61,439 nucleotides of DNA, taken from NCBI GenBank assembly GCA_036655895.1, contig JAVVPF010000018.1:1-61439 (forward strand), written 5' to 3'. The notes beneath the pieces are model-generated. The model saw only the letters and a program-made list of their open reading frames with translations. It had not been told where the DNA came from and searched no databases. Origin of the DNA: Cloacibacillus sp. GTDB lineage: Bacteria; Synergistota; Synergistia; Synergistales; Synergistaceae. Below are positions 1-61,439 of this stretch, in pieces. Each line of letters starts with the position of its first letter. Within the stretch, counting starts at the first letter, position 1. Both the position numbers and the translations under genes were made by a program.

Positions 1-1011
1 GAACAGGGCTGCAATCTGTGAAGCGTATAAAAATACGCATAAGTAGATGGCCCCAGATATGACGAACGTAGTTATCAGCGCATAGGATAAGAGCGCCTGT
101 ACGCTTGAACGACGTCCGGCGCCGTGACTGGCGCTCATCAGCGGCTGGATGCCCTGAGCTACTCCCGTATAGATGGCCGTCACAATCAATGACAGGTTGG
201 CAATTACCCCGTAAGCGGCGACGCCGATGTTCCCCAGCAGTCTCAACACGAGAGTGTTGAATATTATCATTACGATGCCCGCGGACAGTTCTGTGACGAG
301 CGACGGCAGTCCCGATGAAAAGATGTTTGTGACGGTTTTTCGCATTATTTTGCACTTTACAAGTTTGAAAGAATTTCTTTTCTTTAGAAAAAATGGCGCA
401 AGTACGCCCATGCTGATGATAGGAGCCAGCCCCGTCGCGAAAGCCGCGCCAAAAATCCCCATTTGCAGAGGAAAAATAAAAATATAATCAAGCATGACAT
501 TTGAGAGGCTTCCGGTGATCATCGCGGCCATAGCCATTTGAGGGCTGCCGTCGTTCCTTACAAAACATAGAAGTACGTTGTTCAGCAAAAACATAGGTGC
601 AAATAAAAGCAGCACTCGCAGATAGATCATGCTCATCTGAAAAACGTTCCCGCCGGCGCCAAGCGCTGCCGCGATTTTGCCAGAAAACAACGTCCCTGCC
701 GCAAAAAAGAAAAACCCCAGCGAACAGGCAAGCATGACGGCGTTTGTGAAGGTGCGGTCCGCCGCGGCGTCTTCATTTTGGCTTTTAAAAATGGAAAATT
801 TAGTGCCGCCCCCGATGCCTACCATAAGCCCAGCGCCGTTTATAAAGCTGTAGACTGGCAGCGCAAGGTTGAGCGCGGCGAGCCCGTTCGCCCCAAGCCC
901 TTTTGAGACGAAATAGGTGTCTGCCAAAATATAGCAGGAAAGGGCTATCATTCCGGCTACATTGAGCGATGTATATTTTGCAAAGTCTTTCAAACAATCC
1001 GACGCCCGCAT
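1..1011 (-). CDS. MATE family multidrug/toxin exporter (C-terminus beyond window edge)
   Basis: The frame is open for 337 codons from ATG 1011 down to base 1 and runs off the window, so the C-terminal part is missing. The protein is strongly hydrophobic with about eight predicted membrane segments visible. Its N-terminal stretch (ASDCLKDFAKYTSLNVAGMI, then GLGANGLAALNLALPVYSFI) is typical of MATE Na+/H+-coupled drug exporters of the inner membrane. The start at 1011 has a GGAGG eight bases upstream. An in-frame ATG at 1026 lacks such a site. The gene is monocistronic as far as can be seen. Substrate unknown. Confidence 0.88.
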   Translation of the reverse strand, partial: MRASDCLKDFAKYTSLNVAGMIALSCYILADTYFVSKGLGANGLAALNLALPVYSFINGAGLMVGIGGGTKFSIFKSQNEDAAADRTFTNAVMLACSLGFFFFAAGTLFSGKIAAALGAGGNVFQMSMIYLRVLLLFAPMFLLNNVLLCFVRNDGSPQMAMAAMITGSLSNVMLDYIFIFPLQMGIFGAAFATGLAPIISMGVLAPFFLKKRNSFKLVKCKIMRKTVTNIFSSGLPSLVTELSAGIVMIIFNTLVLRLLGNIGVAAYGVIANLSLIVTAIYTGVAQGIQPLMSASHGAGRRSSVQALLSYALITTFVISGAIYLCVFLYASQIAALF

Positions 1012-1086
1012 AAAACAAGCCTCCATGTAAAACCGCCGCAGAACTGTCGTAAGCGGCTCGCGCAAAAAACAAAACGCCCAAATCGT

Positions 1087-1112
1087 CATTCCTTCTAAGG
1101 CCTAATGGAATG
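1087..1112. promoter_or_regulatory. Inverted repeat in the leader of the MATE gene
   Basis: Arms CATTCC (1087-1092) and GGAATG (1107-1112) enclose an inner AGGCCT palindrome. The element lies about 75 bases upstream of the MATE start, downstream of a possible promoter. It could be a regulator operator or an RNA hairpin. No known riboswitch consensus was recognised. Confidence 0.35.
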
Positions 1113-1141
1113 GGATCGGACGCTTACCCGGCGGCAATTCA

Positions 1142-1169
1142 ATATTAAAATTAATGTGATACAGTAAAA
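1142..1169 (-). promoter_or_regulatory. Possible promoter of the MATE gene
   Basis: On the minus strand TTTTAC (1169-1164), 16 bases, then TAATAT (1147-1142). It sits in an AT-rich patch upstream of the dyad at 1087-1112. Match to consensus is moderate. Confidence 0.35.
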
Positions 1170-1219
1170 CACAGCCGACGCGCGATGTCAATGCGCATGG
1201 AGGTCGGCAGCCGACGCGC

Positions 1220-1289
1220 AAAAAAACTCTGACGCGCCCGTGCGGCGCGGCGGCAAAAGGCGCGCAAAGCACGGCTTTCGCCGCCGCAC
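1220..1289 (-). terminator. Possible terminator after the adenosyltransferase gene
   Basis: GTGCGGCG (1240-1247) pairs with CGCCGCAC (1282-1289), with further GC pairing inside. On the minus strand a run of seven T follows at 1226-1220, but about 13 bases beyond the stem. Termination is therefore plausible, not clear. Confidence 0.35.
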
Positions 1290-1306
1290 AGAGGGTGATG
1301 GGAAGG

Positions 1307-1819
1307 TTACCGCTCCTTTTTTGCCAGCGCGTCGATTTTAAGCGAAAGCAGATAGATGACGTCGGAAAGCCTGTTCAAAAATTTGAAGCCCTTTTCGTCG
1401 ATGCGGCCGTCTCTGTACAGCGGGACCGCGATTCTTTCAGCGCGCCTTGCTATTGTGCGCGCCATGTGCAGCGCCGCGCCGCAGCGGGAGTCGCCGGGGC
1501 GTACGAAGCTCATGCCGCCCTCCGGCAGATCCTCCGAGATGCGGGCCGCCATGTTTTCGAGGATAGCCGCGTCTGGCTCGTCGTAATCGCATTTCGCAAA
1601 ATAGGCCATCGCGCCGAAGAGGTAGTCCTCCAGGAACAACAGGTCGCGGGCCGCCGCCTCATCATCGCACATCGCGCGCGCAAGCCCCAGCGCCGCCTGG
1701 CATTCGTCCAGCGTACCGTAAAGTTCTACGCGCGGGTCGTCCTTTGCGACGCGCTCGCCGTTTGCCAGAGAGGTAGTGCCCTTGTCGCCGCCCTTTGTTA
1801 TCACATTGATGTGCGCCAT
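1307..1819 (-). CDS. pduO: PduO-type cob(I)alamin/cobyrinate adenosyltransferase
   Basis: Transfers the adenosyl group of ATP to cob(I)alamin, making adenosylcobalamin in the cytoplasm. The 170-aa length fits single-domain PduO-type enzymes. The N-terminal ATP-binding signature TKGGDKGTTSL is intact, as are FVRPGDSRCGAALHMART and RRAERI in the middle and KFLNRLSDVIYLLS near the end, all hallmarks of the family. It starts one base after the stop of the upstream Cys-rich gene, so the two are translationally linked. B12-dependent steps in amino-acid fermentation would need this cofactor. No other cobalamin gene is nearby. Confidence 0.92.
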   Translation of the reverse strand: MAHINVITKGGDKGTTSLANGERVAKDDPRVELYGTLDECQAALGLARAMCDDEAAARDLLFLEDYLFGAMAYFAKCDYDEPDAAILENMAARISEDLPEGGMSFVRPGDSRCGAALHMARTIARRAERIAVPLYRDGRIDEKGFKFLNRLSDVIYLLSLKIDALAKKER

Positions 1820-2320
1820 CTATTTATCTCCTTCTTTGCGTTCGCCGGCCTCTTCGTCGCCGCAGCCGCTCGCGCAGCTGTCGCAGTCTCCGCAGTGGCA
1901 TGAACATTCATGCTGTGATTTAAAAGCCGTGCGCAGCACAGCCTCCATGAAAAATTCTTCGGGCAGCGTCTGGCATATCTCTCCGCCGAAGCTCGTAAAT
2001 GTGCGGCATGGAAATTCCTGTCCCGACGGCGTTTTGCATTCGGGACACGGGGTGTAGTCCAGTTCGAGCATGAGGACGTTTTCGATCGGAGTTTCCGGGG
2101 TATCGCCATCCGCGCATTCTATCGTCACCATGTTGCCCATCATGAGATTATCTTCAGTCAGGTCGTCCATGATCATCTTGCGCAGTTTGAGCTTGAAGCC
2201 AAGCGGGATCATCTTGGGCGCCATGCGCGCCGCGAATTTCATAAGGTTGTCCCACGTCTCGTTCCACGGCGTCGGTTCTATATCCTTTACTGCATAATGA
2301 GTCAGAGTGATGGTCTTCAC
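1820..2320 (-). CDS. Cys-rich DUF2703-like protein
   Basis: This 166-aa protein has no certain function. Residues of about 95-140 read CPECKTPSG, CRTFTSFGG, LPEEFFMEAV. That is the C-x2-C ... CRT ... pattern I associate with DUF2703, a small family in anaerobes and metal-related loci. The tail carries a second cluster (CSCHCGDCDSCASGCGDEE) that looks like a metal-binding appendage. The GTG start is preceded by AGGAGG seven bases upstream. The gene is directly followed by the adenosyltransferase gene, so a metal or corrinoid-related role is a guess from context. Family assignment is from memory of the motif only. Confidence 0.6.
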   Translation of the reverse strand: MKTITLTHYAVKDIEPTPWNETWDNLMKFAARMAPKMIPLGFKLKLRKMIMDDLTEDNLMMGNMVTIECADGDTPETPIENVLMLELDYTPCPECKTPSGQEFPCRTFTSFGGEICQTLPEEFFMEAVLRTAFKSQHECSCHCGDCDSCASGCGDEEAGERKEGDK

Positions 2321-2350
2321 AGCAAATCCTCCTGCGTTTATGATTTATTA

Positions 2351-2367
2351 ATGTAATTATATTACAT
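2351..2367. promoter_or_regulatory. Perfect palindrome over the probable -10 of the DUF2703-pduO operon
   Basis: ATGTAAT-TAT-ATTACAT is a perfect 7+3+7 inverted repeat. Its minus-strand centre contains TATAAT, 31-47 bases upstream of the GTG start at 2320. A repressor bound here would cover the -10 element. The cognate regulator is not in the neighbourhood. Confidence 0.55.
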
Positions 2368-2465
2368 CAGCAAACTCTTTGCCGCATTCGCGCCGTTTAT
2401 TTATGCAGAGTTTTTACGGGACTATTGCGATTTCATTACATTTTTGCCGCCGGATAATTTTCTTA

Positions 2466-2494
2466 TTGCGGCATTGGGCATCATGTTATAAAAT
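2466..2494 (+). promoter_or_regulatory. Promoter of tRNA-Leu
   Basis: TTGCGG (2466-2471), 17 bases, TAAAAT (2489-2494), ending ten bases before the tRNA. The position fits a transcript starting at or just before the mature 5-prime end. Confidence 0.5.
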
Positions 2495-2503
2495 AGCCAC
2501 TAT

Positions 2504-2591
2504 GCCGGAGTGGCGGAATGGCAGACGCAGCGGACTCAAAATCCGCCGAGGATAACCCCTCGTGGGGGTTCGACCCCCCCCTCCGGCACCA
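2504..2591 (+). tRNA. tRNA-Leu (anticodon CAA)
   Basis: An 88-base cloverleaf with a long variable arm. The acceptor GCCGGAG pairs with CTCCGGC and the 3-prime ACCA is encoded. The anticodon stem GCGGA/TCCGC encloses the loop CTCAAAA (anticodon CAA). GGGGGTTCGACCCCC forms the T arm. The long variable arm is the class II hallmark expected for leucine. Confidence 0.95.
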
Positions 2592-2606
2592 TAATTTTCT
2601 TGGATT

Positions 2607-2644
2607 AAAAGAGCGTGAACGCGATATCCGTGTTCACGCTCTTT
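2607..2644 (+). terminator. Terminator after tRNA-Leu (bidirectional)
   Basis: AAAGAGCGTGAAC (about 2608-2620) pairs with GTTCACGCTCTTT (2632-2644), a 13-bp stem. The flanking A and T tracts let it work for the tRNA and for the convergent TetR gene. Confidence 0.8.
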
Positions 2645-2692
2645 GTGGTTCAAGCCTACGCCCCGGTGCGAGCTCTTTCTCTGAACAGCCCC

Positions 2693-3313
2693 TCAACGGC
2701 ATTTATCCTTATGATTTGTTATATATGGAGCAAGAGCGCTCTTAACGTAAGTTTCACTAAAATACTCTCTCCATTTGCGAATAAAGGACTCGTCACCCGT
2801 GATCCCAAAGTATGCGGAACAGCCAAAGATAGCAAACGCCATGCTGTATGAAAATTTCTCCACAGGAGTGTTTGTTAGCAATTCCCCTTCCGATATCCCT
2901 TCATTCAAAATCTGCGTAAGATGCTTGGCAATCAAATTGATACGATTTTGGGTTGGAGCGGTCATTGGCGTAAGCGTGTAATGCCTTGTCCAATGATACA
3001 TATATTTGGAACCATAGTAAGAAAGAGTTAAATCGATCCAATCAGAAAAATAAGAATCTATGCGTGAGAGCACAGTTCCGCTGCCATGTGGGTGCAGTGA
3101 ATGAAACGATTCGTAAAATTTAATGTTATCTATTTCCTCAAATAATTCCTTTAGCGACCCAAAATAGTAGTAAAAATTTCCAGAGGACATCTGGCACGCG
3201 TGGACTATGTCCGAAATACGGATCGCGTCATGACCTTTTTCCCTGATCAGGTCCTCTGCGACCTGTATAATTTTTTTTCGCGTGAGCGCAGCCTGCTCTT
3301 TTCGAGTCGTCAT
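2693..3313 (-). CDS. TetR/AcrR family transcriptional regulator
   Basis: A 206-aa dimeric repressor type. The N-terminal HTH (residues about 10-55) reads ALTRKKIIQVAEDLIREKG, then ISDIVHACQMSSGNFYYYFGSLKELF, a textbook TetR recognition helix and following helix. The C-terminal all-helical part is the ligand-binding half and is specific to this branch. It is transcribed divergently from the grd-like selenoprotein operon. An 8-bp inverted repeat covers its own start and ribosome site, and two perfect palindromes lie in front of the operon, so autoregulation and control of the operon are likely. The inducer is unknown and may be the operon's substrate. Confidence 0.9.
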   Translation of the reverse strand: MTTRKEQAALTRKKIIQVAEDLIREKGHDAIRISDIVHACQMSSGNFYYYFGSLKELFEEIDNIKFYESFHSLHPHGSGTVLSRIDSYFSDWIDLTLSYYGSKYMYHWTRHYTLTPMTAPTQNRINLIAKHLTQILNEGISEGELLTNTPVEKFSYSMAFAIFGCSAYFGITGDESFIRKWREYFSETYVKSALAPYITNHKDKCR

Positions 3314-3337
3314 TTACAAGTTCACCTCGTTGTAAAT
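3312..3337. promoter_or_regulatory. Inverted repeat over the TetR gene start
   Basis: ATTTACAA (3312-3319) and TTGTAAAT (3330-3337), perfect 8-bp arms with a 10-base spacer. The repeat spans the ATG and ribosome-binding region of the TetR gene. It fits an autoregulatory operator or an RNA hairpin that masks the start. Confidence 0.55.
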
Positions 3338-3526
3338 CAATATTAGAACCACCAGTAAGATAACATTTTAAATATTATATATGTTAATAGAAATACACGC
3401 AATGTTATTGTAAGTAAATTGCAATAATTAAGCGTACGCCCTAAGTTTGGAGCTGTAGCAGTAGGTTTCTTTAAAGGAGTCTACGGCCACGGTAGCCTAT
3501 TTACATTTAATGAAAATAGTAATAGA

Positions 3527-3558
3527 ATAATTTCATTGAAATTTTTCAATGAAATTAT
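3527..3558. promoter_or_regulatory. Operator candidate 1 of the grd-like operon (13-bp perfect arms)
   Basis: ATAATTTCATTGA (3527-3539) and TCAATGAAATTAT (3546-3558) form a perfect inverted repeat with a 6-base spacer. It lies about 80 bases upstream of the first structural gene, in a gene-free stretch (3314-3636) between divergent genes. Length and symmetry fit a TetR-family operator. Confidence 0.65.
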
Positions 3559-3563
3559 AGCAA

Positions 3564-3580
3564 AATATTCGACGAATATT
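3564..3580. promoter_or_regulatory. Operator candidate 2 of the grd-like operon
   Basis: AATATTCG-A-CGAATATT is a perfect 17-bp palindrome, five bases after operator candidate 1 and about 57 bases before the structural gene start. Its sequence differs from candidate 1, so it may bind another protein or be a weaker site. Confidence 0.55.
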
Positions 3581-3636
3581 TCAACGATATTGCGACTGAA
3601 ATATTGACCTTTAGCGCAAGAAAGAGGAGCGAGTCT

Positions 3637-4935
3637 ATGAAAAAGCTGGAGATTGGTAATTTTCACGTAAGGGACATCTTTTTTGGCGAAGAAACTGCAT
3701 TTAAAAATGGAGTGCTCACGGTTAACAAGAAGGAAGCAATTGCTTACTTAAACCCTGAGGGCAAACTGACCAACATCGAACTTTATGTAGTCAGACCAGG
3801 AGACAGCGCTCGTTTGGTTCCGGCAAAAGCGGCGGTGGAGCCGCGCTATCGTCCTGATGGCCGCGCCGTCTTCCCAGGCTACACCGGTCCCATGGAAAGC
3901 GCCGGAGACGGTGTGCTTTATGCGCTAAAGGGCATGAGCGTCATTTGCTGCGGCAAGTACGGAAACATGGTAGACGGCATGATAGATATGTCTGGACCGG
4001 CGGCCAAACACAGCATCTATGCCCAGTTGATCAATTTGGTGGTGTACGCGGAACGAGCCAATGAAAAAGACCTGGATCTTTCCATACGCGTAGAAACTGA
4101 CCAACGGCTGGCAGCTCATCTTTTGGCGGAATATGTCGCAAGAGCGCTGGAGGGACAGGAGCCAGAGGACTGGGAATGCTACGCACTGGAGCCTGGGGCT
4201 GCTGAAGCTGAAAAAAAAGGCCTCCCACGCGTCGGCTATCTCATGAGCGTCTATAATCAGTACGCCAATAACTGTAACGACATGATCTATGGCGCCGACA
4301 GCCATAACATGTTATCTGTCTTTATGCATCCCAATGAAGTGCTCGACGGCGCGCGCGCCGCTCAATTCGGTCTGATGGGTCAAACGACCGCAGCTTACGG
4401 TTTTCAAAATGATCCGACTCTCAAACATCTGTATAAGGAGCACGGCAAAACTATCAATTTTATTGGCGTAGTGCTGTACCCCACGGACGTATCGAACAAC
4501 ATGAAGCTTCGCGTTAAAAACGCAAGCGGTCAGCTTGCTTCTGCTCTAAAACTTGACGCTGCGGTTGTCAGCGAATGGGTGGGCGGCAGCAACGCGGATG
4601 TCGATTTCTTCTATCAGTTGGCGGAATTGGAAGACCGCGGCATCAAGACCGTAGGGATCATGGCGGAGCACGGCGGTAAAATGATGCAGGATCTCCGCGG
4701 AAACGCAATTGTTTCAGGAGGAGACACTGGCGCAATTTATGAATTGCCTGCAATGGATCTTGTCATTGGAGATATCCAGTCCACAGTCAGGGACTATTTC
4801 TATGGCTCCTGGCCCGTGCATAGTGAGTACGGACCAAGTCTGAGGCCGGACGGCTCGTTGATAGTCAATATGTACATGATAGCGGACGGCGGTAATACGA
4901 CGGGCTTCCTGACCAAGACAGTCAAAGAATACTAA
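3637..4935 (+). CDS. Glycine/sarcosine/betaine reductase component B alpha/beta precursor (GrdE/G/I type), Cys-less variant
   Basis: Component B of the Stickland-type reductases binds the amino substrate and passes a carboxymethyl group to selenoprotein A. The 432-aa protein matches the proprotein along its length: LEIGNFHVRDIFFGEET at the start, PGYTGPMESAGDGVLYALKG, DGMIDMSGPAA, and LYKEHGKTINFIGVVL after the usual cleavage region. In GrdE the chain is cut at a Cys (about 242) in SGNCVSACDK to make the pyruvoyl cofactor. Here the aligned stretch is AAQFGLMGQTTAAYGF, with no Cys. An Asn-Cys at residues 212-213 lies about 30 residues too early. ATG 3637 has GAGGAG seven bases upstream. The selenoprotein gene follows after 24 bases. 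Substrate unknown. Confidence 0.82.
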   Translation: MKKLEIGNFHVRDIFFGEETAFKNGVLTVNKKEAIAYLNPEGKLTNIELYVVRPGDSARLVPAKAAVEPRYRPDGRAVFPGYTGPMESAGDGVLYALKGMSVICCGKYGNMVDGMIDMSGPAAKHSIYAQLINLVVYAERANEKDLDLSIRVETDQRLAAHLLAEYVARALEGQEPEDWECYALEPGAAEAEKKGLPRVGYLMSVYNQYANNCNDMIYGADSHNMLSVFMHPNEVLDGARAAQFGLMGQTTAAYGFQNDPTLKHLYKEHGKTINFIGVVLYPTDVSNNMKLRVKNASGQLASALKLDAAVVSEWVGGSNADVDFFYQLAELEDRGIKTVGIMAEHGGKMMQDLRGNAIVSGGDTGAIYELPAMDLVIGDIQSTVRDYFYGSWPVHSEYGPSLRPDGSLIVNMYMIADGGNTTGFLTKTVKEY

Positions 4936-4959
4936 GAGATACTTTAGGAGGAGCTATTG

Positions 4960-6261
4960 ATGAGACAAGCAATTTTATTTATCAATCAGTTCTTTGCCGG
5001 CGTTGGCGGCGAAGGGCAGGCAGATTTTGAACCGGTCATTCTGGATGGCCCTGTAGGTCCAGGGATAGCGTTGCAAGCTGCTTTGACGAATGTAACTATT
5101 ACTCACACCGTAGCCTGCGGCGATAACTTTATGAACAGCAACCGTGATGAAGCGATCGCCATGATCCAAAAATTCCTGGATGATAAAAGCTTTGATCTGT
5201 TCCTGGCAGGCCCAGCTTTTCAGTCTGGACGCTATGGCATGAGCTGCGGCGAGTTGTGCAAGTTTGTCAGCGAGCATTACAACGTACCGGCTGTTACAAG
5301 CATGAACGAAGAAAGTCCCGGCGTTGACGCTTATCGTGAAAATCCGAATATCTACATCGTCAAAGGACATAAAAGCGCCGCAAAAATGCGCGCAGACGTC
5401 GAGGCGATCGCTAAACTAGCCAATAAGCTGGCAGCAGGTGAAGATATCCTCTGGGCGGAGGCCGAGGGCTACTTTGGACGCGGGATCCGCAGGGAGGTTT
5501 TTGTGGAAAAAACGGCCTCCGAGCGTGCAGTAGATATGCTGCTTGCCAAATTAGCCGAAAAACCATATACGACAGAATACAAAATAGAGGTCCACGACGT
5601 GGTGCAGCCCGCTCAGGCCGTGGCCGACCTACAGACGTGCAAAATCGCTCTAATTAACAGCGGGGGGCTCGTGCCTGTTGGAAATCCCGATCGCATGCCT
5701 TCGGGCACAGCCTCTATTTGGAAGCTTTACCCCACTGATGAGCTGGACGCATTTTTGCCTGGCGAATTTTATAGTGTTCACGGAGGCTTCAGCACAGATT
5801 TCGTCAACGCCGATCCCGAAGCGCTGGTGCCATTAAAAACCGTCAAAGAATTACTTAAAGAGGGCGCTTTTGGAGCGCTTGCACCTTTCTTGTACAGCAC
5901 TACCGGCAATTTGACCGCTTTGAAGGATGCTCGTCGGATGGGCAAGGAGATGGCGGAAGATCTCAAAAGTAAACAGGTCAGTGCGGCAATTTACGTATCC
6001 ACCTGAGGAAGCTGCACGCGTTGCGGTGCAACGATGGTAAAAGAGCTGGAAAAAGCAGGTATCCCCACCGCTCATATAACAAACATGACGCCTGTTGCGA
6101 AGGTCACAGGAAGCAACCGAATCGTTCCGGGGGTCGCGATCACGAATCCGTGCAGTGACGTGACGCTGCCTAAGGACGAGCAGGAAATAATGAGAAGAAA
6201 GCTTATAGAACGCGCACTTGAGGCAGTCTCTACGGACGTTTCCGGTCCCACATTTTTTTGA
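4960..6261 (+). CDS. Glycine/sarcosine/betaine reductase component B selenoprotein (GrdB/F/H type), internal UGA = Sec
   Basis: The catalytic subunit of component B. The N-terminal part (FINQFFAGVGGEGQADFEP, GPAFQSGRYGMSCGELCKFV) and the C-terminal part (TRCGATMVKELEKAGIPTAHI, NRIVPGVAITNP) match GrdB along its length. They are joined in one frame by TGA at 6004-6006, giving ST-U-GSCTRCG, the family's selenocysteine site, so the real product is about 433 aa, not two pieces. A stem-loop follows the UGA directly. The start is ATG 4960 (AGGAGG eight bases upstream); a TTG at 4957 is too close to the site. Components A and C are not in the window and must be shared from elsewhere. It works with the upstream precursor. 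Confidence 0.92.
6004..6030 (+). other. Selenocysteine UGA with adjacent stem-loop (bacterial SECIS candidate)
   Basis: UGA (6004-6006) is followed by TGCAC (6013-6017), an 8-base loop GCGTTGCG, and GTGCA (6026-6030). A small stem-loop right after the UGA inside the coding region is what SelB needs in bacteria. The stem is short (5 bp), so the fold is only indicative. Confidence 0.55.
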
Positions 6262-6271
6262 TTTGAACTTT

Positions 6272-6301
6272 GCGGCTGAGGTGTGATTACACCTCAGCCG
6301 C
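6272..6301 (+). terminator. Strong hairpin after the selenoprotein gene
   Basis: GCGGCTGAGGTGT and ACACCTCAGCCGC form a perfect 13-bp stem with a 4-base loop, 10 bases after the stop. It lacks a clean T tract, so it may be a partial terminator or a 3-prime stabiliser that sets lower expression of the transporter genes downstream. Confidence 0.55.
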
Positions 6302-6399
6302 TTCGTCTGAAGCTGAGAGAAAACGGCGTTACGTACACTGCCCAAGGCTGTAACGCAGCTCACGCAGAAAACTAAAATATCAAGAAAGGAGGATTCATA

Positions 6400-6555
6400 A
6401 TGGGACCTTTTGGAATTCCTTGGTCTATCACTGCTGTTTACGTTCTTGGCGCAATCGGAGTGCCGATCGCCATTGAAATCATGCTCCACTCCAGCTGGTG
6501 GAAGAAACAGTCCGATTACTACTATTCTTTCAATGACAAACAGAAGAAAGTATAG
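6400..6555 (+). CDS. 51-aa membrane peptide, probable small subunit of the adjacent SSS symporter
   Basis: A short gene with an excellent AAAGGAGG site ending seven bases before ATG 6400. The product has one hydrophobic segment (about residues 8-29, WSITAVYVLGAIGVPIAIEI) and a charged, aromatic tail (SSWWKKQSDYYYSFNDKQKK). It ends 38 bases before the SSS transporter gene. Small one-helix partner proteins encoded directly before sodium:solute symporters are known in anaerobes. I infer that this is one, stabilising or modulating the transporter in the inner membrane. It is in the same operon direction as the grd-like genes. Confidence 0.75.
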   Translation: MGPFGIPWSITAVYVLGAIGVPIAIEIMLHSSWWKKQSDYYYSFNDKQKKV

Positions 6556-6593
6556 CAAAAGACAGGCATCAGAATAGGAAGGAGAGGTTGTCT

Positions 6594-8099
6594 ATGAAAA
6601 TTAGTTGGTTACAAATTGGAATGGCAATTAGTTATATGGTGGTTCTTATCTGTGTGGGCATGTATATGAGCCGGAAAGTGAAAACAAGCTCCGACTATTG
6701 GATAGGCGGAAGGTCGGTAGGGCCTGTCGCAACGGCCATTTCGTACTGCGCGGCCTACTACAGCACGGTGGCGATCATCGGTGGCCCTCCGCTATACTAT
6801 CTTTACGGGATGGGTTACTCCGCACTGGAATGTTTTTTAAATGTTTTCCTTACCGGGTTTGTGATTTTTGTTTTGTTTGCGCCAAAAATGCGGGCCATTT
6901 CCGAACGGGTGGACGTAGTATCTCTTTCCGGGTTTTTGGCAGTGCGCTACCGTTCCAACAAGATCAGGTTGATTTGTGCGATCATCATAGCGCTCATGAT
7001 GATTCCCTACGCTATGTCATGCGTCAAAGGTATCGGAGACGCGTTGACTTCAATCGCCGGGATCCCGTATCAAATCAGCGTCGTCGTCATTGTCATAGTC
7101 TCGTTTGCCTATCTGATCACCAGCGGTTACTGGGGCGCTGCCACAGTTGATCTAATCCAGGGGCTTACCATCACTCTGGCGGTCGTGGTTACGGCTATTG
7201 CCATCTTGATACACACCGGCGGCATTACCCCGATAGTGAGCTATATGGTGAATGAACATCCGAATCACGCCACTATGACTGGCGGGCTGTCGTGGAGCGC
7301 GATTTTCAGCTACGCGGGAGTTTGGGCCTTTATAGCGTTTGGGCAGCCACAGCTCACTACAAAATTCCTGGCTTTGAAAGACAACCGCACCGTAGGCGCC
7401 GTAATGCGCATATCCACAGCGTGGCAAATCATATACTGGCTGTGCACGGCGATCATTGGCATGGGCGCGCTGTATCTCTACAAAGGGAAGGGGTTTGTCA
7501 ATATTGATTTAATAGCTCCTACTGCGGCAGCAGATTTCGGCGGCTCGATTACTGCAGGGATATTCCTGTGCGGCGCTCTTGCCGCAGGCTTTTCCACAGT
7601 TGCGGCGCTTGTGTTGACTTCATCCGCCGCGGTTGCAAAGGATATCTATGAAGACTATCGTTCCATTGCCACAGGAAAACAGGTGGATTCCACAAAATCC
7701 GTCAAACTTTCCAGGGTCGTCACAGGAATCGTGTTGCTTGTCATTGGAGTTGGATCCTTGTATCCGCTTGATTTTGTATGGTCCCTCTCTACGATGTCGG
7801 CCGGTGTCATGGGCGCTGCTTTTACGGCCCCAATCTTGCTGGGGATTTACTGGAAACGGGTCACCACTCAGGGATGCTTTGCTGCAATAATCGGAGGCTC
7901 TATACTCTCCATAATCTGGTATATTACAGGTATGTCCAGCCTTGTGCACTCATTTGTGCCTGGTACGCTCTTGTCTTTTATACTGATGGTCGTGGTCTCC
8001 CTTATGACGCGACCCATGCCGAAAGAACATGTTGACGTGTTCTTCGAGGCAAACTGCGATCAGGAGAAGATAGACGCGGCGATTGCCAGCGCAAAATAA
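6594..8099 (+). CDS. Sodium:solute symporter (SSS family)
   Basis: An inner-membrane Na+-coupled importer of 501 aa with about 13 predicted helices, the usual SSS size. Characteristic segments are SDYWIGGRSVGPVATAISYCAAYYSTVAIIG near the N-terminus, VDLIQGLTITLAVVV in the middle, and GALAAGFSTVAALVLTSSAAVAKDIYEDY, which holds the Ser/Thr-rich Na+ site region. The start is ATG 6594 with AGGAG nine bases upstream; a TTG at 6588 is too near the site. It stands downstream of the grd-like reductase genes and the small membrane peptide, so it probably brings in the reductase substrate (a small amino or quaternary-ammonium compound). That is inference. Confidence 0.9.
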   Translation: MKISWLQIGMAISYMVVLICVGMYMSRKVKTSSDYWIGGRSVGPVATAISYCAAYYSTVAIIGGPPLYYLYGMGYSALECFLNVFLTGFVIFVLFAPKMRAISERVDVVSLSGFLAVRYRSNKIRLICAIIIALMMIPYAMSCVKGIGDALTSIAGIPYQISVVVIVIVSFAYLITSGYWGAATVDLIQGLTITLAVVVTAIAILIHTGGITPIVSYMVNEHPNHATMTGGLSWSAIFSYAGVWAFIAFGQPQLTTKFLALKDNRTVGAVMRISTAWQIIYWLCTAIIGMGALYLYKGKGFVNIDLIAPTAAADFGGSITAGIFLCGALAAGFSTVAALVLTSSAAVAKDIYEDYRSIATGKQVDSTKSVKLSRVVTGIVLLVIGVGSLYPLDFVWSLSTMSAGVMGAAFTAPILLGIYWKRVTTQGCFAAIIGGSILSIIWYITGMSSLVHSFVPGTLLSFILMVVVSLMTRPMPKEHVDVFFEANCDQEKIDAAIASAK

Positions 8100-8100
8100 T

Positions 8101-8152
8101 AGAGTGCTCTCACGAGGCCGTATAACAGCCCCGTGAGGGCGCTCTCTTTTTC
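8101..8152 (+). terminator. Terminator of the grd-like/SSS operon
   Basis: AGAGTGCTCTCACGAGGC pairs with GCCCCGTGAGGGCGCTCT, a long GC-rich stem with one or two mismatches, followed by CTTTTT. It starts directly after the symporter stop. Confidence 0.85.
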
Positions 8153-8194
8153 GTATCTCAAAACATTCAAGACGCAATCGCAGTTATGTTTTTC

Positions 8195-8237
8195 AAAGAG
8201 GGACGCCGCTTACGATAAAATAAGGCGGCGTCTCTTT
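8195..8237. terminator. Second hairpin between convergent genes
   Basis: AAAGAGGGACGCCGCTTA and TAAGGCGGCGTCTCTTT form a long stem with an 8-base loop. A/T tracts at both ends allow it to stop transcripts from either side. It is the likely terminator of the minus-strand gltS. Confidence 0.7.
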
Positions 8238-8303
8238 ATGTCAAGCCATTCTTGGCGGATTTTGCGCGAGGTACCAAAAGCGTTCTATTGCGCGACTATT
8301 TGC

Positions 8304-9545
8304 TTATTTATTGAAGCCTTCCACAAATGTTTTGATGAACCAGATGGTCTGCGGCTGATAGATGATGTCTACGAGGAACGCTCCCACGATGGGGACTATC
8401 ATCATGGCGCGGCGGCTCATTCCATATCTTTCGTTGACGGCCGTCATGTTGACTATCGCGGAAGGCGTCGCGCCGAGCCCGTGGCCGCAGAGGCCGGCGC
8501 ACATGACCGCCGCGTCGTAGTTCGAGCCAAGTACCCTGAATACGATGAAATAACTTGCCGCGATCATAAAGAGCACCTGACAGACAAGGACTGGCAGCAC
8601 TCCGCCGACCAACCCTTCCAGTTCCCACAGCTTCAGCGTCATCAAGGCTATCGACAAATAGAGCGACAGCATGACGTAGCCGATGCCGTCAACAAGCACG
8701 AAGTCGAATTTGTAGAGGTGCATGCCTTCGTTTAAGTTGCGCAGGACAACGGCGGCAAACATAGCGCCTACGTACGAGGGAAAGCTCGTGCCGACCGTGT
8801 TTCCTATCCAGCCTGAAATGAGGACGCCGGCTGCCATGCATACCAGTATTGCGGCAACGTTTTTCATGATGTCGATTGTGGAGAGGCGCTTTTCTGACGT
8901 CGCGTCGGCGCAGCCCGTCTCAGAATTAAAGTCTTCGTTTTCGTCAGCCTTTAAGTTATGCTTGACTATCAGGCGTTGTCCCACCGGGCCGCCTATGATC
9001 ACCGCGCTGATGAGGCCGAAGGTGGCGGCTCCCATCCCAACGAGCGAGGCGGAGGGGTATCCCATTTCGACAAAGGTGGAGCCGTAAACCCCGGCCGCGC
9101 CGTGGCCTCCGATCATTGAGACGGCGCTGGAAAGCAGCGCGTATGGAGCCGGCAGACCAATTAGTTTGCCAACGACGACCCCTATGATGTTTTGGCATAT
9201 CGAGACGGCGCCCGCGACAAGCCAGTAGACGATAAGCAGCGCGCCGCCCTTTTTTAAGAGTTTGAAGCTGGCGCCCAGGCCGACCGTTGTAAAAAATGCC
9301 AGCATGAACGGGGCTTGGAAATATGTATCAAAATCAATAGAAAATCTTCCTGTCTTATATCCGAAATAGGTTGCAAACATAAAGATAAAACCGCCGACGA
9401 CGGGCGCGGGGATGCAGTATTTAACTAAAAAGCCGAGCTTGCTTTTTACGTGATAGCCAAGAAGCAGCAACAGCGCCGATACAGCCACCGTTACGATGGC
9501 TCCGGTTTTGATTATCAGTAAACCGTAAATTATTTCAAACGACAT
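8304..9545 (-). CDS. gltS: Sodium/glutamate symporter GltS
   Basis: Imports glutamate with Na+ across the inner membrane. The 413-aa protein has the ten-helix inverted-repeat pattern of the ESS family. Family motifs are visible: PAPVVGGFIFM early, SSAVSMIGGHGAAGVYGSTF in the first half and CAGLCGHGLGATPSAIVNM in the second half, the two pore-loop repeats. ATG 9545 has a GGAG eight bases upstream; a TTG at 9551 is less likely. It has its own strong promoter in front of it, so it is not simply read from the decarboxylase genes upstream. Glutamate supply fits an amino-acid fermenter. Confidence 0.95.
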   Translation of the reverse strand: MSFEIIYGLLIIKTGAIVTVAVSALLLLLGYHVKSKLGFLVKYCIPAPVVGGFIFMFATYFGYKTGRFSIDFDTYFQAPFMLAFFTTVGLGASFKLLKKGGALLIVYWLVAGAVSICQNIIGVVVGKLIGLPAPYALLSSAVSMIGGHGAAGVYGSTFVEMGYPSASLVGMGAATFGLISAVIIGGPVGQRLIVKHNLKADENEDFNSETGCADATSEKRLSTIDIMKNVAAILVCMAAGVLISGWIGNTVGTSFPSYVGAMFAAVVLRNLNEGMHLYKFDFVLVDGIGYVMLSLYLSIALMTLKLWELEGLVGGVLPVLVCQVLFMIAASYFIVFRVLGSNYDAAVMCAGLCGHGLGATPSAIVNMTAVNERYGMSRRAMMIVPIVGAFLVDIIYQPQTIWFIKTFVEGFNK

Positions 9546-9579
9546 TTTCAACGCTCCGCTCTTTTTGACCTACATTTGT

Positions 9580-9608
9580 ATTTTATTCAGAACGTCAAAA
9601 GCTGTCAA
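9580..9608 (-). promoter_or_regulatory. Promoter of gltS
   Basis: TTGACA (9608-9603), 17 bases, TAAAAT (9585-9580): a near-consensus vegetative promoter. The -10 ends 34 bases upstream of the gltS ATG. Confidence 0.75.
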
Positions 9609-9654
9609 TCGTCGGGGCATGGGCGGCGATGATGTGCGGCCGTAAAGCCGCTCA

Positions 9655-10068
9655 CTACCGCGGGCCGTCGGCGCTATGGATGAAAAAGTCTATTACGTCG
9701 CGGCAGAGCTCCGACGCGGCCATGGTTATCTCTTCTATTTCTTTGGGCGACGCGTCGTCTATGTGGACGCCGGCGCTTACCGTGACGCGGCAGTTCAGCG
9801 CGGCCGCCGTCATGCGTGCGGCAGAGCGCGCAAGTTCGTCGTCGCGGTGTCCCGCTGCGCAGATTGAACTGACGCAGGCTGAGGCCGCGCCGCCGAGTCC
9901 CGGGGCTGCCGCGGCAAAGGCGACGGCTCCAATGTGCGGAGCGCTTCCGCCGCATATACAGAGGTTCAGGTCGTTTCCGCAAAGGAGCGCCGCTGCTGTG
10001 AGGCAGCACCTGGCGCCCGCCGCTTTTGTGAAGATCTTGACTGGCCATTCGCCGCACGCCGCGTTCAT
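9655..10068 (-). CDS. lpdD: LpdD-like prenylated-flavin chaperone
   Basis: A 137-aa soluble protein. The segment GNDLNLCICGGSAPHIGAVAFAAAAP followed by a HRDDELARSAARM stretch and VTVSAGVHIDDASPKEI matches the small subunit D that accompanies gallate/protocatechuate-type UbiD decarboxylases. LpdD is thought to hand the prenylated FMN made by UbiX to the decarboxylase. Its ATG at 10068 overlaps the stop of ubiX (ATGA), so the two are translationally coupled. A longer frame reaching 10095 lies inside ubiX and is not needed. The decarboxylase itself is encoded 1.1 kb away on the same strand, beyond a MarR gene. Confidence 0.75.
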   Translation of the reverse strand: MNAACGEWPVKIFTKAAGARCCLTAAALLCGNDLNLCICGGSAPHIGAVAFAAAAPGLGGAASACVSSICAAGHRDDELARSAARMTAAALNCRVTVSAGVHIDDASPKEIEEITMAASELCRDVIDFFIHSADGPR

Positions 10069-10640
10069 TTCGCGCGCGCCTCCGGGCCGTCCCACGCGCG
10101 GAAATTTTCAAATTTCAGATAGAACTGCATCAGCGCCTTTCCGGTAAAATGGTCGATTTGATGTTTAACGTCCTGTTCGTCGTGGTAAAAGGTAAGCATA
10201 GGCGGGAGTATCACCGCGCCGTCTTCTGCGGCCCTCAGCATGTTCCTAAGGTGCGAGCGGGCAAGCGGTGATTCTCTTGGCGCCAGCACCAGTTTGCGCC
10301 CCTCTTTGAGAGTAGCGTCCGCCGCGCGTATGAGCAGATTTTCGTCGTAACCGTTAGCTATTCCAGAAAGTGTTTTCATGCTGCATGGCGCTATGATCAT
10401 TCCGTCAGTTTCAAATGAGCCGCTTGCAACCCGCGCCGCCATGTCGTTTACGTCATAGGAATAGTCGGCTAAGGCCGCGGCGTCTTCTGCCGTGAGCGCG
10501 GTTTCGCAGGAAAGCGTCAGCTTTGCCGCATCGGTGATGATAAGATGCGTCTCCACCTCCTTGTGCGCCCTGAGCGCCTTAAGTATGCTGCAGCCGAGTA
10601 TTGCGCCGCTTGCCCCTGAAATACCTACTATGATCCGCAT
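10065..10640 (-). CDS. ubiX: UbiX/LpdB-type flavin prenyltransferase
   Basis: Makes prenylated FMN from FMN and dimethylallyl phosphate, the cofactor of UbiD enzymes. The 191-aa length is normal. The FMN-binding start MRIIVGISGASGAI, the APCSMKTLSGIANGYDENLLIRAADATLKE block, LVLAPRESPLARSHLRNML and ILPPMLTFYH are all intact. I chose ATG 10640, with GGGGTGG just upstream, over an in-frame ATG at 10691 that would extend past the promoter region. The gene diverges from the MarR gene (52 bases) and is coupled to the LpdD-like gene. Confidence 0.93.
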   Translation of the reverse strand: MRIIVGISGASGAILGCSILKALRAHKEVETHLIITDAAKLTLSCETALTAEDAAALADYSYDVNDMAARVASGSFETDGMIIAPCSMKTLSGIANGYDENLLIRAADATLKEGRKLVLAPRESPLARSHLRNMLRAAEDGAVILPPMLTFYHDEQDVKHQIDHFTGKALMQFYLKFENFRAWDGPEARAK

Positions 10641-10661
10641 TGTACCACCCCGTTTTGTTTG

Positions 10662-10670
10662 TGATATACT
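10662..10670 (+). promoter_or_regulatory. Extended -10 element of the MarR gene
   Basis: TGATATACT is an extended -10 (TG-N-TATACT) about 22 bases before the MarR ATG, in the 52-base gap shared with ubiX. No good -35 is seen at the usual spacing, as is common for extended -10 promoters. Confidence 0.5.
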
Positions 10671-10692
10671 GAAAATATGGAGGATCGCCATA

Positions 10693-11181
10693 ATGGAGCC
10701 TATTGAAAATAAATCGCTTGCCGTGCTGATAAGCCGGCTTCAACGCAATTTCAAACGTTACTGCGAAAAGCGCCTCAAAGAAGAGGGGCTTAATATAAGC
10801 GTCTATTACTACCTCAAATACATAGAAGCAAACGACGGCTGCACTTTGAACGATCTCACGCGCCACATGCACGTGGACAAGGCGCATACGACGCGCATCG
10901 TGCGTCAGCTTGAGACTCTCGCCTGGACGGAGCGCGGGAGCAATCAACGCGATATGCGCGAGAGCGCGCTGCACATCACAGCTTTAGGAAAAAAGACGGC
11001 CGCACGGCTGGAGCAGATATTCTTTGACTGGGACGCGCACCTTGCGGATCTTTTTTCCGAGGCGGAGGCGGACGCTCTGCGCGAGGCGCTTTCGCGCGCC
11101 TACGCGCTCGTAGACGAAGAGGTCGGCGGCGCGCCGCTTCGCACATGGAACGGAGCGCTGCCTCTCAAAGACCCCAAATAG
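10693..11181 (+). CDS. MarR family transcriptional regulator
   Basis: A 162-aa winged-helix regulator, normal MarR size. The DNA-binding part reads LTRHMHVDKAHTTRIVRQLETLAW followed by the wing RGSNQRDMRESALHITALGKK, where R-D-x-R is the wing signature. ATG 10693 has GGAGG nine bases upstream. It is enclosed by ubiX and ubiD on the other strand and faces ubiX. It probably senses an aromatic acid and controls the decarboxylase genes. A perfect 7-bp inverted repeat of MarR type overlaps the -35 of ubiD. Ligand identity is inference. Confidence 0.9.
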   Translation: MEPIENKSLAVLISRLQRNFKRYCEKRLKEEGLNISVYYYLKYIEANDGCTLNDLTRHMHVDKAHTTRIVRQLETLAWTERGSNQRDMRESALHITALGKKTAARLEQIFFDWDAHLADLFSEAEADALREALSRAYALVDEEVGGAPLRTWNGALPLKDPK

Positions 11182-11189
11182 AATGTCCG

Positions 11190-12833
11190 CTATCCCTTTT
11201 GCCGCGCCGGTTTTTTCAGCGTGTAATATTCTGTAAACGGAACGCGAGTGCGCCGGTAATATTCGTCAAGCTCGAAATAGTCTCCTGCTGTCGCCATGTC
11301 GGCGCGGCGGGTGAGCTTTTGCGACCATCCGCCAAGGTCGTAGCCGTACCACGGCATACTTAGGTTCAGCTCCGGCAGCCCCAGCTCTTTCCATATCTCA
11401 CATGCGCGTTCCATATACTCCCTGCGCGGGAGCGAGACTGGGCTGAACTTGCGTCCGCGTAGCGTCGCGTCTATGAGCACGACAGACTGCGGCGCGTCTC
11501 CGTTCAGCGTGGTGCAGTTGCCCTCTTCGTCAAGCGGGCCGAACGGCGGGAGAGGCCCTTTTTTGAATCCGCGGATTATCTGCATGTCGGCGTCAGGTTC
11601 GCAGCGCACGCTTATCGCCCAAAGGACCTTTTCAATGCTGCGAGGGTCGATGTCGCTGTCAACGGCGACTATCATCTTGCTGCCAAGAGCGTAGGCCGAG
11701 GCCGCGGCCATCATCGCGCGCACCACCTCGTCGTTTGCGGGATTGTCGAACTGAATGACGGTAAGAGCCTTCGCGCCGAATTCTTTGTTGTAGCAGTAGA
11801 CTTCCTTGACGCTCTTTATGCCCATTTCGCCTACAAGCCGCCGCGTCAGCACGCCGTTTGCGTTTATGCCGAGCATCACGCTGCTTTCCGTAGGCGGCGC
11901 CTGGCTCAGCAGCGTTTCAAATATCGCGTCCTTTCGATAGGTGACGCATTTCAGTTCCATGAAAAGGTCGTGATGGCTCGGGTTCATATAGCCGTGGTAT
12001 TCGCCGAACGGCCCCTCTATCTCAAGCTCGTCCATCTTGATGACGCCTTCAAAGACGATCTCAGCGTTTGCCGGAACCATCAAATTTGACGTTTTGCACC
12101 TCACTACCGGTATGGATTCTCCCATCATCGCGCCCGCGACGCCTATCTCGTCCATTCCGCGCGGAGCTTTCAGCGTCGCCGCGTAGTTCAGAGCGGGCGG
12201 CCCTCCTATCACGATAGCCACCGGAAGGTCTACGCCCATCTCCACAGCGCTCTTTATATGGATAAAAATATCCTGCTGCGGCCCGAGTATTTTCAGCCCG
12301 CAGCGCGTCGGAGACTTGATGTGCGCCCTGTAGTTGCCGACGTTTCTTTCGCCGGTTGCAGGGTCTTCTGTTACCCACTGCGCGCAGGTGAGAAACGGCG
12401 CAGGGTCGAACCCAGGCGTGCTTATCGGGATGGGGAAGAGGTCAAAGCCGTGCTGCGCGTTTTCGTCTTTATCGACGCGGACGACCACCTCCTGCACGGG
12501 AGCTTCCGTCACCTCGTGCGGTTCGATCGGACGGCTGATCGCCTCGTCGATTTTTTTCAGCACTTCGCTTGCCTTACAGTCGATGCCCATTTCGTACATC
12601 TTTTCGCTTGCAGCCATCGCCCCTATAAGCACCGGAGTATCGTAATGCCGCCCCTTTGAATCCACGACGTTCTCAAAGAGAAAGGCCCTGCGCTGCTTTT
12701 CCGGCAGTGATAAAAACTGTAGACGGCAGAGCGGGTTCAGCTCCGTGTCTTTGTTGATAGGTCTTGTGATTCGCAGCAACATGCCGTTTGCTTCAAGCAG
12801 CGCGATATGCTCATGCAGATCTTTGCTTGCCAT
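11190..12833 (-). CDS. ubiD: UbiD family decarboxylase (gallate/aromatic acid decarboxylase type)
   Basis: Uses prenylated FMN for reversible decarboxylation of an aromatic or unsaturated acid. The 547-aa length is somewhat above typical UbiD. The N-x-x-R region (NVGNYRAHI) and the catalytic EGPFGEYHGY block, holding both conserved glutamates five residues apart, are intact. So are FLTCAQWVTEDP and AISVRCEPDADM. Together with UbiX and the LpdD-like protein it forms a complete module like the lpdBCD gallate decarboxylase set, though here the three genes are split by a MarR gene. The substrate cannot be read from sequence. It ends 8 bases from the convergent MarR gene. Confidence 0.93.
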   Translation of the reverse strand: MASKDLHEHIALLEANGMLLRITRPINKDTELNPLCRLQFLSLPEKQRRAFLFENVVDSKGRHYDTPVLIGAMAASEKMYEMGIDCKASEVLKKIDEAISRPIEPHEVTEAPVQEVVVRVDKDENAQHGFDLFPIPISTPGFDPAPFLTCAQWVTEDPATGERNVGNYRAHIKSPTRCGLKILGPQQDIFIHIKSAVEMGVDLPVAIVIGGPPALNYAATLKAPRGMDEIGVAGAMMGESIPVVRCKTSNLMVPANAEIVFEGVIKMDELEIEGPFGEYHGYMNPSHHDLFMELKCVTYRKDAIFETLLSQAPPTESSVMLGINANGVLTRRLVGEMGIKSVKEVYCYNKEFGAKALTVIQFDNPANDEVVRAMMAAASAYALGSKMIVAVDSDIDPRSIEKVLWAISVRCEPDADMQIIRGFKKGPLPPFGPLDEEGNCTTLNGDAPQSVVLIDATLRGRKFSPVSLPRREYMERACEIWKELGLPELNLSMPWYGYDLGGWSQKLTRRADMATAGDYFELDEYYRRTRVPFTEYYTLKKPARQKG

Positions 12834-12874
12834 ATAAGTACCCCCTTCATTGCAGGTCGGTTTTATTTTTTATT

Positions 12875-12906
12875 ACGGTAGCACCGTTAGTTGATTGAGT
12901 CAACTA
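12875..12906 (-). promoter_or_regulatory. ubiD promoter with overlapping MarR-type operator
   Basis: TTGACT (12903-12898), 17 bases, TACCGT with an upstream TG (extended -10, 12880-12875). A perfect inverted repeat TAGTTGA-N5-TCAACTA (12888-12906) covers the -35. A second one, ACGGT-N3-ACCGT (12875-12887), covers the -10. TAGTTGA half-sites resemble known MarR-family operators. Repression by the neighbouring MarR protein is the simple reading. Confidence 0.6.
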
Positions 12907-12947
12907 TATTGAGCGGTTAAAGATGAAGACGAGGGAAAATTGCGGAG

Positions 12948-12998
12948 AAAAAAGTTCGGCGCGGCTGGGAAAGAGCCACCGCCGCGCCGAACTTTTTT
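12948..12998 (-). terminator. Terminator of hcp
   Basis: AGTTCGGCGCGGC (12953-12965) and GCCGCGCCGAACT (12981-12993) form a perfect 13-bp stem flanked by A and T tracts on both sides. It lies just after the hcp stop on the minus strand. Confidence 0.88.
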
Positions 12999-13015
12999 AG
13001 TGATTTTACAGTGTT

Positions 13016-14593
13016 TTATCCAAGGATGGCCTTCAAGTCCTCTTTTGCGTCGCCTGTCGGTTTGATCTCGAACTTTTCTACGAGCACCTTCAGCACCTCC
13101 GGGCCGATGAATGAGGGAAGCGTTGGCCCAAGTCGGATGTTCTTTATGCCGAGGAAGAGCAGCGAAAGCAAGATGCAGACGGCCTTTTGTTCGTACCATG
13201 AGAGTACAAGCGAAAGAGGCAGGCCGTTTACGTCTGTGCCGAAGGCCTCCGCAAGCGCCATCGCAATTCTTACGGCGGAGTATGCGTCGTTGCATTGGCC
13301 GCAGTCGAGCAGACGCGGAATGCCTTCGATGTAGCCGAAGTCGAGTTTGTTGAAACGGTATTTTCCGCAGGCGAGCGTCAGTATCGCACAGTCATTTGGA
13401 ACGTTTTCCGCAAAGTCGGTGTAGTAGTTGCGCCCAGGCTTTGCGCCGTCGCAGCCTCCTATAAGGAAGAAATGGCGCAGCTTTCCGGCCTTCACAAGCT
13501 CTATCACCTTAGGCGCGGCCGCCATGACGGCGTTGTGGGCAAAGCCTATCGTGATGCGTTTTTCAGGCGCGTCTTCGGTGAAGCCGGGGGCGGCAAGGGC
13601 CGCCTCGATGACGGGCGCGAAATCGTAATTTTCGATGTGGCGCACGCCGGGCCATTCCACAAGCTCCATCGTGAAGATGCGGTCAATGTATGTCGGCTTC
13701 GGACGCTGGATGCAGTTCGTGCTCATGACGATAGCGCCGGGGAATTCGTCAAACTCTGTCTGCTGGTTCTGCCACGCGCCGCCGTAGTTCCCAACGAGGT
13801 GCGGATATTTTTTCAGAGCCGGATAGGCGTTGCACGGCAGCATCTCGCAGTGCGTGTAGACGTTGACGCCAGTGCCTTCGGTCTGTTTCAGCAGCTCTTC
13901 AAGCGCCTTCAGGTCGTGGCCGGAAATGAGGACGGCCTTGCCCTTTACGGGCGTGACGCGTACAGAGGTGGGTTCCGGGTCGCCGTACGTTCCGGTGTTG
14001 GCCGCGTCAAGCATTGCCATGACGGAGATGTTTGTCTCGCCTATCTTTAGATTGAGCGCCAGCATCTTCTCCACCGTAATGTCGCTGCAAAGCAGTGAGG
14101 CCATCGCCTCTATAAAGAAGGCGTCGACCTTTTCGTCCGTGCGGCCAAGCTCGCGCGCGTGGAAGGCGTAGGCCGCCGTTCCCTTCAGCCCATAGATGGC
14201 AAGCCACTTAAGGCCGCCAAGGTCCGCGCCGTATTTTTCGATGTCTGTGCGCGGCGAGAACGGCGCGGCTGCCGCCGTCATCTCTTCAAAGCTCTCCTCG
14301 CGCGGCGCGGGTTCTTCTGCCGTTTTTGCGGCAAGAGCCGTTGTGCTCGCGATTTTTGCCGCTATGCTTTTTGCGTCGAAATTGACATTTGTCACTGTGG
14401 AGAAGAGGTTGTCGATTATTACTCCGGCCACCGACTCTGTAGGCGCGCCCTTTTCTACGGCCGCGCGCGCAAGCAGCATCGTGCGGTGCAGCAGCAGGTC
14501 TTGAAGGTCGGAGCAGACTGGTTCTTTTCCGCAGACGCCGGACACTTCACAGGCAATATTTTTAGCTCTCTGTTCACACTGATAGCAAAACAT
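13016..14593 (-). CDS. hcp: Hybrid cluster protein (hydroxylamine reductase / NO-stress enzyme)
   Basis: A cytoplasmic Fe-S/Fe-S-O protein that removes NO or hydroxylamine. The 525-aa protein opens with MFCYQCEQ and the further cysteines ACEVSGVCGKEPVC of the N-terminal cubane. Hybrid-cluster segments are present: TNCIQRPK, LACGKYRFN and CGQCNDAYSAV with its cluster cysteines, plus the NYGGAWQNQ region. It is a single-gene unit with an AGGGGAG ribosome site. An operator-like element in its leader is nearly identical to one before an Fe-S Rrf2 gene at 41.9 kb, suggesting control by that regulator. Confidence 0.96.
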   Translation of the reverse strand: MFCYQCEQRAKNIACEVSGVCGKEPVCSDLQDLLLHRTMLLARAAVEKGAPTESVAGVIIDNLFSTVTNVNFDAKSIAAKIASTTALAAKTAEEPAPREESFEEMTAAAAPFSPRTDIEKYGADLGGLKWLAIYGLKGTAAYAFHARELGRTDEKVDAFFIEAMASLLCSDITVEKMLALNLKIGETNISVMAMLDAANTGTYGDPEPTSVRVTPVKGKAVLISGHDLKALEELLKQTEGTGVNVYTHCEMLPCNAYPALKKYPHLVGNYGGAWQNQQTEFDEFPGAIVMSTNCIQRPKPTYIDRIFTMELVEWPGVRHIENYDFAPVIEAALAAPGFTEDAPEKRITIGFAHNAVMAAAPKVIELVKAGKLRHFFLIGGCDGAKPGRNYYTDFAENVPNDCAILTLACGKYRFNKLDFGYIEGIPRLLDCGQCNDAYSAVRIAMALAEAFGTDVNGLPLSLVLSWYEQKAVCILLSLLFLGIKNIRLGPTLPSFIGPEVLKVLVEKFEIKPTGDAKEDLKAILG

Positions 14594-14626
14594 ATTTTAT
14601 CTCCCCTTTGTTTATGATTAATAACA

Positions 14627-14645
14627 TAATTAAGTATCTTAATGC
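14627..14645. promoter_or_regulatory. Operator candidate before hcp, shared with the Rrf2 gene
   Basis: TAATTAAGTATCTTAATGC, which includes the perfect palindrome ATTAAG-TAT-CTTAAT (14629-14643), lies between the hcp promoter and its ATG. It matches the element at 41908-41926 in 16 of 19 positions; the only differences are three adjacent bases. Confidence 0.6.
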
Positions 14646-14661
14646 TTTAATTGCTGATATA

Positions 14662-14690
14662 AGAGTAGCGCATCTTAAATATTTTTGCAA
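14662..14690 (-). promoter_or_regulatory. Promoter of hcp
   Basis: TTGCAA (14690-14685), 17 bases, TACTCT (14667-14662). The spacer carries TTTAAGATGC, reminiscent of an NsrR half-site. The rest of the gap to the next gene (14691-14894) is AT-rich and shows nothing else recognisable. Confidence 0.5.
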
Positions 14691-14894
14691 GCCCTTTTCT
14701 TGGTAATTTCAGGAAATAATACTGAATCTTGACGAAGGCGCCGCCACCCCCTGCTTATTTAAAAAAGTTAAAAAAAATGTGGACAATGGCGGCTGTTTTG
14801 TGTTTGCTACTTGCAATATTTATAAAAGCGAGATATACCTGATAGTAATTACTATTTATGTACGACATCATTGGAAATGTAGGGATGTTTCGGG

Positions 14895-17852
14895 ATGATT
14901 GAACAACAAAGCAGCGAAAGACCAGAGCACTATAACGACGACCAGTTTCTGACAGCCAGATCATTCCCGGCTGGTATCTGTAAATTTTTGCCTGACGAGG
15001 CGTTTACCGTTACTTTTATAAATGGGAAGGCGCTGGCCGTTGTCGGCGTCGACTATGCAGAAAATCTTCTTTCTCTGATCCACGAGAAGGATTTTGGCCG
15101 CTTTCATGATGAAGTGACGGCAAATATATCGCAGGGCGCGTATGATTTTCAGTGCGAAGCGAGGATAGTTCGCAAAGACGGCGGCGGCGCGTGGCTTTTG
15201 TTCTCCATTTCCTACGATCCCACGACAAATGAAGCCGCAGCCGTGCTGGTGGATATGACTTTGCGCAGGCGCGCCGAAGAACAGCTTCGCGTCAAAGAAG
15301 AAGAATACAGCATGGTGATGGCGCATACCAATAAACATATTTTTCGTTTTGACGTGCGCCAACGGAAGGCCTACCTTCCAAAGGACACGCTTGAACTTCT
15401 GGGCTACTTCGGCGACGTCGAGATAAACGTTCCAAATTCTGTGCTGGCCTCCGGCGCGCTGCCCGCTGAGAGCCAGGCCGTTTACGTAAAATTTTTTGAG
15501 GATATGGTGGCAGGCATTCCCAACGGCCAGGCCTACATACAGTTTCGCGTCAAGGACGGCTCTTTTCGCTGGTTCCGCATGAACTATTCGCTCGTATGCG
15601 ACGAGGACGGAGAACCTTGGCAGGGCATCGTCTCCTTTGAGGACGTCACAGAACTGCGCGAGCGCGAGGCGGCCTATCAGAAATGGAAGCAGACCTACCG
15701 CGCAATAGACCCGCAGAAGATGATGTACTATGAATTCAACCTTACGCAGAGAACCTGCGAATGTGAAGAGGGCTAGCTGGTGCCTCACATTTCGCGGGCA
15801 GGCAATTTTACGATGGAGGCCATGACGGAGATCGCCGCGGCAAATACCCTCTACGAAAATGACCGCGACAGCTACGAACAGTTTTTCAACGTTGAACGAA
15901 TGAAGGGGCTTTACGCGCAGAATAAACGTACGGACATGCTGGAGTTCCGCTATTACGCGAAGGACGGCTCTGTGAGATGGGCGCGCGCCGTCATCGACCT
16001 GCTGCAATACCCCTATTCCACCGATATAAAATGCTATTTGCTCATTGAGGACGTCCACGAGGGACGTATCGCCAATATCACTCTGCTTGAGCGCTCAACG
16101 CGCGATTCGCTCACCTCCGTGCTGAACAGGAGGGCCTTTGAGGATTCCGTAAAAGAGCTGCTGGAGGGCGAGGCCCTGGGTGACGGCGCGGTAGTTATGA
16201 TGCTTGACGTGGACGGCTTTAAATATGTCAATGATTCTATGGGACACGCCGTCGGCGACGACGTGCTCATTCACGTCGCTGAGAGCATTTCTTCGCTGAT
16301 GCGCCCAGGGGAGATGGTAGGCCGCATGGGCGGCGACGAATTTATGATATGCCTGCGCGGCGCATCCCGTGCCGAGGCCGCGGCGCGCGCCGATATGATA
16401 GGCCGCCTCGCACGTCTTTACGAAAAGGAAAGCGTAAACGTTTCAGTGAGCATAGGGCTTGCCATGTACCCCGACGACGCACGGAACTTTGAGGACATAT
16501 ACAGATGTGCGGACCGCGCCCTCTACGCGGCAAAGAACGAGGGCAAGGACCGGCACATGTTTTACGACGCCTGCATGGAAGAAAACGGCGTCGCTGCGCA
16601 AGTGGGGGAAGGCTCCGCGCTGTTCGATAAAAAAGCGCACGTCCCGCAGTTTCAGGCGCTGCGTGAAAAAATATTGGAGGCCAGCCGCCGCGCGGCGGAT
16701 GACGGACGCGACCTCTCAAAATTAAATTCGCTGATGCTGCGTATGCGCACCTCGGTCTTTGAATGGAACGCGGAGGAGGGCCTCGTGCAGTGCAGCGGCG
16801 CGCTCTACGATTATCTGCTCTTTGACGAGGGCCGGATAGACAAAGTGGTGCAAAATCCCGCGATTGACGCGCTCCATCCAGACGACGCGGAGCTGTATAA
16901 AAAGAACGTCACCTACAGCTTTTTCTACGGCGCGCAAAACCTCCGCACCGTATGCAGGCTGAAGCGTCACGACGGCGTCTACGCACAGTGCCGTTTCAAT
17001 ATATTCTGCGAACGCAACAAACAGGGCGGCCTCTTGCGCGTCTCCGGGATGCTTCAGGAACTGGGCCGGGAGTTCCGTGTGCAGGACCTATATCCGGAGA
17101 TGGTCGTCAATAATATGATCGCGGGTTCCGTAGTGCTGGAAGTTTCCGATAAAATGCAGTTTGTCTACGCGACCCCATCCTTTTACAAAGTGACCGGCAT
17201 CCAGGAGGATGTTTCGCTTGCCTGCGATTTTGAAAATACGCTGATGAAGGTGCTGCCGGACGACCGCTAACATATCCGCAGCGCGCTTAAAACAGCCGCG
17301 GCTCTTGGAAAGGCGGAGGCCGTTTACAGAGTCATTCTTGCCGAAGGCATCGGGTGGAGATGCGCGCGGATATCCGTAGCGCAGAAAAACGCCGCTTGCG
17401 CCGTTTGCGTAGCCACCGTTTTTGACGTAACGAGCCAGCAGATGTACGGCGCATACCTTCGCGCCGCGGCGGAACTGACGCGCAGCGGGATGTTCGTCTA
17501 TGAGAGCGGCAAGCCTGTAAAGCTAACGGCAGCAAGCGATTGGTTCAAAAAAAATGTGCTCAGAAGCGGCGAAGATGAGAAAATTTTTAAAGAGGAACAC
17601 CTTACAAGGCTTATTGCGCCAGAGGCGCTGGAGTCGGTAAAAAAGAGGCTTGACGCAAACGCCGCAACGCAGCAGGAAAATGCCGTCTCATGCCGCATAA
17701 ACCTGCGTGGCGCGCCAGGCGCTCCCGCGAAGCTCTGTCTGCGTTCCGCCTTTTTGGGACTTTCCACGGAGGGCAGGAGGCTCAATCTGCTTATCCTAAC
17801 GGAGGCCGGGGCGGACGTTGCACCGGACATCCCGGCGCGCGAGCTTTTTTAG
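14895..17852 (+). pseudogene. Multi-PAS diguanylate cyclase gene broken by two in-frame stops
   Basis: A single 986-codon frame encodes PAS-like domains (one with a FRVKDGSFRWFRMNYSL segment), a PAC-like stretch before GGDEF, and a GGDEF domain with RMGGDEFMICLRG, LDVDGFKYVNDSMGHAVGDDVL and SIGLAMYP. Two more PAS-like segments follow. The frame is stopped by TAG at 15774-15776, inside the second sensor region, and by TAA at 17268-17270. Coding character is unbroken across both stops: the text continues as ...CECEEG*LVPHISRAG... and ...LPDDR*HIRSALK.... The middle piece (15780-17270) could still be made from GTG 15780 with an intact cyclase motif. Different stop codons argue against programmed recoding. 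A recent pseudogene or a sequencing artefact is likely. Confidence 0.75.
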
Positions 17853-17955
17853 ACAGACGCGCGCGGCAAGCATCCATAACGCGCCTTGCGGATGCGGCGG
17901 CAAAAGCCGCCGCAACGGGCACATAGCCGCCGCGATAAAACGCGAGGGACCACGC

Positions 17956-18000
17956 AGCCGCCGCGCCATTTTGACGCGGCGGCTCGTATTTTCTGTTTTT
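17956..18000 (+). terminator. Terminator after the broken cyclase gene
   Basis: AGCCGCCGCG (17956-17965) and CGCGGCGGCT (17975-17984) form a 10-bp stem, followed by a T-rich run. A second small stem (CTGCC/GGCAG, 18086-18099, then TTTTATT) follows. The rest of 17853-18168 holds a weak TTGACA at 18105 that may drive the next operon; nothing else is seen. Confidence 0.75.
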
Positions 18001-18168
18001 GATCGGCGTTGTGCGCCGGCAACTTGTATCTCTCTTCCTTTATGTTATTATTACAGCGGCAAATCATAACAGCACAGCTTGGTCTCTGCCGCGCGGCAGT
18101 TTTATTGACAGCTCCCATGATGTGCAGATAACGGGGACGTATTTATAAAATAAAAGAGGAGCGTTTTG

Positions 18169-19488
18169 TTGAAAAAATATATTGTCCTTCTCGTGCTGCT
18201 TTTTATATCGGGCCTTTGCGGATATTTTATCTTGAGAAACCACGAGGGCGCGGCATCTTCCGTGTATACGGACAAAAATGTTTTTAAAGCTCCAATGTAT
18301 AAATGGGGAGACGTCTCTGGTGAGACTATAACCATCTGGAATAAATCCAAAGAGCTGGAGCGCCCCTATATGAAAAAGGCCTTTGAACGCTACCGGCAGC
18401 TCACGGGAAATAAAATAAAAATAGTGGACCTCCCCGCGGCGGATTTTGTAAAAGAGACGGCGCGGGCTCTTGCTTCCGCCGACGGCGGCATCGACATCCT
18501 GCTGAGCTACGGCGGCACAAACATAGAAAACCTCGACCCCGACAAAAATTTTTATGACTTCACAAGCGCGGTCTGGGCGCGTGACGTCACTGTCTCCGCG
18601 CTGAGCCAGGCCGTCTACAACGGCCGCATAGTAGGCCTGCCGCACTGGGAGGCCTCTGTCTCAGGCACGCTCTACAATAAAAAAATATTTGCAAAATACG
18701 ATTTGAAGCCGCCGACAAACCAACGCGAATTTATGGCCGTGTGCGAAGAGCTGCTGCGCCACGGCGTGACGCCGGTCTATCTGCCCTATAAAGAGATAAC
18801 GATGCTCCTTTACCAGTTCCCGATGGACGCCATTACGGAAAACGTTAAAAACATCATGGCGCTCAACAGCGGCGCCAGCAAATACGCGGACTTTCCTGAA
18901 ATGAGAAAAATCATCGAATGGTATAAAACGATGTCCGACAAAGGTTATTTTGGCGAAGACTATCTAGGGAACGACTGGAACGGCATGGATGGCGCGATGA
19001 AGGGTGAAAAATACGCGATGATGCTCTGCTGGGACACCTGGCTATACACCAACTTCACCGGGGATCCAAACGATTTCGGCCTTATGCCGGCCTTTATGGG
19101 TTATCCAGACGAAGGCACCTTTGAGGGGGCGAACCTTGCCATCTTTATGGTCAACAAGAAGAGCCGCCATTTAAAAGCCGCGCTAGATCTCGTGAACTTC
19201 CTCGCCGACCCACACAACTATAATATTACCTTCGATAAAATGTACACCGCCCCCATCTTCAAAAATCAGGTGAAAAACATATCCACGCCGCAGTATATGG
19301 AGGTGGAGGGCGCCGCGCAGAAACTGACGAGAGAGTCCTACACATGGCTTCGCGTAAGGGGCTTCTCGCAGTCCGACGCGCAGTATATCCAAAAATACAT
19401 GAGGGGCGGCGGCGCCTACACCGTGGACGACTGTCTGCGCGAGATGGACATGGCGCGCCTTGAGCGCTGCGCCGCCGAGCGGTTTTGA
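18169..19488 (+). CDS. Membrane-anchored extracellular solute-binding protein, family 1-like (probable sensor partner)
   Basis: A 439-aa periplasmic binding protein with one N-terminal hydrophobic segment ([19 protein letters not shown]) that probably anchors it. The fold is that of ABC sugar-binding proteins: [23 protein letters not shown] at the start of lobe 1, [28 protein letters not shown] in the hinge, and [13 protein letters not shown]. No permease or ATPase follows. Instead the next genes are a hybrid histidine kinase and an HD-GYP regulator, so it likely presents a ligand to the kinase. TTG 18169 has AGAGGAG seven bases upstream; TTG 18166 is too close. Ligand unknown, perhaps a sugar. 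Confidence 0.8.
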
Positions 19489-19514
19489 TATGAGTAAGCG
19501 GGAGGCTGACTTTA

Positions 19515-22500
19515 TTGCATAAGGCTGTGGAAGAGCTGAACAGCAAAAACAACAGGCTGGCCTTTGTCATTGTGCTGACGGCCATCTCCGTCGTCGTCTT
19601 TGCCGCGGCGGTCGCCTCATACCTCAGAAATTTTGAGAACGCGCTTGTGACGGAAAACAGCAGCTACCTCTCCGAGATTGCGGAACATATCGCCGTCAAC
19701 GTACAGATAGTGGTCGACGACAGGGAAAAGGCGCTGGAGACCGCGGCTCTATCCTTTGCGGCTCTGCCTTCCGGAAACGCCCGCCGCACCTTCCTTGAGA
19801 CCTTCGCTAAAAAATACGGCTTTGAATACGCCGCCTACTGCGACGTTGCCGGAAAGACCACAGCTACGCTTCCCTTTGAAGAAAAAGACCTCAGGCTCGA
19901 ACCGTATTTCAAAAAGACGGCAGAGGGCGCAAAGAGCGTTACCAGCTATCTGCCGATGAAGATAATGCAGAACAGAGTCGTCTCCGGGCTGCTTTTCAGC
20001 GTCCCAGTCTATGGCGCGGGCGGAGAATGCGGTAAAGTCAAGGGCGTTCTTGTCGCGCTGCTTGATATGAAGACGCTTGGCGAACTGCTGCACATAGCGG
20101 CCTTCAACGGCCAGGGCTCGACATATATCATAGACAGCAACGGCGACACCGTGCTCCACACCTCGCGCATCGACTACGGGAACTTTTACTTTGCAATGAG
20201 GAATACGACATTTGACAGCCGCTACAGCGTGGACGAGATGATAGCAAACATCGAAAAGCGCAAGTCCGGCTTTACCATCTACAGCAGCTTTGGCGTCAAG
20301 AAATATCTTTACCATAAATATCTGGGTATAGATTCATGGAGCGTCGTCTCCACAATAGACAAAGACATAATAACGGCAAAGACGACGCGGCTTACGCGCG
20401 AACTTATGGCGGCTGGCGTCTTCATGATATTCCTCTTCCCAACGCTCCTTGCCGCCGCCTTCGTGCTTCTTGGGGCCTCTCGCGGCTACAAACGCGACGC
20501 TGAGGCGAAGAGCGCCTTCCTCGCCAATATGAGCCATGAGATACGCACCCCGATGAACGCCATCATCGGCATCAGCGAAATATTGCTTCGGGAAAAAATC
20601 ACGGGGCGGCAGAGAAAGTATGTGGTCAACATCATAAACGCCGGCAATGGGCTGCTTGCCATCATCAACGATATTTTGGACATATCGAAGATAGAGTCCG
20701 GCAAATTCTCCATCGTCAACGAGGAATACGAACCAGAGTCCCTCATATACGACATAGTCACCATCATTTCAATAAAAATAGCCGACAAGCCGGTCGAGTT
20801 CATCGTTGACATAGACCCGTCGATGCCGAAATATCTCACGGGCGACATGATAAGGGTAAAGCAGGTGCTGCTGAACATCATAGGCAACGCCGTGAAGTTC
20901 ACAAGCCGCGGATACATCAAGCTGAGCTTTTGCGCAAAGCCGCTTGACGACGGCACGGCGGAGATAGAGATCTCCATAGAGGACACTGGCATCGGGATAC
21001 GGAAAAAAGATATGGACGACCTGTTCGTCAGCTTCAATCAGGTGGATACGCACCGTAACCACGCAATAGAGGGAACGGGGCTCGGCCTCATAATCTCAAA
21101 GCGGCTCTGTGAGATGATGGGCGGCGGTATAACCGTAGAAAGCGAATACGAAAAAGGCTCCACCTTCACCGTCCGTATCAGACAGGGGCTTACAAGGCCG
21201 GAGATGATGATGCGCATTGGCGACGTACGAAATGTCAGCGTACTGATGCTTGAGGAATCGGAGATGCTGCGCGGGCATTTCTCCTCGTGCCTCCAAAAAA
21301 TGAAGCTGCAATACGAACTTTGCGCCGACTATGAGAGCTTTGTGAAAAAACTTAAGGCCGCGCGCGTCACGCACGCAATCGTGCGGCCTGAAACGCTGCA
21401 AAGGCTTATTGCGGATAAACTTGCGGTGGACGGCGTCAGCCTCATCGTCATGCTCAGTTTAAAAGATCAGACTATGACGGAGGATTACAAACTTACGATA
21501 CTGTCGCCGCTCTTCACGCCGCAGCTTGCGGCGATAGTAGACGGACGGTGTGACGGCGCGTGTGCGCAGACGTTCGGCGGGATAGAGCTGCTTGCCATAC
21601 AGCCCATGCCGTTTGTCAGGATACTTTTGGTAGACGACAACGAGGTCAATCTACAGGTGGCAAACGGCCTTATGCTTCCATATCACATGCAGGTCGACTA
21701 CGCGCTTTCCGGTAAAAGGGCCGTCTCAATGATACAAGCGCGCGACTACGACATCGTATTCATGGACCACATGATGCCGGATATGGACGGAGTGGAGGCG
21801 GTCAAGATAATACGCTCTCTGCCGGACGAACGGATGCGCGAGCTTCCGATCGTGGCGCTCACCGCAAACGTCACGCAGGACGCGAGGGAGCTGTTTATGA
21901 AGTCGGGCTTCGACGACTTCCTCTCAAAACCAATTGAGACGGTGCAGCTGGATGCGATACTGAAAAAATGGCTCAAGGATAAAAACGACGAACGCGCGCG
22001 GGAAAATCCCGAAGAGGCGAAGGCCTATCAGAAAATGTTTGCGCGGGAGGAAGAGAACCGTTCTCCGAAGAATACGGTAGAAGAAGAATTTATGTATACG
22101 GACTGCGTGAACTTTGCCGCGGGCGTGGAAAAGCTTGGAAGCAAAGAACTCTACTGCGGTATTCTTGACACCTACTGCCGATCGGCGGCGGAAAAGCTGG
22201 CCTGTCTTCCGAAACTTTTTGGGGAGGAAGAGATGGAGCGCTTCGCAATAGAGGTGCACGGCATAAAGGGCGCAAGCGCGGGCGTATTCGCGGGGGCTGT
22301 CGCCGAAAGGGCCGCGGAGCTTGAACGTTTCGCAAAAGATTGCGCGATAAGCGATATAGCGGAGGCTCTGCCGCCGTTTTTGAAACTGCTTGAAAAAACG
22401 CTTGGCGAAATAAGAGCCTTTGTGGACGAATACGGCAAAAAGCGGCCGGAACCGTCGGCGGAAGAGCGGCGCCGCTCCGAAACGCCACTTTCCGCAGACG

Positions 22501-22718
22501 CGCTCGCCGCATTCAAAGAGGCCTTCCTCGATTTTGATACGGAGAGGCTCAAGGGACTATTTGAAGAACAGTCGACGCTCGTCTACGACGAAGACAGCAT
22601 GGATCTGCTTTCAAAACTGCAAGAGTGCTTCGCGGGCTACGAATTTGAAACTCCTGTAAAGCTGATCGAAGAATACGAAGCGGCCTCAAGCGCCAAAGAT
22701 AAGGACGGTAATAGGTAA
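19515..22718 (+). CDS. Hybrid sensor histidine kinase (Cache-like sensor, HisKA, HATPase, pseudo-receiver, receiver, HPt)
   Basis: A 1067-aa phosphorelay protein. Domain order: TM1 (about residues 16-37), an extracytoplasmic Cache-like region (40-290), TM2 (about 296-320), HisKA with His341 in NMSHEIRTPMN, HATPase (N box NIIGNAVKFTSRG; DTGIGIRKKD; GTGLGL), a degenerate receiver (VSVLMLEESEMLRG, no Asp pocket), a full receiver with Asp751 in VFMDHMMPDMDG, and a C-terminal HPt with His915 in EVHGIKGAS. The TTG start has GGAGG nine bases upstream. It lies between a binding protein and an HD-GYP regulator in one operon, so the output is likely c-di-GMP breakdown. Confidence 0.92.
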   Translation: MHKAVEELNSKNNRLAFVIVLTAISVVVFAAAVASYLRNFENALVTENSSYLSEIAEHIAVNVQIVVDDREKALETAALSFAALPSGNARRTFLETFAKKYGFEYAAYCDVAGKTTATLPFEEKDLRLEPYFKKTAEGAKSVTSYLPMKIMQNRVVSGLLFSVPVYGAGGECGKVKGVLVALLDMKTLGELLHIAAFNGQGSTYIIDSNGDTVLHTSRIDYGNFYFAMRNTTFDSRYSVDEMIANIEKRKSGFTIYSSFGVKKYLYHKYLGIDSWSVVSTIDKDIITAKTTRLTRELMAAGVFMIFLFPTLLAAAFVLLGASRGYKRDAEAKSAFLANMSHEIRTPMNAIIGISEILLREKITGRQRKYVVNIINAGNGLLAIINDILDISKIESGKFSIVNEEYEPESLIYDIVTIISIKIADKPVEFIVDIDPSMPKYLTGDMIRVKQVLLNIIGNAVKFTSRGYIKLSFCAKPLDDGTAEIEISIEDTGIGIRKKDMDDLFVSFNQVDTHRNHAIEGTGLGLIISKRLCEMMGGGITVESEYEKGSTFTVRIRQGLTRPEMMMRIGDVRNVSVLMLEESEMLRGHFSSCLQKMKLQYELCADYESFVKKLKAARVTHAIVRPETLQRLIADKLAVDGVSLIVMLSLKDQTMTEDYKLTILSPLFTPQLAAIVDGRCDGACAQTFGGIELLAIQPMPFVRILLVDDNEVNLQVANGLMLPYHMQVDYALSGKRAVSMIQARDYDIVFMDHMMPDMDGVEAVKIIRSLPDERMRELPIVALTANVTQDARELFMKSGFDDFLSKPIETVQLDAILKKWLKDKNDERARENPEEAKAYQKMFAREEENRSPKNTVEEEFMYTDCVNFAAGVEKLGSKELYCGILDTYCRSAAEKLACLPKLFGEEEMERFAIEVHGIKGASAGVFAGAVAERAAELERFAKDCAISDIAEALPPFLKLLEKTLGEIRAFVDEYGKKRPEPSAEERRRSETPLSADALAAFKEAFLDFDTERLKGLFEEQSTLVYDEDSMDLLSKLQECFAGYEFETPVKLIEEYEAASSAKDKDGNR

Positions 22719-22719
22719 G

Positions 22720-23790
22720 ATGGACGAAAATCAGAGAAGGCATATCGTTATAGTTGACGACGAAGCGGTCAACCTGGATTTGGCTGAGAGCGTCTTAAGC
22801 GGTCATTATAAACTGACTAAGCTCATCTCGGGACATCAGCTTCTTAAACTTCTGACGCGCGTCAAGCCTGATATGATACTGCTGGACGTCCGTATGCCGG
22901 AGATGGACGGATATGAGATACTTCGTCGGATAAACGAAGAGCCGCAGCTGCGCAACATCCCAGTGATATTCCTCACGGGGCAGGACGACGTATCAAGCGA
23001 ACGAAAGGGCTTTCAGCTTGGGGCGAAGGATTTCATAAAAAAACCGTTCGACAACGACGTCATGTTTGCCCGCATACGCTCGCAGATGGAGCTTTACGAA
23101 TACCGCACGATGCTGGAGCAGGTCGTGGAGGAGAAGGCCAGCCGCATAAGCGACCTGCAGCATGTGCTGACGGTGAGCTGGGCGGAGATGATAGAGTCGC
23201 GGGACGGCACCACCGGCAACCACGTCCGCAACACGATGGAATACTATAAAATACTTATAAACGCCATGCTCAGATATCCGAAATACGAAGACGAACTCCC
23301 GGAACGGATGATAAACGAGATTTTTCGCGCCTCCGCGCTGCACGACATCGGAAAGATAGGCATCAGCGACACGATACTAAAAAAGCCGGGGCCGCTTGAC
23401 GCGGGAGAATTTGAAACCATGAAGGCGCACAGCGCGATAGGCGCCCAGATGATAGGCAAGATAATCTCAAAGTCGCATTTTGACGAATTTCTCAACTTTG
23501 CGAAGGACATGGCGAACTACCATCATGAGCGCTGGGACGGCACCGGTTATCCGTGCGGACTTAAGGGCCTTGAGATACCGACCTACGTGCGCGCTCTCTC
23601 AATAGTCGACGTTTACGACGCGCTCACGTCGGTGCGCCCGTATAAAAAAGCCTTCTCCCACCATGAGGCGCTTGATATAATCACGCGGGACTGCGGAAAA
23701 TTTTTTGACCCGGAGATATTTACCGTCTTTATGGAAAACCATGAGGCAATGGCCGCCATGCCGAAGGACGGCCTTCTGATAGTCGAGTGA
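22720..23790 (+). CDS. Response regulator with HD-GYP c-di-GMP phosphodiesterase domain
   Basis: A 356-aa RpfG-like protein. The N-terminal receiver (IVIVDDEAVNLDLAES, phospho-acceptor in MILLDVRMPEMDGYEIL, Lys in FIKKPF) is followed by a helical linker and an HD-GYP domain. That domain shows GNHVRN, ASALHDIGKIGI (the HD pair), HSAIGAQMI, YHHERWDGTGYPCGLKG (the GYP motif) and VDVYDALTSVRPYK. All catalytic elements look intact, so it should hydrolyse c-di-GMP when phosphorylated. The start codon lies one base after the kinase stop, which ties it to the hybrid kinase as its partner. Confidence 0.94.
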   Translation: MDENQRRHIVIVDDEAVNLDLAESVLSGHYKLTKLISGHQLLKLLTRVKPDMILLDVRMPEMDGYEILRRINEEPQLRNIPVIFLTGQDDVSSERKGFQLGAKDFIKKPFDNDVMFARIRSQMELYEYRTMLEQVVEEKASRISDLQHVLTVSWAEMIESRDGTTGNHVRNTMEYYKILINAMLRYPKYEDELPERMINEIFRASALHDIGKIGISDTILKKPGPLDAGEFETMKAHSAIGAQMIGKIISKSHFDEFLNFAKDMANYHHERWDGTGYPCGLKGLEIPTYVRALSIVDVYDALTSVRPYKKAFSHHEALDIITRDCGKFFDPEIFTVFMENHEAMAAMPKDGLLIVE

Positions 23791-23835
23791 CAAAAAGCGC
23801 GCCGCCCCGTGAGGGAGCGGCGCGCCGACTGATGT
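23791..23835. terminator. Terminator between HD-GYP gene and kbl
   Basis: GCGCGCCGC (23797-23805) and GCGGCGCGC (23817-23825) form a perfect 9-bp stem. On the minus strand TTTTTG follows directly, an ideal terminator for kbl. On the plus strand the T tract is weaker. Confidence 0.85.
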
Positions 23836-23841
23836 TTTCTG

Positions 23842-25029
23842 TTACAGCGCCATCTCTTTTTTGACTTCGGCGAAGGCCGCTATAGCCTTGTCCAAATCTT
23901 CGCGCGTGTGGGCCGCGGATACCTGAGTGCGTATGCGCGCTTTACCCTGAGGCACCACGGGGTAGAAGAAGCCCGTCACGTAGACGCCCTTTTTGAGCAG
24001 ACGAGAGGCGAACTCCGAGGCCACCTTCGCGTCGTAGAGCATTATCGGGACGATGGGGTGCGTGCCGGGGAGTATGTCAAAGCCAAGCTCGCCCATCTTT
24101 TCGCGGAAATATTTTGTGTTCTCATGCACGCGGTCGCGGTACTGCGTGGATTCTTCGAGCATCTTTATCACCTCAAGCGAGGCGCCGCAGATGGCTGGCG
24201 CCACCGTGTTTGAGAAAAGGTAGGGGCGGCTGCGCTGGCGAAGCAGGTCCACTATCTCTTTACGCGCGCTGACGTATCCGCCGGACGCGCCTCCGAGCGC
24301 CTTTCCCAGCGTGCCGGTTATGATGTCGACGCGGCCCATTACGCCGCAGTATTCCGGCGTCCCCTTGCCGTGCTCGCCCATGAAGCCGACCGCGTGGCTG
24401 TCGTCTACCATGACGAGAGCGTCATATTCGTCGGCCGTGTCGCAGATGCCTTTGAGGTTTGCGATGTATCCGTCCATTGAGAAGACGCCGTCTGTTACTA
24501 TGATCATTTTTTCCGCGCCTGCGGCCTTTGCCGCGTCAAGCTGTTCGCGCAGCGACGCCATGTCGTTGTTCTTGTAGCGGAATTTTTTCGCTTTGCAGAG
24601 GCGCACGCCGTCTATGATGCTCGCGTGGTTCAGCTCGTCGCTGATTATCGCGTCGTTTTCGCCAAATAACGGCTCAAAGACGCCGCCGTTTGCGTCAAAA
24701 CACGAGGAATAAAGTATGGTGTCCTCCGTTCCCAAAAAGCGGCTCACTGCCGCTTCAAGGTCTTTGTGGAGCTGCTGCGTGCCGCAGATGAAGCGCACGG
24801 AGGCGAGGCCGTAGCCCCATTTGTCGTAGGCCTCTTTTGCCGCCTTTATGAGGCGCGGGCTGTCGGCCAGCCCTAGATAGTTGTTGGCGCACATGTTGAT
24901 GACGCCGCTTTTTTCAGTCGTGTCGATTACGTCGCTCTGCGGCGTCGTTATTATGCGTTCGTCCTTGTAGAGGCCCTGTTTTTTTATATCGTCCAGCGTA
25001 GCTGCGAATTTGTTTATGGCGCTTTTCAT
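23842..25029 (-). CDS. kbl: Glycine C-acetyltransferase (2-amino-3-ketobutyrate CoA ligase)
   Basis: A PLP enzyme that splits 2-amino-3-oxobutyrate with CoA into glycine and acetyl-CoA, the second step of threonine breakdown. The 395-aa length is normal for the alpha-oxoamine synthase family. Visible are [23 protein letters not shown], the cofactor region [13 protein letters not shown], and the PLP-lysine segment [16 protein letters not shown]. tdh lies upstream on the same strand, with a diguanylate cyclase gene between. Glycine made here could feed a glycine-reductase route, consistent with the selenoprotein operon elsewhere in the window. Confidence 0.95.
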
Positions 25030-25050
25030 GAAATATCTCTCCCTTGCGGT

Positions 25051-25956
25051 CTAATAAAAAGCTATTTGGTTTTTTCCGTTTTCCTTTGCCGTATACATAG
25101 CTCGGTCGGCCTCTTCGTAAAGAGTCTCGAAGGGCTTTCCGTCGCCTTCGTACATGGCGACGCCGATGCTGCATGTTACGTATATTTCGGAGCCGTCTTC
25201 GTCCGCGTGGCGGAACGGCAGTGCTTCAAATATGAGTTTCGTCGTCTTCTCGACTTCGTTTTTGGTTGATATGTTTTTGAGAAGGACGAGGAATTCGTCC
25301 CCGCCGACGCGTCCTACGACGTCGTCGCGGCGGAAGTGTCCCTTAAGACGCTGCGCCACTTTTTTTAATATCTCGTCACCGAACGGATGTCCCTTGCGGT
25401 CGTTTATCTCTTTGAAGTAGTCGAGGTCCACAAAGAGCAGCGCGTGCCGTTTTTTCGCCTCTTCGCCGCTTATGCTCGCGCGTATCTCATCAATGACGCT
25501 TTTTCTGTTCAGCAGGCCGGTGAGCGAATCGACGGCCGCTTTTTGTTTCAGATCTTCAAGCTCCATGCTTGCGGTGACGTCGCGGCCTATTCCGTACATT
25601 CCTATCGCCGTGCCGCAGTCATCGTGGATGATGTATTTTGACGTTGAGGAATACCGGCTTTTGCCGTCTGCGGAAAGCGGCAGAGGTTCTATGAAATCAA
25701 GTATGGGCGCGCCTATTTCCAGCATGTTCATGTCGTCCTCCCTGTAGCGGGCGGCAAGCTCCGTGTCGAAGAGGTCGTAGTCTGTTTTGCCTTTGATGTC
25801 GCAGCGCTCCTTAAGTCCGACAAGATCCGCGAAGCTGCGCGACGCGCCGACATAGTGGAGCGTTGCGTCTTTGATGAAGATCATGTCAGGGGAATTGGCT
25901 AAAAAGGATTCAAGCGCGGCTATCAATAACTTATCTTTTTCGGTCAACATTTCCAT
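25051..25956 (-). CDS. PAS-GGDEF diguanylate cyclase
   Basis: Makes c-di-GMP from GTP. About 301 aa: an N-terminal PAS domain (NSPDMIFIKDATLHYVGASRSFADLVG, with a C-terminal TSKYIIHDDCGTAIGMYGIGRDVT stretch) and a GGDEF domain with LLFVDLDYFKEINDRKGHPFGDEIL, an intact VGGDEFLVLLK active site and SIGVAMYEGDG. No membrane segment is seen, so the sensor is cytosolic. It lies between tdh and kbl, 21 bases upstream of kbl, an unusual position for a cyclase. The start is uncertain: ATG 25956 or 25950 are preferred over a TTG at 26004 that would begin inside a hairpin. Confidence 0.9.
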   Translation of the reverse strand: MEMLTEKDKLLIAALESFLANSPDMIFIKDATLHYVGASRSFADLVGLKERCDIKGKTDYDLFDTELAARYREDDMNMLEIGAPILDFIEPLPLSADGKSRYSSTSKYIIHDDCGTAIGMYGIGRDVTASMELEDLKQKAAVDSLTGLLNRKSVIDEIRASISGEEAKKRHALLFVDLDYFKEINDRKGHPFGDEILKKVAQRLKGHFRRDDVVGRVGGDEFLVLLKNISTKNEVEKTTKLIFEALPFRHADEDGSEIYVTCSIGVAMYEGDGKPFETLYEEADRAMYTAKENGKNQIAFY

Positions 25957-25995
25957 TTCTATAACCAATCTCCCCTGCGAGTAATATAAATGAGG

Positions 25996-26014
25996 AGGCC
26001 CCAAAACGGGGCCT
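25996..26014. terminator. Hairpin between tdh and the cyclase gene
   Basis: AGGCCCC and GGGGCCT with a 5-base loop, a perfect 7-bp GC stem. The T tract lies on the plus-strand side, so on the minus strand it would act at most as an attenuator between tdh and the cyclase. Confidence 0.5.
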
Positions 26015-26024
26015 TTTCGGTAAA

Positions 26025-27068
26025 TTACAGGTTCTGCCAGTCGAGGACGACTTTGCCGGAATGAGCCGAGTTCATCGCCTCAAAGCCCTTTTCAAAGTCG
26101 CGCACGTCAAAGCGGTGCGTTATCACCTGGCTGATGTCGAGGCCGCTTTGGAGCATCGTCGTCATCTTGTACCACGTCTCGTACATCTCGCGGCCGTAGA
26201 TGCCCTTGATGGTGAGGCCGTGGAAGATGACCTTGTTCCAGTCGATTACCGTGCCGGGGTCGCCTATGCCAAGCAGCGCTATCTTTCCGCTGTTGTGCAT
26301 TACGTCCACCATCCCCGCGAAGGCGGGAGCGCTGCCCGACATTTCAAGGCCGACGTCGAAGCCCTCTTTCATGCCCAGCTCGCGCATGACGTCGCGCATA
26401 TTTTCCTTGTCCGCGCGGACGGTGCGTGTGGCGCCCATTTTCTTCGCGAGGTCGAGCCTGTAGTCGTTGAGGTCGCTCACGACGACGTTGCGCGCGCCGA
26501 CGTGGCGGCAGATGGCCGCCGCCATCATTCCTATCGGCCCCGCGCCGGTGATGAGCACGTCCTCGCCGATAAGGTCAAACTGAAGCGCCGTATGCGTCGC
26601 GTTGCCAAGCGGGTCGAAGCAGGCGATGATGTCGTCGGGGATGTCCGCGGCGCAGCGCCATACGTTTGTAGTGGGGATCGAAAGATACTGAGCGAAGGCT
26701 CCGTCGCGGTTGACGCCGACGCCTATCGTGTTGGGGCAGAAATGGCGGCGCCCCGCAAGACAGTTGCGGCACTCGCCGCAGACGATGTGTCCTTCGCCCG
26801 ATACGCGCTCGCCTATCTTCCAGCCGCGCACCTGGCTGCCAAGCTCGACTATCTCGCCGACATACTCGTGCCCTATGGTCATGGGAGTTTTTATCGTCTC
26901 CTGCGCCCATTCGTTCCAGTTGTAGATGTGAAGGTCTGTGCCGCATATTGCGGTCTTTTTGATTTTGATGAGCACGTCGTTGGGCCCGGGCTGAGGAATA
27001 TCCACCTCGCGCATCCAGAGGCCGGCTTCCGGCTTTTCCTTTACAAGAGCAAACATTTTACCATTCAT
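26025..27068 (-). CDS. tdh: L-threonine 3-dehydrogenase
   Basis: A zinc alcohol-dehydrogenase-family enzyme that oxidises threonine to 2-amino-3-oxobutyrate with NAD+. The 347-aa protein has the catalytic-zinc motif [28 protein letters not shown], the structural-zinc loop [15 protein letters not shown], and the nucleotide-binding [25 protein letters not shown] and the SGSAPAF segment are also typical. It pairs functionally with kbl downstream. The 225 bases upstream are AT-rich and probably hold its promoter, though no clear consensus was found. Confidence 0.95.
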
Positions 27069-27293
27069 AGTGCATTTCCACTCCCATCTTTATATTTACA
27101 GAAAAATATTTAGCGACAGGATAGACCGCGGGAGGCCCCGCTCTATCGAATAAATTAAATTATATAACTTTAACGATAAAATGCGAGAGCTTCTCGATAA
27201 TTTGCCTAAAATATCACTCTTATAAAAGGAAGCTACGAGGCCTTTTTTAAATCGCGGCGTTCTGCGCGTCCGTCAGAGGCCGCCTTTGGCCGG

Positions 27294-28565
27294 CTATTTT
27301 CCGTCTGAGGCGCGGCTTATCATCTTTTCGATGTATCTTGACTTGAGCTGCGCCTGCGCGAAGCTCTTCTGCATCCCCGGCAGCTTCAGCACCGCGCCCA
27401 GCACTCCGGCAAGCAGCCTGTGGCTGTAAAGCACCTTGTTGTCGAAGATGAGCTCCTGTAATTTGCCGCGCTCCGTGGCCATCGCTACGATCCTGTGCGT
27501 CGTATCAAGCGGCGTTATCAGCCTGTTTTTTCGCGGCGCAAGCTTCAGCGCCTTTGTGGGGCAGTGCTTGACGCAGACGCCGCAGCCGATGCAGCGCTCA
27601 GGTATGACGCGGCATTTCTTTTTGCCGTGCGCCTCGGTCGTTTCTATGGCCTCAACCGGGCATATTTTTTCGCATTTGCCGCAGCCGACGCATTCGTTTT
27701 CGTCGATGACCGAGATAAAGTTGGAGCAGATCGTCTGCGCCACGCCGAAGCGTTTTATCGCAAGCAGCGCCTCGCAGCAGCAGGAACAGCAGTTGCAGAT
27801 GAAGTTGACGCGTTGTTTTACGTTTTCGCCGAACTGCACGAGGTTGTGATCGTAGGCCTGCGCAAGCAGGTCTTTGCATTCCGCCGCCTCTATTTTTTTT
27901 GCGTGTCCGTGCTTGATGAGCGTTGACGCCGTCGTGTTGAAGGTCATGCAGATGTCCATCGGCGCGTCGCAGACCGTTCCCGCGTGCAGCGCCTTGTGCC
28001 GGCAGTAGCACATGCTGACGCCGATCTCCGACGCCGTCTCGATGACGTTTGTCGCGCGTTCGTAGTCCAGCACGTGCAGCGCGTACGCGTCCGGTATCTG
28101 CGGCTCCTGCGCGAAGATGCGGCCCATCTGTATCTCTCCGCCGCAGACGAGGTCGCGCATGAAGTCCTCTTCCACCGTTATGTACTGCTGGAAAAGCTCG
28201 CTGAGCGTCTTCTGGTCGATGTCGTGACGCACGCGCATCAATGAAAATTCAAAAAAGCCGGCCATCGGCGGCGGTACGGCGTAGACTTGCCGCCCGTCCT
28301 GCTCTATGTCGACAAGTATCGCCCTGTCCGCCAGTTCGTCCAGCACCTTCTGCGCCTCGCAGTCGGAGAGCTTCCATATCTCGGCCGCCTGACGCGCGGA
28401 AAAGGGTCTGATGGGAAGCTGGGCCATCAGTCCGGCCTCTTTTTCAGTCATCAATATTTTTAAAATGTCGAAGAGCAGCGCGGATTCCGGCGCTCCCTGC
28501 GGAAATCTGTTGAGTCTTTCAGTAAGCCTTGTGTAAGGCGAGCCGTGTGTAAGGTTGTGTCCCAT
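27294..28565 (-). CDS. Ferredoxin-type 4Fe-4S protein with winged-helix-like N-terminus
   Basis: A 423-aa cytoplasmic protein of unclear job. Residues of about 25-110 look helical and winged-helix-like (LFDILKILMTEKEAGLMAQL, SARQAAEIWKLSDCEAQKVLDELADRAIL). A central Cys-rich part follows (CYCRHKALHAGTVCDAP, then FICNCCSCCCEALL). Then two classic 4Fe-4S motifs: CVGCGKCEKICPVEAI and CIGCGVCVKHCPTKAL. Such proteins occur in many anaerobes as electron carriers or Fe-S sensors. ATG 28565 has AGGAGG seven bases upstream, so an earlier in-frame start at 28625 is not used. It stands alone between tdh and folD, and I do not assign a reaction. Confidence 0.8.
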   Translation of the reverse strand: MGHNLTHGSPYTRLTERLNRFPQGAPESALLFDILKILMTEKEAGLMAQLPIRPFSARQAAEIWKLSDCEAQKVLDELADRAILVDIEQDGRQVYAVPPPMAGFFEFSLMRVRHDIDQKTLSELFQQYITVEEDFMRDLVCGGEIQMGRIFAQEPQIPDAYALHVLDYERATNVIETASEIGVSMCYCRHKALHAGTVCDAPMDICMTFNTTASTLIKHGHAKKIEAAECKDLLAQAYDHNLVQFGENVKQRVNFICNCCSCCCEALLAIKRFGVAQTICSNFISVIDENECVGCGKCEKICPVEAIETTEAHGKKKCRVIPERCIGCGVCVKHCPTKALKLAPRKNRLITPLDTTHRIVAMATERGKLQELIFDNKVLYSHRLLAGVLGAVLKLPGMQKSFAQAQLKSRYIEKMISRASDGK

Positions 28566-28751
28566 TGAAGTACCTCCTGGTACAGAGTATGAATAAATTA
28601 TAACTCTGAGCGTATGACTGCGCATGATTATTTTTACTTAAATAAAGGAATTTTTAATATTTCATTTTACGGGATATACTTAAATTTGAATTGGCAATAA
28701 CAGTTATGTTAGAATAAAGTCCTGTAGATTTTTATATTTATTGATTGAAAG

Positions 28752-29621
28752 ATGGAATCAACTATGACTGAGATTTTGAAGGGAAAGCCGGTAATAGATT
28801 CGTTGAACCTTCGTCTGCGCCAGAAGACCGACGCCATGCGCGCGGCCGGCGTGAGCCCTACGCTTGCCATAATACGCGTCGGCGAAAACGAGGACGACAT
28901 GGCCTACGAACGCAACGCGATAAAATGCTGCGAAGAGGCGGGCGTATGCGTGCGCGCGATAAATTTTAGCGCAAGCGCGGCGCAGCACGAAATAATAAAA
29001 GAGGTCCGCGAATTGAACGCCGACGACAAAGTGCACGGCGTGCTCATTCTGCGTCCGCTTCCGGTGCACATAAGCGACATAGAGGTCTGCCGCGCGCTCG
29101 CGCCGGAAAAAGACGTCGACGGCATCACCGAATATTCAATGGCGGGGCTTTATTCGAATAAAAAAATAGGCTTCGCCCCCTGCACGGCGGAGGCCTGCAT
29201 CGACATGCTCGACCATTACGGCGTGCCGATAGAGGGACGCCGCGCCGTGGTCGTGGGCCGCAGCTTCGTCGTAGGCAAGCCAGTCTCGATGATGCTGCTT
29301 CAGCGCAGCGCCACTGTGACCACCTGCCACACAAAAACAAAAGAGCTGGCCGACCTCTGCCGCGGCGCGGACATCCTCGTAGTCGCCGCCGGCCATCCAA
29401 AGCTCATAGGCGCGGAACATTTCGCAAGCGGTCAAGTCGTGCTCGACATCGGAATAAATTTCGACGAGCAAGGCAAAATCTGCGGCGACGTAGACGGCGA
29501 GGCCGCCTTGGGCAGAGTCGCGGCTATTACGCCGGTGCCGGGCGGGATTGGCCGAGTCACGACGACGGTGCTTGCAAAACATGTCGTTCAGGCCTGCGCC
29601 GCGCTCACGGAAAAATACTGA
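28752..29621 (+). CDS. folD: FolD-family methylenetetrahydrofolate dehydrogenase, probably without cyclohydrolase activity
   Basis: The fold and length (289 aa) match FolD: AIIRVGENE, APEKDVDGIT, APCTAEACIDML, VVGRSFVVGKPVSMMLL, AAGHPKLIG and ITPVPGGIGRVTTTVL. Standard FolD has Y-V-x-x-K with the catalytic lysine four residues after Tyr, and G-I-L-V-Q-L-P-L-P with a catalytic Gln. Here these read AYERNAIKCC (Ala at the Lys position) and GVLILRPLP (Leu at the Gln position). The Asp of KDVDG is kept. These two residues serve the cyclohydrolase step, so a monofunctional dehydrogenase is the likely activity, with a separate cyclohydrolase elsewhere. Confidence 0.88.
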   Translation: MESTMTEILKGKPVIDSLNLRLRQKTDAMRAAGVSPTLAIIRVGENEDDMAYERNAIKCCEEAGVCVRAINFSASAAQHEIIKEVRELNADDKVHGVLILRPLPVHISDIEVCRALAPEKDVDGITEYSMAGLYSNKKIGFAPCTAEACIDMLDHYGVPIEGRRAVVVGRSFVVGKPVSMMLLQRSATVTTCHTKTKELADLCRGADILVVAAGHPKLIGAEHFASGQVVLDIGINFDEQGKICGDVDGEAALGRVAAITPVPGGIGRVTTTVLAKHVVQACAALTEKY

Positions 29622-29889
29622 TGATGCTTAAATGAATGTAAAGTTTGTGAAACGATATACAAATGAACCAACATTGCAAAACTAAAACAAAGATATTTTT
29701 CTATTTGCCTTTTAATGAATAGCGCATATAATTTAAGCGATATACATACTAATATAAGGTTGTTTTACATTGCCTTTACACAGAATATATATTGGATTAA
29801 TTTTTGTGCGCAGCCGCTCACAAGCCGCGCGTGAAATTTAATTGGGAGCGACATCCCAGACTATATTATTTTTTTAAGGAGGCAACACC

Positions 29890-30879
29890 GTGAAGAAGTT
29901 TTTTGCAGCAGCCCTACTTGTCTCAATGCTTTTTGTCTCAAGCGCGGCTATGGCGGCGGAGAAGCTCACCGTCTACACATCCATGAAGGACTCCCTTATC
30001 GGAGCGCTGAAAGATGAGTTTGTGAAGCAGAACCCCGGAGTGCAGTTTGACGCCTATGTGGCCGGAGCGGGCAAGCTCATGGCCAAAATAGCGGCGGAAC
30101 GCGAATCGGGCAAGCTCGTAGTCGATGTGCTCTGGCACAGCGAAGTCCCAGACTTCTATCAGCTCAAGAAGGAAGGGGTTCTCCAGCCCTACAAATCACC
30201 GAACATGAAGTTTGTCGAAAGCCCCGTCAAGGACCCCGAGGGATATTTCACCCCCGCCCGCAACGGTACGCTCGGCATAGTCTACAACACCCGCTTCATC
30301 AAAACAGCTCCAAAGACATGGAAAGACGTTCTTGGCAAGGATTATAAAGACGCATTCGGCGTAGCCGACCCTGCGCTCTCCGGCACCGCGTACGGAAGCG
30401 TAGCGGCCCTCACGAAGATCTACGGATGGAAGTACTTTGAAGACGTCCAGAAGAACGGCGGCATCCTGGGCAAGGGTTCCGGCCAGGTCATCGACGACAC
30501 GGCGATGGGCGACCTCGTTGCCTGCATCGGCGTCGACTACATCACGATGTCAAAGATAAAGAAGGGCGCCACGCTTGCTATGGCTTACCCGAAAGAAACG
30601 ATAGTTCTGCCGAGCCCCGTAGCCATCATCAAGGGCACGCCGAACCTTCCCGTGGCGAAGAAATTCGTTGACTTCCTTCTTTCAAAGGAAGGCCAGCAGA
30701 TCATAGCCGACAACTACACGCTGCCCGTAAGAACAGACGTAACGCTTCCGAAGGACAGCCCGCTGCCGAAGCCGCACGCAGCGGTCGTCAACGCCATCAA
30801 GCTTGACTTCAAAAACATGTCCTCAGAAAAAGAGGCCACAATCAAGAAGTTCAAGGATGTAATGCGCCCTGGCAAATAG
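29890..30879 (+). CDS. Fe(III)-type ABC transporter substrate-binding protein
   Basis: A 329-aa secreted binding protein with a clear signal peptide (MKKFFAAALLVSMLFVSSAAMA-AEK, cleavage near residue 22). LTVYTSMKDSLIGALKDEF and NGTLGIVYNTRFIKTAPKTWKDVL are typical of the FbpA/AfuA branch (family 1 binding proteins for ferric iron and related anions). GTG 29890 has AAGGAGG seven bases upstream. It heads an operon with an ATPase, a fused permease and a second ATPase. The 268 bases in front are AT-rich with no clear Fur box. The true ligand (Fe3+, phosphonate, other) cannot be read from the sequence. Confidence 0.88.
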   Translation: MKKFFAAALLVSMLFVSSAAMAAEKLTVYTSMKDSLIGALKDEFVKQNPGVQFDAYVAGAGKLMAKIAAERESGKLVVDVLWHSEVPDFYQLKKEGVLQPYKSPNMKFVESPVKDPEGYFTPARNGTLGIVYNTRFIKTAPKTWKDVLGKDYKDAFGVADPALSGTAYGSVAALTKIYGWKYFEDVQKNGGILGKGSGQVIDDTAMGDLVACIGVDYITMSKIKKGATLAMAYPKETIVLPSPVAIIKGTPNLPVAKKFVDFLLSKEGQQIIADNYTLPVRTDVTLPKDSPLPKPHAAVVNAIKLDFKNMSSEKEATIKKFKDVMRPGK

Positions 30880-30977
30880 TTCCTCAGAAATATTTGATTT
30901 TTCGGGGAAGGCCACACGGTCTTCCCTTAATTTTTCATTGATCATAATAACATCCTCCATGAAAGGAGTTGTCTTTT

Positions 30978-32078
30978 TTGGCTGAAGTAAAAATTGAACA
31001 TGTCCGAAAGGGCTATGCAAAAAAAGCAGTTTATAAAGATCTCAACCTGACTATAAACGACGGCGAGTGCTTCACGCTGCTTGGCCCGTCCGGCTGCGGA
31101 AAGACCGTCATGCTGCGCATGATAGCGGGCTTTGAGTCTCCGGACGCGGGCACGATAAAGATAGGCGGCGTAATGCAGTCCTCACCGGCAGATAAAATAA
31201 TGGTGCCCCCGGACGAGCGCTCGCTTGGCGTCGTCTTTCAGGATTACGCCGTGTGGCCCCACATGACCGTCAAAGAGAACATAATCTATCCGCTCAAGAT
31301 ACAGAAGGTAAATGCGAAGGAGGCGGAGGAGAGGACGCGCGAAGCCGTTGAAAGCGTCAACCTCACGGGCCTTGAAAACAGGCTCCCGTCGCAGCTCTCG
31401 GGAGGCCAGCAGCAGCGAGTGGCCCTTGCGCGCGCGCTTGTCGCGGAGCCTAAGATAATGCTGCTTGACGAACCTCTGACGAACCTCGACGCGAACCTCC
31501 GCGAGGAGATGCGTTTTGAGATACGGGCGCTGCAAAAGAGAAAGGGCGTCACCGTCCTCTATGTAACGCACGACCAGGAGATAGCGCTCGCCATCTCCGA
31601 CAGGCTCGCGGTGCTCGACCAGAATGGCAACATCTGCCAGATAGGAACGCCCACCGATGTCTTTGAACATCCCGCCAACGCCTTCGTCTTCCGCTTCATG
31701 GGCGTAGCGAACATGGTGCCCATCGACATCCGTGACGGCAAAATTTATCCTAAGGGCACGGATTCGGCCATTTCGGAGGTCGTCCCCGACGTCGTTCCTG
31801 AAAATCCGATCCTTGGTTGCCGTCCGTCTGACATCGACCTCATCCGAAACCCGGAGCCGGGGATGCCGACCGCCGTCATCAAGCGCGTCAACCTGCTGGG
31901 CCCAATCGTCGACCAGCGTCTTGACTTTGCCGGCATGGAGCTGCGCTCCCAGCTTGAAACGCACAAGGCCGTTGACAACGACCTCATCTTTAAAGAGGGC
32001 GACAAAGTAGGCATACGCCTCGCGAACCAGCTTCTCTTCGACGCCGCGACTCTGGAAGGAGTGGTTGAAAATGACTAG
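30978..32078 (+). CDS. ABC transporter ATPase (FbpC/PotA type), first of two in this operon
   Basis: The motor subunit of the importer, 366 aa. It has Walker A GPSGCGKT, Q-loop VFQDYAVWPHM, signature LSGGQQQRVALARAL, Walker B IMLLDEPLTNLD and the H-loop VTHDQE, then a C-terminal TOBE-like regulatory part (GCRPSDIDLI). TTG 30978 has GGAG nine bases upstream; a TTG at 30969 is adjacent to that site and unlikely. It overlaps the permease gene by eight bases and should work with the preceding binding protein. Confidence 0.92.
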   Translation: MAEVKIEHVRKGYAKKAVYKDLNLTINDGECFTLLGPSGCGKTVMLRMIAGFESPDAGTIKIGGVMQSSPADKIMVPPDERSLGVVFQDYAVWPHMTVKENIIYPLKIQKVNAKEAEERTREAVESVNLTGLENRLPSQLSGGQQQRVALARALVAEPKIMLLDEPLTNLDANLREEMRFEIRALQKRKGVTVLYVTHDQEIALAISDRLAVLDQNGNICQIGTPTDVFEHPANAFVFRFMGVANMVPIDIRDGKIYPKGTDSAISEVVPDVVPENPILGCRPSDIDLIRNPEPGMPTAVIKRVNLLGPIVDQRLDFAGMELRSQLETHKAVDNDLIFKEGDKVGIRLANQLLFDAATLEGVVEND

Positions 32079-33777
32079 CGCCGGCAAGAAAAAATTCGGA
32101 ATGGCCGAGTTCATCTTCATGCTCGCCGTCCTCATCCTCGTCGTAATAGTCGCGCTTCCCGTCATCCTCATCTTCTGGACGTCGTTCATCGTGGACGGAC
32201 ATCTGAACCTAGCCGCCGTTCACAGCGTCATCATGCAGGAGGAGACCTTCCAGGCGCTCAAAATGTCGCTTATGATAGCGGCCTGCGTCACAGTCACCTG
32301 TACCTTCGTCGGCACGCTCTTTGCGTGGCTCGTCACAAGGACGGACCTGCCGTTCAAAGAAACGATGAAGGTGCTCTTCACCGTTCCTTTCATGCTTCCG
32401 GCCTTCATCGGCGCCCTCGCGTGGAAAATACTGCTTTCGCCGCGCGCCGGCTACATCAACCAGCTGTGGATGGAGATAACGGGGACGCGGCACGCGCTCT
32501 TCAACGTCTACGGATTCTGGGGCATCGTCGTCATAGAGACGATGTACCTCTTCCCGTTCGTCTTCATACAGGTGAGCGGGGCTCTTGAGCGCATGGACCC
32601 GACTCTTGAGGAATCGGCGCGCATCGCGGGCGCGGGGCTCTTCACCATCACAAGGAAGATAACGATACCGCTCATCATGCCGGCCGTCGTGGCTGGTGCG
32701 CTGCTCGTCTGTCTCTACTCGCTCTCGCACTTTGGAACGCCCGCCATCCTGGGCACGGAGGTAGGCATCTATACGATACCGACGATGATCTACGAACTGA
32801 TACACCAAAGCGCGGGCAGCTTCACGGCCATACGCGCCGCCACGGTGCTCTCCGTCGTACTGGTGCTCTCTGCTGCGATAATCCTCTACGCTCAGAACAA
32901 AGTCATCAAGTCGGGGCGTTTTCAGATAATCGCGGGCAAGAGCGTTCGTCCCACGGTGCTGAAACTTCGCGGCCTGCGTATGCCGCTTTTCATCTTCTGC
33001 TGCATCTACCTGCTGCTCACGGTCGTCATGCCGACAGTCACCATCTTCCTCGTCGGCTTCCTCAACACCTACGGGCTGCCGCTTGCGCTTGAAAACATGT
33101 CGTGGGAAAACTACCGCTACGTGCTGTTTGAGTGGAAGCTTACAAAGGACGCCATCTGGAACTCCACCTATCTGTCGCTCTCCGCTGCGTTCGTTACGAT
33201 GATAGCGGGCGGCATCATCTCCTACGTGCTTGTCAAGCTCAAAGTGCGCGGCAAGTGGTTCCTTGAATTCCTCGGGCTGCTTCCGTTCTCGCTGCCCGGC
33301 ACCGTCATCGCGCTCGGCGTCATACTCACGTGGAGCGGACGCTTTGGGATAAACCTCTACAACACGGCGTGGATAATCTTCGTCGCCTACATAGCGCGCT
33401 ACATGGCCTTCTCGCTCAAATCAAACAGCGCGGCTCTCGAACAGGTGCACGACTCGCTGGTGGAGGCCAGCCGCGCAAGCGGAGCCACGCCGTGGCAGTC
33501 GCTGCGCGACATCGTCATCCCGCTCATCCGCCCCGGCATGGTGGCTGCGTTCTTCCTCATATTCCTGCCGGCGCTTCGCGAGCTGACCACCTCCGTTCTG
33601 CTTTACGGCCCCACCACGAGAACGATAGGCGTCGCCATCTACACGCTCAATGAAGACGGCGAGACGGTCTATGCCTGCGCCCTTGCCGGCGTCGCGCTGC
33701 TGCTCATAGTCGGCGGCGAAATACTTATAAAGCGCTTCTTCGAAAAGAAAAAGCACGCTGACAACGGGGGTGCTTAA
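32071..33777 (+). CDS. ABC transporter permease, fused double-domain (FbpB type)
   Basis: The inner-membrane channel, 568 aa, with about 12 predicted helices as two permease domains fused in one chain, as in ferric iron transporters. Two EAA loops that contact the ATPases are visible: EESARIAGAGLFTITRKITIPL in the first half and VEASRASGATPWQSLRDIVIPL in the second. ATG 32071 overlaps the end of the ATPase gene and has an AAGGAG site nine bases upstream; TTG 32065 is too close. The second ATPase gene follows after two bases. Confidence 0.92.
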   Translation: MTSAGKKKFGMAEFIFMLAVLILVVIVALPVILIFWTSFIVDGHLNLAAVHSVIMQEETFQALKMSLMIAACVTVTCTFVGTLFAWLVTRTDLPFKETMKVLFTVPFMLPAFIGALAWKILLSPRAGYINQLWMEITGTRHALFNVYGFWGIVVIETMYLFPFVFIQVSGALERMDPTLEESARIAGAGLFTITRKITIPLIMPAVVAGALLVCLYSLSHFGTPAILGTEVGIYTIPTMIYELIHQSAGSFTAIRAATVLSVVLVLSAAIILYAQNKVIKSGRFQIIAGKSVRPTVLKLRGLRMPLFIFCCIYLLLTVVMPTVTIFLVGFLNTYGLPLALENMSWENYRYVLFEWKLTKDAIWNSTYLSLSAAFVTMIAGGIISYVLVKLKVRGKWFLEFLGLLPFSLPGTVIALGVILTWSGRFGINLYNTAWIIFVAYIARYMAFSLKSNSAALEQVHDSLVEASRASGATPWQSLRDIVIPLIRPGMVAAFFLIFLPALRELTTSVLLYGPTTRTIGVAIYTLNEDGETVYACALAGVALLLIVGGEILIKRFFEKKKHADNGGA

Positions 33778-33779
33778 AG

Positions 33780-34838
33780 ATGGCATATGTTGAATTAAGG
33801 AACGTTACAAAACTTTTCGGCACGGTGCGCGCGGTAGACGCGCTCAACCTCTCCATTGAAAAGGGAGAGTGCTTCTCGTTCCTCGGCCCCTCCGGCTGCG
33901 GCAAGACGACGACGCTGCGCATGGTGGCCGGTTTTGAGGACCTTGACGAAGGCGAGATCGAAGTAGGCGGAAAACTCATCTCATCAAAAGAGAAGAATTT
34001 TTACATCCCGCCGGAAAACCGCGGCTTCGGAATGGTCTTTCAGGCCTTCGCGGTCTGGCCGCACATGACCGTCTACGACAACGTAGCGTTTCCGCTGAAG
34101 ATAAAACATCTTTCAAGAAGCGAAGTAGAGGACCGCACGAAGCAGGCGCTTGCAAACACGAACCTCACAAAGCAGGCGCGGCTTTACCCCAACGACCTCT
34201 CCGGAGGCGAAAAGCAGCGCATTGCGCTTGCGCGCGCGCTTTCCATCAACCCGGGGCTCCTTCTCCTTGATGAGCCGCTCTCAAACCTTGACCCGCACCT
34301 CCGCGAAGAGATGCGCTTTGAGATAAAGGACCTGCAGCGCAAATATGATTTTTCAATCATCTTTGTCACGCACGACCAGTCCGAAGCGATGGCGCTCTCA
34401 AACCGCATCATGGTAATGCGCGACGGCAGGACGATGCAGATAGACACGCCGCTTGACATCTACGCGAAGCCGGCCAACCGCTTCGTCTACAGCTTCATCG
34501 GCCTCTCAAACTTCGTGCCCGTCGTCTTCCGCGACGGAAAATCGGTAGTAGAAAGCGCGCCTGACGCCGGAGTCGTCTCAAGCGATGTTCCGCCGCAGTT
34601 TTCGGCGGCCGGCCACGCAGCCGCGGCCTGCCGCCCCTCTGAGATAAACTTCGTATCAGAAGGAGAGGGCGGAGTGAAGGGCGTCATAATGCGCACGGCC
34701 TATCTTGGCGAAATAGTGGACTACATGGTCAAAGTGGGCGAAAGCGAGATACGCGTTCAGAAAGGCCGCCGCGACCCGCGCCATCAAACCGGCGACACCT
34801 GTTTCCTGCACTTCCCGAAGATAGTCTGGTACGAATAA
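33780..34838 (+). CDS. Second ABC transporter ATPase of the same operon
   Basis: A 352-aa FbpC-type ATPase: Walker A GPSGCGKT, Q-loop VFQAFAVWPHM, signature LSGGEKQRIALARAL, Walker B LLLDEPLSNLD, H-loop THDQSE, and a TOBE-like C-terminus (CRPSEINFVSEGEG). It differs clearly from the first ATPase of the operon (LSGGEKQ versus LSGGQQQ), so it is not a recent copy. With a permease made of two fused, non-identical halves, the two ATPases could form a heterodimer, one per EAA loop. That is inference. A terminator follows directly. Confidence 0.92.
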   Translation: MAYVELRNVTKLFGTVRAVDALNLSIEKGECFSFLGPSGCGKTTTLRMVAGFEDLDEGEIEVGGKLISSKEKNFYIPPENRGFGMVFQAFAVWPHMTVYDNVAFPLKIKHLSRSEVEDRTKQALANTNLTKQARLYPNDLSGGEKQRIALARALSINPGLLLLDEPLSNLDPHLREEMRFEIKDLQRKYDFSIIFVTHDQSEAMALSNRIMVMRDGRTMQIDTPLDIYAKPANRFVYSFIGLSNFVPVVFRDGKSVVESAPDAGVVSSDVPPQFSAAGHAAAACRPSEINFVSEGEGGVKGVIMRTAYLGEIVDYMVKVGESEIRVQKGRRDPRHQTGDTCFLHFPKIVWYE

Positions 34839-34841
34839 AAT

Positions 34842-34888
34842 AAAGGCCCAGTTCGCCGAAAAGACGGCGTTTTGGGCCTTTCTCTTTT
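34842..34888 (+). terminator. Terminator of the first ABC operon
   Basis: AAAGGCCCA...TGGGCCTTT with an inner CGCC/GGCG stem, ending in CTCTTTTTA. It lies directly after the second ATPase gene. Confidence 0.85.
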
Positions 34889-34991
34889 TACGGCAGCCTT
34901 TAAAAGCTGACTTTTTTGAAATAATTGACACCTAAAATAGGTAGAGCTACAATTAATTGGTTTCTAAAAAAATAAACAGAGGATGAGATCA

Positions 34992-36029
34992 TTGAAGAAA
35001 ATATCTTTGGTGTTATTGGCGTTAGTAATTGCGTTGACGTCGGCGGTCTGCGCCTTCGCGGCGGAAAACAAGCTGGTCATTTATACGGCGCGCGTGGAGA
35101 AGCTCAACAACATCGTCATCGACGGTTTTAAGAAGAAATACAATATCCCAGTAGAAGTTGTGACGGGCGGTTCCGGCGAGATACTCAAGAGAGTACAGGC
35201 CGAGGCCGATTCAAAGAATGTCTACGGCGACATCCATTGGGCCGCCGACGAGACGATGCTGACAAACAACGCAAAGCTTTTCCAGGTCTATGTTCCCAAA
35301 GAAAATAAAAAAATGATGAAAAATTTCCGCAACGACGGCACCAACGTCTTCAACCCAGCCTTCGCGGAACCGAACGTCGTCATAATCAACACGGACGTCC
35401 TTAAAAAGCTTGGAGTCGCCAAAGTTGATTCCTACGCGGACCTTCTCAACCCGAAGCTGAAGGGACACATCATCATGGGCGACCCCGCAAACTCTTCGTC
35501 CGCCTTCCAGTGCCTTATCGGGATGCTCTACGGCATGGGGACAAAGCATGACCCGATGTCCCCCGCCGCGTGGAAGTATATCGACAAACTTCTCGTCAAC
35601 CTCAACGGCAAGCAGGCCAACAGCTCAAGCCAGATATACAAGGGAGTCGCCGCCGGCGAATATGCGGTCGGCCTCAGCTTTGAAGATCCCTGCGTTGAAC
35701 TAGAGGCAAGCGGAAAATATCCCGTAAAAGTGGTCTATCCTAAAGAGGGCGTCATCTTCCCCGGCCAGTCCGTGCAGATAATAGCCGGCGCGCCGCATCC
35801 TGACAACGCCAAAAAATTTGTCGACTACATGCTATCTGCCGAAGTACAGTCGCAGGTAGGACAGCAGATGAATCTGCGCCCGCTGCGCGCCGGAGTCGCG
35901 GTCAACACCAAAATGGTCCCCAGCACCAAGATAAAACTTTTCAGCAACTACAGCGCTCCCTATATTGCAAAGACAAAGGCGGAGATACTTTCGACCTTCA
36001 TGAAGCATGTCGAAGATACAATGGAATAA
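34992..36029 (+). CDS. Second Fe(III)-type ABC substrate-binding protein
   Basis: A 345-aa secreted protein with signal peptide MKKISLVLLALVIALTSAVC... AFA-AEN. KLVIYTARVEKLNNIVIDGFKKKY and FAEPNVVIINTDVLKKLGV place it in the family 1 ferric-type binding proteins, a distant paralogue of the one at 29.9 kb. TTG 34992 has AGAGG nine bases upstream and gives the usual short MKK start. ATG 34983 is immediately next to that site and is less likely. A hairpin with T run follows before the ATPase gene, so the binding protein is probably made in excess over the transporter, as is common. Confidence 0.87.
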   Translation: MKKISLVLLALVIALTSAVCAFAAENKLVIYTARVEKLNNIVIDGFKKKYNIPVEVVTGGSGEILKRVQAEADSKNVYGDIHWAADETMLTNNAKLFQVYVPKENKKMMKNFRNDGTNVFNPAFAEPNVVIINTDVLKKLGVAKVDSYADLLNPKLKGHIIMGDPANSSSAFQCLIGMLYGMGTKHDPMSPAAWKYIDKLLVNLNGKQANSSSQIYKGVAAGEYAVGLSFEDPCVELEASGKYPVKVVYPKEGVIFPGQSVQIIAGAPHPDNAKKFVDYMLSAEVQSQVGQQMNLRPLRAGVAVNTKMVPSTKIKLFSNYSAPYIAKTKAEILSTFMKHVEDTME

Positions 36030-36052
36030 ACAAAACAACCAGCACTGACCGT

Positions 36053-36084
36053 CAGGGGTCCCGCCGCGCGGGATCCCTGATTTT
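36053..36084 (+). terminator. Attenuating terminator after the second binding-protein gene
   Basis: CAGGGGTCCCGC (36053-36064) pairs with GCGGGATCCCTG (36068-36079; one mismatch or bulge), followed by ATTTT. It separates the highly needed binding protein from the membrane genes of the same operon. Confidence 0.75.
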
Positions 36085-36104
36085 AGATGAAAGGGCGTAT
36101 CTTT

Positions 36105-37202
36105 ATGAGCGTTGCCATAACTATCAGCAATGTAAAAAAAATATTTGACAAAAACATCATCATAAACGATCTCTCGCTGGCCGTAAGACCCGGCGAATTT
36201 TTCACGCTCCTCGGTCCTTCCGGGTGCGGCAAAACGACGCTGCTTCGCATGATAATAGGATTTAATTCCATCGAAGGCGGAGAAATCAAAATAGACGACA
36301 AGGTCATCAACGACGTGCCTACAAATAAACGCAACATGGGAATGGTCTTTCAAAATTACGCGGTCTTCCCCCACATGAGCGTGCGGGACAACGTGGCCTA
36401 CGGGCTTAAGACCCGCGGAACGCCCGCGCAGCAAAAAAAAGAGATGGTCGACGAAATACTTAAAATAACGCGCATCGAAGAGTACGCCGACCGGATGCCG
36501 ACGCAGCTCTCCGGCGGCCAGCAGCAGCGCGTGGCGCTTGCGCGCGCCATCGTCATTCATCCTGACGTACTGCTGATGGATGAGCCGCTCTCAAACCTTG
36601 ACGCAAAGCTTCGCATAGAGATGCGCAACGCAATAAAAAAGATACAAAAACAGATGGGCATAACTACCGTCTATGTGACGCACGACCAGGAAGAGGCGCT
36701 TGCCGTTTCAGACCGTATCGCGGTCATGCACGGCGGCATAATCCAACAGATAGATTCTCCAAAAAAAATATACCAGAGGCCGTGCAACCTATTCGTTTCA
36801 ACCTTCATAGGACTTTCAAACATCCTTGAGGCCACGGTAGAATCACGCGGCGGCGCACGCTTTTTGAGGCTCCATCCTGATTATGCGCCAGAGATGACTA
36901 CTCTTTGCGACGTACCCGACGGACGCCCGGCGCTTGCCAGCATCCGCCCGGAGGAGTTCAGCGTCTCGGCCGATATGAACTCTGCCGGCATCCCCGCCGT
37001 CGTGCGTTCAAGCGTCTTTCTTGGCGTCAACCTCCATTACTTCGTCGAGCTTCCAGACGGCAAAGAGGCGGAGATAATCCAGGAGACCGACCTGAGCGAC
37101 ATGATCCCGGACGGAACTAAAGTGCGGCTCACCGTACATCCGCTAAAAATAAACGTCTTCGACGCCGAACGGAAGCAGACGTTGATACGCGAGGGCGCGT
37201 AA
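36105..37202 (+). CDS. ABC transporter ATPase of the second importer
   Basis: A 365-aa FbpC/PotA-type ATPase with Walker A GPSGCGKT, Q-loop VFQNYAVFPHM, signature LSGGQQQRVALARAI, Walker B LLMDEPLSNLD and H-loop THDQEEA. The C-terminal TOBE-like part includes ASIRPEEFSV. ATG 36105 has AAAGGG nine bases upstream, which favours it over ATG 36087. The stop touches the permease start without a gap. Confidence 0.92.
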   Translation: MSVAITISNVKKIFDKNIIINDLSLAVRPGEFFTLLGPSGCGKTTLLRMIIGFNSIEGGEIKIDDKVINDVPTNKRNMGMVFQNYAVFPHMSVRDNVAYGLKTRGTPAQQKKEMVDEILKITRIEEYADRMPTQLSGGQQQRVALARAIVIHPDVLLMDEPLSNLDAKLRIEMRNAIKKIQKQMGITTVYVTHDQEEALAVSDRIAVMHGGIIQQIDSPKKIYQRPCNLFVSTFIGLSNILEATVESRGGARFLRLHPDYAPEMTTLCDVPDGRPALASIRPEEFSVSADMNSAGIPAVVRSSVFLGVNLHYFVELPDGKEAEIIQETDLSDMIPDGTKVRLTVHPLKINVFDAERKQTLIREGA

Positions 37203-38864
37203 ATGCTCACCCACGACCGCGGCTTTAATATATGGACGGCCTTCACCGTCGCCATTCTGGCCTTGTTTCTTATATTTGTGGTCTACCCGCTTTCGCTCGT
37301 CCTTTATAAAAGCGTCATAGACCCTGTAAGCGGCAGCGTCACCTTCGACCATTTCGTCAGGTTCTTTTCGCGTAAATACTATTTGAATACCATGTACAAC
37401 AGCTTCAAGGTGACGGTGACGGCGACTCTGATATCGGCCGCTCTGGGCATGCTGATGGCCTATACGACAAGAAGCGTCTGGATAAAGGGAACAAAATATC
37501 TTAATATATTCATCGTAATAGCCTATCTTTCACCGCCCTTCATCGGCGCATACGCGTGGGTGCAGCTTCTTGGACGCGCCGGCCTCATAACGCGTTTTAT
37601 CAACGATTCTTTCGGTACGAACTTTGGCGGCATCTACGGCTTTGCCGGTATTGTGCTGGTCTTCTCGCTTCAGTCCTTTCCGTTGGTCTACATGTATGTC
37701 TCGGGCGCGCTCCAAAATATGGACAACTCTCTCAACGAGGCGGCGGAAAGCCTTGGTGCCTCCAATTTTGAGCGAATGAAGGATATAATTTTGCCGCTGG
37801 TGCTGCCGACCATGCTCGCAAGTTCTCTTCTTGTTTTCATGAGAGTCTTTTCCGATTTTGGAACGCCGATGCTGATAGGCGAGGGGTACAGGACCTTTCC
37901 GACGGTGCTCTACAGCCAGTTTATGGGCGAGGTCTCAAACGACGACTTCTTTTCTGCGGCGCTTTGCGTAATAATCATCGCCTTCACGCTGCTCTTCTTC
38001 TTTTTGCAGAGGTACATCGCGCGCCGCCACACCTACCACATGAGCGCGCTGAAGCCGATGCTGCCGAAACGAGTGAAGCCGTTAAAAAGTTTTTTATGCC
38101 ATTGCTTCGTCTATCTGGTGGTCTTTCTCGGGATGCTGCCGCAGCTGACGGTCCTTGTCACCTCATTTCTTGAGGAGAACACGGCGCACATGTTTACAAG
38201 CAAACTTACTTTAATCAACTATATCAACACGATCTTCAGCAAGAACAGCAAGGTCGTCGCCAATACCTACCTGTACGGCATCTCGGCTATCGCGATCGTA
38301 GTGGTCTGCGGAGTGCTCATCTCCTATCTTGCGGAACGCAAGCGGTCATTCCTCACGTCAACGGTCGACACTCTGACGATGCTGCCCTATATAATCCCAG
38401 GCTCCGTCTTGGGCATCGCCTTTTTGTACGCCTTCAACGTTCCGCCTCTTATGTTGAGCGGCACGGCGCTCATAATAATAATCTCCCTCTCAATACGCAG
38501 GATGCCGTACACCATACGCTCATGCAACGCCACAATAGGGCAGATAAGCCCAAGCGTGGAGGAGGCGGCGGTGAGCCTCGGCGCAAGCGAACTTCGCTCA
38601 TTTTGGGAGATAACCATCCCAATGATGCTTCCCGGAGTTCTGGCGGGCGCCATTATGAGCTGGGTCACCGTCATAAGCGAGCTTTCGTCGTCAATAATAC
38701 TCTACAGGGCGGCTACGCAGACGCTTACGGTCTCAATATACGTTGAGGTCATCCGTTCCAACTTCGGAAACGCGGCCGCGTATTCGTCGATACTTACGCT
38801 CACCTCCGTGCTTTCGCTCCTTTTATTCTTTAAACTTTCTGGGCGCAGAGAGATAAGTATTTAA
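37203..38864 (+). CDS. Fused double-domain ABC permease of the second importer
   Basis: A 553-aa inner-membrane protein with about 12 helices in two permease halves. EAA loops: NEAAESLGASNFERMKDIILPL in the first half and VEEAAVSLGASELRSFWEITIPM in the second. It belongs to the ferric iron-type family like the permease at 32.1 kb but shares only the general pattern. It ends the second importer operon; a hairpin (about 38873-38895) and a strong terminator at 38972 follow. Confidence 0.92.
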   Translation: MLTHDRGFNIWTAFTVAILALFLIFVVYPLSLVLYKSVIDPVSGSVTFDHFVRFFSRKYYLNTMYNSFKVTVTATLISAALGMLMAYTTRSVWIKGTKYLNIFIVIAYLSPPFIGAYAWVQLLGRAGLITRFINDSFGTNFGGIYGFAGIVLVFSLQSFPLVYMYVSGALQNMDNSLNEAAESLGASNFERMKDIILPLVLPTMLASSLLVFMRVFSDFGTPMLIGEGYRTFPTVLYSQFMGEVSNDDFFSAALCVIIIAFTLLFFFLQRYIARRHTYHMSALKPMLPKRVKPLKSFLCHCFVYLVVFLGMLPQLTVLVTSFLEENTAHMFTSKLTLINYINTIFSKNSKVVANTYLYGISAIAIVVVCGVLISYLAERKRSFLTSTVDTLTMLPYIIPGSVLGIAFLYAFNVPPLMLSGTALIIIISLSIRRMPYTIRSCNATIGQISPSVEEAAVSLGASELRSFWEITIPMMLPGVLAGAIMSWVTVISELSSSIILYRAATQTLTVSIYVEVIRSNFGNAAAYSSILTLTSVLSLLLFFKLSGRREISI

Positions 38865-38971
38865 AGACAGGCGCAGGCCTGAGGAGGCCTGCGGCGCAGA
38901 TGAACGTTTACGAGTTGAGGTAAATAGTTATAAGGCGTGTCTGTAGAAATTATGCGTCTGTGAACAGTACG

Positions 38972-39008
38972 AAGCCGCGAAAGAGAGGCCCGCTTTCGCG
39001 GCTTTTTA
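38972..39008. terminator. Terminator between the second ABC operon and the XRE gene
   Basis: AAGCCGCGAAAG and CTTTCGCGGCTT form a perfect 12-bp stem followed by TTTATTTTT on the plus strand. The T tract overlaps the stop of the convergent XRE gene. Confidence 0.88.
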
Positions 39009-39410
39009 TTTTTCTTCGTCTTCGTGGTGCAGTTCAAAGGTGCAGGCGTCCAGCAATCCTTTGACGGCGGAGCGTTCGCCTTGATTCATTTTCTTGAACT
39101 GTCTTTTAAGCGCGTTGTAGGCCTGCGCAAGAAAAAGTATAGCGGGCTCTTCCTCGCCGCCAGCAGATGACGCGGCGGATAAGAATTTTGCGGCGCGGCA
39201 GAGCGGGGCGGGGTCGTCGATTTCGCCCACGAGCCATGAGACAGATGTATCCAGTTCTCGCGCTAGAAGAAGTTTTGTAGCGTCGTCCGGTTCGTTGATG
39301 TCATTTTTCCACCTGGACATGGTGGCGCTAGTTACTCCCATACTGTCGAGAAGCGTTTTGGTTTTTATATGAAGTTGCTCTTGTCTATGGCTTATTCGTT
39401 CTCCTATCAT
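39006..39410 (-). CDS. XRE-type helix-turn-helix regulator
   Basis: A 134-aa protein. An N-terminal HTH is seen at about residues 10-60: QLHIKTKTLLDSMGVTSATMSRWKNDINEPDDATKLLLARELDTSVSWLVGE, the Cro/CI-type pattern with a SVSWLVGE end like many phage-style repressors. The rest (LCRAAKFLSAASSAGGEEEP...) is an uncharacterised helical tail. ATG 39410 starts at the conserved MIGERI; an earlier start at 39449 has no support. Upstream, many short CGTAAT-like repeats fill the region to the divergent small gene, a candidate operator field. Confidence 0.8.
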   Translation of the reverse strand: MIGERISHRQEQLHIKTKTLLDSMGVTSATMSRWKNDINEPDDATKLLLARELDTSVSWLVGEIDDPAPLCRAAKFLSAASSAGGEEEPAILFLAQAYNALKRQFKKMNQGERSAVKGLLDACTFELHHEDEEK

Positions 39411-39432
39411 AATATCTTTGATAATACTTAAA

Positions 39433-39694
39433 ACGTAATAGCAAAACAAGAGCGCAGAACGTAAGTAAGTTGCTTTAAGTGAAATAAATTCTTGACTATT
39501 TACTTTATGCGTAATAGTATTGGCCTATTGAGCTTGTGGACGTAATAAAGCTTAGTATTTGCGTTATTGCCGCGATGCGCGCCGTATTAAATTTTGCTTT
39601 GGCCGTTATGGCAGTACGCTATGCGCAATAAACGTTTTTTGCAGCGCACTTGTAAGTAATATACGCATTACGTAACATATAAACGCAGAACGTA
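39433..39694. repeat. Cluster of short CGTAAT-type repeats upstream of the XRE gene
   Basis: Within 260 gene-free bases the core (A/G)CGTAAT or its complement recurs in slightly altered forms near 39433, 39509, 39540, 39558, 39605 and 39666. An 11-base copy CGCAGAACGTA occurs at 39453 and 39684. Spacing is irregular. One copy (39509-39516) overlaps the -10 of a good plus-strand promoter. It looks like a multi-site operator region. Confidence 0.45.
39492..39520 (+). promoter_or_regulatory. Strong plus-strand promoter in the repeat field
   Basis: TTGACT (39492-39497), 17 bases, TAGTAT (39515-39520). It points toward the 68-aa gene but starts about 245 bases before it, so the transcript would have a long untranslated leader or include a small RNA. 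Confidence 0.55.
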
Positions 39695-39771
39695 GGCGCC
39701 GGGCAGCGCGCGGGGACGTATAGCATGAAGCGTCCACGCGCGGCGCGCGGCGGGAATAAGGGGGCAACAAT

Positions 39772-39978
39772 ATGCAGGAAAACAGAACGCCTTGCGGCGC
39801 GTCTTTGAATCGTATGACAAGTGAATTGACGGAGGCTAGAAGATCTGTCGGTTTGCTGATGGACAAGTTCGACGTCCACGACGATCATGATACGGCGTGG
39901 GTGGAGTGCTGCAGGCTGCGCGACATCGTCATACGCCTCACCGCGGACGTGGAGAGTTTCAAAAAAAGCCTCTCGTAA
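39772..39978 (+). CDS. Small hypothetical protein (68 aa)
   Basis: I do not recognise this product. It is soluble and mostly helical, with a heptad-like stretch LNRMTSELTEARRSVGLLMDKF and a C-terminal RLRDIVIRLTADVESFKKSL. AAGGGGG lies seven bases before ATG, a good ribosome site that supports a real gene. It is divergent from the XRE regulator and shares its repeat-filled control region, which resembles a small regulator/target pair or a relic of a mobile element. Confidence 0.55.
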   Translation: MQENRTPCGASLNRMTSELTEARRSVGLLMDKFDVHDDHDTAWVECCRLRDIVIRLTADVESFKKSLS

Positions 39979-40063
39979 GGCAGTACTTATAAAAATAAAG
40001 CTACGGTGCTATCATAGAGGCGCTTTTACAGTTATTCTTTAAAAAAAGAAGGCGGGCGCCCTG

Positions 40064-40942
40064 ATGATTTATGGAATATTCTTAAGCCTCCTCACCTGTC
40101 TGTGCTGGGGAAGCACCTCTTTCTTACTGCGCGGCATAAACAGACTCGACGCCTCGGAGATGTCGTTTATGCGCGCGTCCGGCGGTCTGCTCTGCGGCCT
40201 CTTTTTATTGATTTTTTCACACGCCGGCCTCTCTCAATCTTTAAAACTCTCGGATATCCTCGTCTTTATAGCGCTTGTGCTGTGCAACAACGTCATAGGC
40301 GACGTCTTTTTATTTTTTGCGCTGCATCGGCTGGGCGTCGCGCGCGGCGCGGCCATTTCAAGCTCGTACCCTATCCCGGTGGCTCTCGCCTCGTCTCTTT
40401 TTTTCGGCGCGAAGCTGTCGTTTCCCGTCGTGGCCGGCACAGTCGCGGTCGTGGCAGCCGTAGCGCTGCTTTGTCATTCAAAAAAGAGCGAGGGCGGCCT
40501 TTCTGTCTCCGGCCTCGTCTACGCCGTGCTTGCCTGCCTGTTTTGGGCGGCAGGCCTTCTTTTTAACAAACAGCTCGTGGTGGCGGGGCTTGCTCCAATA
40601 ACGATCGTCCTTGGGCGCGGCGTCGCCTTTTTTACGATAGCTTTCGCTATCTGGCTCGCCAGGCTCGCCTTTGTGAAGAACGACATGAGTTCGTGGCGCA
40701 GGCTGCGCTCCAAAGAGGCGCTCATGGGCCTCCTTGCCGGCATATTGTCGCTGGGCTTTGGCGCGTGGCTCTATTCATCGGCGCTGGAATATGTGGCGCC
40801 CGCGGTGGCGACTACGATAGGCGGCGCGAACCCGATCGTCGCCACAGTATTTGCCCTGGTCATATACAAAGAAAAGGTCCGTCCGCTGCAATGGGCGGCA
40901 ATAGCCTTGGCAGCGGGCGGATCTGTTTTAGTGACCTTTTAG
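40064..40942 (+). CDS. EamA family (DMT) exporter
   Basis: A 292-aa inner-membrane protein with ten predicted helices made of two EamA repeats. The first runs from MIYGIFLSLLTCLCWGSTSFLLRGINRLDASEMSFMRAS to about residue 135. The second begins LVYAVLACLFWAAGLLFNKQLVV. Conserved GGANPIVATVFALVIYKEKV near the end is typical of drug/metabolite exporters. The substrate is unknown. It sits alone on the plus strand, convergent with the aminotransferase gene. Confidence 0.88.
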   Translation: MIYGIFLSLLTCLCWGSTSFLLRGINRLDASEMSFMRASGGLLCGLFLLIFSHAGLSQSLKLSDILVFIALVLCNNVIGDVFLFFALHRLGVARGAAISSSYPIPVALASSLFFGAKLSFPVVAGTVAVVAAVALLCHSKKSEGGLSVSGLVYAVLACLFWAAGLLFNKQLVVAGLAPITIVLGRGVAFFTIAFAIWLARLAFVKNDMSSWRRLRSKEALMGLLAGILSLGFGAWLYSSALEYVAPAVATTIGGANPIVATVFALVIYKEKVRPLQWAAIALAAGGSVLVTF

Positions 40943-40957
40943 CGGCGAGCGCCGCGT

Positions 40958-41797
40958 CTAGGAAAGCCAGCGCGCCTGATTGAGCAGGAATATCCTTTGC
41001 AGATGCTGCGAGACGGGGCCCGGTTTGCCGTTTCCGATCTGCTGTCCGCCCACTCTCACGACTGGCAGCACCTCTTTCACGGAGCCTGTGATGAAGGCTT
41101 CGTCGGCCAACGCCAGCTCCTCTTCGCGCGGGCAGCGTTCCTCCACCTCGAAACCGTTTTCACGCGCAAGCGTTAAGATAATGTCGCGCGTCACGCCTTT
41201 GAGCACTTTGCCCACCGGCGCCGTGATGAGCTTTCCGTCTTTGCAGATGAAGAAGTTGCTGCTCATGGCCTCTGTGATCTCGCCCTCGGGTGTGATGTAG
41301 AGCGTCTCAAAGTTTGACTTCTGCGCCTTTGAAAGCGGGATGAGGCCGAACAAATAATTTGTGCTCTTGATGAGCGGGAAGGGACGCGCTATGCGATTCG
41401 GTTCCAGCGTGATGCCGTTTTTCTTTTCGTCCTCTGTCGGTTTGTGCACCTCGTCGAAGATGACGAAGAAACGCGGTTCAGGAAAGGAGCCCTTGTTGTT
41501 GATGTCTCCGCCCGTTATATATGGCTTCACGAGGCCGTCGAAATTTTTATGCTCGGGCAGAGCAAGCCCCTCGCGGATTATCTCGGGAAGTTTTTTTATT
41601 ATTTCGCGGGCCTCTATGCCTGAGCCCTCGGCGCTGCCTGCAAGACGTTCCAGATGCTGCGTCATCGCAAACGGCGAGCCTTCGTATATCCTTACTGATT
41701 CAAATGTCCCAATGCCGCGCTGGATGGACATGTCGGTCATGGGCAGCGCGCATTCCGAAAGCGGCGCGAATTTGCCGTCGTAATAACAAAGTGCCAA
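40958..41797 (-). CDS. PLP class IV aminotransferase (branched-chain or D-amino acid type)
   Basis: A PLP-fold-IV enzyme of about 279 aa. Visible are CYYDGKFAPLSECALPMTDMSIQRGIGTFESVRIYEG at the start, GLVKPYITGG with the likely PLP lysine (K in LIKSTNYLFGLI), ITEAMSSNFFICKDGKL with the conserved Glu, and LKGVTRDIILTLA. TTG 41797 is chosen because GAGGG lies eight bases upstream and the promoter -10 ends only 12 bases before ATG 41818, which would leave that ATG almost leaderless. Substrate preference cannot be read. Confidence 0.85.
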   Translation of the reverse strand: MALCYYDGKFAPLSECALPMTDMSIQRGIGTFESVRIYEGSPFAMTQHLERLAGSAEGSGIEAREIIKKLPEIIREGLALPEHKNFDGLVKPYITGGDINNKGSFPEPRFFVIFDEVHKPTEDEKKNGITLEPNRIARPFPLIKSTNYLFGLIPLSKAQKSNFETLYITPEGEITEAMSSNFFICKDGKLITAPVGKVLKGVTRDIILTLARENGFEVEERCPREEELALADEAFITGSVKEVLPVVRVGGQQIGNGKPGPVSQHLQRIFLLNQARWLS

Positions 41798-41829
41798 TTT
41801 ATATACCCTCTTTCCCATTTTATGCTAGA

Positions 41830-41857
41830 AGTATAACGCAAAACAATAGATTGACAA
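41830..41857 (-). promoter_or_regulatory. Promoter of the aminotransferase gene
   Basis: TTGTCA (41857-41852), 16 bases, TATACT (41835-41830) on the minus strand. Its position decides the TTG 41797 start. Confidence 0.65.
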
Positions 41858-41871
41858 GCCGACTATTTCGC

Positions 41872-41926
41872 TTGCGTAAATCTCGTCCGTCATATAAAAT
41901 CATCACGTAATTAAGTATTGCAATGC
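41872..41926 (+). promoter_or_regulatory. Promoter and operator candidate of the first Rrf2 gene
   Basis: TTGCGT (41872-41877), 17 bases, TAAAAT (41895-41900). Right after it lies TAATTAAGTATTGCAATGC (41908-41926), identical to the hcp leader element except for three bases. The position at or after the transcription start suits repression by an Fe-S Rrf2 protein and autoregulation. Confidence 0.6.
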
Positions 41927-41948
41927 GTAAAAGAAAGTGGGATGTTTT

Positions 41949-42341
41949 ATGGCAAAGATTGTTGGTTTCAGCGAAGCCGGTTATATTGCTCTTCACTGCA
42001 TGATGCTGATGGCGGAGAATGGACAGCGTCTCTTGTCGGTCAAGGAGATGGCCTCTTCGCTCAAAGTTTCCGAGGCGCATCTTGCGAAGGTGGTGCTGTG
42101 GCTCGCAAAGGCGGAGCTGATAAAGACGACGCGGGGCCCGAAGGGCGGAGCGGTGCTTGCGAGAGCGCCGCAGGATATCTCCTTTCTTGAAATAATCGAG
42201 GCGATAGACGGCCCGGTGCGCAGCCCCGGCTGCGTCTTCGGCCACAGCGAGTGCGTATATAAGGAATGTATCTTCGGAGATTTTATCTCCCACATGACGG
42301 ACGAGGCGGCTAAGTGGCTCGCCGAAAAGAAGCTGGCGTAA
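41949..42341 (+). CDS. Rrf2 family Fe-S transcriptional regulator (NsrR/IscR-like)
   Basis: A 130-aa winged-helix regulator. VKEMASSLKVSEAHLAKVVLWLAKAELIKTTRGPKGGAVLAR is the typical Rrf2 HTH and wing. Three cysteines in GCVFGHSECVYKEC (C-x6-C-x4-C) are the Fe-S ligands of this family. ATG 41949 is chosen over GTG 41937. Its own leader and the hcp leader share an almost identical 19-base element, so I infer that it senses NO or redox stress and controls hcp and itself. A ferredoxin gene follows 54 bases downstream, probably in the same transcript. Confidence 0.9.
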   Translation: MAKIVGFSEAGYIALHCMMLMAENGQRLLSVKEMASSLKVSEAHLAKVVLWLAKAELIKTTRGPKGGAVLARAPQDISFLEIIEAIDGPVRSPGCVFGHSECVYKECIFGDFISHMTDEAAKWLAEKKLA

Positions 42342-42395
42342 CTCCGCGCCTTTCGTCTTTCGTAAAAATACAATTAAAGAGGGGAAGCAGCTCCA

Positions 42396-43136
42396 ATGAG
42401 AAAAATAATCCAGATCGATGATGAAAAATGCGACGGCTGCGGCGTATGCGCCAACGCCTGTCACGAACGCGCCATTGAGATAGTAGACGGCAAGGCGCGC
42501 CTTGTAAAAGAAAGCTACTGCGACGGGCTTGGCGACTGCATCGGCGAATGTCCGAAAGACGCGATCTCATTTGTGATGCGCGACGCCGAGGCCTACGACG
42601 AGGCGGCGGTGAAAAAACGTATCGCGGAGACCATAGCTCCTAAAGGCGGGCGCACGGGCTGTCTCGGCTCTGAGGTCAGACAGTTCCGCCGCGAATGGAA
42701 GGATAATTTCGTCTACCCAAACGGCGACCGCGTTGAAATAAACGCCTCCGAGCTGACCAACTGGCCGGTGCAGCTTGCGCTCGTTCCAACGGACGCGCCG
42801 TATCTCAAGGGAGCGAATCTTCTGCTTGCGGCGGACTGCACCGCCTTCGCCTACGCTGAGTTCCACAAGCGCATCCTAAACGGACATGTCGCGCTTATTG
42901 GCTGCCCGAAGCTTGACGACAGCGCCTTTTATCTTGAAAAGCTCACCGAGATATTTAAAATAAACAGACCGCGCGAAATTACGGTGGCCTATATGGAGGT
43001 GCCCTGCTGCGCCGCGCTGGTGCGCATAACGCACGAGGCGATGGAGCGCGCCGAGCTGCACGTCGTCCTAAAGCTCATAAAGCTGTCGCTGAACGGCGGC
43101 TTTATGGAAATAAAAACTATAGAGCCGAAAAAATAA
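42396..43136 (+). CDS. 4Fe-4S dicluster ferredoxin-like protein
   Basis: A 246-aa cytoplasmic protein. The N-terminus holds two 4Fe-4S motifs: CDGCGVCANACHERAI and a modified second one, CDGLGDCIGECPKDAI, where Leu replaces the usual second Cys. The remaining 170 residues include further Cys (CLGSE, AADCTAFAYAEF, GCPKLDD, EVPCCAALVR) and no known catalytic motif that I recognise. Such proteins often sit beside Rrf2 regulators and hcp in anaerobes and may pass electrons to Hcp. It follows the first Rrf2 gene. Role is inferred from context. Confidence 0.8.
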   Translation: MRKIIQIDDEKCDGCGVCANACHERAIEIVDGKARLVKESYCDGLGDCIGECPKDAISFVMRDAEAYDEAAVKKRIAETIAPKGGRTGCLGSEVRQFRREWKDNFVYPNGDRVEINASELTNWPVQLALVPTDAPYLKGANLLLAADCTAFAYAEFHKRILNGHVALIGCPKLDDSAFYLEKLTEIFKINRPREITVAYMEVPCCAALVRITHEAMERAELHVVLKLIKLSLNGGFMEIKTIEPKK

Positions 43137-43163
43137 AAGGCTCCGCGTGAAAGCGGCCATAAA

Positions 43164-43208
43164 AAAATTGCCGTTCTAATTGTCATCTCGAAATATAACG
43201 GCAATTTT
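43164..43208 (+). terminator. Terminator after the ferredoxin-like gene
   Basis: AAAATTGCCGTT and AACGGCAATTTT form a perfect 12-bp stem with a 21-base loop, T tract within the 3-prime arm. Confidence 0.6.
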
Positions 43209-43287
43209 AACGATTGTTTCACGCCGAATATATGTAGAATAACAAAGTAATAATATAAATACTGTATTCGGACGTGGAGGTCTGTTA

Positions 43288-43644
43288 ATGAAACAATTAT
43301 TTGACGCGTTGGGGAAATGGGGCTGCAATGTCGACGACGCCCTCGTAAGACTTTTGGGCGACGAGGAGCTTTATATCGACTGCCTCGAAAGCGTTCAGTG
43401 CGACCCTGCATTTTATGCTCTTGGGGACGCGCTGCGCGCGGGCGATAAAGAATCGGCCTTTGAAAACGCCCACACGCTGAAGGGCGTGCTCGGAAACCTC
43501 AGCCTCACGCCCCTTTCCGTCACCGTCTCAGAAATGGTGGAGCCGCTGCGCGGCGGCAGCGACGACGGCCTGATGCCGGTCTATGAACAACTGATGGCAC
43601 AGCGGAAGGAACTTGAAGATATTTTGAGCCAGTACAAAAAATAA
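43288..43644 (+). CDS. Orphan HPt (histidine phosphotransfer) protein
   Basis: A 118-aa four-helix protein. ENAHTLKGVLGNLSLTPLSVTVSEMVEPL is the HPt signature, with the phospho-accepting His in AHTLKG. It passes phosphate between a hybrid kinase and a response regulator. No kinase lies next to it, so its partners are elsewhere. It has its own upstream region and a terminator directly after, so it is a single-gene unit between the two Rrf2 genes. Confidence 0.85.
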   Translation: MKQLFDALGKWGCNVDDALVRLLGDEELYIDCLESVQCDPAFYALGDALRAGDKESAFENAHTLKGVLGNLSLTPLSVTVSEMVEPLRGGSDDGLMPVYEQLMAQRKELEDILSQYKK

Positions 43645-43659
43645 AACCCTCCCACGCAC

Positions 43660-43690
43660 CGCGGCCTGCAACTTAGGCCGCGATTTTTAT
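43660..43690 (+). terminator. Terminator of the HPt gene
   Basis: CGCGGCCT and AGGCCGCG, 7-base loop, followed by ATTTTTATTATTTT. Confidence 0.88.
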
Positions 43691-43780
43691 TATTTTATAG
43701 TTGATAATTTATATCCACTATGTTATTATTCTCGCATAATAAATGAATGATACAAGACGATATAAAAGGAGGGGCTTTGG

Positions 43781-44188
43781 ATGATGATGACGCGGGAAAC
43801 AGATTATGCTGTGCGCATTCTGCGCGCTCTCTCTTCGTCACCTCGGCTCTCGCTGCGCCAGATATGCGCCTCTGAACTGATTCCGGTGCAGTTCGCCTAC
43901 AAGATATTAAAAAAACTGGACAAAGGCGGCTACGTGGAGGTTTTTCGCGGCGCAGAGGGCGGATGCAGCCTTAAGGCGGATCTTTCCTCCGTCACTCTCT
44001 ACGACCTTCTTGCCTGTATCAACGAAGAATTTCTTATCAACGCCTGCATGTCGCCGTCTTACGACTGCCAGTGGCGCAAAAGCCGCTGCGGGACATGCCG
44101 CGTTCACGACAACCTTAAAAAAATACAATTTACCATTGATGAAGAATTAAAAAAACATACTCTCGACGAGTTGCTCAACTTGCCGTAA
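43781..44188 (+). CDS. Second Rrf2 family Fe-S regulator
   Basis: A 135-aa winged-helix protein. TRETDYAVRILRALSSSPRLSLRQICASELIPVQFAYKILKKLDKGGYVEVFRGAEGGCSL is the Rrf2 HTH and wing. A Cys-rich loop NACMSPSYDCQWRKSRCGTC supplies likely Fe-S ligands. ATG 43781 has GGAGG eight bases upstream. It stands 71 bases before the CODH-like operon on the same strand, so it is the natural candidate regulator of that operon. It is only distantly similar to the Rrf2 protein at 41.9 kb. Confidence 0.88.
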   Translation: MMMTRETDYAVRILRALSSSPRLSLRQICASELIPVQFAYKILKKLDKGGYVEVFRGAEGGCSLKADLSSVTLYDLLACINEEFLINACMSPSYDCQWRKSRCGTCRVHDNLKKIQFTIDEELKKHTLDELLNLP

Positions 44189-44259
44189 ATTTTTTTGCGG
44201 CTTAACTGGACAAAAAATATCTAATATATTCGCCGGATTACGGCGGGGGAGGAAATTTA

Positions 44260-46143
44260 ATGAATCAGTGTTTTGGATGCAACACCTGCAAAAGCGCCGA
44301 CAAGCCGCTTGAAGATTTTATTCGCTCACTTCCTATGGAGACCTCTCATCACAGGGTCGAGGGACAGTCCGTCAAATGCGGCTTCGGCCTCCAGGGCGTC
44401 TGCTGCCGCCTCTGCTCAAACGGCCCGTGCCGCATCACGCCGAAGGGCCCCAAGGGCATCTGCGGGGCGACGGCGGACGTGATAGTAGCGAGGAACTTTC
44501 TGCGCGCAATAGCGTCGGGCTCCGGCTGCTACATACACGTTGTGGAGAACACGGCGTGGAACTTAAAGAACACGGCGCTCTCAAAGGGCGTCATCAAAGG
44601 CGAAAAAACGCTTGACCGGCTTGCGCGACTTTTTGGCATAACGGCGGCCGACAAATACGAGCGCGCGCTTGCGGTGGCGGAGGCCGTGCTTGCCGACATC
44701 TACAAACCGGAGCACGAAAAGATGGAACTTGTCAAAAAGATGGCCTACGCGCCGCGCTTCGCCAACTGGGAAAAGCTGAACATACTGCCGGGAGGCGCAA
44801 ACGCGGAAATTGTAAAGGGCGTCGTAAAATGCTCCACAAATCTCAACTCCGACCCGGTGGATATGCTGCTTTCCTGCCTTAAGCTAGGCATCTCGACGGG
44901 CCTCTACGGCCTCACTCTGACAAACCTTTTGAACGACGTGATGCTGGGCGAGCCGGAGATACGTCTTGCGCCGGTGGGCCTTAGCGTCATAGACCCGGAT
45001 TATATAAATATCATGATAACGGGCCATCAGCACTCATGCTTCTCATATCTGCAAGACAGGCTCATTGAGCCGGAGGTGGCGGCAAAGGCAAAGGCCGCGG
45101 GCGCTTCTGGCTTCCGCCTCGTTGGATGCACCTGCGTCGGGCAGGACCTTCAGCTTCGCGGCGCGCATTACGAAGAGGTCTTCGTGGGGCACGCCGGCAA
45201 CAACTACACCTCCGAAGCCGTGCTTGCCACAGGCGCGATAGACGCGGTGCTCTCTGAGTTCAACTGCACTCTGCCCGGCATCGAACCTATATGCGACGAG
45301 CTTAAGATAAAACAGATATGCCTTGACGATGTGGCGAAAAAATCCAACTCGGAGTACATGCCCTTCGTCTTTGAAAGCCGCAAAGAGGACAGCGACAGAA
45401 TAATTGATAAAATAATCGACGCCTACAAAGAACGCAGAGGCTGCGTGGCGCTCGACCTTCAGCCGGAGCACGGCAACAGCGATACTCTCACCGGAGTCTC
45501 CGAAGTCTCTCTTAAAAATTTCTTGGGCGGCGACTGGAAGCCTCTCATCGACCTCATCGTCTCCGGCGATATAAAGGGCGTGGCCGGCGTCGTCGGCTGC
45601 TCAAACCTCACCTTCGGCGGCCACGACGTGCTGACGGTGGAGCTTACGAAAGAGCTTATCAAGCGTGACATCATCGTCCTCTCGGCGGGCTGCTCGTCGG
45701 GCGGCCTTGAAAACTGCGGGCTTATGCGCCCAGAGGCGGCGAAGCTCGCAGGGCCGAAGCTGCGCGCGGTCTGCGAGAAGCTTGGCATCCCGCCCGTTCT
45801 GAACTTCGGGCCGTGCCTCGCCATCGGACGGCTTGAGATAGTGGCGACGGAACTTGCAGAGGCGCTTGGCATAGACCTCCCGCAGCTTCCGCTTGTGCTC
45901 TCCGCGCCTCAGTGGCTAGAGGAACAGGCGCTTGCGGACGGAGCCTTCGGCCTTGCACTCGGCCTTCCGCTGCATCTGGGAGAAGCGCCGTTCATCACGG
46001 GAAGCAAAGTTGTGGTCGATGTGCTCACGGAAAGCATGAAAGAGCTTACTGGCGGACAGGTGATAATCGAGCCGGACGCGGCGCTTGCGGCCGATAAGCT
46101 TGAAAATATAATACTCGGCAAACGCGCCGGCCTCAACATCTGA
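44260..46143 (+). CDS. cooS: CooS-type carbon monoxide dehydrogenase homologue lacking catalytic Lys and His relay
   Basis: A 627-aa protein of CooS length. B- and D-cluster cysteines are kept (VKCGFGLQGVCCRLCSNGPCRI, GICGATAD). C-cluster ligands are kept: His in ITGHQHS, Cys in GCTCVGQD, SEFNCTLP, VVGCSNLT, SAGCSSGG and NFGPC (Cys519). But the general acid/base Lys (Lys563 of CODH-II from Carboxydothermus, 37 residues after the last Cys) is Gln556 (LEEQALADG for HEKAVAIG). The proton-relay histidines (HSGHAKHLAH) are replaced by YIHVVENTAW. GGGGAGG precedes the start. A CooF-like ferredoxin and an FAD oxidoreductase follow. The metal site is probably built, but ordinary CO oxidation is doubtful. 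Confidence 0.85.
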   Translation: MNQCFGCNTCKSADKPLEDFIRSLPMETSHHRVEGQSVKCGFGLQGVCCRLCSNGPCRITPKGPKGICGATADVIVARNFLRAIASGSGCYIHVVENTAWNLKNTALSKGVIKGEKTLDRLARLFGITAADKYERALAVAEAVLADIYKPEHEKMELVKKMAYAPRFANWEKLNILPGGANAEIVKGVVKCSTNLNSDPVDMLLSCLKLGISTGLYGLTLTNLLNDVMLGEPEIRLAPVGLSVIDPDYINIMITGHQHSCFSYLQDRLIEPEVAAKAKAAGASGFRLVGCTCVGQDLQLRGAHYEEVFVGHAGNNYTSEAVLATGAIDAVLSEFNCTLPGIEPICDELKIKQICLDDVAKKSNSEYMPFVFESRKEDSDRIIDKIIDAYKERRGCVALDLQPEHGNSDTLTGVSEVSLKNFLGGDWKPLIDLIVSGDIKGVAGVVGCSNLTFGGHDVLTVELTKELIKRDIIVLSAGCSSGGLENCGLMRPEAAKLAGPKLRAVCEKLGIPPVLNFGPCLAIGRLEIVATELAEALGIDLPQLPLVLSAPQWLEEQALADGAFGLALGLPLHLGEAPFITGSKVVVDVLTESMKELTGGQVIIEPDAALAADKLENIILGKRAGLNI

Positions 46144-46159
46144 AGGGAGGCGTGCCTCT

Positions 46160-46615
46160 ATGAAACGGATATTCATTGACGCGGACAAGTGCGACGGCTG
46201 CATGAACTGCTCGCTCGCCTGTATGAACGCACACCGCGGGGACGGCGGAAACAGCATCTACACGCTTGAGATAACGAACGTTGTGAACGAAAGCCGCAAC
46301 TTCATAATGCAGGATGAGCATAAAAACTACAGGCCAGTATTCTGCCGTCACTGCGCGGAGCCGATGTGCGTAGTGAGCTGCATGAGCGGCGCTATGAGCA
46401 AAGACGCAAAGAGCGGGCTTGTCCTTTACGACGAAAAAAAATGCGGCGCCTGCTTTATGTGCGTCATGAACTGCCCCTACGGAGTGCCGAAGCCGGATGT
46501 CGCTACGCGCTCCAAAGTGATAAAATGCGATTTCTGTTCTGACAAGGCGGACGGGCCGAGCTGTGTGAAGGCCTGTCCGAAAGAGGCCATCCACGTAGAG
46601 GAGGTCGACGAGTAA
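46160..46615 (+). CDS. cooF: CooF-like 4Fe-4S ferredoxin
   Basis: A 151-aa poly-ferredoxin of the HycB/CooF kind, with four Cys clusters: CDGCMNCSLACMNAH, CRHCAEPMCVVSC, CGACFMCVMNCPYG and CDFCSDKADGPSCVKACP. It shuttles electrons between the CODH-like protein and a redox partner, here most likely the FAD oxidoreductase encoded one base after its stop. It starts 16 bases after the cooS stop with a GGGAGG-type site. Confidence 0.88.
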   Translation: MKRIFIDADKCDGCMNCSLACMNAHRGDGGNSIYTLEITNVVNESRNFIMQDEHKNYRPVFCRHCAEPMCVVSCMSGAMSKDAKSGLVLYDEKKCGACFMCVMNCPYGVPKPDVATRSKVIKCDFCSDKADGPSCVKACPKEAIHVEEVDE

Positions 46616-46616
46616 G

Positions 46617-47843
46617 ATGAAACATCTGATAATCGGAGTATCCGCGGCGGGCATCGCCGCGGCGAAGACGATACGGGCGCTGCGGCCGGACGACGAAATA
46701 GTGATGGCCGCGAAGGATAAAGAGGTTCATTCGCGCTGTATGCTGCATCATTTCATCGGCGGCGCGAAGTCAGCCGAGGAGATAAACTTTGCGGGCGCGG
46801 ACTTCTTTGAAAAAAACAATATAAAGTTTCTGGCGGACGAGGAGATAACGGCGGTGACGCCGCAGAAGAATTGCGCGCTGGGCGCGCGATCCGGCGAGAT
46901 TACCTACGACACTCTGCTCATCACCACCGGCGCGCGGTATTTTATACCGCCGATACAGGGCTTTCGTGAGGCGAAAAACGTATTCGGACTGCGCGACCTC
47001 TCTGACGCGCGCAGGATAGACGACGCGGCGAAGGGCGCCGCCGAGTGCGTCATAGTAGGCTCCGGCCTTGTAGGGCTTGACGCGGCCTACGCGCTCTGCG
47101 AACGCGGCGTAAAGTGCCGCATCGTCGAGATGGAAGACCGCATTTCTCCGTTGCAGCTTGACAAGACGGCCGCCGCGCCCTATCAGAAATTCTTTGAAGA
47201 GGCCGGGTGCGAGTTTTATCTTTCAAAGCGCGCCTGCGGAATGGAGATGGACGACGCGGGAAACGCGACGCACGTGCTGCTTGAAAGCGGCGAAAGGCTG
47301 CCTTGCGCCTTCGTCGTCGTCACGGCGGGAGTGCGCCCGAACGTTGAGTTTTTGGACGGAAGCGGGATAACCGTAGACAGATGCGTTAAGGTCGACGACT
47401 ACATGCGCACGAACGTTGAAAATATATGGGCGGCGGGCGACGTGGCTGGCCTTTCCGGAATATGGCCGAACGCCGCGCTACAGGGCGAGACGGCGGCGAA
47501 GAACATCTGCTGTGGGTGCGTCAAATATACGGACCGCTACGCCATGAAGAACACGATGAATTTCTTCGGCCTTACAACGCTCTCACTTGGGCCAAATTCC
47601 GCGGAACCCGGCGACGAAGTCATAATAAACGAATGCCGCACCTCGTACATGAAGGCGATAGTCCGCGACGGGCGCGTGATACATCTCACCATACAGGGAG
47701 ACATCTCAAACACCGGTTTCTGGCAGGAGCTTGTAAAGCGCGGCGTCAAAGTCCGCAAAGAGGCGCGCGCCTTAAGCCGCCTCAGCTACGCGGACTTCTG
47801 GAACTGCGACGAAAAGAGCGGAGAATATCTCTGGGCAAAATAA
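46617..47843 (+). CDS. FAD-dependent pyridine nucleotide-disulphide-type oxidoreductase (FNOR)
   Basis: A 408-aa cytoplasmic flavoprotein. It has an N-terminal FAD fold (LIIGVSAAGIAAAKTIRAL), the loop SRCMLHHFIGG, the second dinucleotide fold CVIVGSGLVGLDAAYALCERG for NAD(P)H, and VTAGVRPNVEFL with NIWAAGDVAG at the FAD site. The C-terminal 90 residues are a specific extension. CODH-ferredoxin-FNOR clusters are known from other anaerobes and are proposed to reduce NAD(P)+ with electrons from CO. Here it completes that operon, though the CODH-like protein is atypical. Confidence 0.88.
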   Translation: MKHLIIGVSAAGIAAAKTIRALRPDDEIVMAAKDKEVHSRCMLHHFIGGAKSAEEINFAGADFFEKNNIKFLADEEITAVTPQKNCALGARSGEITYDTLLITTGARYFIPPIQGFREAKNVFGLRDLSDARRIDDAAKGAAECVIVGSGLVGLDAAYALCERGVKCRIVEMEDRISPLQLDKTAAAPYQKFFEEAGCEFYLSKRACGMEMDDAGNATHVLLESGERLPCAFVVVTAGVRPNVEFLDGSGITVDRCVKVDDYMRTNVENIWAAGDVAGLSGIWPNAALQGETAAKNICCGCVKYTDRYAMKNTMNFFGLTTLSLGPNSAEPGDEVIINECRTSYMKAIVRDGRVIHLTIQGDISNTGFWQELVKRGVKVRKEARALSRLSYADFWNCDEKSGEYLWAK

Positions 47844-47940
47844 CGCAAAATCGTAAGACGGTACAGCATTTATTGTAGGCGGCGTTGATTTTTTTCAAAA
47901 AAGTGCTACAATTCAAATGCTAATTCAGGAGAAATAACTG

Positions 47941-47969
47941 GAAGAGTGGGGTGTACCCACTCTTCTTTT
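47941..47969 (+). promoter_or_regulatory. Terminator-like hairpin in the leader of the rimP-nusA operon
   Basis: GAAGAGTGGG and CCCACTCTTC form a perfect 10-bp stem with a 5-base loop, directly followed by TTTTGTT, about 20 bases before the rimP start. It could act as an attenuator sensitive to NusA, the product of the second gene. Confidence 0.65.
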
Positions 47970-47987
47970 GTTACAGGAGGCGATTAT

Positions 47988-48491
47988 TTGAACCGGGAGA
48001 AGTACGCGGAAATATTCCGCGCTTTGTCCGAGCGCGCTGAAAAGCTCGGATATGAGTGCGCGGGCTTTGAGATCGTAAGCGAGAACGGCATGGAGATCAT
48101 CAGGCTTTATCTTGAAATGCCGGGCGGCATAGACATGAACGACTGTGAAACAGTCTCGCGCGAGATAAGCGAATATCTTGACACCATAGAGGAAGAACTT
48201 CCCGAGCGGTATTATCTTGAGATAAGCTCTCCCGGCCTAGAGCGTCCTCTTTTTTCAGCGGACGATTTCAGGCGTTTTGCAGGCAGCGAGGCGCAGATAT
48301 ATTTCAAAAAGGGCGGCCGCTCCGTGAAGGGCGTAATAGTAACCGCAAACGAAAGCGACGAGGCCGTAATAACAGAGCCGGGCGGAGGCCAGAGGACGAT
48401 ACCGCTCGACGAAATAAAAAGAGCGCACTTAGTCTATGTGCCGAAGACGGGCCAGAAAAAGACCTTTAAAAAAATACCTAAAAAGAAATAG
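47988..48491 (+). CDS. rimP: Ribosome maturation factor RimP
   Basis: A 167-aa protein needed for 30S subunit maturation. It shows LGYECAGFEIVSENGMEIIRLYLE, VSREISEYLD and the highly conserved YYLEISSPGLERPL, then the C-terminal SH3-like part with EIKRAHLVY. TTG 47988 has AGGAGG with normal spacing; an in-frame ATG at 47946 lies inside the leader hairpin and is rejected. First gene of the conserved translation/transcription super-operon. Confidence 0.95.
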   Translation: MNREKYAEIFRALSERAEKLGYECAGFEIVSENGMEIIRLYLEMPGGIDMNDCETVSREISEYLDTIEEELPERYYLEISSPGLERPLFSADDFRRFAGSEAQIYFKKGGRSVKGVIVTANESDEAVITEPGGGQRTIPLDEIKRAHLVYVPKTGQKKTFKKIPKKK

Positions 48492-48521
48492 AGAAACGCG
48501 CGAAAGGGGACGACAGGAAAA

Positions 48522-49631
48522 ATGCAGCTAGGAAAAGATTTTAAGAAAGTTCTAAAGCAAATAGAGGACGAGAAGGGGCTTTCTGAGGAGATCATAGTAG
48601 CCAGCCTCGAGGCCGCCATGGTATCGGCATATAAAAAATACAAGGGCGGCAATCAGCACACCGAGGTCTACATAGATGTTGAAAACGGAGAGTTTTCTCT
48701 ATATGAGGTCTATGAGATCGTGGAAGAGGTTACGAACGCCGACGCGGAGATGACGCTTGAAGAGGCGACGCGCCGCGGATACACGAACCTAGAGGTGGGC
48801 GACATCATCAGAAGCGAAGTGCTGCCGGAGGACTTCGGCCGCATCGCGGCTCAGACGGCGCGACAGGTGATAATCCAGAAGCTCAAAGACGCGGAGCGCC
48901 AGGTAGTCTACGAGCAGTTCTCGGATAAAATTGGCAATATAGTGGCGGGCGCCATCTTCAAGGCGGAGGGCGATCAGATACTTGTGCGCCTCAACGACAA
49001 GACCGAGGCCATAATGCCCAAAGAGGAGCGCATCGTCGGAGAGAGATACAACCCCGGCGACCGCATGAAGTTCTATCTGCTGGACGTTCGTCAGACGACG
49101 CGCGGCCCGCGCATAATCGTATCACGCACCCATCCCGGGCTTCTGCGCCGGCTGCTTGAACTTGAGGTGCCGGAGATACAGGACGGCGTAGTCGAGATAC
49201 GCAACATCGTCCGCGAGGCCGGAACCCGCGCGAAAATCGCGGTAGGCAGCCTCGACGTCAACGTCGAGCCGCTGGGAGCCTGCGTCGGCAAGCAGGGAAG
49301 CCGCATAAAATCTATCAGCAGCGAGCTGAACGGCGAAAGGATAGACATCATCGTCCACAGCAACGACCCGCTCAAATACATCACGAACGCGCTCTCGCCC
49401 GCCAAGATAATCCGCATCGAGCCGCTGCTCGACCAGGACAGGTCGGTGCTTGCCTTCGTGCGTCCCGACCAGTTGTCGCTCGCCATCGGCAAGGCGGGGC
49501 AGAACGTGCGCCTTGCGGCGCGCCTGACTGGCTGGAAGATAGACATAAAGGTCAAAGAAGAGGAAAAACTTCCCACGATGAAGGATCTCTTCCTCGAGAT
49601 GCCCGTAGGGTCCGACGAGGAGTCAAGGTAG
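48522..49631 (+). CDS. nusA: Transcription termination/antitermination factor NusA
   Basis: A 369-aa RNA-polymerase-binding protein. The N-terminal domain (KVLKQIEDEKGLSEEIIVASLEAAMVSAYKKY) is followed by the S1 domain (VAGAIFKAEGDQILVRLNDKTEAIMPKEE), KH1 (THPGLLRRLLELEVPEI, PLGACVGKQGSRIKSI) and KH2 (DQLSLAIGKAGQNVRLAARLTGWKI). It lacks the acidic repeats of the proteobacterial form, which is normal outside that phylum. Confidence 0.97.
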   Translation: MQLGKDFKKVLKQIEDEKGLSEEIIVASLEAAMVSAYKKYKGGNQHTEVYIDVENGEFSLYEVYEIVEEVTNADAEMTLEEATRRGYTNLEVGDIIRSEVLPEDFGRIAAQTARQVIIQKLKDAERQVVYEQFSDKIGNIVAGAIFKAEGDQILVRLNDKTEAIMPKEERIVGERYNPGDRMKFYLLDVRQTTRGPRIIVSRTHPGLLRRLLELEVPEIQDGVVEIRNIVREAGTRAKIAVGSLDVNVEPLGACVGKQGSRIKSISSELNGERIDIIVHSNDPLKYITNALSPAKIIRIEPLLDQDRSVLAFVRPDQLSLAIGKAGQNVRLAARLTGWKIDIKVKEEEKLPTMKDLFLEMPVGSDEESR

Positions 49632-49638
49632 AAGAGCA

Positions 49639-49953
49639 ATGGCGAAGCAGGCCGCGAACCAGACGCCTAAAAAACTGCGCCCGCGCACATGCGTCGGCTG
49701 CATGGAGGAGTCTCCCAAACGCGCGCTTCTGCGCGTCATAAGGACGCCCGAGGGCGAAGTACGCTTTGACCCGACCGGCAAGGCAAACGGGCGCGGTGCG
49801 TACGTTTGCGCCAGGCTCTCCTGCGTTGAGGCCGCAAAGAAAAAAAAGGCCTTTTCGCGCGCTTTAAAGGCGGAGGCGCCTGAGTCGCTTTACACTGAAC
49901 TTGCCGCGCGCTGCGCGGATGAGGAGAATCGCGATGAACGGCAGGACGGATAA
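49639..49953 (+). CDS. rnpM: YlxR/RnpM family RNA-binding protein
   Basis: A 104-aa basic protein. RTCVGCMEESPKRALLRVIR, then FDPTGKANGRGAYVCA, match YlxR (RnpM), which binds RNA and modulates RNase P in Gram-positive bacteria. It lies in its conserved place between nusA and infB, and its 3-prime end overlaps the next gene by 20 bases. Confidence 0.92.
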   Translation: MAKQAANQTPKKLRPRTCVGCMEESPKRALLRVIRTPEGEVRFDPTGKANGRGAYVCARLSCVEAAKKKKAFSRALKAEAPESLYTELAARCADEENRDERQDG

Positions 49954-50272
49954 GGCGCTCGACATGATGAGCATGGCCCGCAGGGCCGGCGAGCTCATCA
50001 TAGGACAGGACAAGATCTTCGACGCTATAAAGAGCGGCGGGAGGCTTGCCGTCTTCGTTACAGAGGACTGCTCGCAAAATGTTATGCGCACGCTGAACGC
50101 GGCGGAAGCACGCGGAAGCATAAAAATTTTAAACATAAAAGATACCGACAGGGCCCTTTTGGGACAGCGTCTTGGGATAAGCGCGGCGCAGGCCGCGGCG
50201 CTTCCAGAAGAAAGCGGCTTTGCGAAAAAGATTTGTTTTTTGATTGAAGACAGGAGTGATGCGGATGAGTAA
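49934..50272 (+). CDS. L7Ae-family ribosomal protein YlxQ
   Basis: A 112-aa L7Ae/L30e-fold RNA-binding protein (ALDMMSMARRAGELIIGQDKIFDAIKSGGRLAVFVTEDCS). These bind kink-turns in RNA. ATG 49934 has GAGGAG seven bases upstream, inside the end of the rnpM gene. It overlaps infB by eight bases, so all three are translationally coupled. Confidence 0.9.
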   Translation: MNGRTDKALDMMSMARRAGELIIGQDKIFDAIKSGGRLAVFVTEDCSQNVMRTLNAAEARGSIKILNIKDTDRALLGQRLGISAAQAAALPEESGFAKKICFLIEDRSDADE

Positions 50273-52340
50273 AATTAGAGTATATGATCTTGCGAAGATG
50301 CTGGAAAAGAGCAACACGGAGATGGTCGAAATACTGACCGGCCTCGGCGTCGCAATAAAATCGCACATGAGTTCCATTGACGAGGACCTTGTCCCTATGG
50401 TGCAGGAATCTCTCCAGAAGGCCAAAGCCGACGAGTCCAAAAAGGAACTGGAAGCGCTTTCATCCTACCCGACCGTCTATATCCCCGAAGGAGTCTCCGT
50501 CTCGGAGGTAGCCTCCCTCTCGGGCGAAAAGGCGGGAAGCGCCGTCAAGGCGCTGATGCTGGAGGGCCTCATGCTGCCCGCCACTACAAGGGCCGACGAA
50601 AAGATTTTGCAGATACTTGGCAAAACGTTCAAAAAGAACCTCGTCTTCGGCAAAGCGCAGCCCGAGGAAGAAAAACCGTCGGTGGCCGCGCAGCAGACGA
50701 AGGCAGCACCCGCCGCGCCGAAAAATATCCACGAGGCGAAGGCGGCGCATGAGGCTAAGAAAAACGAGCCTCAGAGCCAGAAAAAGAACAAAAAGGGCAA
50801 GTCAAAGAAAAACGGAGCCGGAGAGGCTACGCACCGTCCTCCGATAATCACGGTCATGGGACACGTCGACCACGGCAAAACGACGCTTCTTGACAATATC
50901 CGCAACACGCACGTCACGGATAAAGAGGCCGGCGGCATCACGCAGCACATAGGTGCCTCGCGCGTCGAATACAACGGCAACACGCTCGTATTCCTCGACA
51001 CGCCGGGACACGAAGCCTTTACCGCGATGCGTATGCGCGGAGCTCAGGTGACGGACATCGCCGTGCTTGTCGTAGCGGCCGACGACGGCATCAAGCCGCA
51101 GACCATCGAAGCGCTGAACCACGCGAAAGCGGCCGGCGTTCCGATAGTGGTCGCGGTAAATAAGGTCGACAAACCCGACGCGAAGCCGGAGCGCGTGCGC
51201 CAGCAGCTCTCCGACTACGGACTTGTGCCGGAAGAGTGGGGCGGAGACACCATCATGGTCGACGTCGCCGCAAAGACCGGAGTCAACGTCGACGGCCTGC
51301 TTGAGATGCTGCTTCTGGTCGCCGAAATGCAGGAACTTAAGGCCGACCCGAAGGCCGCGCCTACCGGCACCGTCATCGAAGCCAATCTCGACAAGGGCAA
51401 AGGCCCCGTAGCCACAGTCATAGTGCAGGAGGGAACGCTGCACCGCGGCGACATCATCCACACCGCCAGCGCCTGGGGCAAGATCCGCGCGATGATAGAC
51501 GACATGGGGCGCACTGTGAATTCCGCGGGCCCGAGTATGCCGGTTGAGATACTCGGCCTTGAAAACGTCCCGCAGCCCGGAGAAAACTTCAATCTCCTGG
51601 ACTCTGAACGCGAGGCGCGCGACATAATGTCGCAGAACGAGGCCGACCGCCGTGAAACGGACCAGAGCAAGACGAAACGCCTGACGCTCGAAGAGCTCTA
51701 CGATAAGATGCAGACGGAAGAGGTGCCGCAGCTGCGCATCGTTCTTAAGACGGACGTTCAGGGCTCGCTTGAAGCCTTCCACGCCTCGCTTATGAAGATG
51801 AGCACGGACGCAGTCTCTGTAAACATCGTCCATGAAGGCGTCGGCCGCATCTCTGAATCAGACGTCATGCTCGCCTCCGCCTCAAACGCCATCATCGTAG
51901 GCTTCAACGTCCGCCCGGACTCAAACGCAAAGAGAGTCTCCGAAAACGAAGGCGTCCAGATACGTCTCTATCAGGTCATCTACGACATGCTAGACGACGT
52001 GAAGGCGGCTATGGAAGGAATGCTTGCGCCCGCGCTTCGCGAACATACGCTGGGTACAGCTGAGATACGCGAGATGTTCCGCGTGCCGAAGGTCGGCAAC
52101 ATCGCCGGATGCCGTATCACTGAAGGGCTGCTGCGCAGGAGCGCGAAGGTGCGCCTCATCCGCGACGGCGTCGTTTTCTGGAGCGGCGAGCTTTCAAGCC
52201 TCAAGCATTTCAAGGACGACGTTCGTGAAATCAAGGCCGGCAACGAGTGCGGACTGAGCTTTGAAAAATTCCAGGACTTCAAAGTGGGCGACGTCATCGA
52301 AGCCTACGAGATCCTGAAAGAGAAGAAAACTCTGGACTAA
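50265..52340 (+). CDS. infB: Translation initiation factor IF-2
   Basis: A 691-aa GTPase that brings initiator tRNA to the 30S subunit. The N-terminal IF2N segment ([25 protein letters not shown]) is followed by a second IF2N copy, a Lys/Ala-rich linker, then G1 [13 protein letters not shown]3 DTPGHEAF, G4 NKVD and the C-terminal beta-barrel and C2 domains ([26 protein letters not shown]). The N-terminal linker is short compared with enteric IF-2. ATG 50265 has AGGAG eight bases upstream. Confidence 0.97.
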
Positions 52341-52350
52341 GGAATAAGAT

Positions 52351-52662
52351 ATGTCCTTTTGGATAGCGGCGGCACAGACCTCTTTGAGGCTTCCCTACGC
52401 GGGCAGCCTCAAAGATCGGCGTCAGGTCGTGCGCTCCATCACGGATGGGGTGCGCGGCCGTTTTTCCATTTCGGCGGCGGACTTAGGTCCGGAGGGCGCG
52501 CACAACGCGGCGGAGCTGGGCTTTTCCGCGGCCGGATCATCTGCCGCGGAGCTTGACGAAAGAATGCGCAATCTAGAAAAATTTATATATCAAAGAGAAG
52601 AAGAGGGCGAATTTACAGTCGTCGCCTTTTCTATGGAGGTGTTCAAATATGGCGACCTATAG
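52351..52662 (+). CDS. ylxP: DUF503 family protein (YlxP-like)
   Basis: A 103-aa protein of the DUF503 family: LRLPYAGSLKDRRQVVRSITDGVRGRFSISAADLG with the invariant SLKDRR, and HNAAELGFSAAGSSAAELDERMRNLEKFI. The molecular role is not established. The family is a regular member of this super-operon between infB and rbfA. It overlaps rbfA by 14 bases. Confidence 0.88.
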   Translation: MSFWIAAAQTSLRLPYAGSLKDRRQVVRSITDGVRGRFSISAADLGPEGAHNAAELGFSAAGSSAAELDERMRNLEKFIYQREEEGEFTVVAFSMEVFKYGDL

Positions 52663-53020
52663 GATCGACAGAATCAATAAAGAGTTCATGCGTCTCATTT
52701 CGCAGATGCTGCAGACGCGCATAAAAGACGCCTCCGCGGCGGAGGCCGTGCTAACAAGGGTCTCCGTATCGCGCGACTTGGGCTTTGCCAAAGTTTATTA
52801 CACTCTGATAAAGCCGGAGGAGAGGCCCGTCGTCCAGGAGGCGCTCGACAAGGCGGCCGTGCCTATGCGCGGCATGCTCGGCAAAGAGATGCGTCTGCGC
52901 ACCATACCGGAGCTGCACTTCGTCTATGACGATTCCGAGAACAAGGCGCGCGCGATGGACGAGCTGCTTGATAAAGTCGCGGAAATGGACGCGAAGCTGA
53001 AGGCCGAGAGGGACGCGTAG
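52649..53020 (+). CDS. rbfA: Ribosome-binding factor A
   Basis: A 123-aa KH-fold protein for late 30S maturation: RIDRINKEFMRLISQMLQTRIKD, VLTRVSVSRDLGFAKVYYTL, MRLRTIPELHFVYDDS. It is coupled to the DUF503 gene upstream. Confidence 0.95.
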   Translation: MATYRIDRINKEFMRLISQMLQTRIKDASAAEAVLTRVSVSRDLGFAKVYYTLIKPEERPVVQEALDKAAVPMRGMLGKEMRLRTIPELHFVYDDSENKARAMDELLDKVAEMDAKLKAERDA

Positions 53021-53023
53021 CAG

Positions 53024-54025
53024 ATGTATGACAAAGTCCTCTTTGCGGAGGCGCTGGAAAAACTAAAAAAACACAGCAGCTGGGCGATAGTCTGTCACGA
53101 AAATCCTGACGGCGATACGCTCGGCTGCGCTTTTGCGCTATATTCGCTTGGCAAGCGAGCCGGCAAACGAACCTCCGTCTATTCAAAAGATCCGCTGCCT
53201 GCCGCGTTTTCTTTTTTTCCGCACTCAGACGAACTTACAGTTTTAGAGAGCCTCTCGCCCGAGGAGCTTGCCGAAACGCTGCTTGTCACAGTTGACACCA
53301 GCACGGAGCAGCGCGCGCTTTCAAACCTGCCCGAGCTGCTTGCCTCCTGCGCGGATTCTCTGAACATCGACCACCACGGCGACAACAAACTCTACGCCAA
53401 GACAAATCTCGTAGACACAAACGGCTCCGCCACCGCCGAGGTGATGACGGAGCTCATCGATGCCTTCGGCATGGGGATAACGGAAGGCGAGGCCGCCGCG
53501 CTGTACACGGCGCTCACCACGGACAACGGCAACTTCAAATATAACTCAGTGACGCCTCGCAGCCACGACTGCGCGAAGCTGCTGCTTAGCGCGGGAGCGC
53601 ATCCCACCGATATAGACGACCGCATACACGAGAACCTGACGGCCGACGTCCTGAAGGTGTGGGGCGCGGCGCTGCTGCGCACGGAGGTTTTTGCAGAAGG
53701 CAAGTGCGCGCTTGCGTGGCTTCGCGACAAAGAGATAAAAGAGGCGGAGGCGGGCGCAAACACGCTTGAAGGGCTCGTCAACATGCTGATGCGCATAAAG
53801 GGCGTCCGCATGGGACTCTTCGTCACGGAAAAAGAAGGCTGCGTCAAACTCAGCGTCAGAAGCCGAGGAACGTGCAGCGCAAGGGAGCTTGCCTCAAAGT
53901 TCGGCGGCGGCGGCCACGTGAACGCCGCAGGCGCGACGGTAGAGGGAAGCTTCGAGGCAGTTCTGCAAACGGTAAAGAAAGAGGCCGAGGCCTATGTCCT
54001 TCACTGGGCTGCTTCCGGTAGATAA
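53024..54025 (+). CDS. nrnA: DHH-family bifunctional oligoribonuclease/PAP phosphatase NrnA
   Basis: Degrades nano-RNA and 3-prime,5-prime-pADP. A 333-aa protein with VCHENPDGDTLGCAFAL (first metal motif), VTVDTSTEQR, LNIDHHGDN (the DHH motif), TALTTDNGNFKY and the C-terminal DHHA1 signature KFGGGGHVNAAGATVEG. It overlaps truB by 32 bases. Enzymes of this family also finish c-di-GMP breakdown by cutting pGpG-type dinucleotides, which would link to the HD-GYP protein; that link is inference. Confidence 0.93.
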   Translation: MYDKVLFAEALEKLKKHSSWAIVCHENPDGDTLGCAFALYSLGKRAGKRTSVYSKDPLPAAFSFFPHSDELTVLESLSPEELAETLLVTVDTSTEQRALSNLPELLASCADSLNIDHHGDNKLYAKTNLVDTNGSATAEVMTELIDAFGMGITEGEAAALYTALTTDNGNFKYNSVTPRSHDCAKLLLSAGAHPTDIDDRIHENLTADVLKVWGAALLRTEVFAEGKCALAWLRDKEIKEAEAGANTLEGLVNMLMRIKGVRMGLFVTEKEGCVKLSVRSRGTCSARELASKFGGGGHVNAAGATVEGSFEAVLQTVKKEAEAYVLHWAASGR

Positions 54026-54926
54026 GCCGCTGGGCCTGCGCAGCACAGACTGCGTACAGAGGCTCAGACGCATACTGGGACGCAAAATAAAAATAGGCCA
54101 CGGCGGCACGCTCGACTCCACCGCCACAGGCCTGCTCTTTATATTGACCGGAGGGGCTACGCGCCTTGCGAATTTCGTAATGGCGCTGCCTAAGTGCTAC
54201 GAGGCGGAGGTGACCTTCGGAGTTTCTACCTCGACGGACGACGCAAGCGGAGAGGTGACGGCGCGCGCCGGACGCTCGCACATAACCAACGAAGAGACGG
54301 AGATCCTGCTCTGCGGCTTTCTTGGCTGGCGAATGCAGTCGCCTCCGGCCGTCTCCGCCGTGCATGTGGACGGACTTCGCGCGCACGAGCTTGCGCGCGG
54401 CGGCCTGGCCGTCGTGCCGGAGGCAAGGCCGGTCTATTTTTCAAAGATAGAGCGCATTAGCGATATGGATGACGCTGGGCGCATGAGATTTCGCGTCTTT
54501 TGCAGCAAGGGCACCTACATCAGGAGCTTCGCGCGCGACCTAGGTTCTGCGCTTGCGTCCGCGGCGCACCTGTCCGCTCTGCGCCGCGTCAGCTGCGGCG
54601 CCTTTACCGCTTCCGACGCATATCCTGCGGAAAAACTCTTTGAGATGAGCAGTTCCGAGCTTGCGGCCTCTCTGCTTCCGATAGAGAGCCTCTGCCGCGA
54701 AGGCGCGGCCTACGGCGCGGACGACGAAGCGGCGGCTAAACTTTCAAGCGGGCTTCCTGTGACGCTTGACCTGCTTTTTCGTAAAAATCTGCCACCAGCC
54801 TGCTCAAAAAAACTGCTCGTCGCGTCTCCCTCGCTTTTTTCTATCTGCGACATTGCGAGGGATGGAGCGAAACTCAAACTTTCTCCCGACGTCAACATTA
54901 AATTTTCAGGAGGCGCAGAGGATTGA
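53994..54926 (+). CDS. truB: tRNA pseudouridine(55) synthase TruB
   Basis: A 310-aa enzyme making psi55 in tRNA. It shows LLPVDKPLGLRSTDCVQRLRRIL, IKIGHGGTLDSTATGLL with the catalytic Asp, YEAEVTFGVSTSTDD, MQSPPAVSAVHVDGLRAHELAR and CSKGTYIRSFARDLG. The Thr of the usual GHTGTLD is Gly here. The C-terminal third is less typical. The stop overlaps the ribF start. Confidence 0.94.
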   Translation: MSFTGLLPVDKPLGLRSTDCVQRLRRILGRKIKIGHGGTLDSTATGLLFILTGGATRLANFVMALPKCYEAEVTFGVSTSTDDASGEVTARAGRSHITNEETEILLCGFLGWRMQSPPAVSAVHVDGLRAHELARGGLAVVPEARPVYFSKIERISDMDDAGRMRFRVFCSKGTYIRSFARDLGSALASAAHLSALRRVSCGAFTASDAYPAEKLFEMSSSELAASLLPIESLCREGAAYGADDEAAAKLSSGLPVTLDLLFRKNLPPACSKKLLVASPSLFSICDIARDGAKLKLSPDVNIKFSGGAED

Positions 54927-55846
54927 TATACGCGCTTGGAGCCTTCGACGGATTTCATCTGGGACACCGCGTGCTGCTTGAAACGGCGGCGGCTGTAGCC
55001 CAAAAACAAGAGACCGGCTGGGGCGTCATCACCTTCGAGGGACATCCGAGGATGCTTCTTGACAAAAACAAATTTAAACTGCTCTTCTCGCCGCCCGAAA
55101 GAGACCTGATAGCGAAATACCTGGCGGTCCCGCGTATGGAAAAAATACACTTCACACGTGAATTTGCCGCGCTTTCGCCATCAGATTTCGTGGACTGCAT
55201 AGGAACGAAATATTCCGTGAAGGGCTTGGTCACCGGCGCGAACTTTCGCTTCGGAAAAGACCGCGCCGGAAACGCAGAACTGCTTGCGTCGCTCTGCCGC
55301 GAACGAGGCTGGTCGCTCAACGTCATACCGTCGCGTTTTCTCGAAAATAAAGTCATCAGCAGCACCGCGGTGCGCGCGGCGGTGGCGGGCGGTGATATGA
55401 CGCTTGCCGCGCGGCTGCTTGGCTATCCGTACATGGTGAGCGGGCGCGTCGCGCACGGAGACGGCCGAGGCCGCGAGCTTGCCTTTCCCACGGCGAACCT
55501 ATGTCTGCTTCCGGGCAAGATATATCCGCCGCACGGAGTTTACGCCGCCGTTACGGTGATTGACGGCGACTGGCGCGCCTCCGCCCTCAACATCGGCAGC
55601 AACCCCACCTTTGACGGACTTCGGCCGCCGCGCTGCGAAGCGCACATAATAGGCGCGGAGTGCGATCTTTACGGCCGCGACATCACGCTCTTCATATTAA
55701 AGAGGCTGCGCGGCGAGGAAAAGTTCCCGTCGGCTGCGGCGCTTTGCGCGCGCGTAGCGGAGGACGTAAAGCAATGCGGCGCCCTCTGCGCGGAATATTT
55801 ATCGCAGGAGGGCTCCGAGATAAAAAAATTCGCGCGTTATCTTTAG
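54923..55846 (+). CDS. ribF: Bifunctional riboflavin kinase/FAD synthetase
   Basis: A 307-aa enzyme that makes FMN and FAD. The N-terminal nucleotidyltransferase half shows LGAFDGFHLGHRVLL and GANFRFGKDRAGN. The C-terminal kinase half shows SGRVAHGDGRGRELAFPTANL, PPHGVYAAV and LNIGSNPTFDGLRPP. The TTG start overlaps the truB stop. FMN made here is the precursor for the UbiX cofactor reaction. Last gene of the super-operon. Confidence 0.95.
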   Translation: MIYALGAFDGFHLGHRVLLETAAAVAQKQETGWGVITFEGHPRMLLDKNKFKLLFSPPERDLIAKYLAVPRMEKIHFTREFAALSPSDFVDCIGTKYSVKGLVTGANFRFGKDRAGNAELLASLCRERGWSLNVIPSRFLENKVISSTAVRAAVAGGDMTLAARLLGYPYMVSGRVAHGDGRGRELAFPTANLCLLPGKIYPPHGVYAAVTVIDGDWRASALNIGSNPTFDGLRPPRCEAHIIGAECDLYGRDITLFILKRLRGEEKFPSAAALCARVAEDVKQCGALCAEYLSQEGSEIKKFARYL

Positions 55847-55933
55847 GAAGAGCTGCGCCCTTTGACAGTATCGTCTGGCTATCGTATCATATCTAAGTTA
55901 CGCAAAAGCGTATTTTGAGGAGGAAGATTTCCC

Positions 55934-56974
55934 TTGTTAAGAGCAATGAGAAGCTATACTAGAGTCATCATGATAATCGTCATACTCTTCTTCGTCGCGT
56001 CGTGCTTCGCAGGCTACGGCCTGTATGTCCGCGGCAACAGAGGTGGGAACGGCGAAGGCCGTCAGGACTACCCGGTAGCTACAATAGACGGCAAGAACAT
56101 AATGCGTTCTGAGCTTGAAAAAGGCGCCTCTCGCATGTCAGAGCAGTATGGCAGCAACGTCACCTCCGCCGACGCCCCGCAGATCAGAAGAGCTGTGCTC
56201 GACGGGATGACGATCCAGGCGGAGCTTGGAAAAGAGATAGAGAACAGAAACATCGACGTCGCGAAGGACGAGATCGAAGAGACCTACAAAAAGATAATGG
56301 ACCAGTATCCGACGCGCGAAGAATTTATGTCCTACATGCAGCGCAGCGGCATCACTGAAAAGCAGATGAAGGACGACATCAAAAAGCAGCTGCAGATGGA
56401 CAAAGTCCTTAAATCGCTCGAAGCCGACATCAAGGTAGACGAAAAAGAGGTGCGCGCCTTCTACGACACGGCGAAGAACTTCCTTTACAAGCAGCCGGCC
56501 GGCATCAGCGTAAACATCGCCACCTTCAAAGACAAGGCGGCGGCCGAGGCCGCGCGCAAGGCTATAGCGGCGGGAGGCAACTGGGACGCGGAGATGGCGA
56601 AATACAAAAACGACATAGAGATGTCAACGCCGTATGACCAGCCCACAGTGCTCGCCGACCAGCAGCTCCAAAAAGAACTCGCCATGCTCAAAGACTACCC
56701 CATGAACAAAGTGACGCCAGTCCAGAGCGCCGGAGATAAATTCAGCTACATCGCCATCAAGCGCACAAAGACCGCTGAACGCGTCATCCCGTTCAACTCC
56801 GTCAGCGCCGACGTAAAGGCTACGATAACCAACCAGAAGATGCAGGAAGCCCAGCAGAAATTCTACGAGACGCTGCTCAAACGCGCCGACGTAAAGGTGC
56901 TTGACGCATCCATCTTCCCGGCAGACAAACCGGCCTCGGAAGACGCGGCGCCAAAATCGGAAGACAAGAAATAA
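55934..56974 (+). CDS. SurA-N-domain periplasmic chaperone-like protein (PpiD/PrsA-like)
   Basis: A 346-aa protein with one N-terminal membrane anchor (VIMIIVILFFVASCFAGYGLYV) and an extracytoplasmic part. Residues about 45-180 form the SurA N-terminal chaperone fold (VATIDGKNIMRSELEKGASRMSEQYG, RRAVLDGMTIQAELGKEIENRNIDVAKDEIEE, FMSYMQRSGITEKQMKDDIKKQLQMDKVL). A parvulin-like region follows, but no clear parvulin active-site signature is seen, so isomerase activity is doubtful. It probably helps fold exported proteins. A TTG start with AGGAGG 10 bases upstream is chosen. Confidence 0.82.
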   Translation: MLRAMRSYTRVIMIIVILFFVASCFAGYGLYVRGNRGGNGEGRQDYPVATIDGKNIMRSELEKGASRMSEQYGSNVTSADAPQIRRAVLDGMTIQAELGKEIENRNIDVAKDEIEETYKKIMDQYPTREEFMSYMQRSGITEKQMKDDIKKQLQMDKVLKSLEADIKVDEKEVRAFYDTAKNFLYKQPAGISVNIATFKDKAAAEAARKAIAAGGNWDAEMAKYKNDIEMSTPYDQPTVLADQQLQKELAMLKDYPMNKVTPVQSAGDKFSYIAIKRTKTAERVIPFNSVSADVKATITNQKMQEAQQKFYETLLKRADVKVLDASIFPADKPASEDAAPKSEDKK

Positions 56975-56993
56975 CGAAAAATCCAAAATAACA

Positions 56994-57047
56994 TAAAAAA
57001 TCGCGGAAGAGGAAAGCGCCAGGCTTGCCTCTTCCGCGATTTTTTAT
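56994..57047 (+). terminator. Terminator after the SurA-N gene
   Basis: AAAAAATCGCGGAAGAGG and CCTCTTCCGCGATTTTTT form an 18-bp stem with T tract, among the strongest in the window. Confidence 0.93.
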
Positions 57048-57135
57048 ATGCGCGCGGCGCGTTTGCCCTTGAAAATAAAAAATCCACACGTTACTATAGG
57101 CGAAGCAGCATATTTTTCGACTGGAGGGCTGGTCT

Positions 57136-57909
57136 ATGGATATTGCAAAACTTACAGATCTTAGAGGAAAATCCGCCGTGGTAACAGGCGGCGCGGGCGG
57201 CATAGGCGCCGCCTGCGCGCGTACCTTCGCCGCAGCTGGCGCAAACGTAGCCATCATAGACAAAAACGCGGAGGCCGCGCACCAAACAGCGCTTGAGATC
57301 GCCGAGGAATTTGGCGTGCATACAGCCGCTTTCGAATGCGACGTCATATCCGCGGCAGACGACACAGACGTCATAGAACGCGCCGCAGCGGCGCTGAAAG
57401 GCCTGAACATCCTCGTCAACAATACCGGAGGCGGAGGCGGCGGAGCGGAGCGTTTTGAGGGGCTCTCAGCCGATTACATCAACAAGATATTCAGCCTCAA
57501 CGTCTACTCGGTCTTTCGTTTCTCACGCCTTGCCCTGCCGCACATGAGGGCCGCGGGCTATGGTTCCATCGTCAACATCAGCTCAATGGCAAGCATCATG
57601 AGCGGAGCTGACATGTCCGTCTACAGCGCCTCCAAGGCCGCCGTGAACGCCCTCACGCGCCAGATGGCGATAGACGTGGCTCCCGTTCGTGTGAACGCCA
57701 TCGCGCCCGGCGCAATAAAGACGCACGCGCTTGCTACGGTCCTCACAGAACCGATGGAACGCAAGATGCTGGAAAAAACTCCGCTGGGACGTCTAGGCGC
57801 GCCAGAAGACATAGCAAACGCGGCGCTCTTTTTCGCCTCCCCGATGGCCTCATGGGTCTCTGGGCAGACGCTGATAGTCTCAGGCGGAGGATACCAAACG
57901 CTCGATTAA
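57136..57909 (+). CDS. SDR family oxidoreductase resembling 7-alpha-hydroxysteroid dehydrogenase
   Basis: A 257-aa short-chain dehydrogenase. The cofactor motif is VVTGGAGGIGAACARTF, then NNTGGGGGG, the Ser-Tyr-Lys triad in ISSMASIMSGADMSVYSASKAA, and IAPGAIKTHALATVL. The last 70 residues (RLGAPEDIANAALFFASPMASWVSGQTLIVSGGG) agree closely with what I remember of E. coli HdhA (7-alpha-HSDH), including the Gly-rich NNAGGGG stretch. A bile-acid or other secondary-alcohol dehydrogenase is plausible, a general SDR equally possible. Single gene with terminators on both sides. Confidence 0.82.
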   Translation: MDIAKLTDLRGKSAVVTGGAGGIGAACARTFAAAGANVAIIDKNAEAAHQTALEIAEEFGVHTAAFECDVISAADDTDVIERAAAALKGLNILVNNTGGGGGGAERFEGLSADYINKIFSLNVYSVFRFSRLALPHMRAAGYGSIVNISSMASIMSGADMSVYSASKAAVNALTRQMAIDVAPVRVNAIAPGAIKTHALATVLTEPMERKMLEKTPLGRLGAPEDIANAALFFASPMASWVSGQTLIVSGGGYQTLD

Positions 57910-57934
57910 CGAAAAATCAAAATTTTTTATACCG

Positions 57935-57974
57935 CAAGAAGAGACTCACACAAAGCGTGCGAGCTCTCTTCTTG
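57935..57974 (+). terminator. Terminator after the SDR gene
   Basis: CAAGAAGAGA and TCTCTTCTTG form a perfect 10-bp stem with additional inner pairing, followed by TATCTT. Confidence 0.65.
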
Positions 57975-58040
57975 TATCTTGACGGCCTCCCTGTGCTATA
58001 ATATCGCAGATAGAAACTCCCGTAAAAGAGGTGGCAGAAA

Positions 58041-58376
58041 ATGAAAAGCATAAACTATGCTCAGTACGCCCGTGACGTTATAGAGGCCTCGCACGAACGG
58101 CCCGTAATAGTGGATATCTGGGACCCGTCGTGACCGCCCTGTATAGCGCTTGCTCCGAAATTTGAAGAGCTGGCGGCAAGATACGCGGGGCGTATCGACT
58201 TCTTAAAGATGGACCGCTCGCAAAACAAAGAGATAATGAAAGAGCTCTCCCTGCGCGGCGTACCCACTATAATATTTATGAAAGACGGAAATAGCGCTGC
58301 GCCGCGTCTTACCGGAGACGAGCAGGCGACGGAGGAAAAGATCCGCGCCGCGGCGGAGAAGATCATCGGCAATTAA
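58041..58376 (+). CDS. Thioredoxin-like selenoprotein with U-P-P-C active site (internal UGA = Sec)
   Basis: A 111-aa thioredoxin-fold protein interrupted only by TGA at 58131-58133 (codon 31). Read through as Sec it gives PVIVDIWDPS-U-PPCIALAPKFEELAARYA, exactly where thioredoxin has V-D-F-W-A-x-W-C-G-P-C-K-x-x-A-P. The Sec thus replaces the first, nucleophilic Cys and the resolving Cys34 is kept. The cis-proline region LRGVPTIIFMKDG and the length are normal for thioredoxin. AGAGGTGG precedes ATG 58041. The second in-frame UGA protein in the window (GrdB-type) shows that Sec insertion operates in this genome. The partner may be a peroxidase or a reductase. A nonsense mutation is possible but would be a striking coincidence. 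Confidence 0.87.
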
Positions 58377-58428
58377 ATCACTCAGCTATAAACATATTTA
58401 CGCAAACATATAAACGGAGGTAATACCA

Positions 58429-59604
58429 ATGAAAAAACTACTGCTGCTTGCGGCGCTTCTGCTATTTGCCGCGCTTCCCGCTCACGCCGACGCGCCGTTT
58501 CACATAGGCGTCGTCACCGGCACAGTCTCGCAGGGCGAAGACAACGTCCGCGGGGCCGAGAGGCTCATTGCCATGTACAAAGACGCCTCAAAGGGCGGCA
58601 TGATAAAACACGTCACCTACCCCGACAACTTCGGAGCCGAAATGGAGACCGTCATAAGCCAGATAGCCGGCCTTGCGGACGACCCAAAGATGAAAGTCGT
58701 GGTCGTCATGGAGGGCGTGCCAGGCACAGCCGAGGCCTTCCGCCGCATCAAAGAAAAACGCAAAGACATCCTATGCTTCACGGGGCAGCCGCAGGAAGAC
58801 CCGAACGTAATAGGTGCTGTGGCCGACCTCGTCGTCAACTCCGACAACCTCGCCATGGGCTATATCATGCCGGCCGCCGCGAAAAAGCTTGGCGCCAAGA
58901 CCTACGTCCACATATCATTCCCGAGGCACATGAGCTACGAACTGCTCTCCCGCAGACGCAAAATAATGGAGGCCGCCTGCAAAGACCTGGGCCTCAAATT
59001 CGTCTTTGAAACCGCGCCCGACCCCACAAGCGACGTAGGCGTGGCCGGAGCGCAGCAGTACGTTCTTGAAAAAACCCCGGCGTGGCTCCAGAAATACGGG
59101 AAAAATACAGCCTTCTTCAGCACCAACGACGCTCAGGTGGAGCCGCTCCTCAAAAAAATAACCGAGCTGGGCGGTTTCTACGTCCAGACCGACTCTCCGC
59201 TTCAGGGCTACGCCGGAGCGCTTGGGATAGATCTGAAAAAAGAAAAGGGCAACTGGCCCGCCATACTTGGCAAAATAGAAAAAACAGTAGTAAATAAAAG
59301 CGCCTCAGGACGCCTCGCCACATGGGCCTACCCGTCAGGCTACAGCATCACAGCGGCGCTTGGTGAATATGGCAAGCGCGTAGTTGAAAAGAAGGCGAAG
59401 CTGGGTAGACAGTCCGACGTAATGAAAGCCTTCGCCGCCTTCTCGCCGGGCCTTGCGTGGAACAGCAGCGCCTACACCGACGCCGCAACAGGCGTAAAGA
59501 TGAAGAACTTCCTGCTCATCTACCAGGACACCTACGTCTTTGGCAAAGGCCCCCTCGGCATGAACAAAATAAAGGTTCCCGAAAAATATTACAAAATCAA
59601 GTAA
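58429..59604 (+). CDS. DUF3798 periplasmic binding-protein-like lipoprotein or secreted protein
   Basis: A 391-aa exported protein with signal peptide MKKLLLLAALLLFAALPAHA-DAP. The rest resembles the type 1 periplasmic-binding fold: FHIGVVTGTVSQGEDNVRGAERLI, MKVVVVMEGVPGTAEAFRRIKEK, GYIMPAAAKKLGAKTYVHISFPRHMSYEL and NTAFFSTNDAQVEPLLKKI. I recognise it as DUF3798, common in Synergistota and some Clostridia, without known ligand. CGGAGG lies eight bases upstream. It follows the seleno-thioredoxin gene by 52 bases and may share its transcript. No transporter genes follow. Confidence 0.8.
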   Translation: MKKLLLLAALLLFAALPAHADAPFHIGVVTGTVSQGEDNVRGAERLIAMYKDASKGGMIKHVTYPDNFGAEMETVISQIAGLADDPKMKVVVVMEGVPGTAEAFRRIKEKRKDILCFTGQPQEDPNVIGAVADLVVNSDNLAMGYIMPAAAKKLGAKTYVHISFPRHMSYELLSRRRKIMEAACKDLGLKFVFETAPDPTSDVGVAGAQQYVLEKTPAWLQKYGKNTAFFSTNDAQVEPLLKKITELGGFYVQTDSPLQGYAGALGIDLKKEKGNWPAILGKIEKTVVNKSASGRLATWAYPSGYSITAALGEYGKRVVEKKAKLGRQSDVMKAFAAFSPGLAWNSSAYTDAATGVKMKNFLLIYQDTYVFGKGPLGMNKIKVPEKYYKIK

Positions 59605-59677
59605 CCGATAAAAGACAAAACGGCGGAGGCGCGCGAAAACCGCGCGGAAATTCCTCCGCCGATTCTCCACGGCGGGG

Positions 59678-59705
59678 TTGACAAAAAAATAAAATCCTGT
59701 AGAAT
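59678..59705 (+). promoter_or_regulatory. Promoter of the tRNA-Tyr/tRNA-Thr pair
   Basis: TTGACA (59678-59683), 16 bases, TAGAAT (59700-59705), preceded by a GC-rich hairpin (about 59622-59662, CGGCGGAGG/CCTCCGCCG) that may end the DUF3798 transcript. Confidence 0.7.
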
Positions 59706-59749
59706 ACTTTCCTGTAATGCCGCTGTCGCCGCGGCGGTTTCAAGCAAGT

Positions 59750-59835
59750 GGTAGAATGGCCGAGTGGTCAAAGGCAACAGACTGTAAATCTGTCGGCGAG
59801 AGCCTACGCTAGTTCGAACCTAGCTTCTACCACCA
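59750..59835 (+). tRNA. tRNA-Tyr (anticodon GTA)
   Basis: An 86-base cloverleaf with long variable arm. The acceptor GGTAGAA/TTCTACC, anticodon stem CAGA/TCTG with loop CTGTAAA (anticodon GTA), TAGTTCGAACCTA in the T arm, and an encoded 3-prime ACCA. Confidence 0.95.
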
Positions 59836-59875
59836 TTTTTGTGTCCAAATGCCCTTACCGCATTTAAAAAGACAG

Positions 59876-59951
59876 GCCGACTTAGCTCAGTAGGTAGAGC
59901 ACATCCATGGTAAGGATGGGGTCCCCGGTCCGAGTCCGGGAGTCGGCTCCA
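59876..59951 (+). tRNA. tRNA-Thr (anticodon GGT)
   Basis: A 76-base cloverleaf. The acceptor GCCGACT/AGTCGGC, anticodon stem CATCC/GGATG with loop ATGGTAA (anticodon GGT), CCCGGTCCGAGTCCGGG in the T arm and an encoded TCCA end. It lies 40 bases after tRNA-Tyr, probably in one transcript. Confidence 0.95.
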
Positions 59952-60076
59952 TATAATATACCATCACAGGGTCTTTGTTAGTTTTGGCGAAGGCTCTGTT
60001 TGCTTTTTATAGCCGTGTGCTGTCTCTTAATTCGGAAGGTGCGCTGGATCGCGGCGTGTTGGATGTAAAATTATAA

Positions 60077-60121
60077 AAAGAGCCTCTAAACCTGGATTTC
60101 ACTTAGGTTTAGAGGCTCTTT
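60077..60121. terminator. Bidirectional terminator between the tRNAs and corA
   Basis: AAAGAGCCTCTAAACCT and AGGTTTAGAGGCTCTTT form a perfect 17-bp stem with A and T tracts. It serves both the tRNA transcript and the convergent corA. Confidence 0.92.
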
Positions 60122-60144
60122 GACTGCAAGTGTTTTTCGTCGTT

Positions 60145-61101
60145 TTAAAACAGGCGTTTTCTCCACAGTATCCATGTGGCTACGATTGTGAAGCCTATCG
60201 AGAGGGCGCAGACTATGATGAAGCCCAGCGGGTGACCCTCCCACGGGACGGGGACGTTCATTCCGAAGAAGCTGGCGACCATTGTCGGGATGGCCAGCAC
60301 TATCGTTATGGAAGCCAAGAATTTCATTACTATGTTAAGGTTGTTGGAGATGACGGAGGCGAATGCGTCCATCATGCCGGCGAGGACGTCCGTCTGGATC
60401 TGCGCCATCTCTATGGACTGGTCGTATTCGACCCGCACGTCGTCGAGGAGTTCTTCGTCCTCCTCGCGGAATTTGATGATATGGCTCACCTGCGGGTTGG
60501 AGCAGAGGCGCAGCAGCCGTTCAACGACGACTTTGTTTGAGCGCAGCGACATCGAATAGTAGGTGAGGCCTTTTTGGAGGTCGAGCAGCTGAAAGAGCTC
60601 CTCGTTCTTCATTGAGAGGCGCAGGTCTTGCTCTATCTGGTCGGAACGCCGCGTCATCTGACGCAGGTCCTTCAAAAAGAGCATCGCGGAACGGTATAGT
60701 ATCTGGAAGAGCAGCCGCGTGCGCTTATGCGTGCTGAAATACCGAAAGCGCGACTCTGAAAAATTTTGTATTATATCATTGTGTTCCTGACAGATGGTGA
60801 CGATGTATTCCGGTGTGATGACGATGCCGAGAGGCAGCGTGTCGTATTCATAATTCTGCGCCTCGTGGTTTACGGGGACGTTGATAAGGACAAGTATATG
60901 GTTGTCTTCGATCTCTATACGCGAAGATTCTTCCGGGTCCAGCGCGGAGCGGATAAAATCCTGCGGCGCGCCTGTTATCGCCTCTACGCGGCTGAGTTCG
61001 TCCGCTGTGGGGCGTATAAGACTTATCCATGCGCCGGCTTCGACGCAATCAGGGGTCAGCTCAACGAGCTGCGTCTCTGTTGTTTTTGTTATTCTGAGCA
61101 T
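60145..61101 (-). CDS. corA: CorA family Mg2+/divalent cation channel
   Basis: A pentameric inner-membrane Mg2+ channel subunit of 318 aa. The large N-terminal cytoplasmic part includes AISLIRP-like WISLIRPTADEL, then YYSMSLRSNKVVVERLLRL in the long helix. The C-terminus has two membrane helices with the signature FFGMNVP in the loop between them and a basic RKRLF end. GMN is intact. ATG 61101 has a GGAGG seven bases upstream that overlaps a hairpin. A second structured element lies before it, so expression may be controlled in the leader. Confidence 0.93.
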   Translation of the reverse strand: MLRITKTTETQLVELTPDCVEAGAWISLIRPTADELSRVEAITGAPQDFIRSALDPEESSRIEIEDNHILVLINVPVNHEAQNYEYDTLPLGIVITPEYIVTICQEHNDIIQNFSESRFRYFSTHKRTRLLFQILYRSAMLFLKDLRQMTRRSDQIEQDLRLSMKNEELFQLLDLQKGLTYYSMSLRSNKVVVERLLRLCSNPQVSHIIKFREEDEELLDDVRVEYDQSIEMAQIQTDVLAGMMDAFASVISNNLNIVMKFLASITIVLAIPTMVASFFGMNVPVPWEGHPLGFIIVCALSIGFTIVATWILWRKRLF

Positions 61102-61108
61102 AATATTA

Positions 61109-61199
61109 CCTCCATACCCGCAACACCCGGGTATGGTGCGCCCCAGGGCATGCTATCTAGATGTTTCGCACAATTGTCCGACAGGTTCAGGACTGGGGC
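61109..61199 (-). promoter_or_regulatory. Structured leader RNA of corA
   Basis: Hairpin A: GCCCCAG (61140-61146) pairs with CTGGGGC (61193-61199) around a 46-base loop with further pairing. Hairpin B: CCATACCCG (61112-61120) pairs with CGGGTATGG (61128-61136). The Shine-Dalgarno sequence (61109-61113) shares two bases with the 3-prime arm of hairpin B, so the hairpin could limit ribosome access. It does not match the M-box pattern I know. The upstream stretch 61200-61340 shows no gene. Confidence 0.5.
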
Positions 61200-61340
61200 C
61201 GCTGCTGTCCATTTATAAAACATCCTTCCTCAGGCGCGCCTGAAAATATTTAACTTATAAAGTTTAGTCGTTTGGCGCAAAGAGGTCAAGCGCCGAGCGA
61301 CCAAAAGGTGACGCGGTGATGTAGGTTTGTCAAACCTCTG

Positions 61341-61439
61341 TTACACGGCAACCAAAAAAGCATTTAAGCTTTCCCGTGGAGATTTCCATTTAAGAGGTCT
61401 CATCGGGAAGTTATTGTATTTACCACAGTGGACAGCCAG
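61341..61439 (-). pseudogene. Possible C-terminal end of an IS30-like transposase (runs off the window)
   Basis: On the minus strand a frame enters at the window edge and ends at TAA 61341-61343. Its 32 residues read ...YNNFPMRPLKWKSPRESL..., similar in layout to the IS30 end (N-x-x-P-R-K-x-L-x-W-K-T-P-x-E). Just after it stands AGGTTTG-T-CAAACCT (61323-61337), a palindrome that may belong to the element end. Too little is visible to decide whether the gene is intact. Confidence 0.35.

Follow-up and report, generated by a model that had tools for sequence, protein, structure and literature searches.

Thioredoxins that carry selenocysteine (Sec) in a UxxC active site (PF00085) are listed as an experimentally verified family of prokaryotic selenoproteins (PMC9312934, PMC13188914). 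By 2005-2006 they had been reported from Sargasso Sea data, Treponema denticola, Geobacter, and other sources (PMC1088965, PMC1794560), and the hosts named for them include Treponema denticola, Geobacter, and Carboxydothermus (PMC9312934, PMC1794560, PMC1088965). The CPPC thioredoxins of filarial nematodes are active with thioredoxin reductase (PMC8914392). The Synergistota are known as a selenoprotein-rich phylum (PMC5029168), and the published selenoprotein count for C. porcorum is 18, with the families unnamed. Here we describe a thioredoxin with a UPPC active site, the first residue of which, judging by comparison with its relatives, is almost certainly Sec, specified by an in-frame stop codon.

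The window (the whole stretch of 61,439 nucleotides that was analysed) contains the gene and its principal sites as follows.

58027..58034, + strand: ribosome-binding-site-like AGAGGTGG, 6 nt 5' of the ATG (read from the sequence)
58041..58376, + strand: putative gene for a Sec-containing thioredoxin; 111 codons, opening with ATG and closed by TAA, with a single in-frame TGA (frame, Pfam, orthologue)
58131..58133, + strand: codon 31 (TGA), predicted to specify Sec as the first residue of the active site (frame, orthologue search, alignment)
58140..58142, + strand: TGT codon 34, putative resolving Cys of U-P-P-C, alignment-invariant (frame, alignment)
58263..58265, + strand: Pro75 codon in RGVPT, presumed thioredoxin cis-Pro position, alignment-invariant (alignment)

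With TGA translated as Sec, positions 58041-58376 give 111 codons plus TAA, and the sole TGA is codon 31 (58131-58133). The encoded protein of 111 aa reads MKSINYAQ...VDIWDPS-U-PPC...RGVPTIIF...; the in-frame TGA falls at the first Cys of CxxC, and the second Cys is kept (U31-P-P-C34). The cis-Pro role of the Pro75 position is one that we assume from general knowledge of thioredoxins. The Pfam Thioredoxin model (PF00085) matches with an E value of 1.9e-18 and a score of 66.8 bits (cut-off, 23.5). The original prediction, a thioredoxin whose first active-site Cys is replaced by an in-frame TGA, is thus borne out by the frame, by WDPSUPPC and GVPT, and by Pfam. The UPPC motif that it named also stands, but not the term "dipeptide," as UPPC is a tetrapeptide motif in which PP is the variable dipeptide. 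The cut-offs of the TrxA equivalog models are missed (64.1 versus 96.8 bits for TIGR01068, and 66.9 versus 140 bits for NF047697), and because the NCBIfam TrxA-type matches are all subthreshold, we regard the UPPC protein as a divergent thioredoxin and not as the housekeeping TrxA. It has no signal peptide. A single-sequence AlphaFold model (pLDDT 62), in which the order of secondary structure is thioredoxin-like, was kept out of the evidence, and Foldseek returned no match to this model at an E value of 0.001. The only ORF that default calling reports at the gene interval lies antisense to it (58061-58372, minus strand), so the remark that normal gene calling can miss this gene was a fair one.

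When 188 Synergistota genomes were searched for the UPPC protein, three matches scored highly, namely, the window itself and orthologues in two further genomes (G138 and G124). The G138 orthologue, from an assembly that consists of one contig (3,585,187 bases), is 60% identical and has one TGA, at the identical codon. The G124 orthologue (49% identity) is stop-free, with Cys at the TGA column (WDPCCPPC). TGA-bearing copies are known from only two of the 188 genomes, G138 and the genome that contains the window (G000). The remaining matches listed are at most 50% identical, and the ones inspected have a CGPC, CVPC, or CAPC motif. The TGA column is Cys in every other aligned sequence, and P21, D25, W27, P29, C34, and P75 are invariant in the alignment. 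A frameshift, a stop elsewhere, or a column lacking both Cys and Sec had been named beforehand as signs of a pseudogene; the relatives show none of these, and Sec (G138) and Cys (G124 and other relatives) align to codon 31. In a maximum-likelihood tree, the two TGA copies group at 98/87 and the Cys copy of G124 joins them at 100/99. The resulting UPPC/CPPC clade of three proteins sits on a long stem, apart from all other sequences in the tree, the glycine-reductase thioredoxins among them. A scan of a genome contig collection gave one thioredoxin fragment, which is unrelated, and a scan of a viral contig collection gave no matches; no plasmid match reached 60% identity, and the best one listed was at about 35%.

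The genome that contains the window (2.90 Mb, a 160-contig draft, 99% complete) decodes Sec. It has selA (467 bits), selB (366 bits, on the contig shared with selA), and selD (322 bits), together with a tRNA-Sec that scores 76 bits (gathering score, 47). The selD gene has one in-frame TGA (G000:C3:80102-81028, L089), by which SelD, the selenophosphate synthetase, is itself a selenoprotein. A GrdB-family selenoprotein is also encoded in the window, at 4957-6261, with its TGA at 6004-6006; the halves either side both match TIGR01918 (376 and 95 bits), and the SECIS of this gene is recognized by Rfam (SECIS_4, 49.3 bits). Positions 3604-6261 form a second selenoprotein operon, composed of a GrdG/FarE-like subunit and then the GrdB-family protein (betaine/sarcosine/glycine type), and a sodium/solute symporter follows at 6588-8099.

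The bacterial SECIS consensus comprises a stem of 4-16 bp, a loop of 3-9 nt with G within the first two positions, and 16-37 nt from UGA to loop (PMC13188914). A strict consensus scan after the TGA at 58131-58133 of the window copy found no qualifying hairpin (a 4-bp stem with a loop of 3-9 nt) in the allowed interval, and the best candidate of the hairpin scan is the following.

58152..58170, + strand: weak candidate SECIS apical hairpin, GCTC-CGAAATTTGAA-GAGC

As RNA (GCUC-CGAAAUUUGAA-GAGC), the loop of this candidate begins 22 nt past the UGA and has G at position 2; at 11 nt, it is longer than the usual 3-9. At the corresponding stem, G138 has GCGC/GCGC, with one compensatory pair change (U-A to G-C), and the Cys orthologue in G124 breaks two of the four stem pairs. 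This is the pattern expected of a real SECIS, and the compensatory change is one event in two sequences only. The two-species consensus fold (window and G138) is equalled by 13-16% of randomized synonymous-codon controls. The folding energy of the window copy is ordinary, as 30-58% of synonymous-codon controls fold as well, and that of G138 is low over a 42-nt stretch, where 0.2% of such controls are as good. A consensus-qualifying hairpin is present in G138, and a strict hairpin also occurs in 70% of its synonymous controls. Rfam, searched up to an E value of 10 with 141 bases around the TGA, matched neither the window copy nor G138. A SelB-type stem-loop had been proposed as a check; the only hairpin found is weak, noncanonical, and no better than synonymous controls. 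Some putative bacterial SECIS elements and selenoprotein genes do not fit the consensus (PMC13188914), and the deep-Sep authors report that at least 13% of the known genes escaped bSECISearch. We therefore consider the SECIS of the UPPC gene to be unproven, not absent.

If the TGA were a true stop, the gene would be a decayed thioredoxin (a pseudogene) or the product of an assembly or sequencing error of TGT or TGC. The lack of a convincing SECIS in the window would fit this reading, as would the derivation of the window from a 160-contig draft. However, the identical codon is TGA in the single-contig assembly of G138, despite a protein identity of 60%, and a TGA common to two independent assemblies excludes a sequencing error. 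Between the window and G138, codons 32-109 differ by 19, 21, and 44 changes at codon positions 1, 2, and 3, respectively. Over these 78 codons after the TGA, dN is 0.32 and dS is 1.73 (Nei-Gojobori); the dN/dS of about 0.18 indicates purifying selection 3' of the TGA, which excludes a decayed tail, and no further stop or frameshift is present. Moreover, the codon affected is precisely that of the catalytic Cys, and the genome has the full Sec machinery. Pseudogene and sequencing error are thus effectively ruled out, and it would be very surprising if the TGA proved to be a true stop. It would be slightly more surprising still if the TGA were read through as another amino acid (near-cognate, e.g., Trp). 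The weak SECIS signal would suit such readthrough, but the column is Cys in all of the Cys-type relatives aligned, and, on similar evidence, the same genome decodes UGA as Sec in no fewer than two further genes (SelD and the GrdB family). Trp in particular is disfavored, as TGA serves as an ordinary stop elsewhere in the window and is thus not reassigned. We conclude that the best explanation, and a highly probable one, is that the gene product is a cytoplasmic thioredoxin and that the TGA at 58131-58133 is decoded as Sec by SelB and tRNA-Sec.

The gene is flanked by two others.

57136-57909: short-chain dehydrogenase, upstream of the thioredoxin gene (Pfam)
58429..59604, + strand: DUF3798 protein, 391 aa, with a signal-peptide-like N-terminus; downstream partner of the thioredoxin in three genera (Pfam, synteny)

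An inverted repeat, CAAGAAGAGA...TCTCTTCTTG (57935-57974), lies in the gap that separates the dehydrogenase gene from the thioredoxin gene. It may end the upstream transcript, although the matches listed by a terminator scan are all on the minus strand. The DUF3798 gene (399 bits) starts 52 nt past the thioredoxin stop. DUF3798 is directly downstream of the thioredoxin in all three genomes that have it (G000, G138, and G124), the copies in G138 and G124 being 89% and 75% identical to that in the window, whereas other DUF3798 matches in the family are at most 71% identical to the paired copy. These identities, with the shared synteny, argue that the pairing is old and that the DUF3798 partner constitutes its own orthologue group. 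Gene neighbours other than DUF3798 differ among the three genomes. As the pair is kept in three genera, the neighbourhood is not a matter of chance, and the original description of the gene as merely standing alone with DUF3798 does not hold. The accompanying statement that no thioredoxin reductase is adjacent was correct, in that the only reductase gene of this genome above the TIGR01292 cut-off, which scores 348 bits, is on a contig other than that of the window. G137, which shares a genus with G138, has neither the UPPC thioredoxin nor its DUF3798 partner, so the pair is patchy even inside one genus.

DUF3798 occurs in 160 of the 188 Synergistota genomes. Paralogues in G000, G137, and G173 (L123, L125, and L127) adjoin an ABC ATPase and two BPD_transp_2 permeases, from which we infer that DUF3798 is probably the extracytoplasmic substrate-binding component of an ABC importer. 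One of the paralogues in G000 also adjoins an M24 peptidase. No transporter genes lie beside the paired DUF3798 copy within the window, and, among solved structures, the one nearest to DUF3798 is 3qi7, whose deposition describes a putative transcriptional regulator.

Sec would be inserted at codon 31 itself, and the thioredoxin and DUF3798 genes would be co-transcribed. By the standard cycle of the thioredoxin family, Sec31 would attack a substrate disulfide, Cys34 would resolve the mixed selenenylsulfide, and the one clear NADPH-thioredoxin reductase of the genome would regenerate the protein, which would in this way pass electrons to disulfide or selenenylsulfide substrates. The original suggestion that such a protein is a very strong reductant stays hypothetical. 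The other PF00085 thioredoxins of the genome are one of cytoplasmic type (CVPC, in the glycine-reductase cluster) and one that is secreted and TlpA-like. Given that a CVPC thioredoxin is already in the cell, the UPPC protein would be a second thioredoxin, presumably specialised, and a specialised role beside the glycine-reductase thioredoxin seems to us the likeliest. Our guess is that it reduces something imported through the DUF3798 binding protein. It is rather unlikely that the UPPC/CPPC thioredoxin and its dedicated DUF3798 protein constitute a specialised redox-uptake pair, in which an imported substrate is reduced in the cytoplasm and the mRNA SECIS is perhaps off-consensus. A rival account, which concerns the role only and is compatible with the Sec reading, is that the two genes share a transcript by history alone, with no functional link, and that the thioredoxin acts as a general reductant of cytoplasmic disulfides; we rate this at somewhat under an even chance. 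DUF3798 is widespread without a UPPC thioredoxin, which favours this account, and the signal-peptide-like N-terminus of DUF3798, with no signal peptide on the thioredoxin, would place the two on opposite sides of the membrane, where no direct meeting is expected. However, the pair has stayed together in three genera while the other neighbours differ, and the paired DUF3798 is a distinct orthologue group; both points speak for some connection.

The locus is of interest in several respects. Genes of this kind tend to be truncated at the TGA by ordinary gene callers, and the comparative support for this one is clean. The window and G138 versus G124 form a natural Sec/Cys pair with an unusual PP, useful for gauging the contribution of Sec to thioredoxin. 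Pairing with a thioredoxin is a first functional hint for DUF3798, and the missing canonical SECIS makes the gene a reasonable subject for asking how broadly SelB recognizes its targets. What is new is an added Sec thioredoxin, one whose motif is of the CPPC type and whose partner is lineage-specific, not a new kind of protein. The novelty suggested at the outset was overstated, as UxxC Sec thioredoxins and active CPPC thioredoxins were already known. In the literature searched, UPPC is not mentioned with thioredoxin and selenocysteine, and the thioredoxin/DUF3798 pairing is apparently undescribed.

Compared with these known systems, the UPPC protein resembles the filarial CPPC thioredoxins in having PP between two redox residues, whereas those proteins have Cys, are eukaryotic, and belong to an unrelated lineage. 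Like the SaoT (NF040730) and HUIPC (NF047660) selenoproteins, it has a small thioredoxin fold with UxxC; membership of either family was rejected, as neither model was among the NCBIfam matches up to an E value of 0.01. With the glycine-reductase thioredoxins of the Synergistota it has about 33-49% domain identity and a common cis-Pro and W-x-P frame. Those proteins differ in having Cys (CVPC or CGPC) and in forming a separate clade, and they adjoin grd genes in the clusters that were opened. The protein departs from the known Sec thioredoxins in its UPPC motif in a WDP context, in its Synergistaceae clade paired with DUF3798, and in that a canonical SECIS was not found, but it shares with them the thioredoxin domain, Sec (as predicted here) in the first position of a UxxC motif, and an anaerobic, Sec-decoding host.
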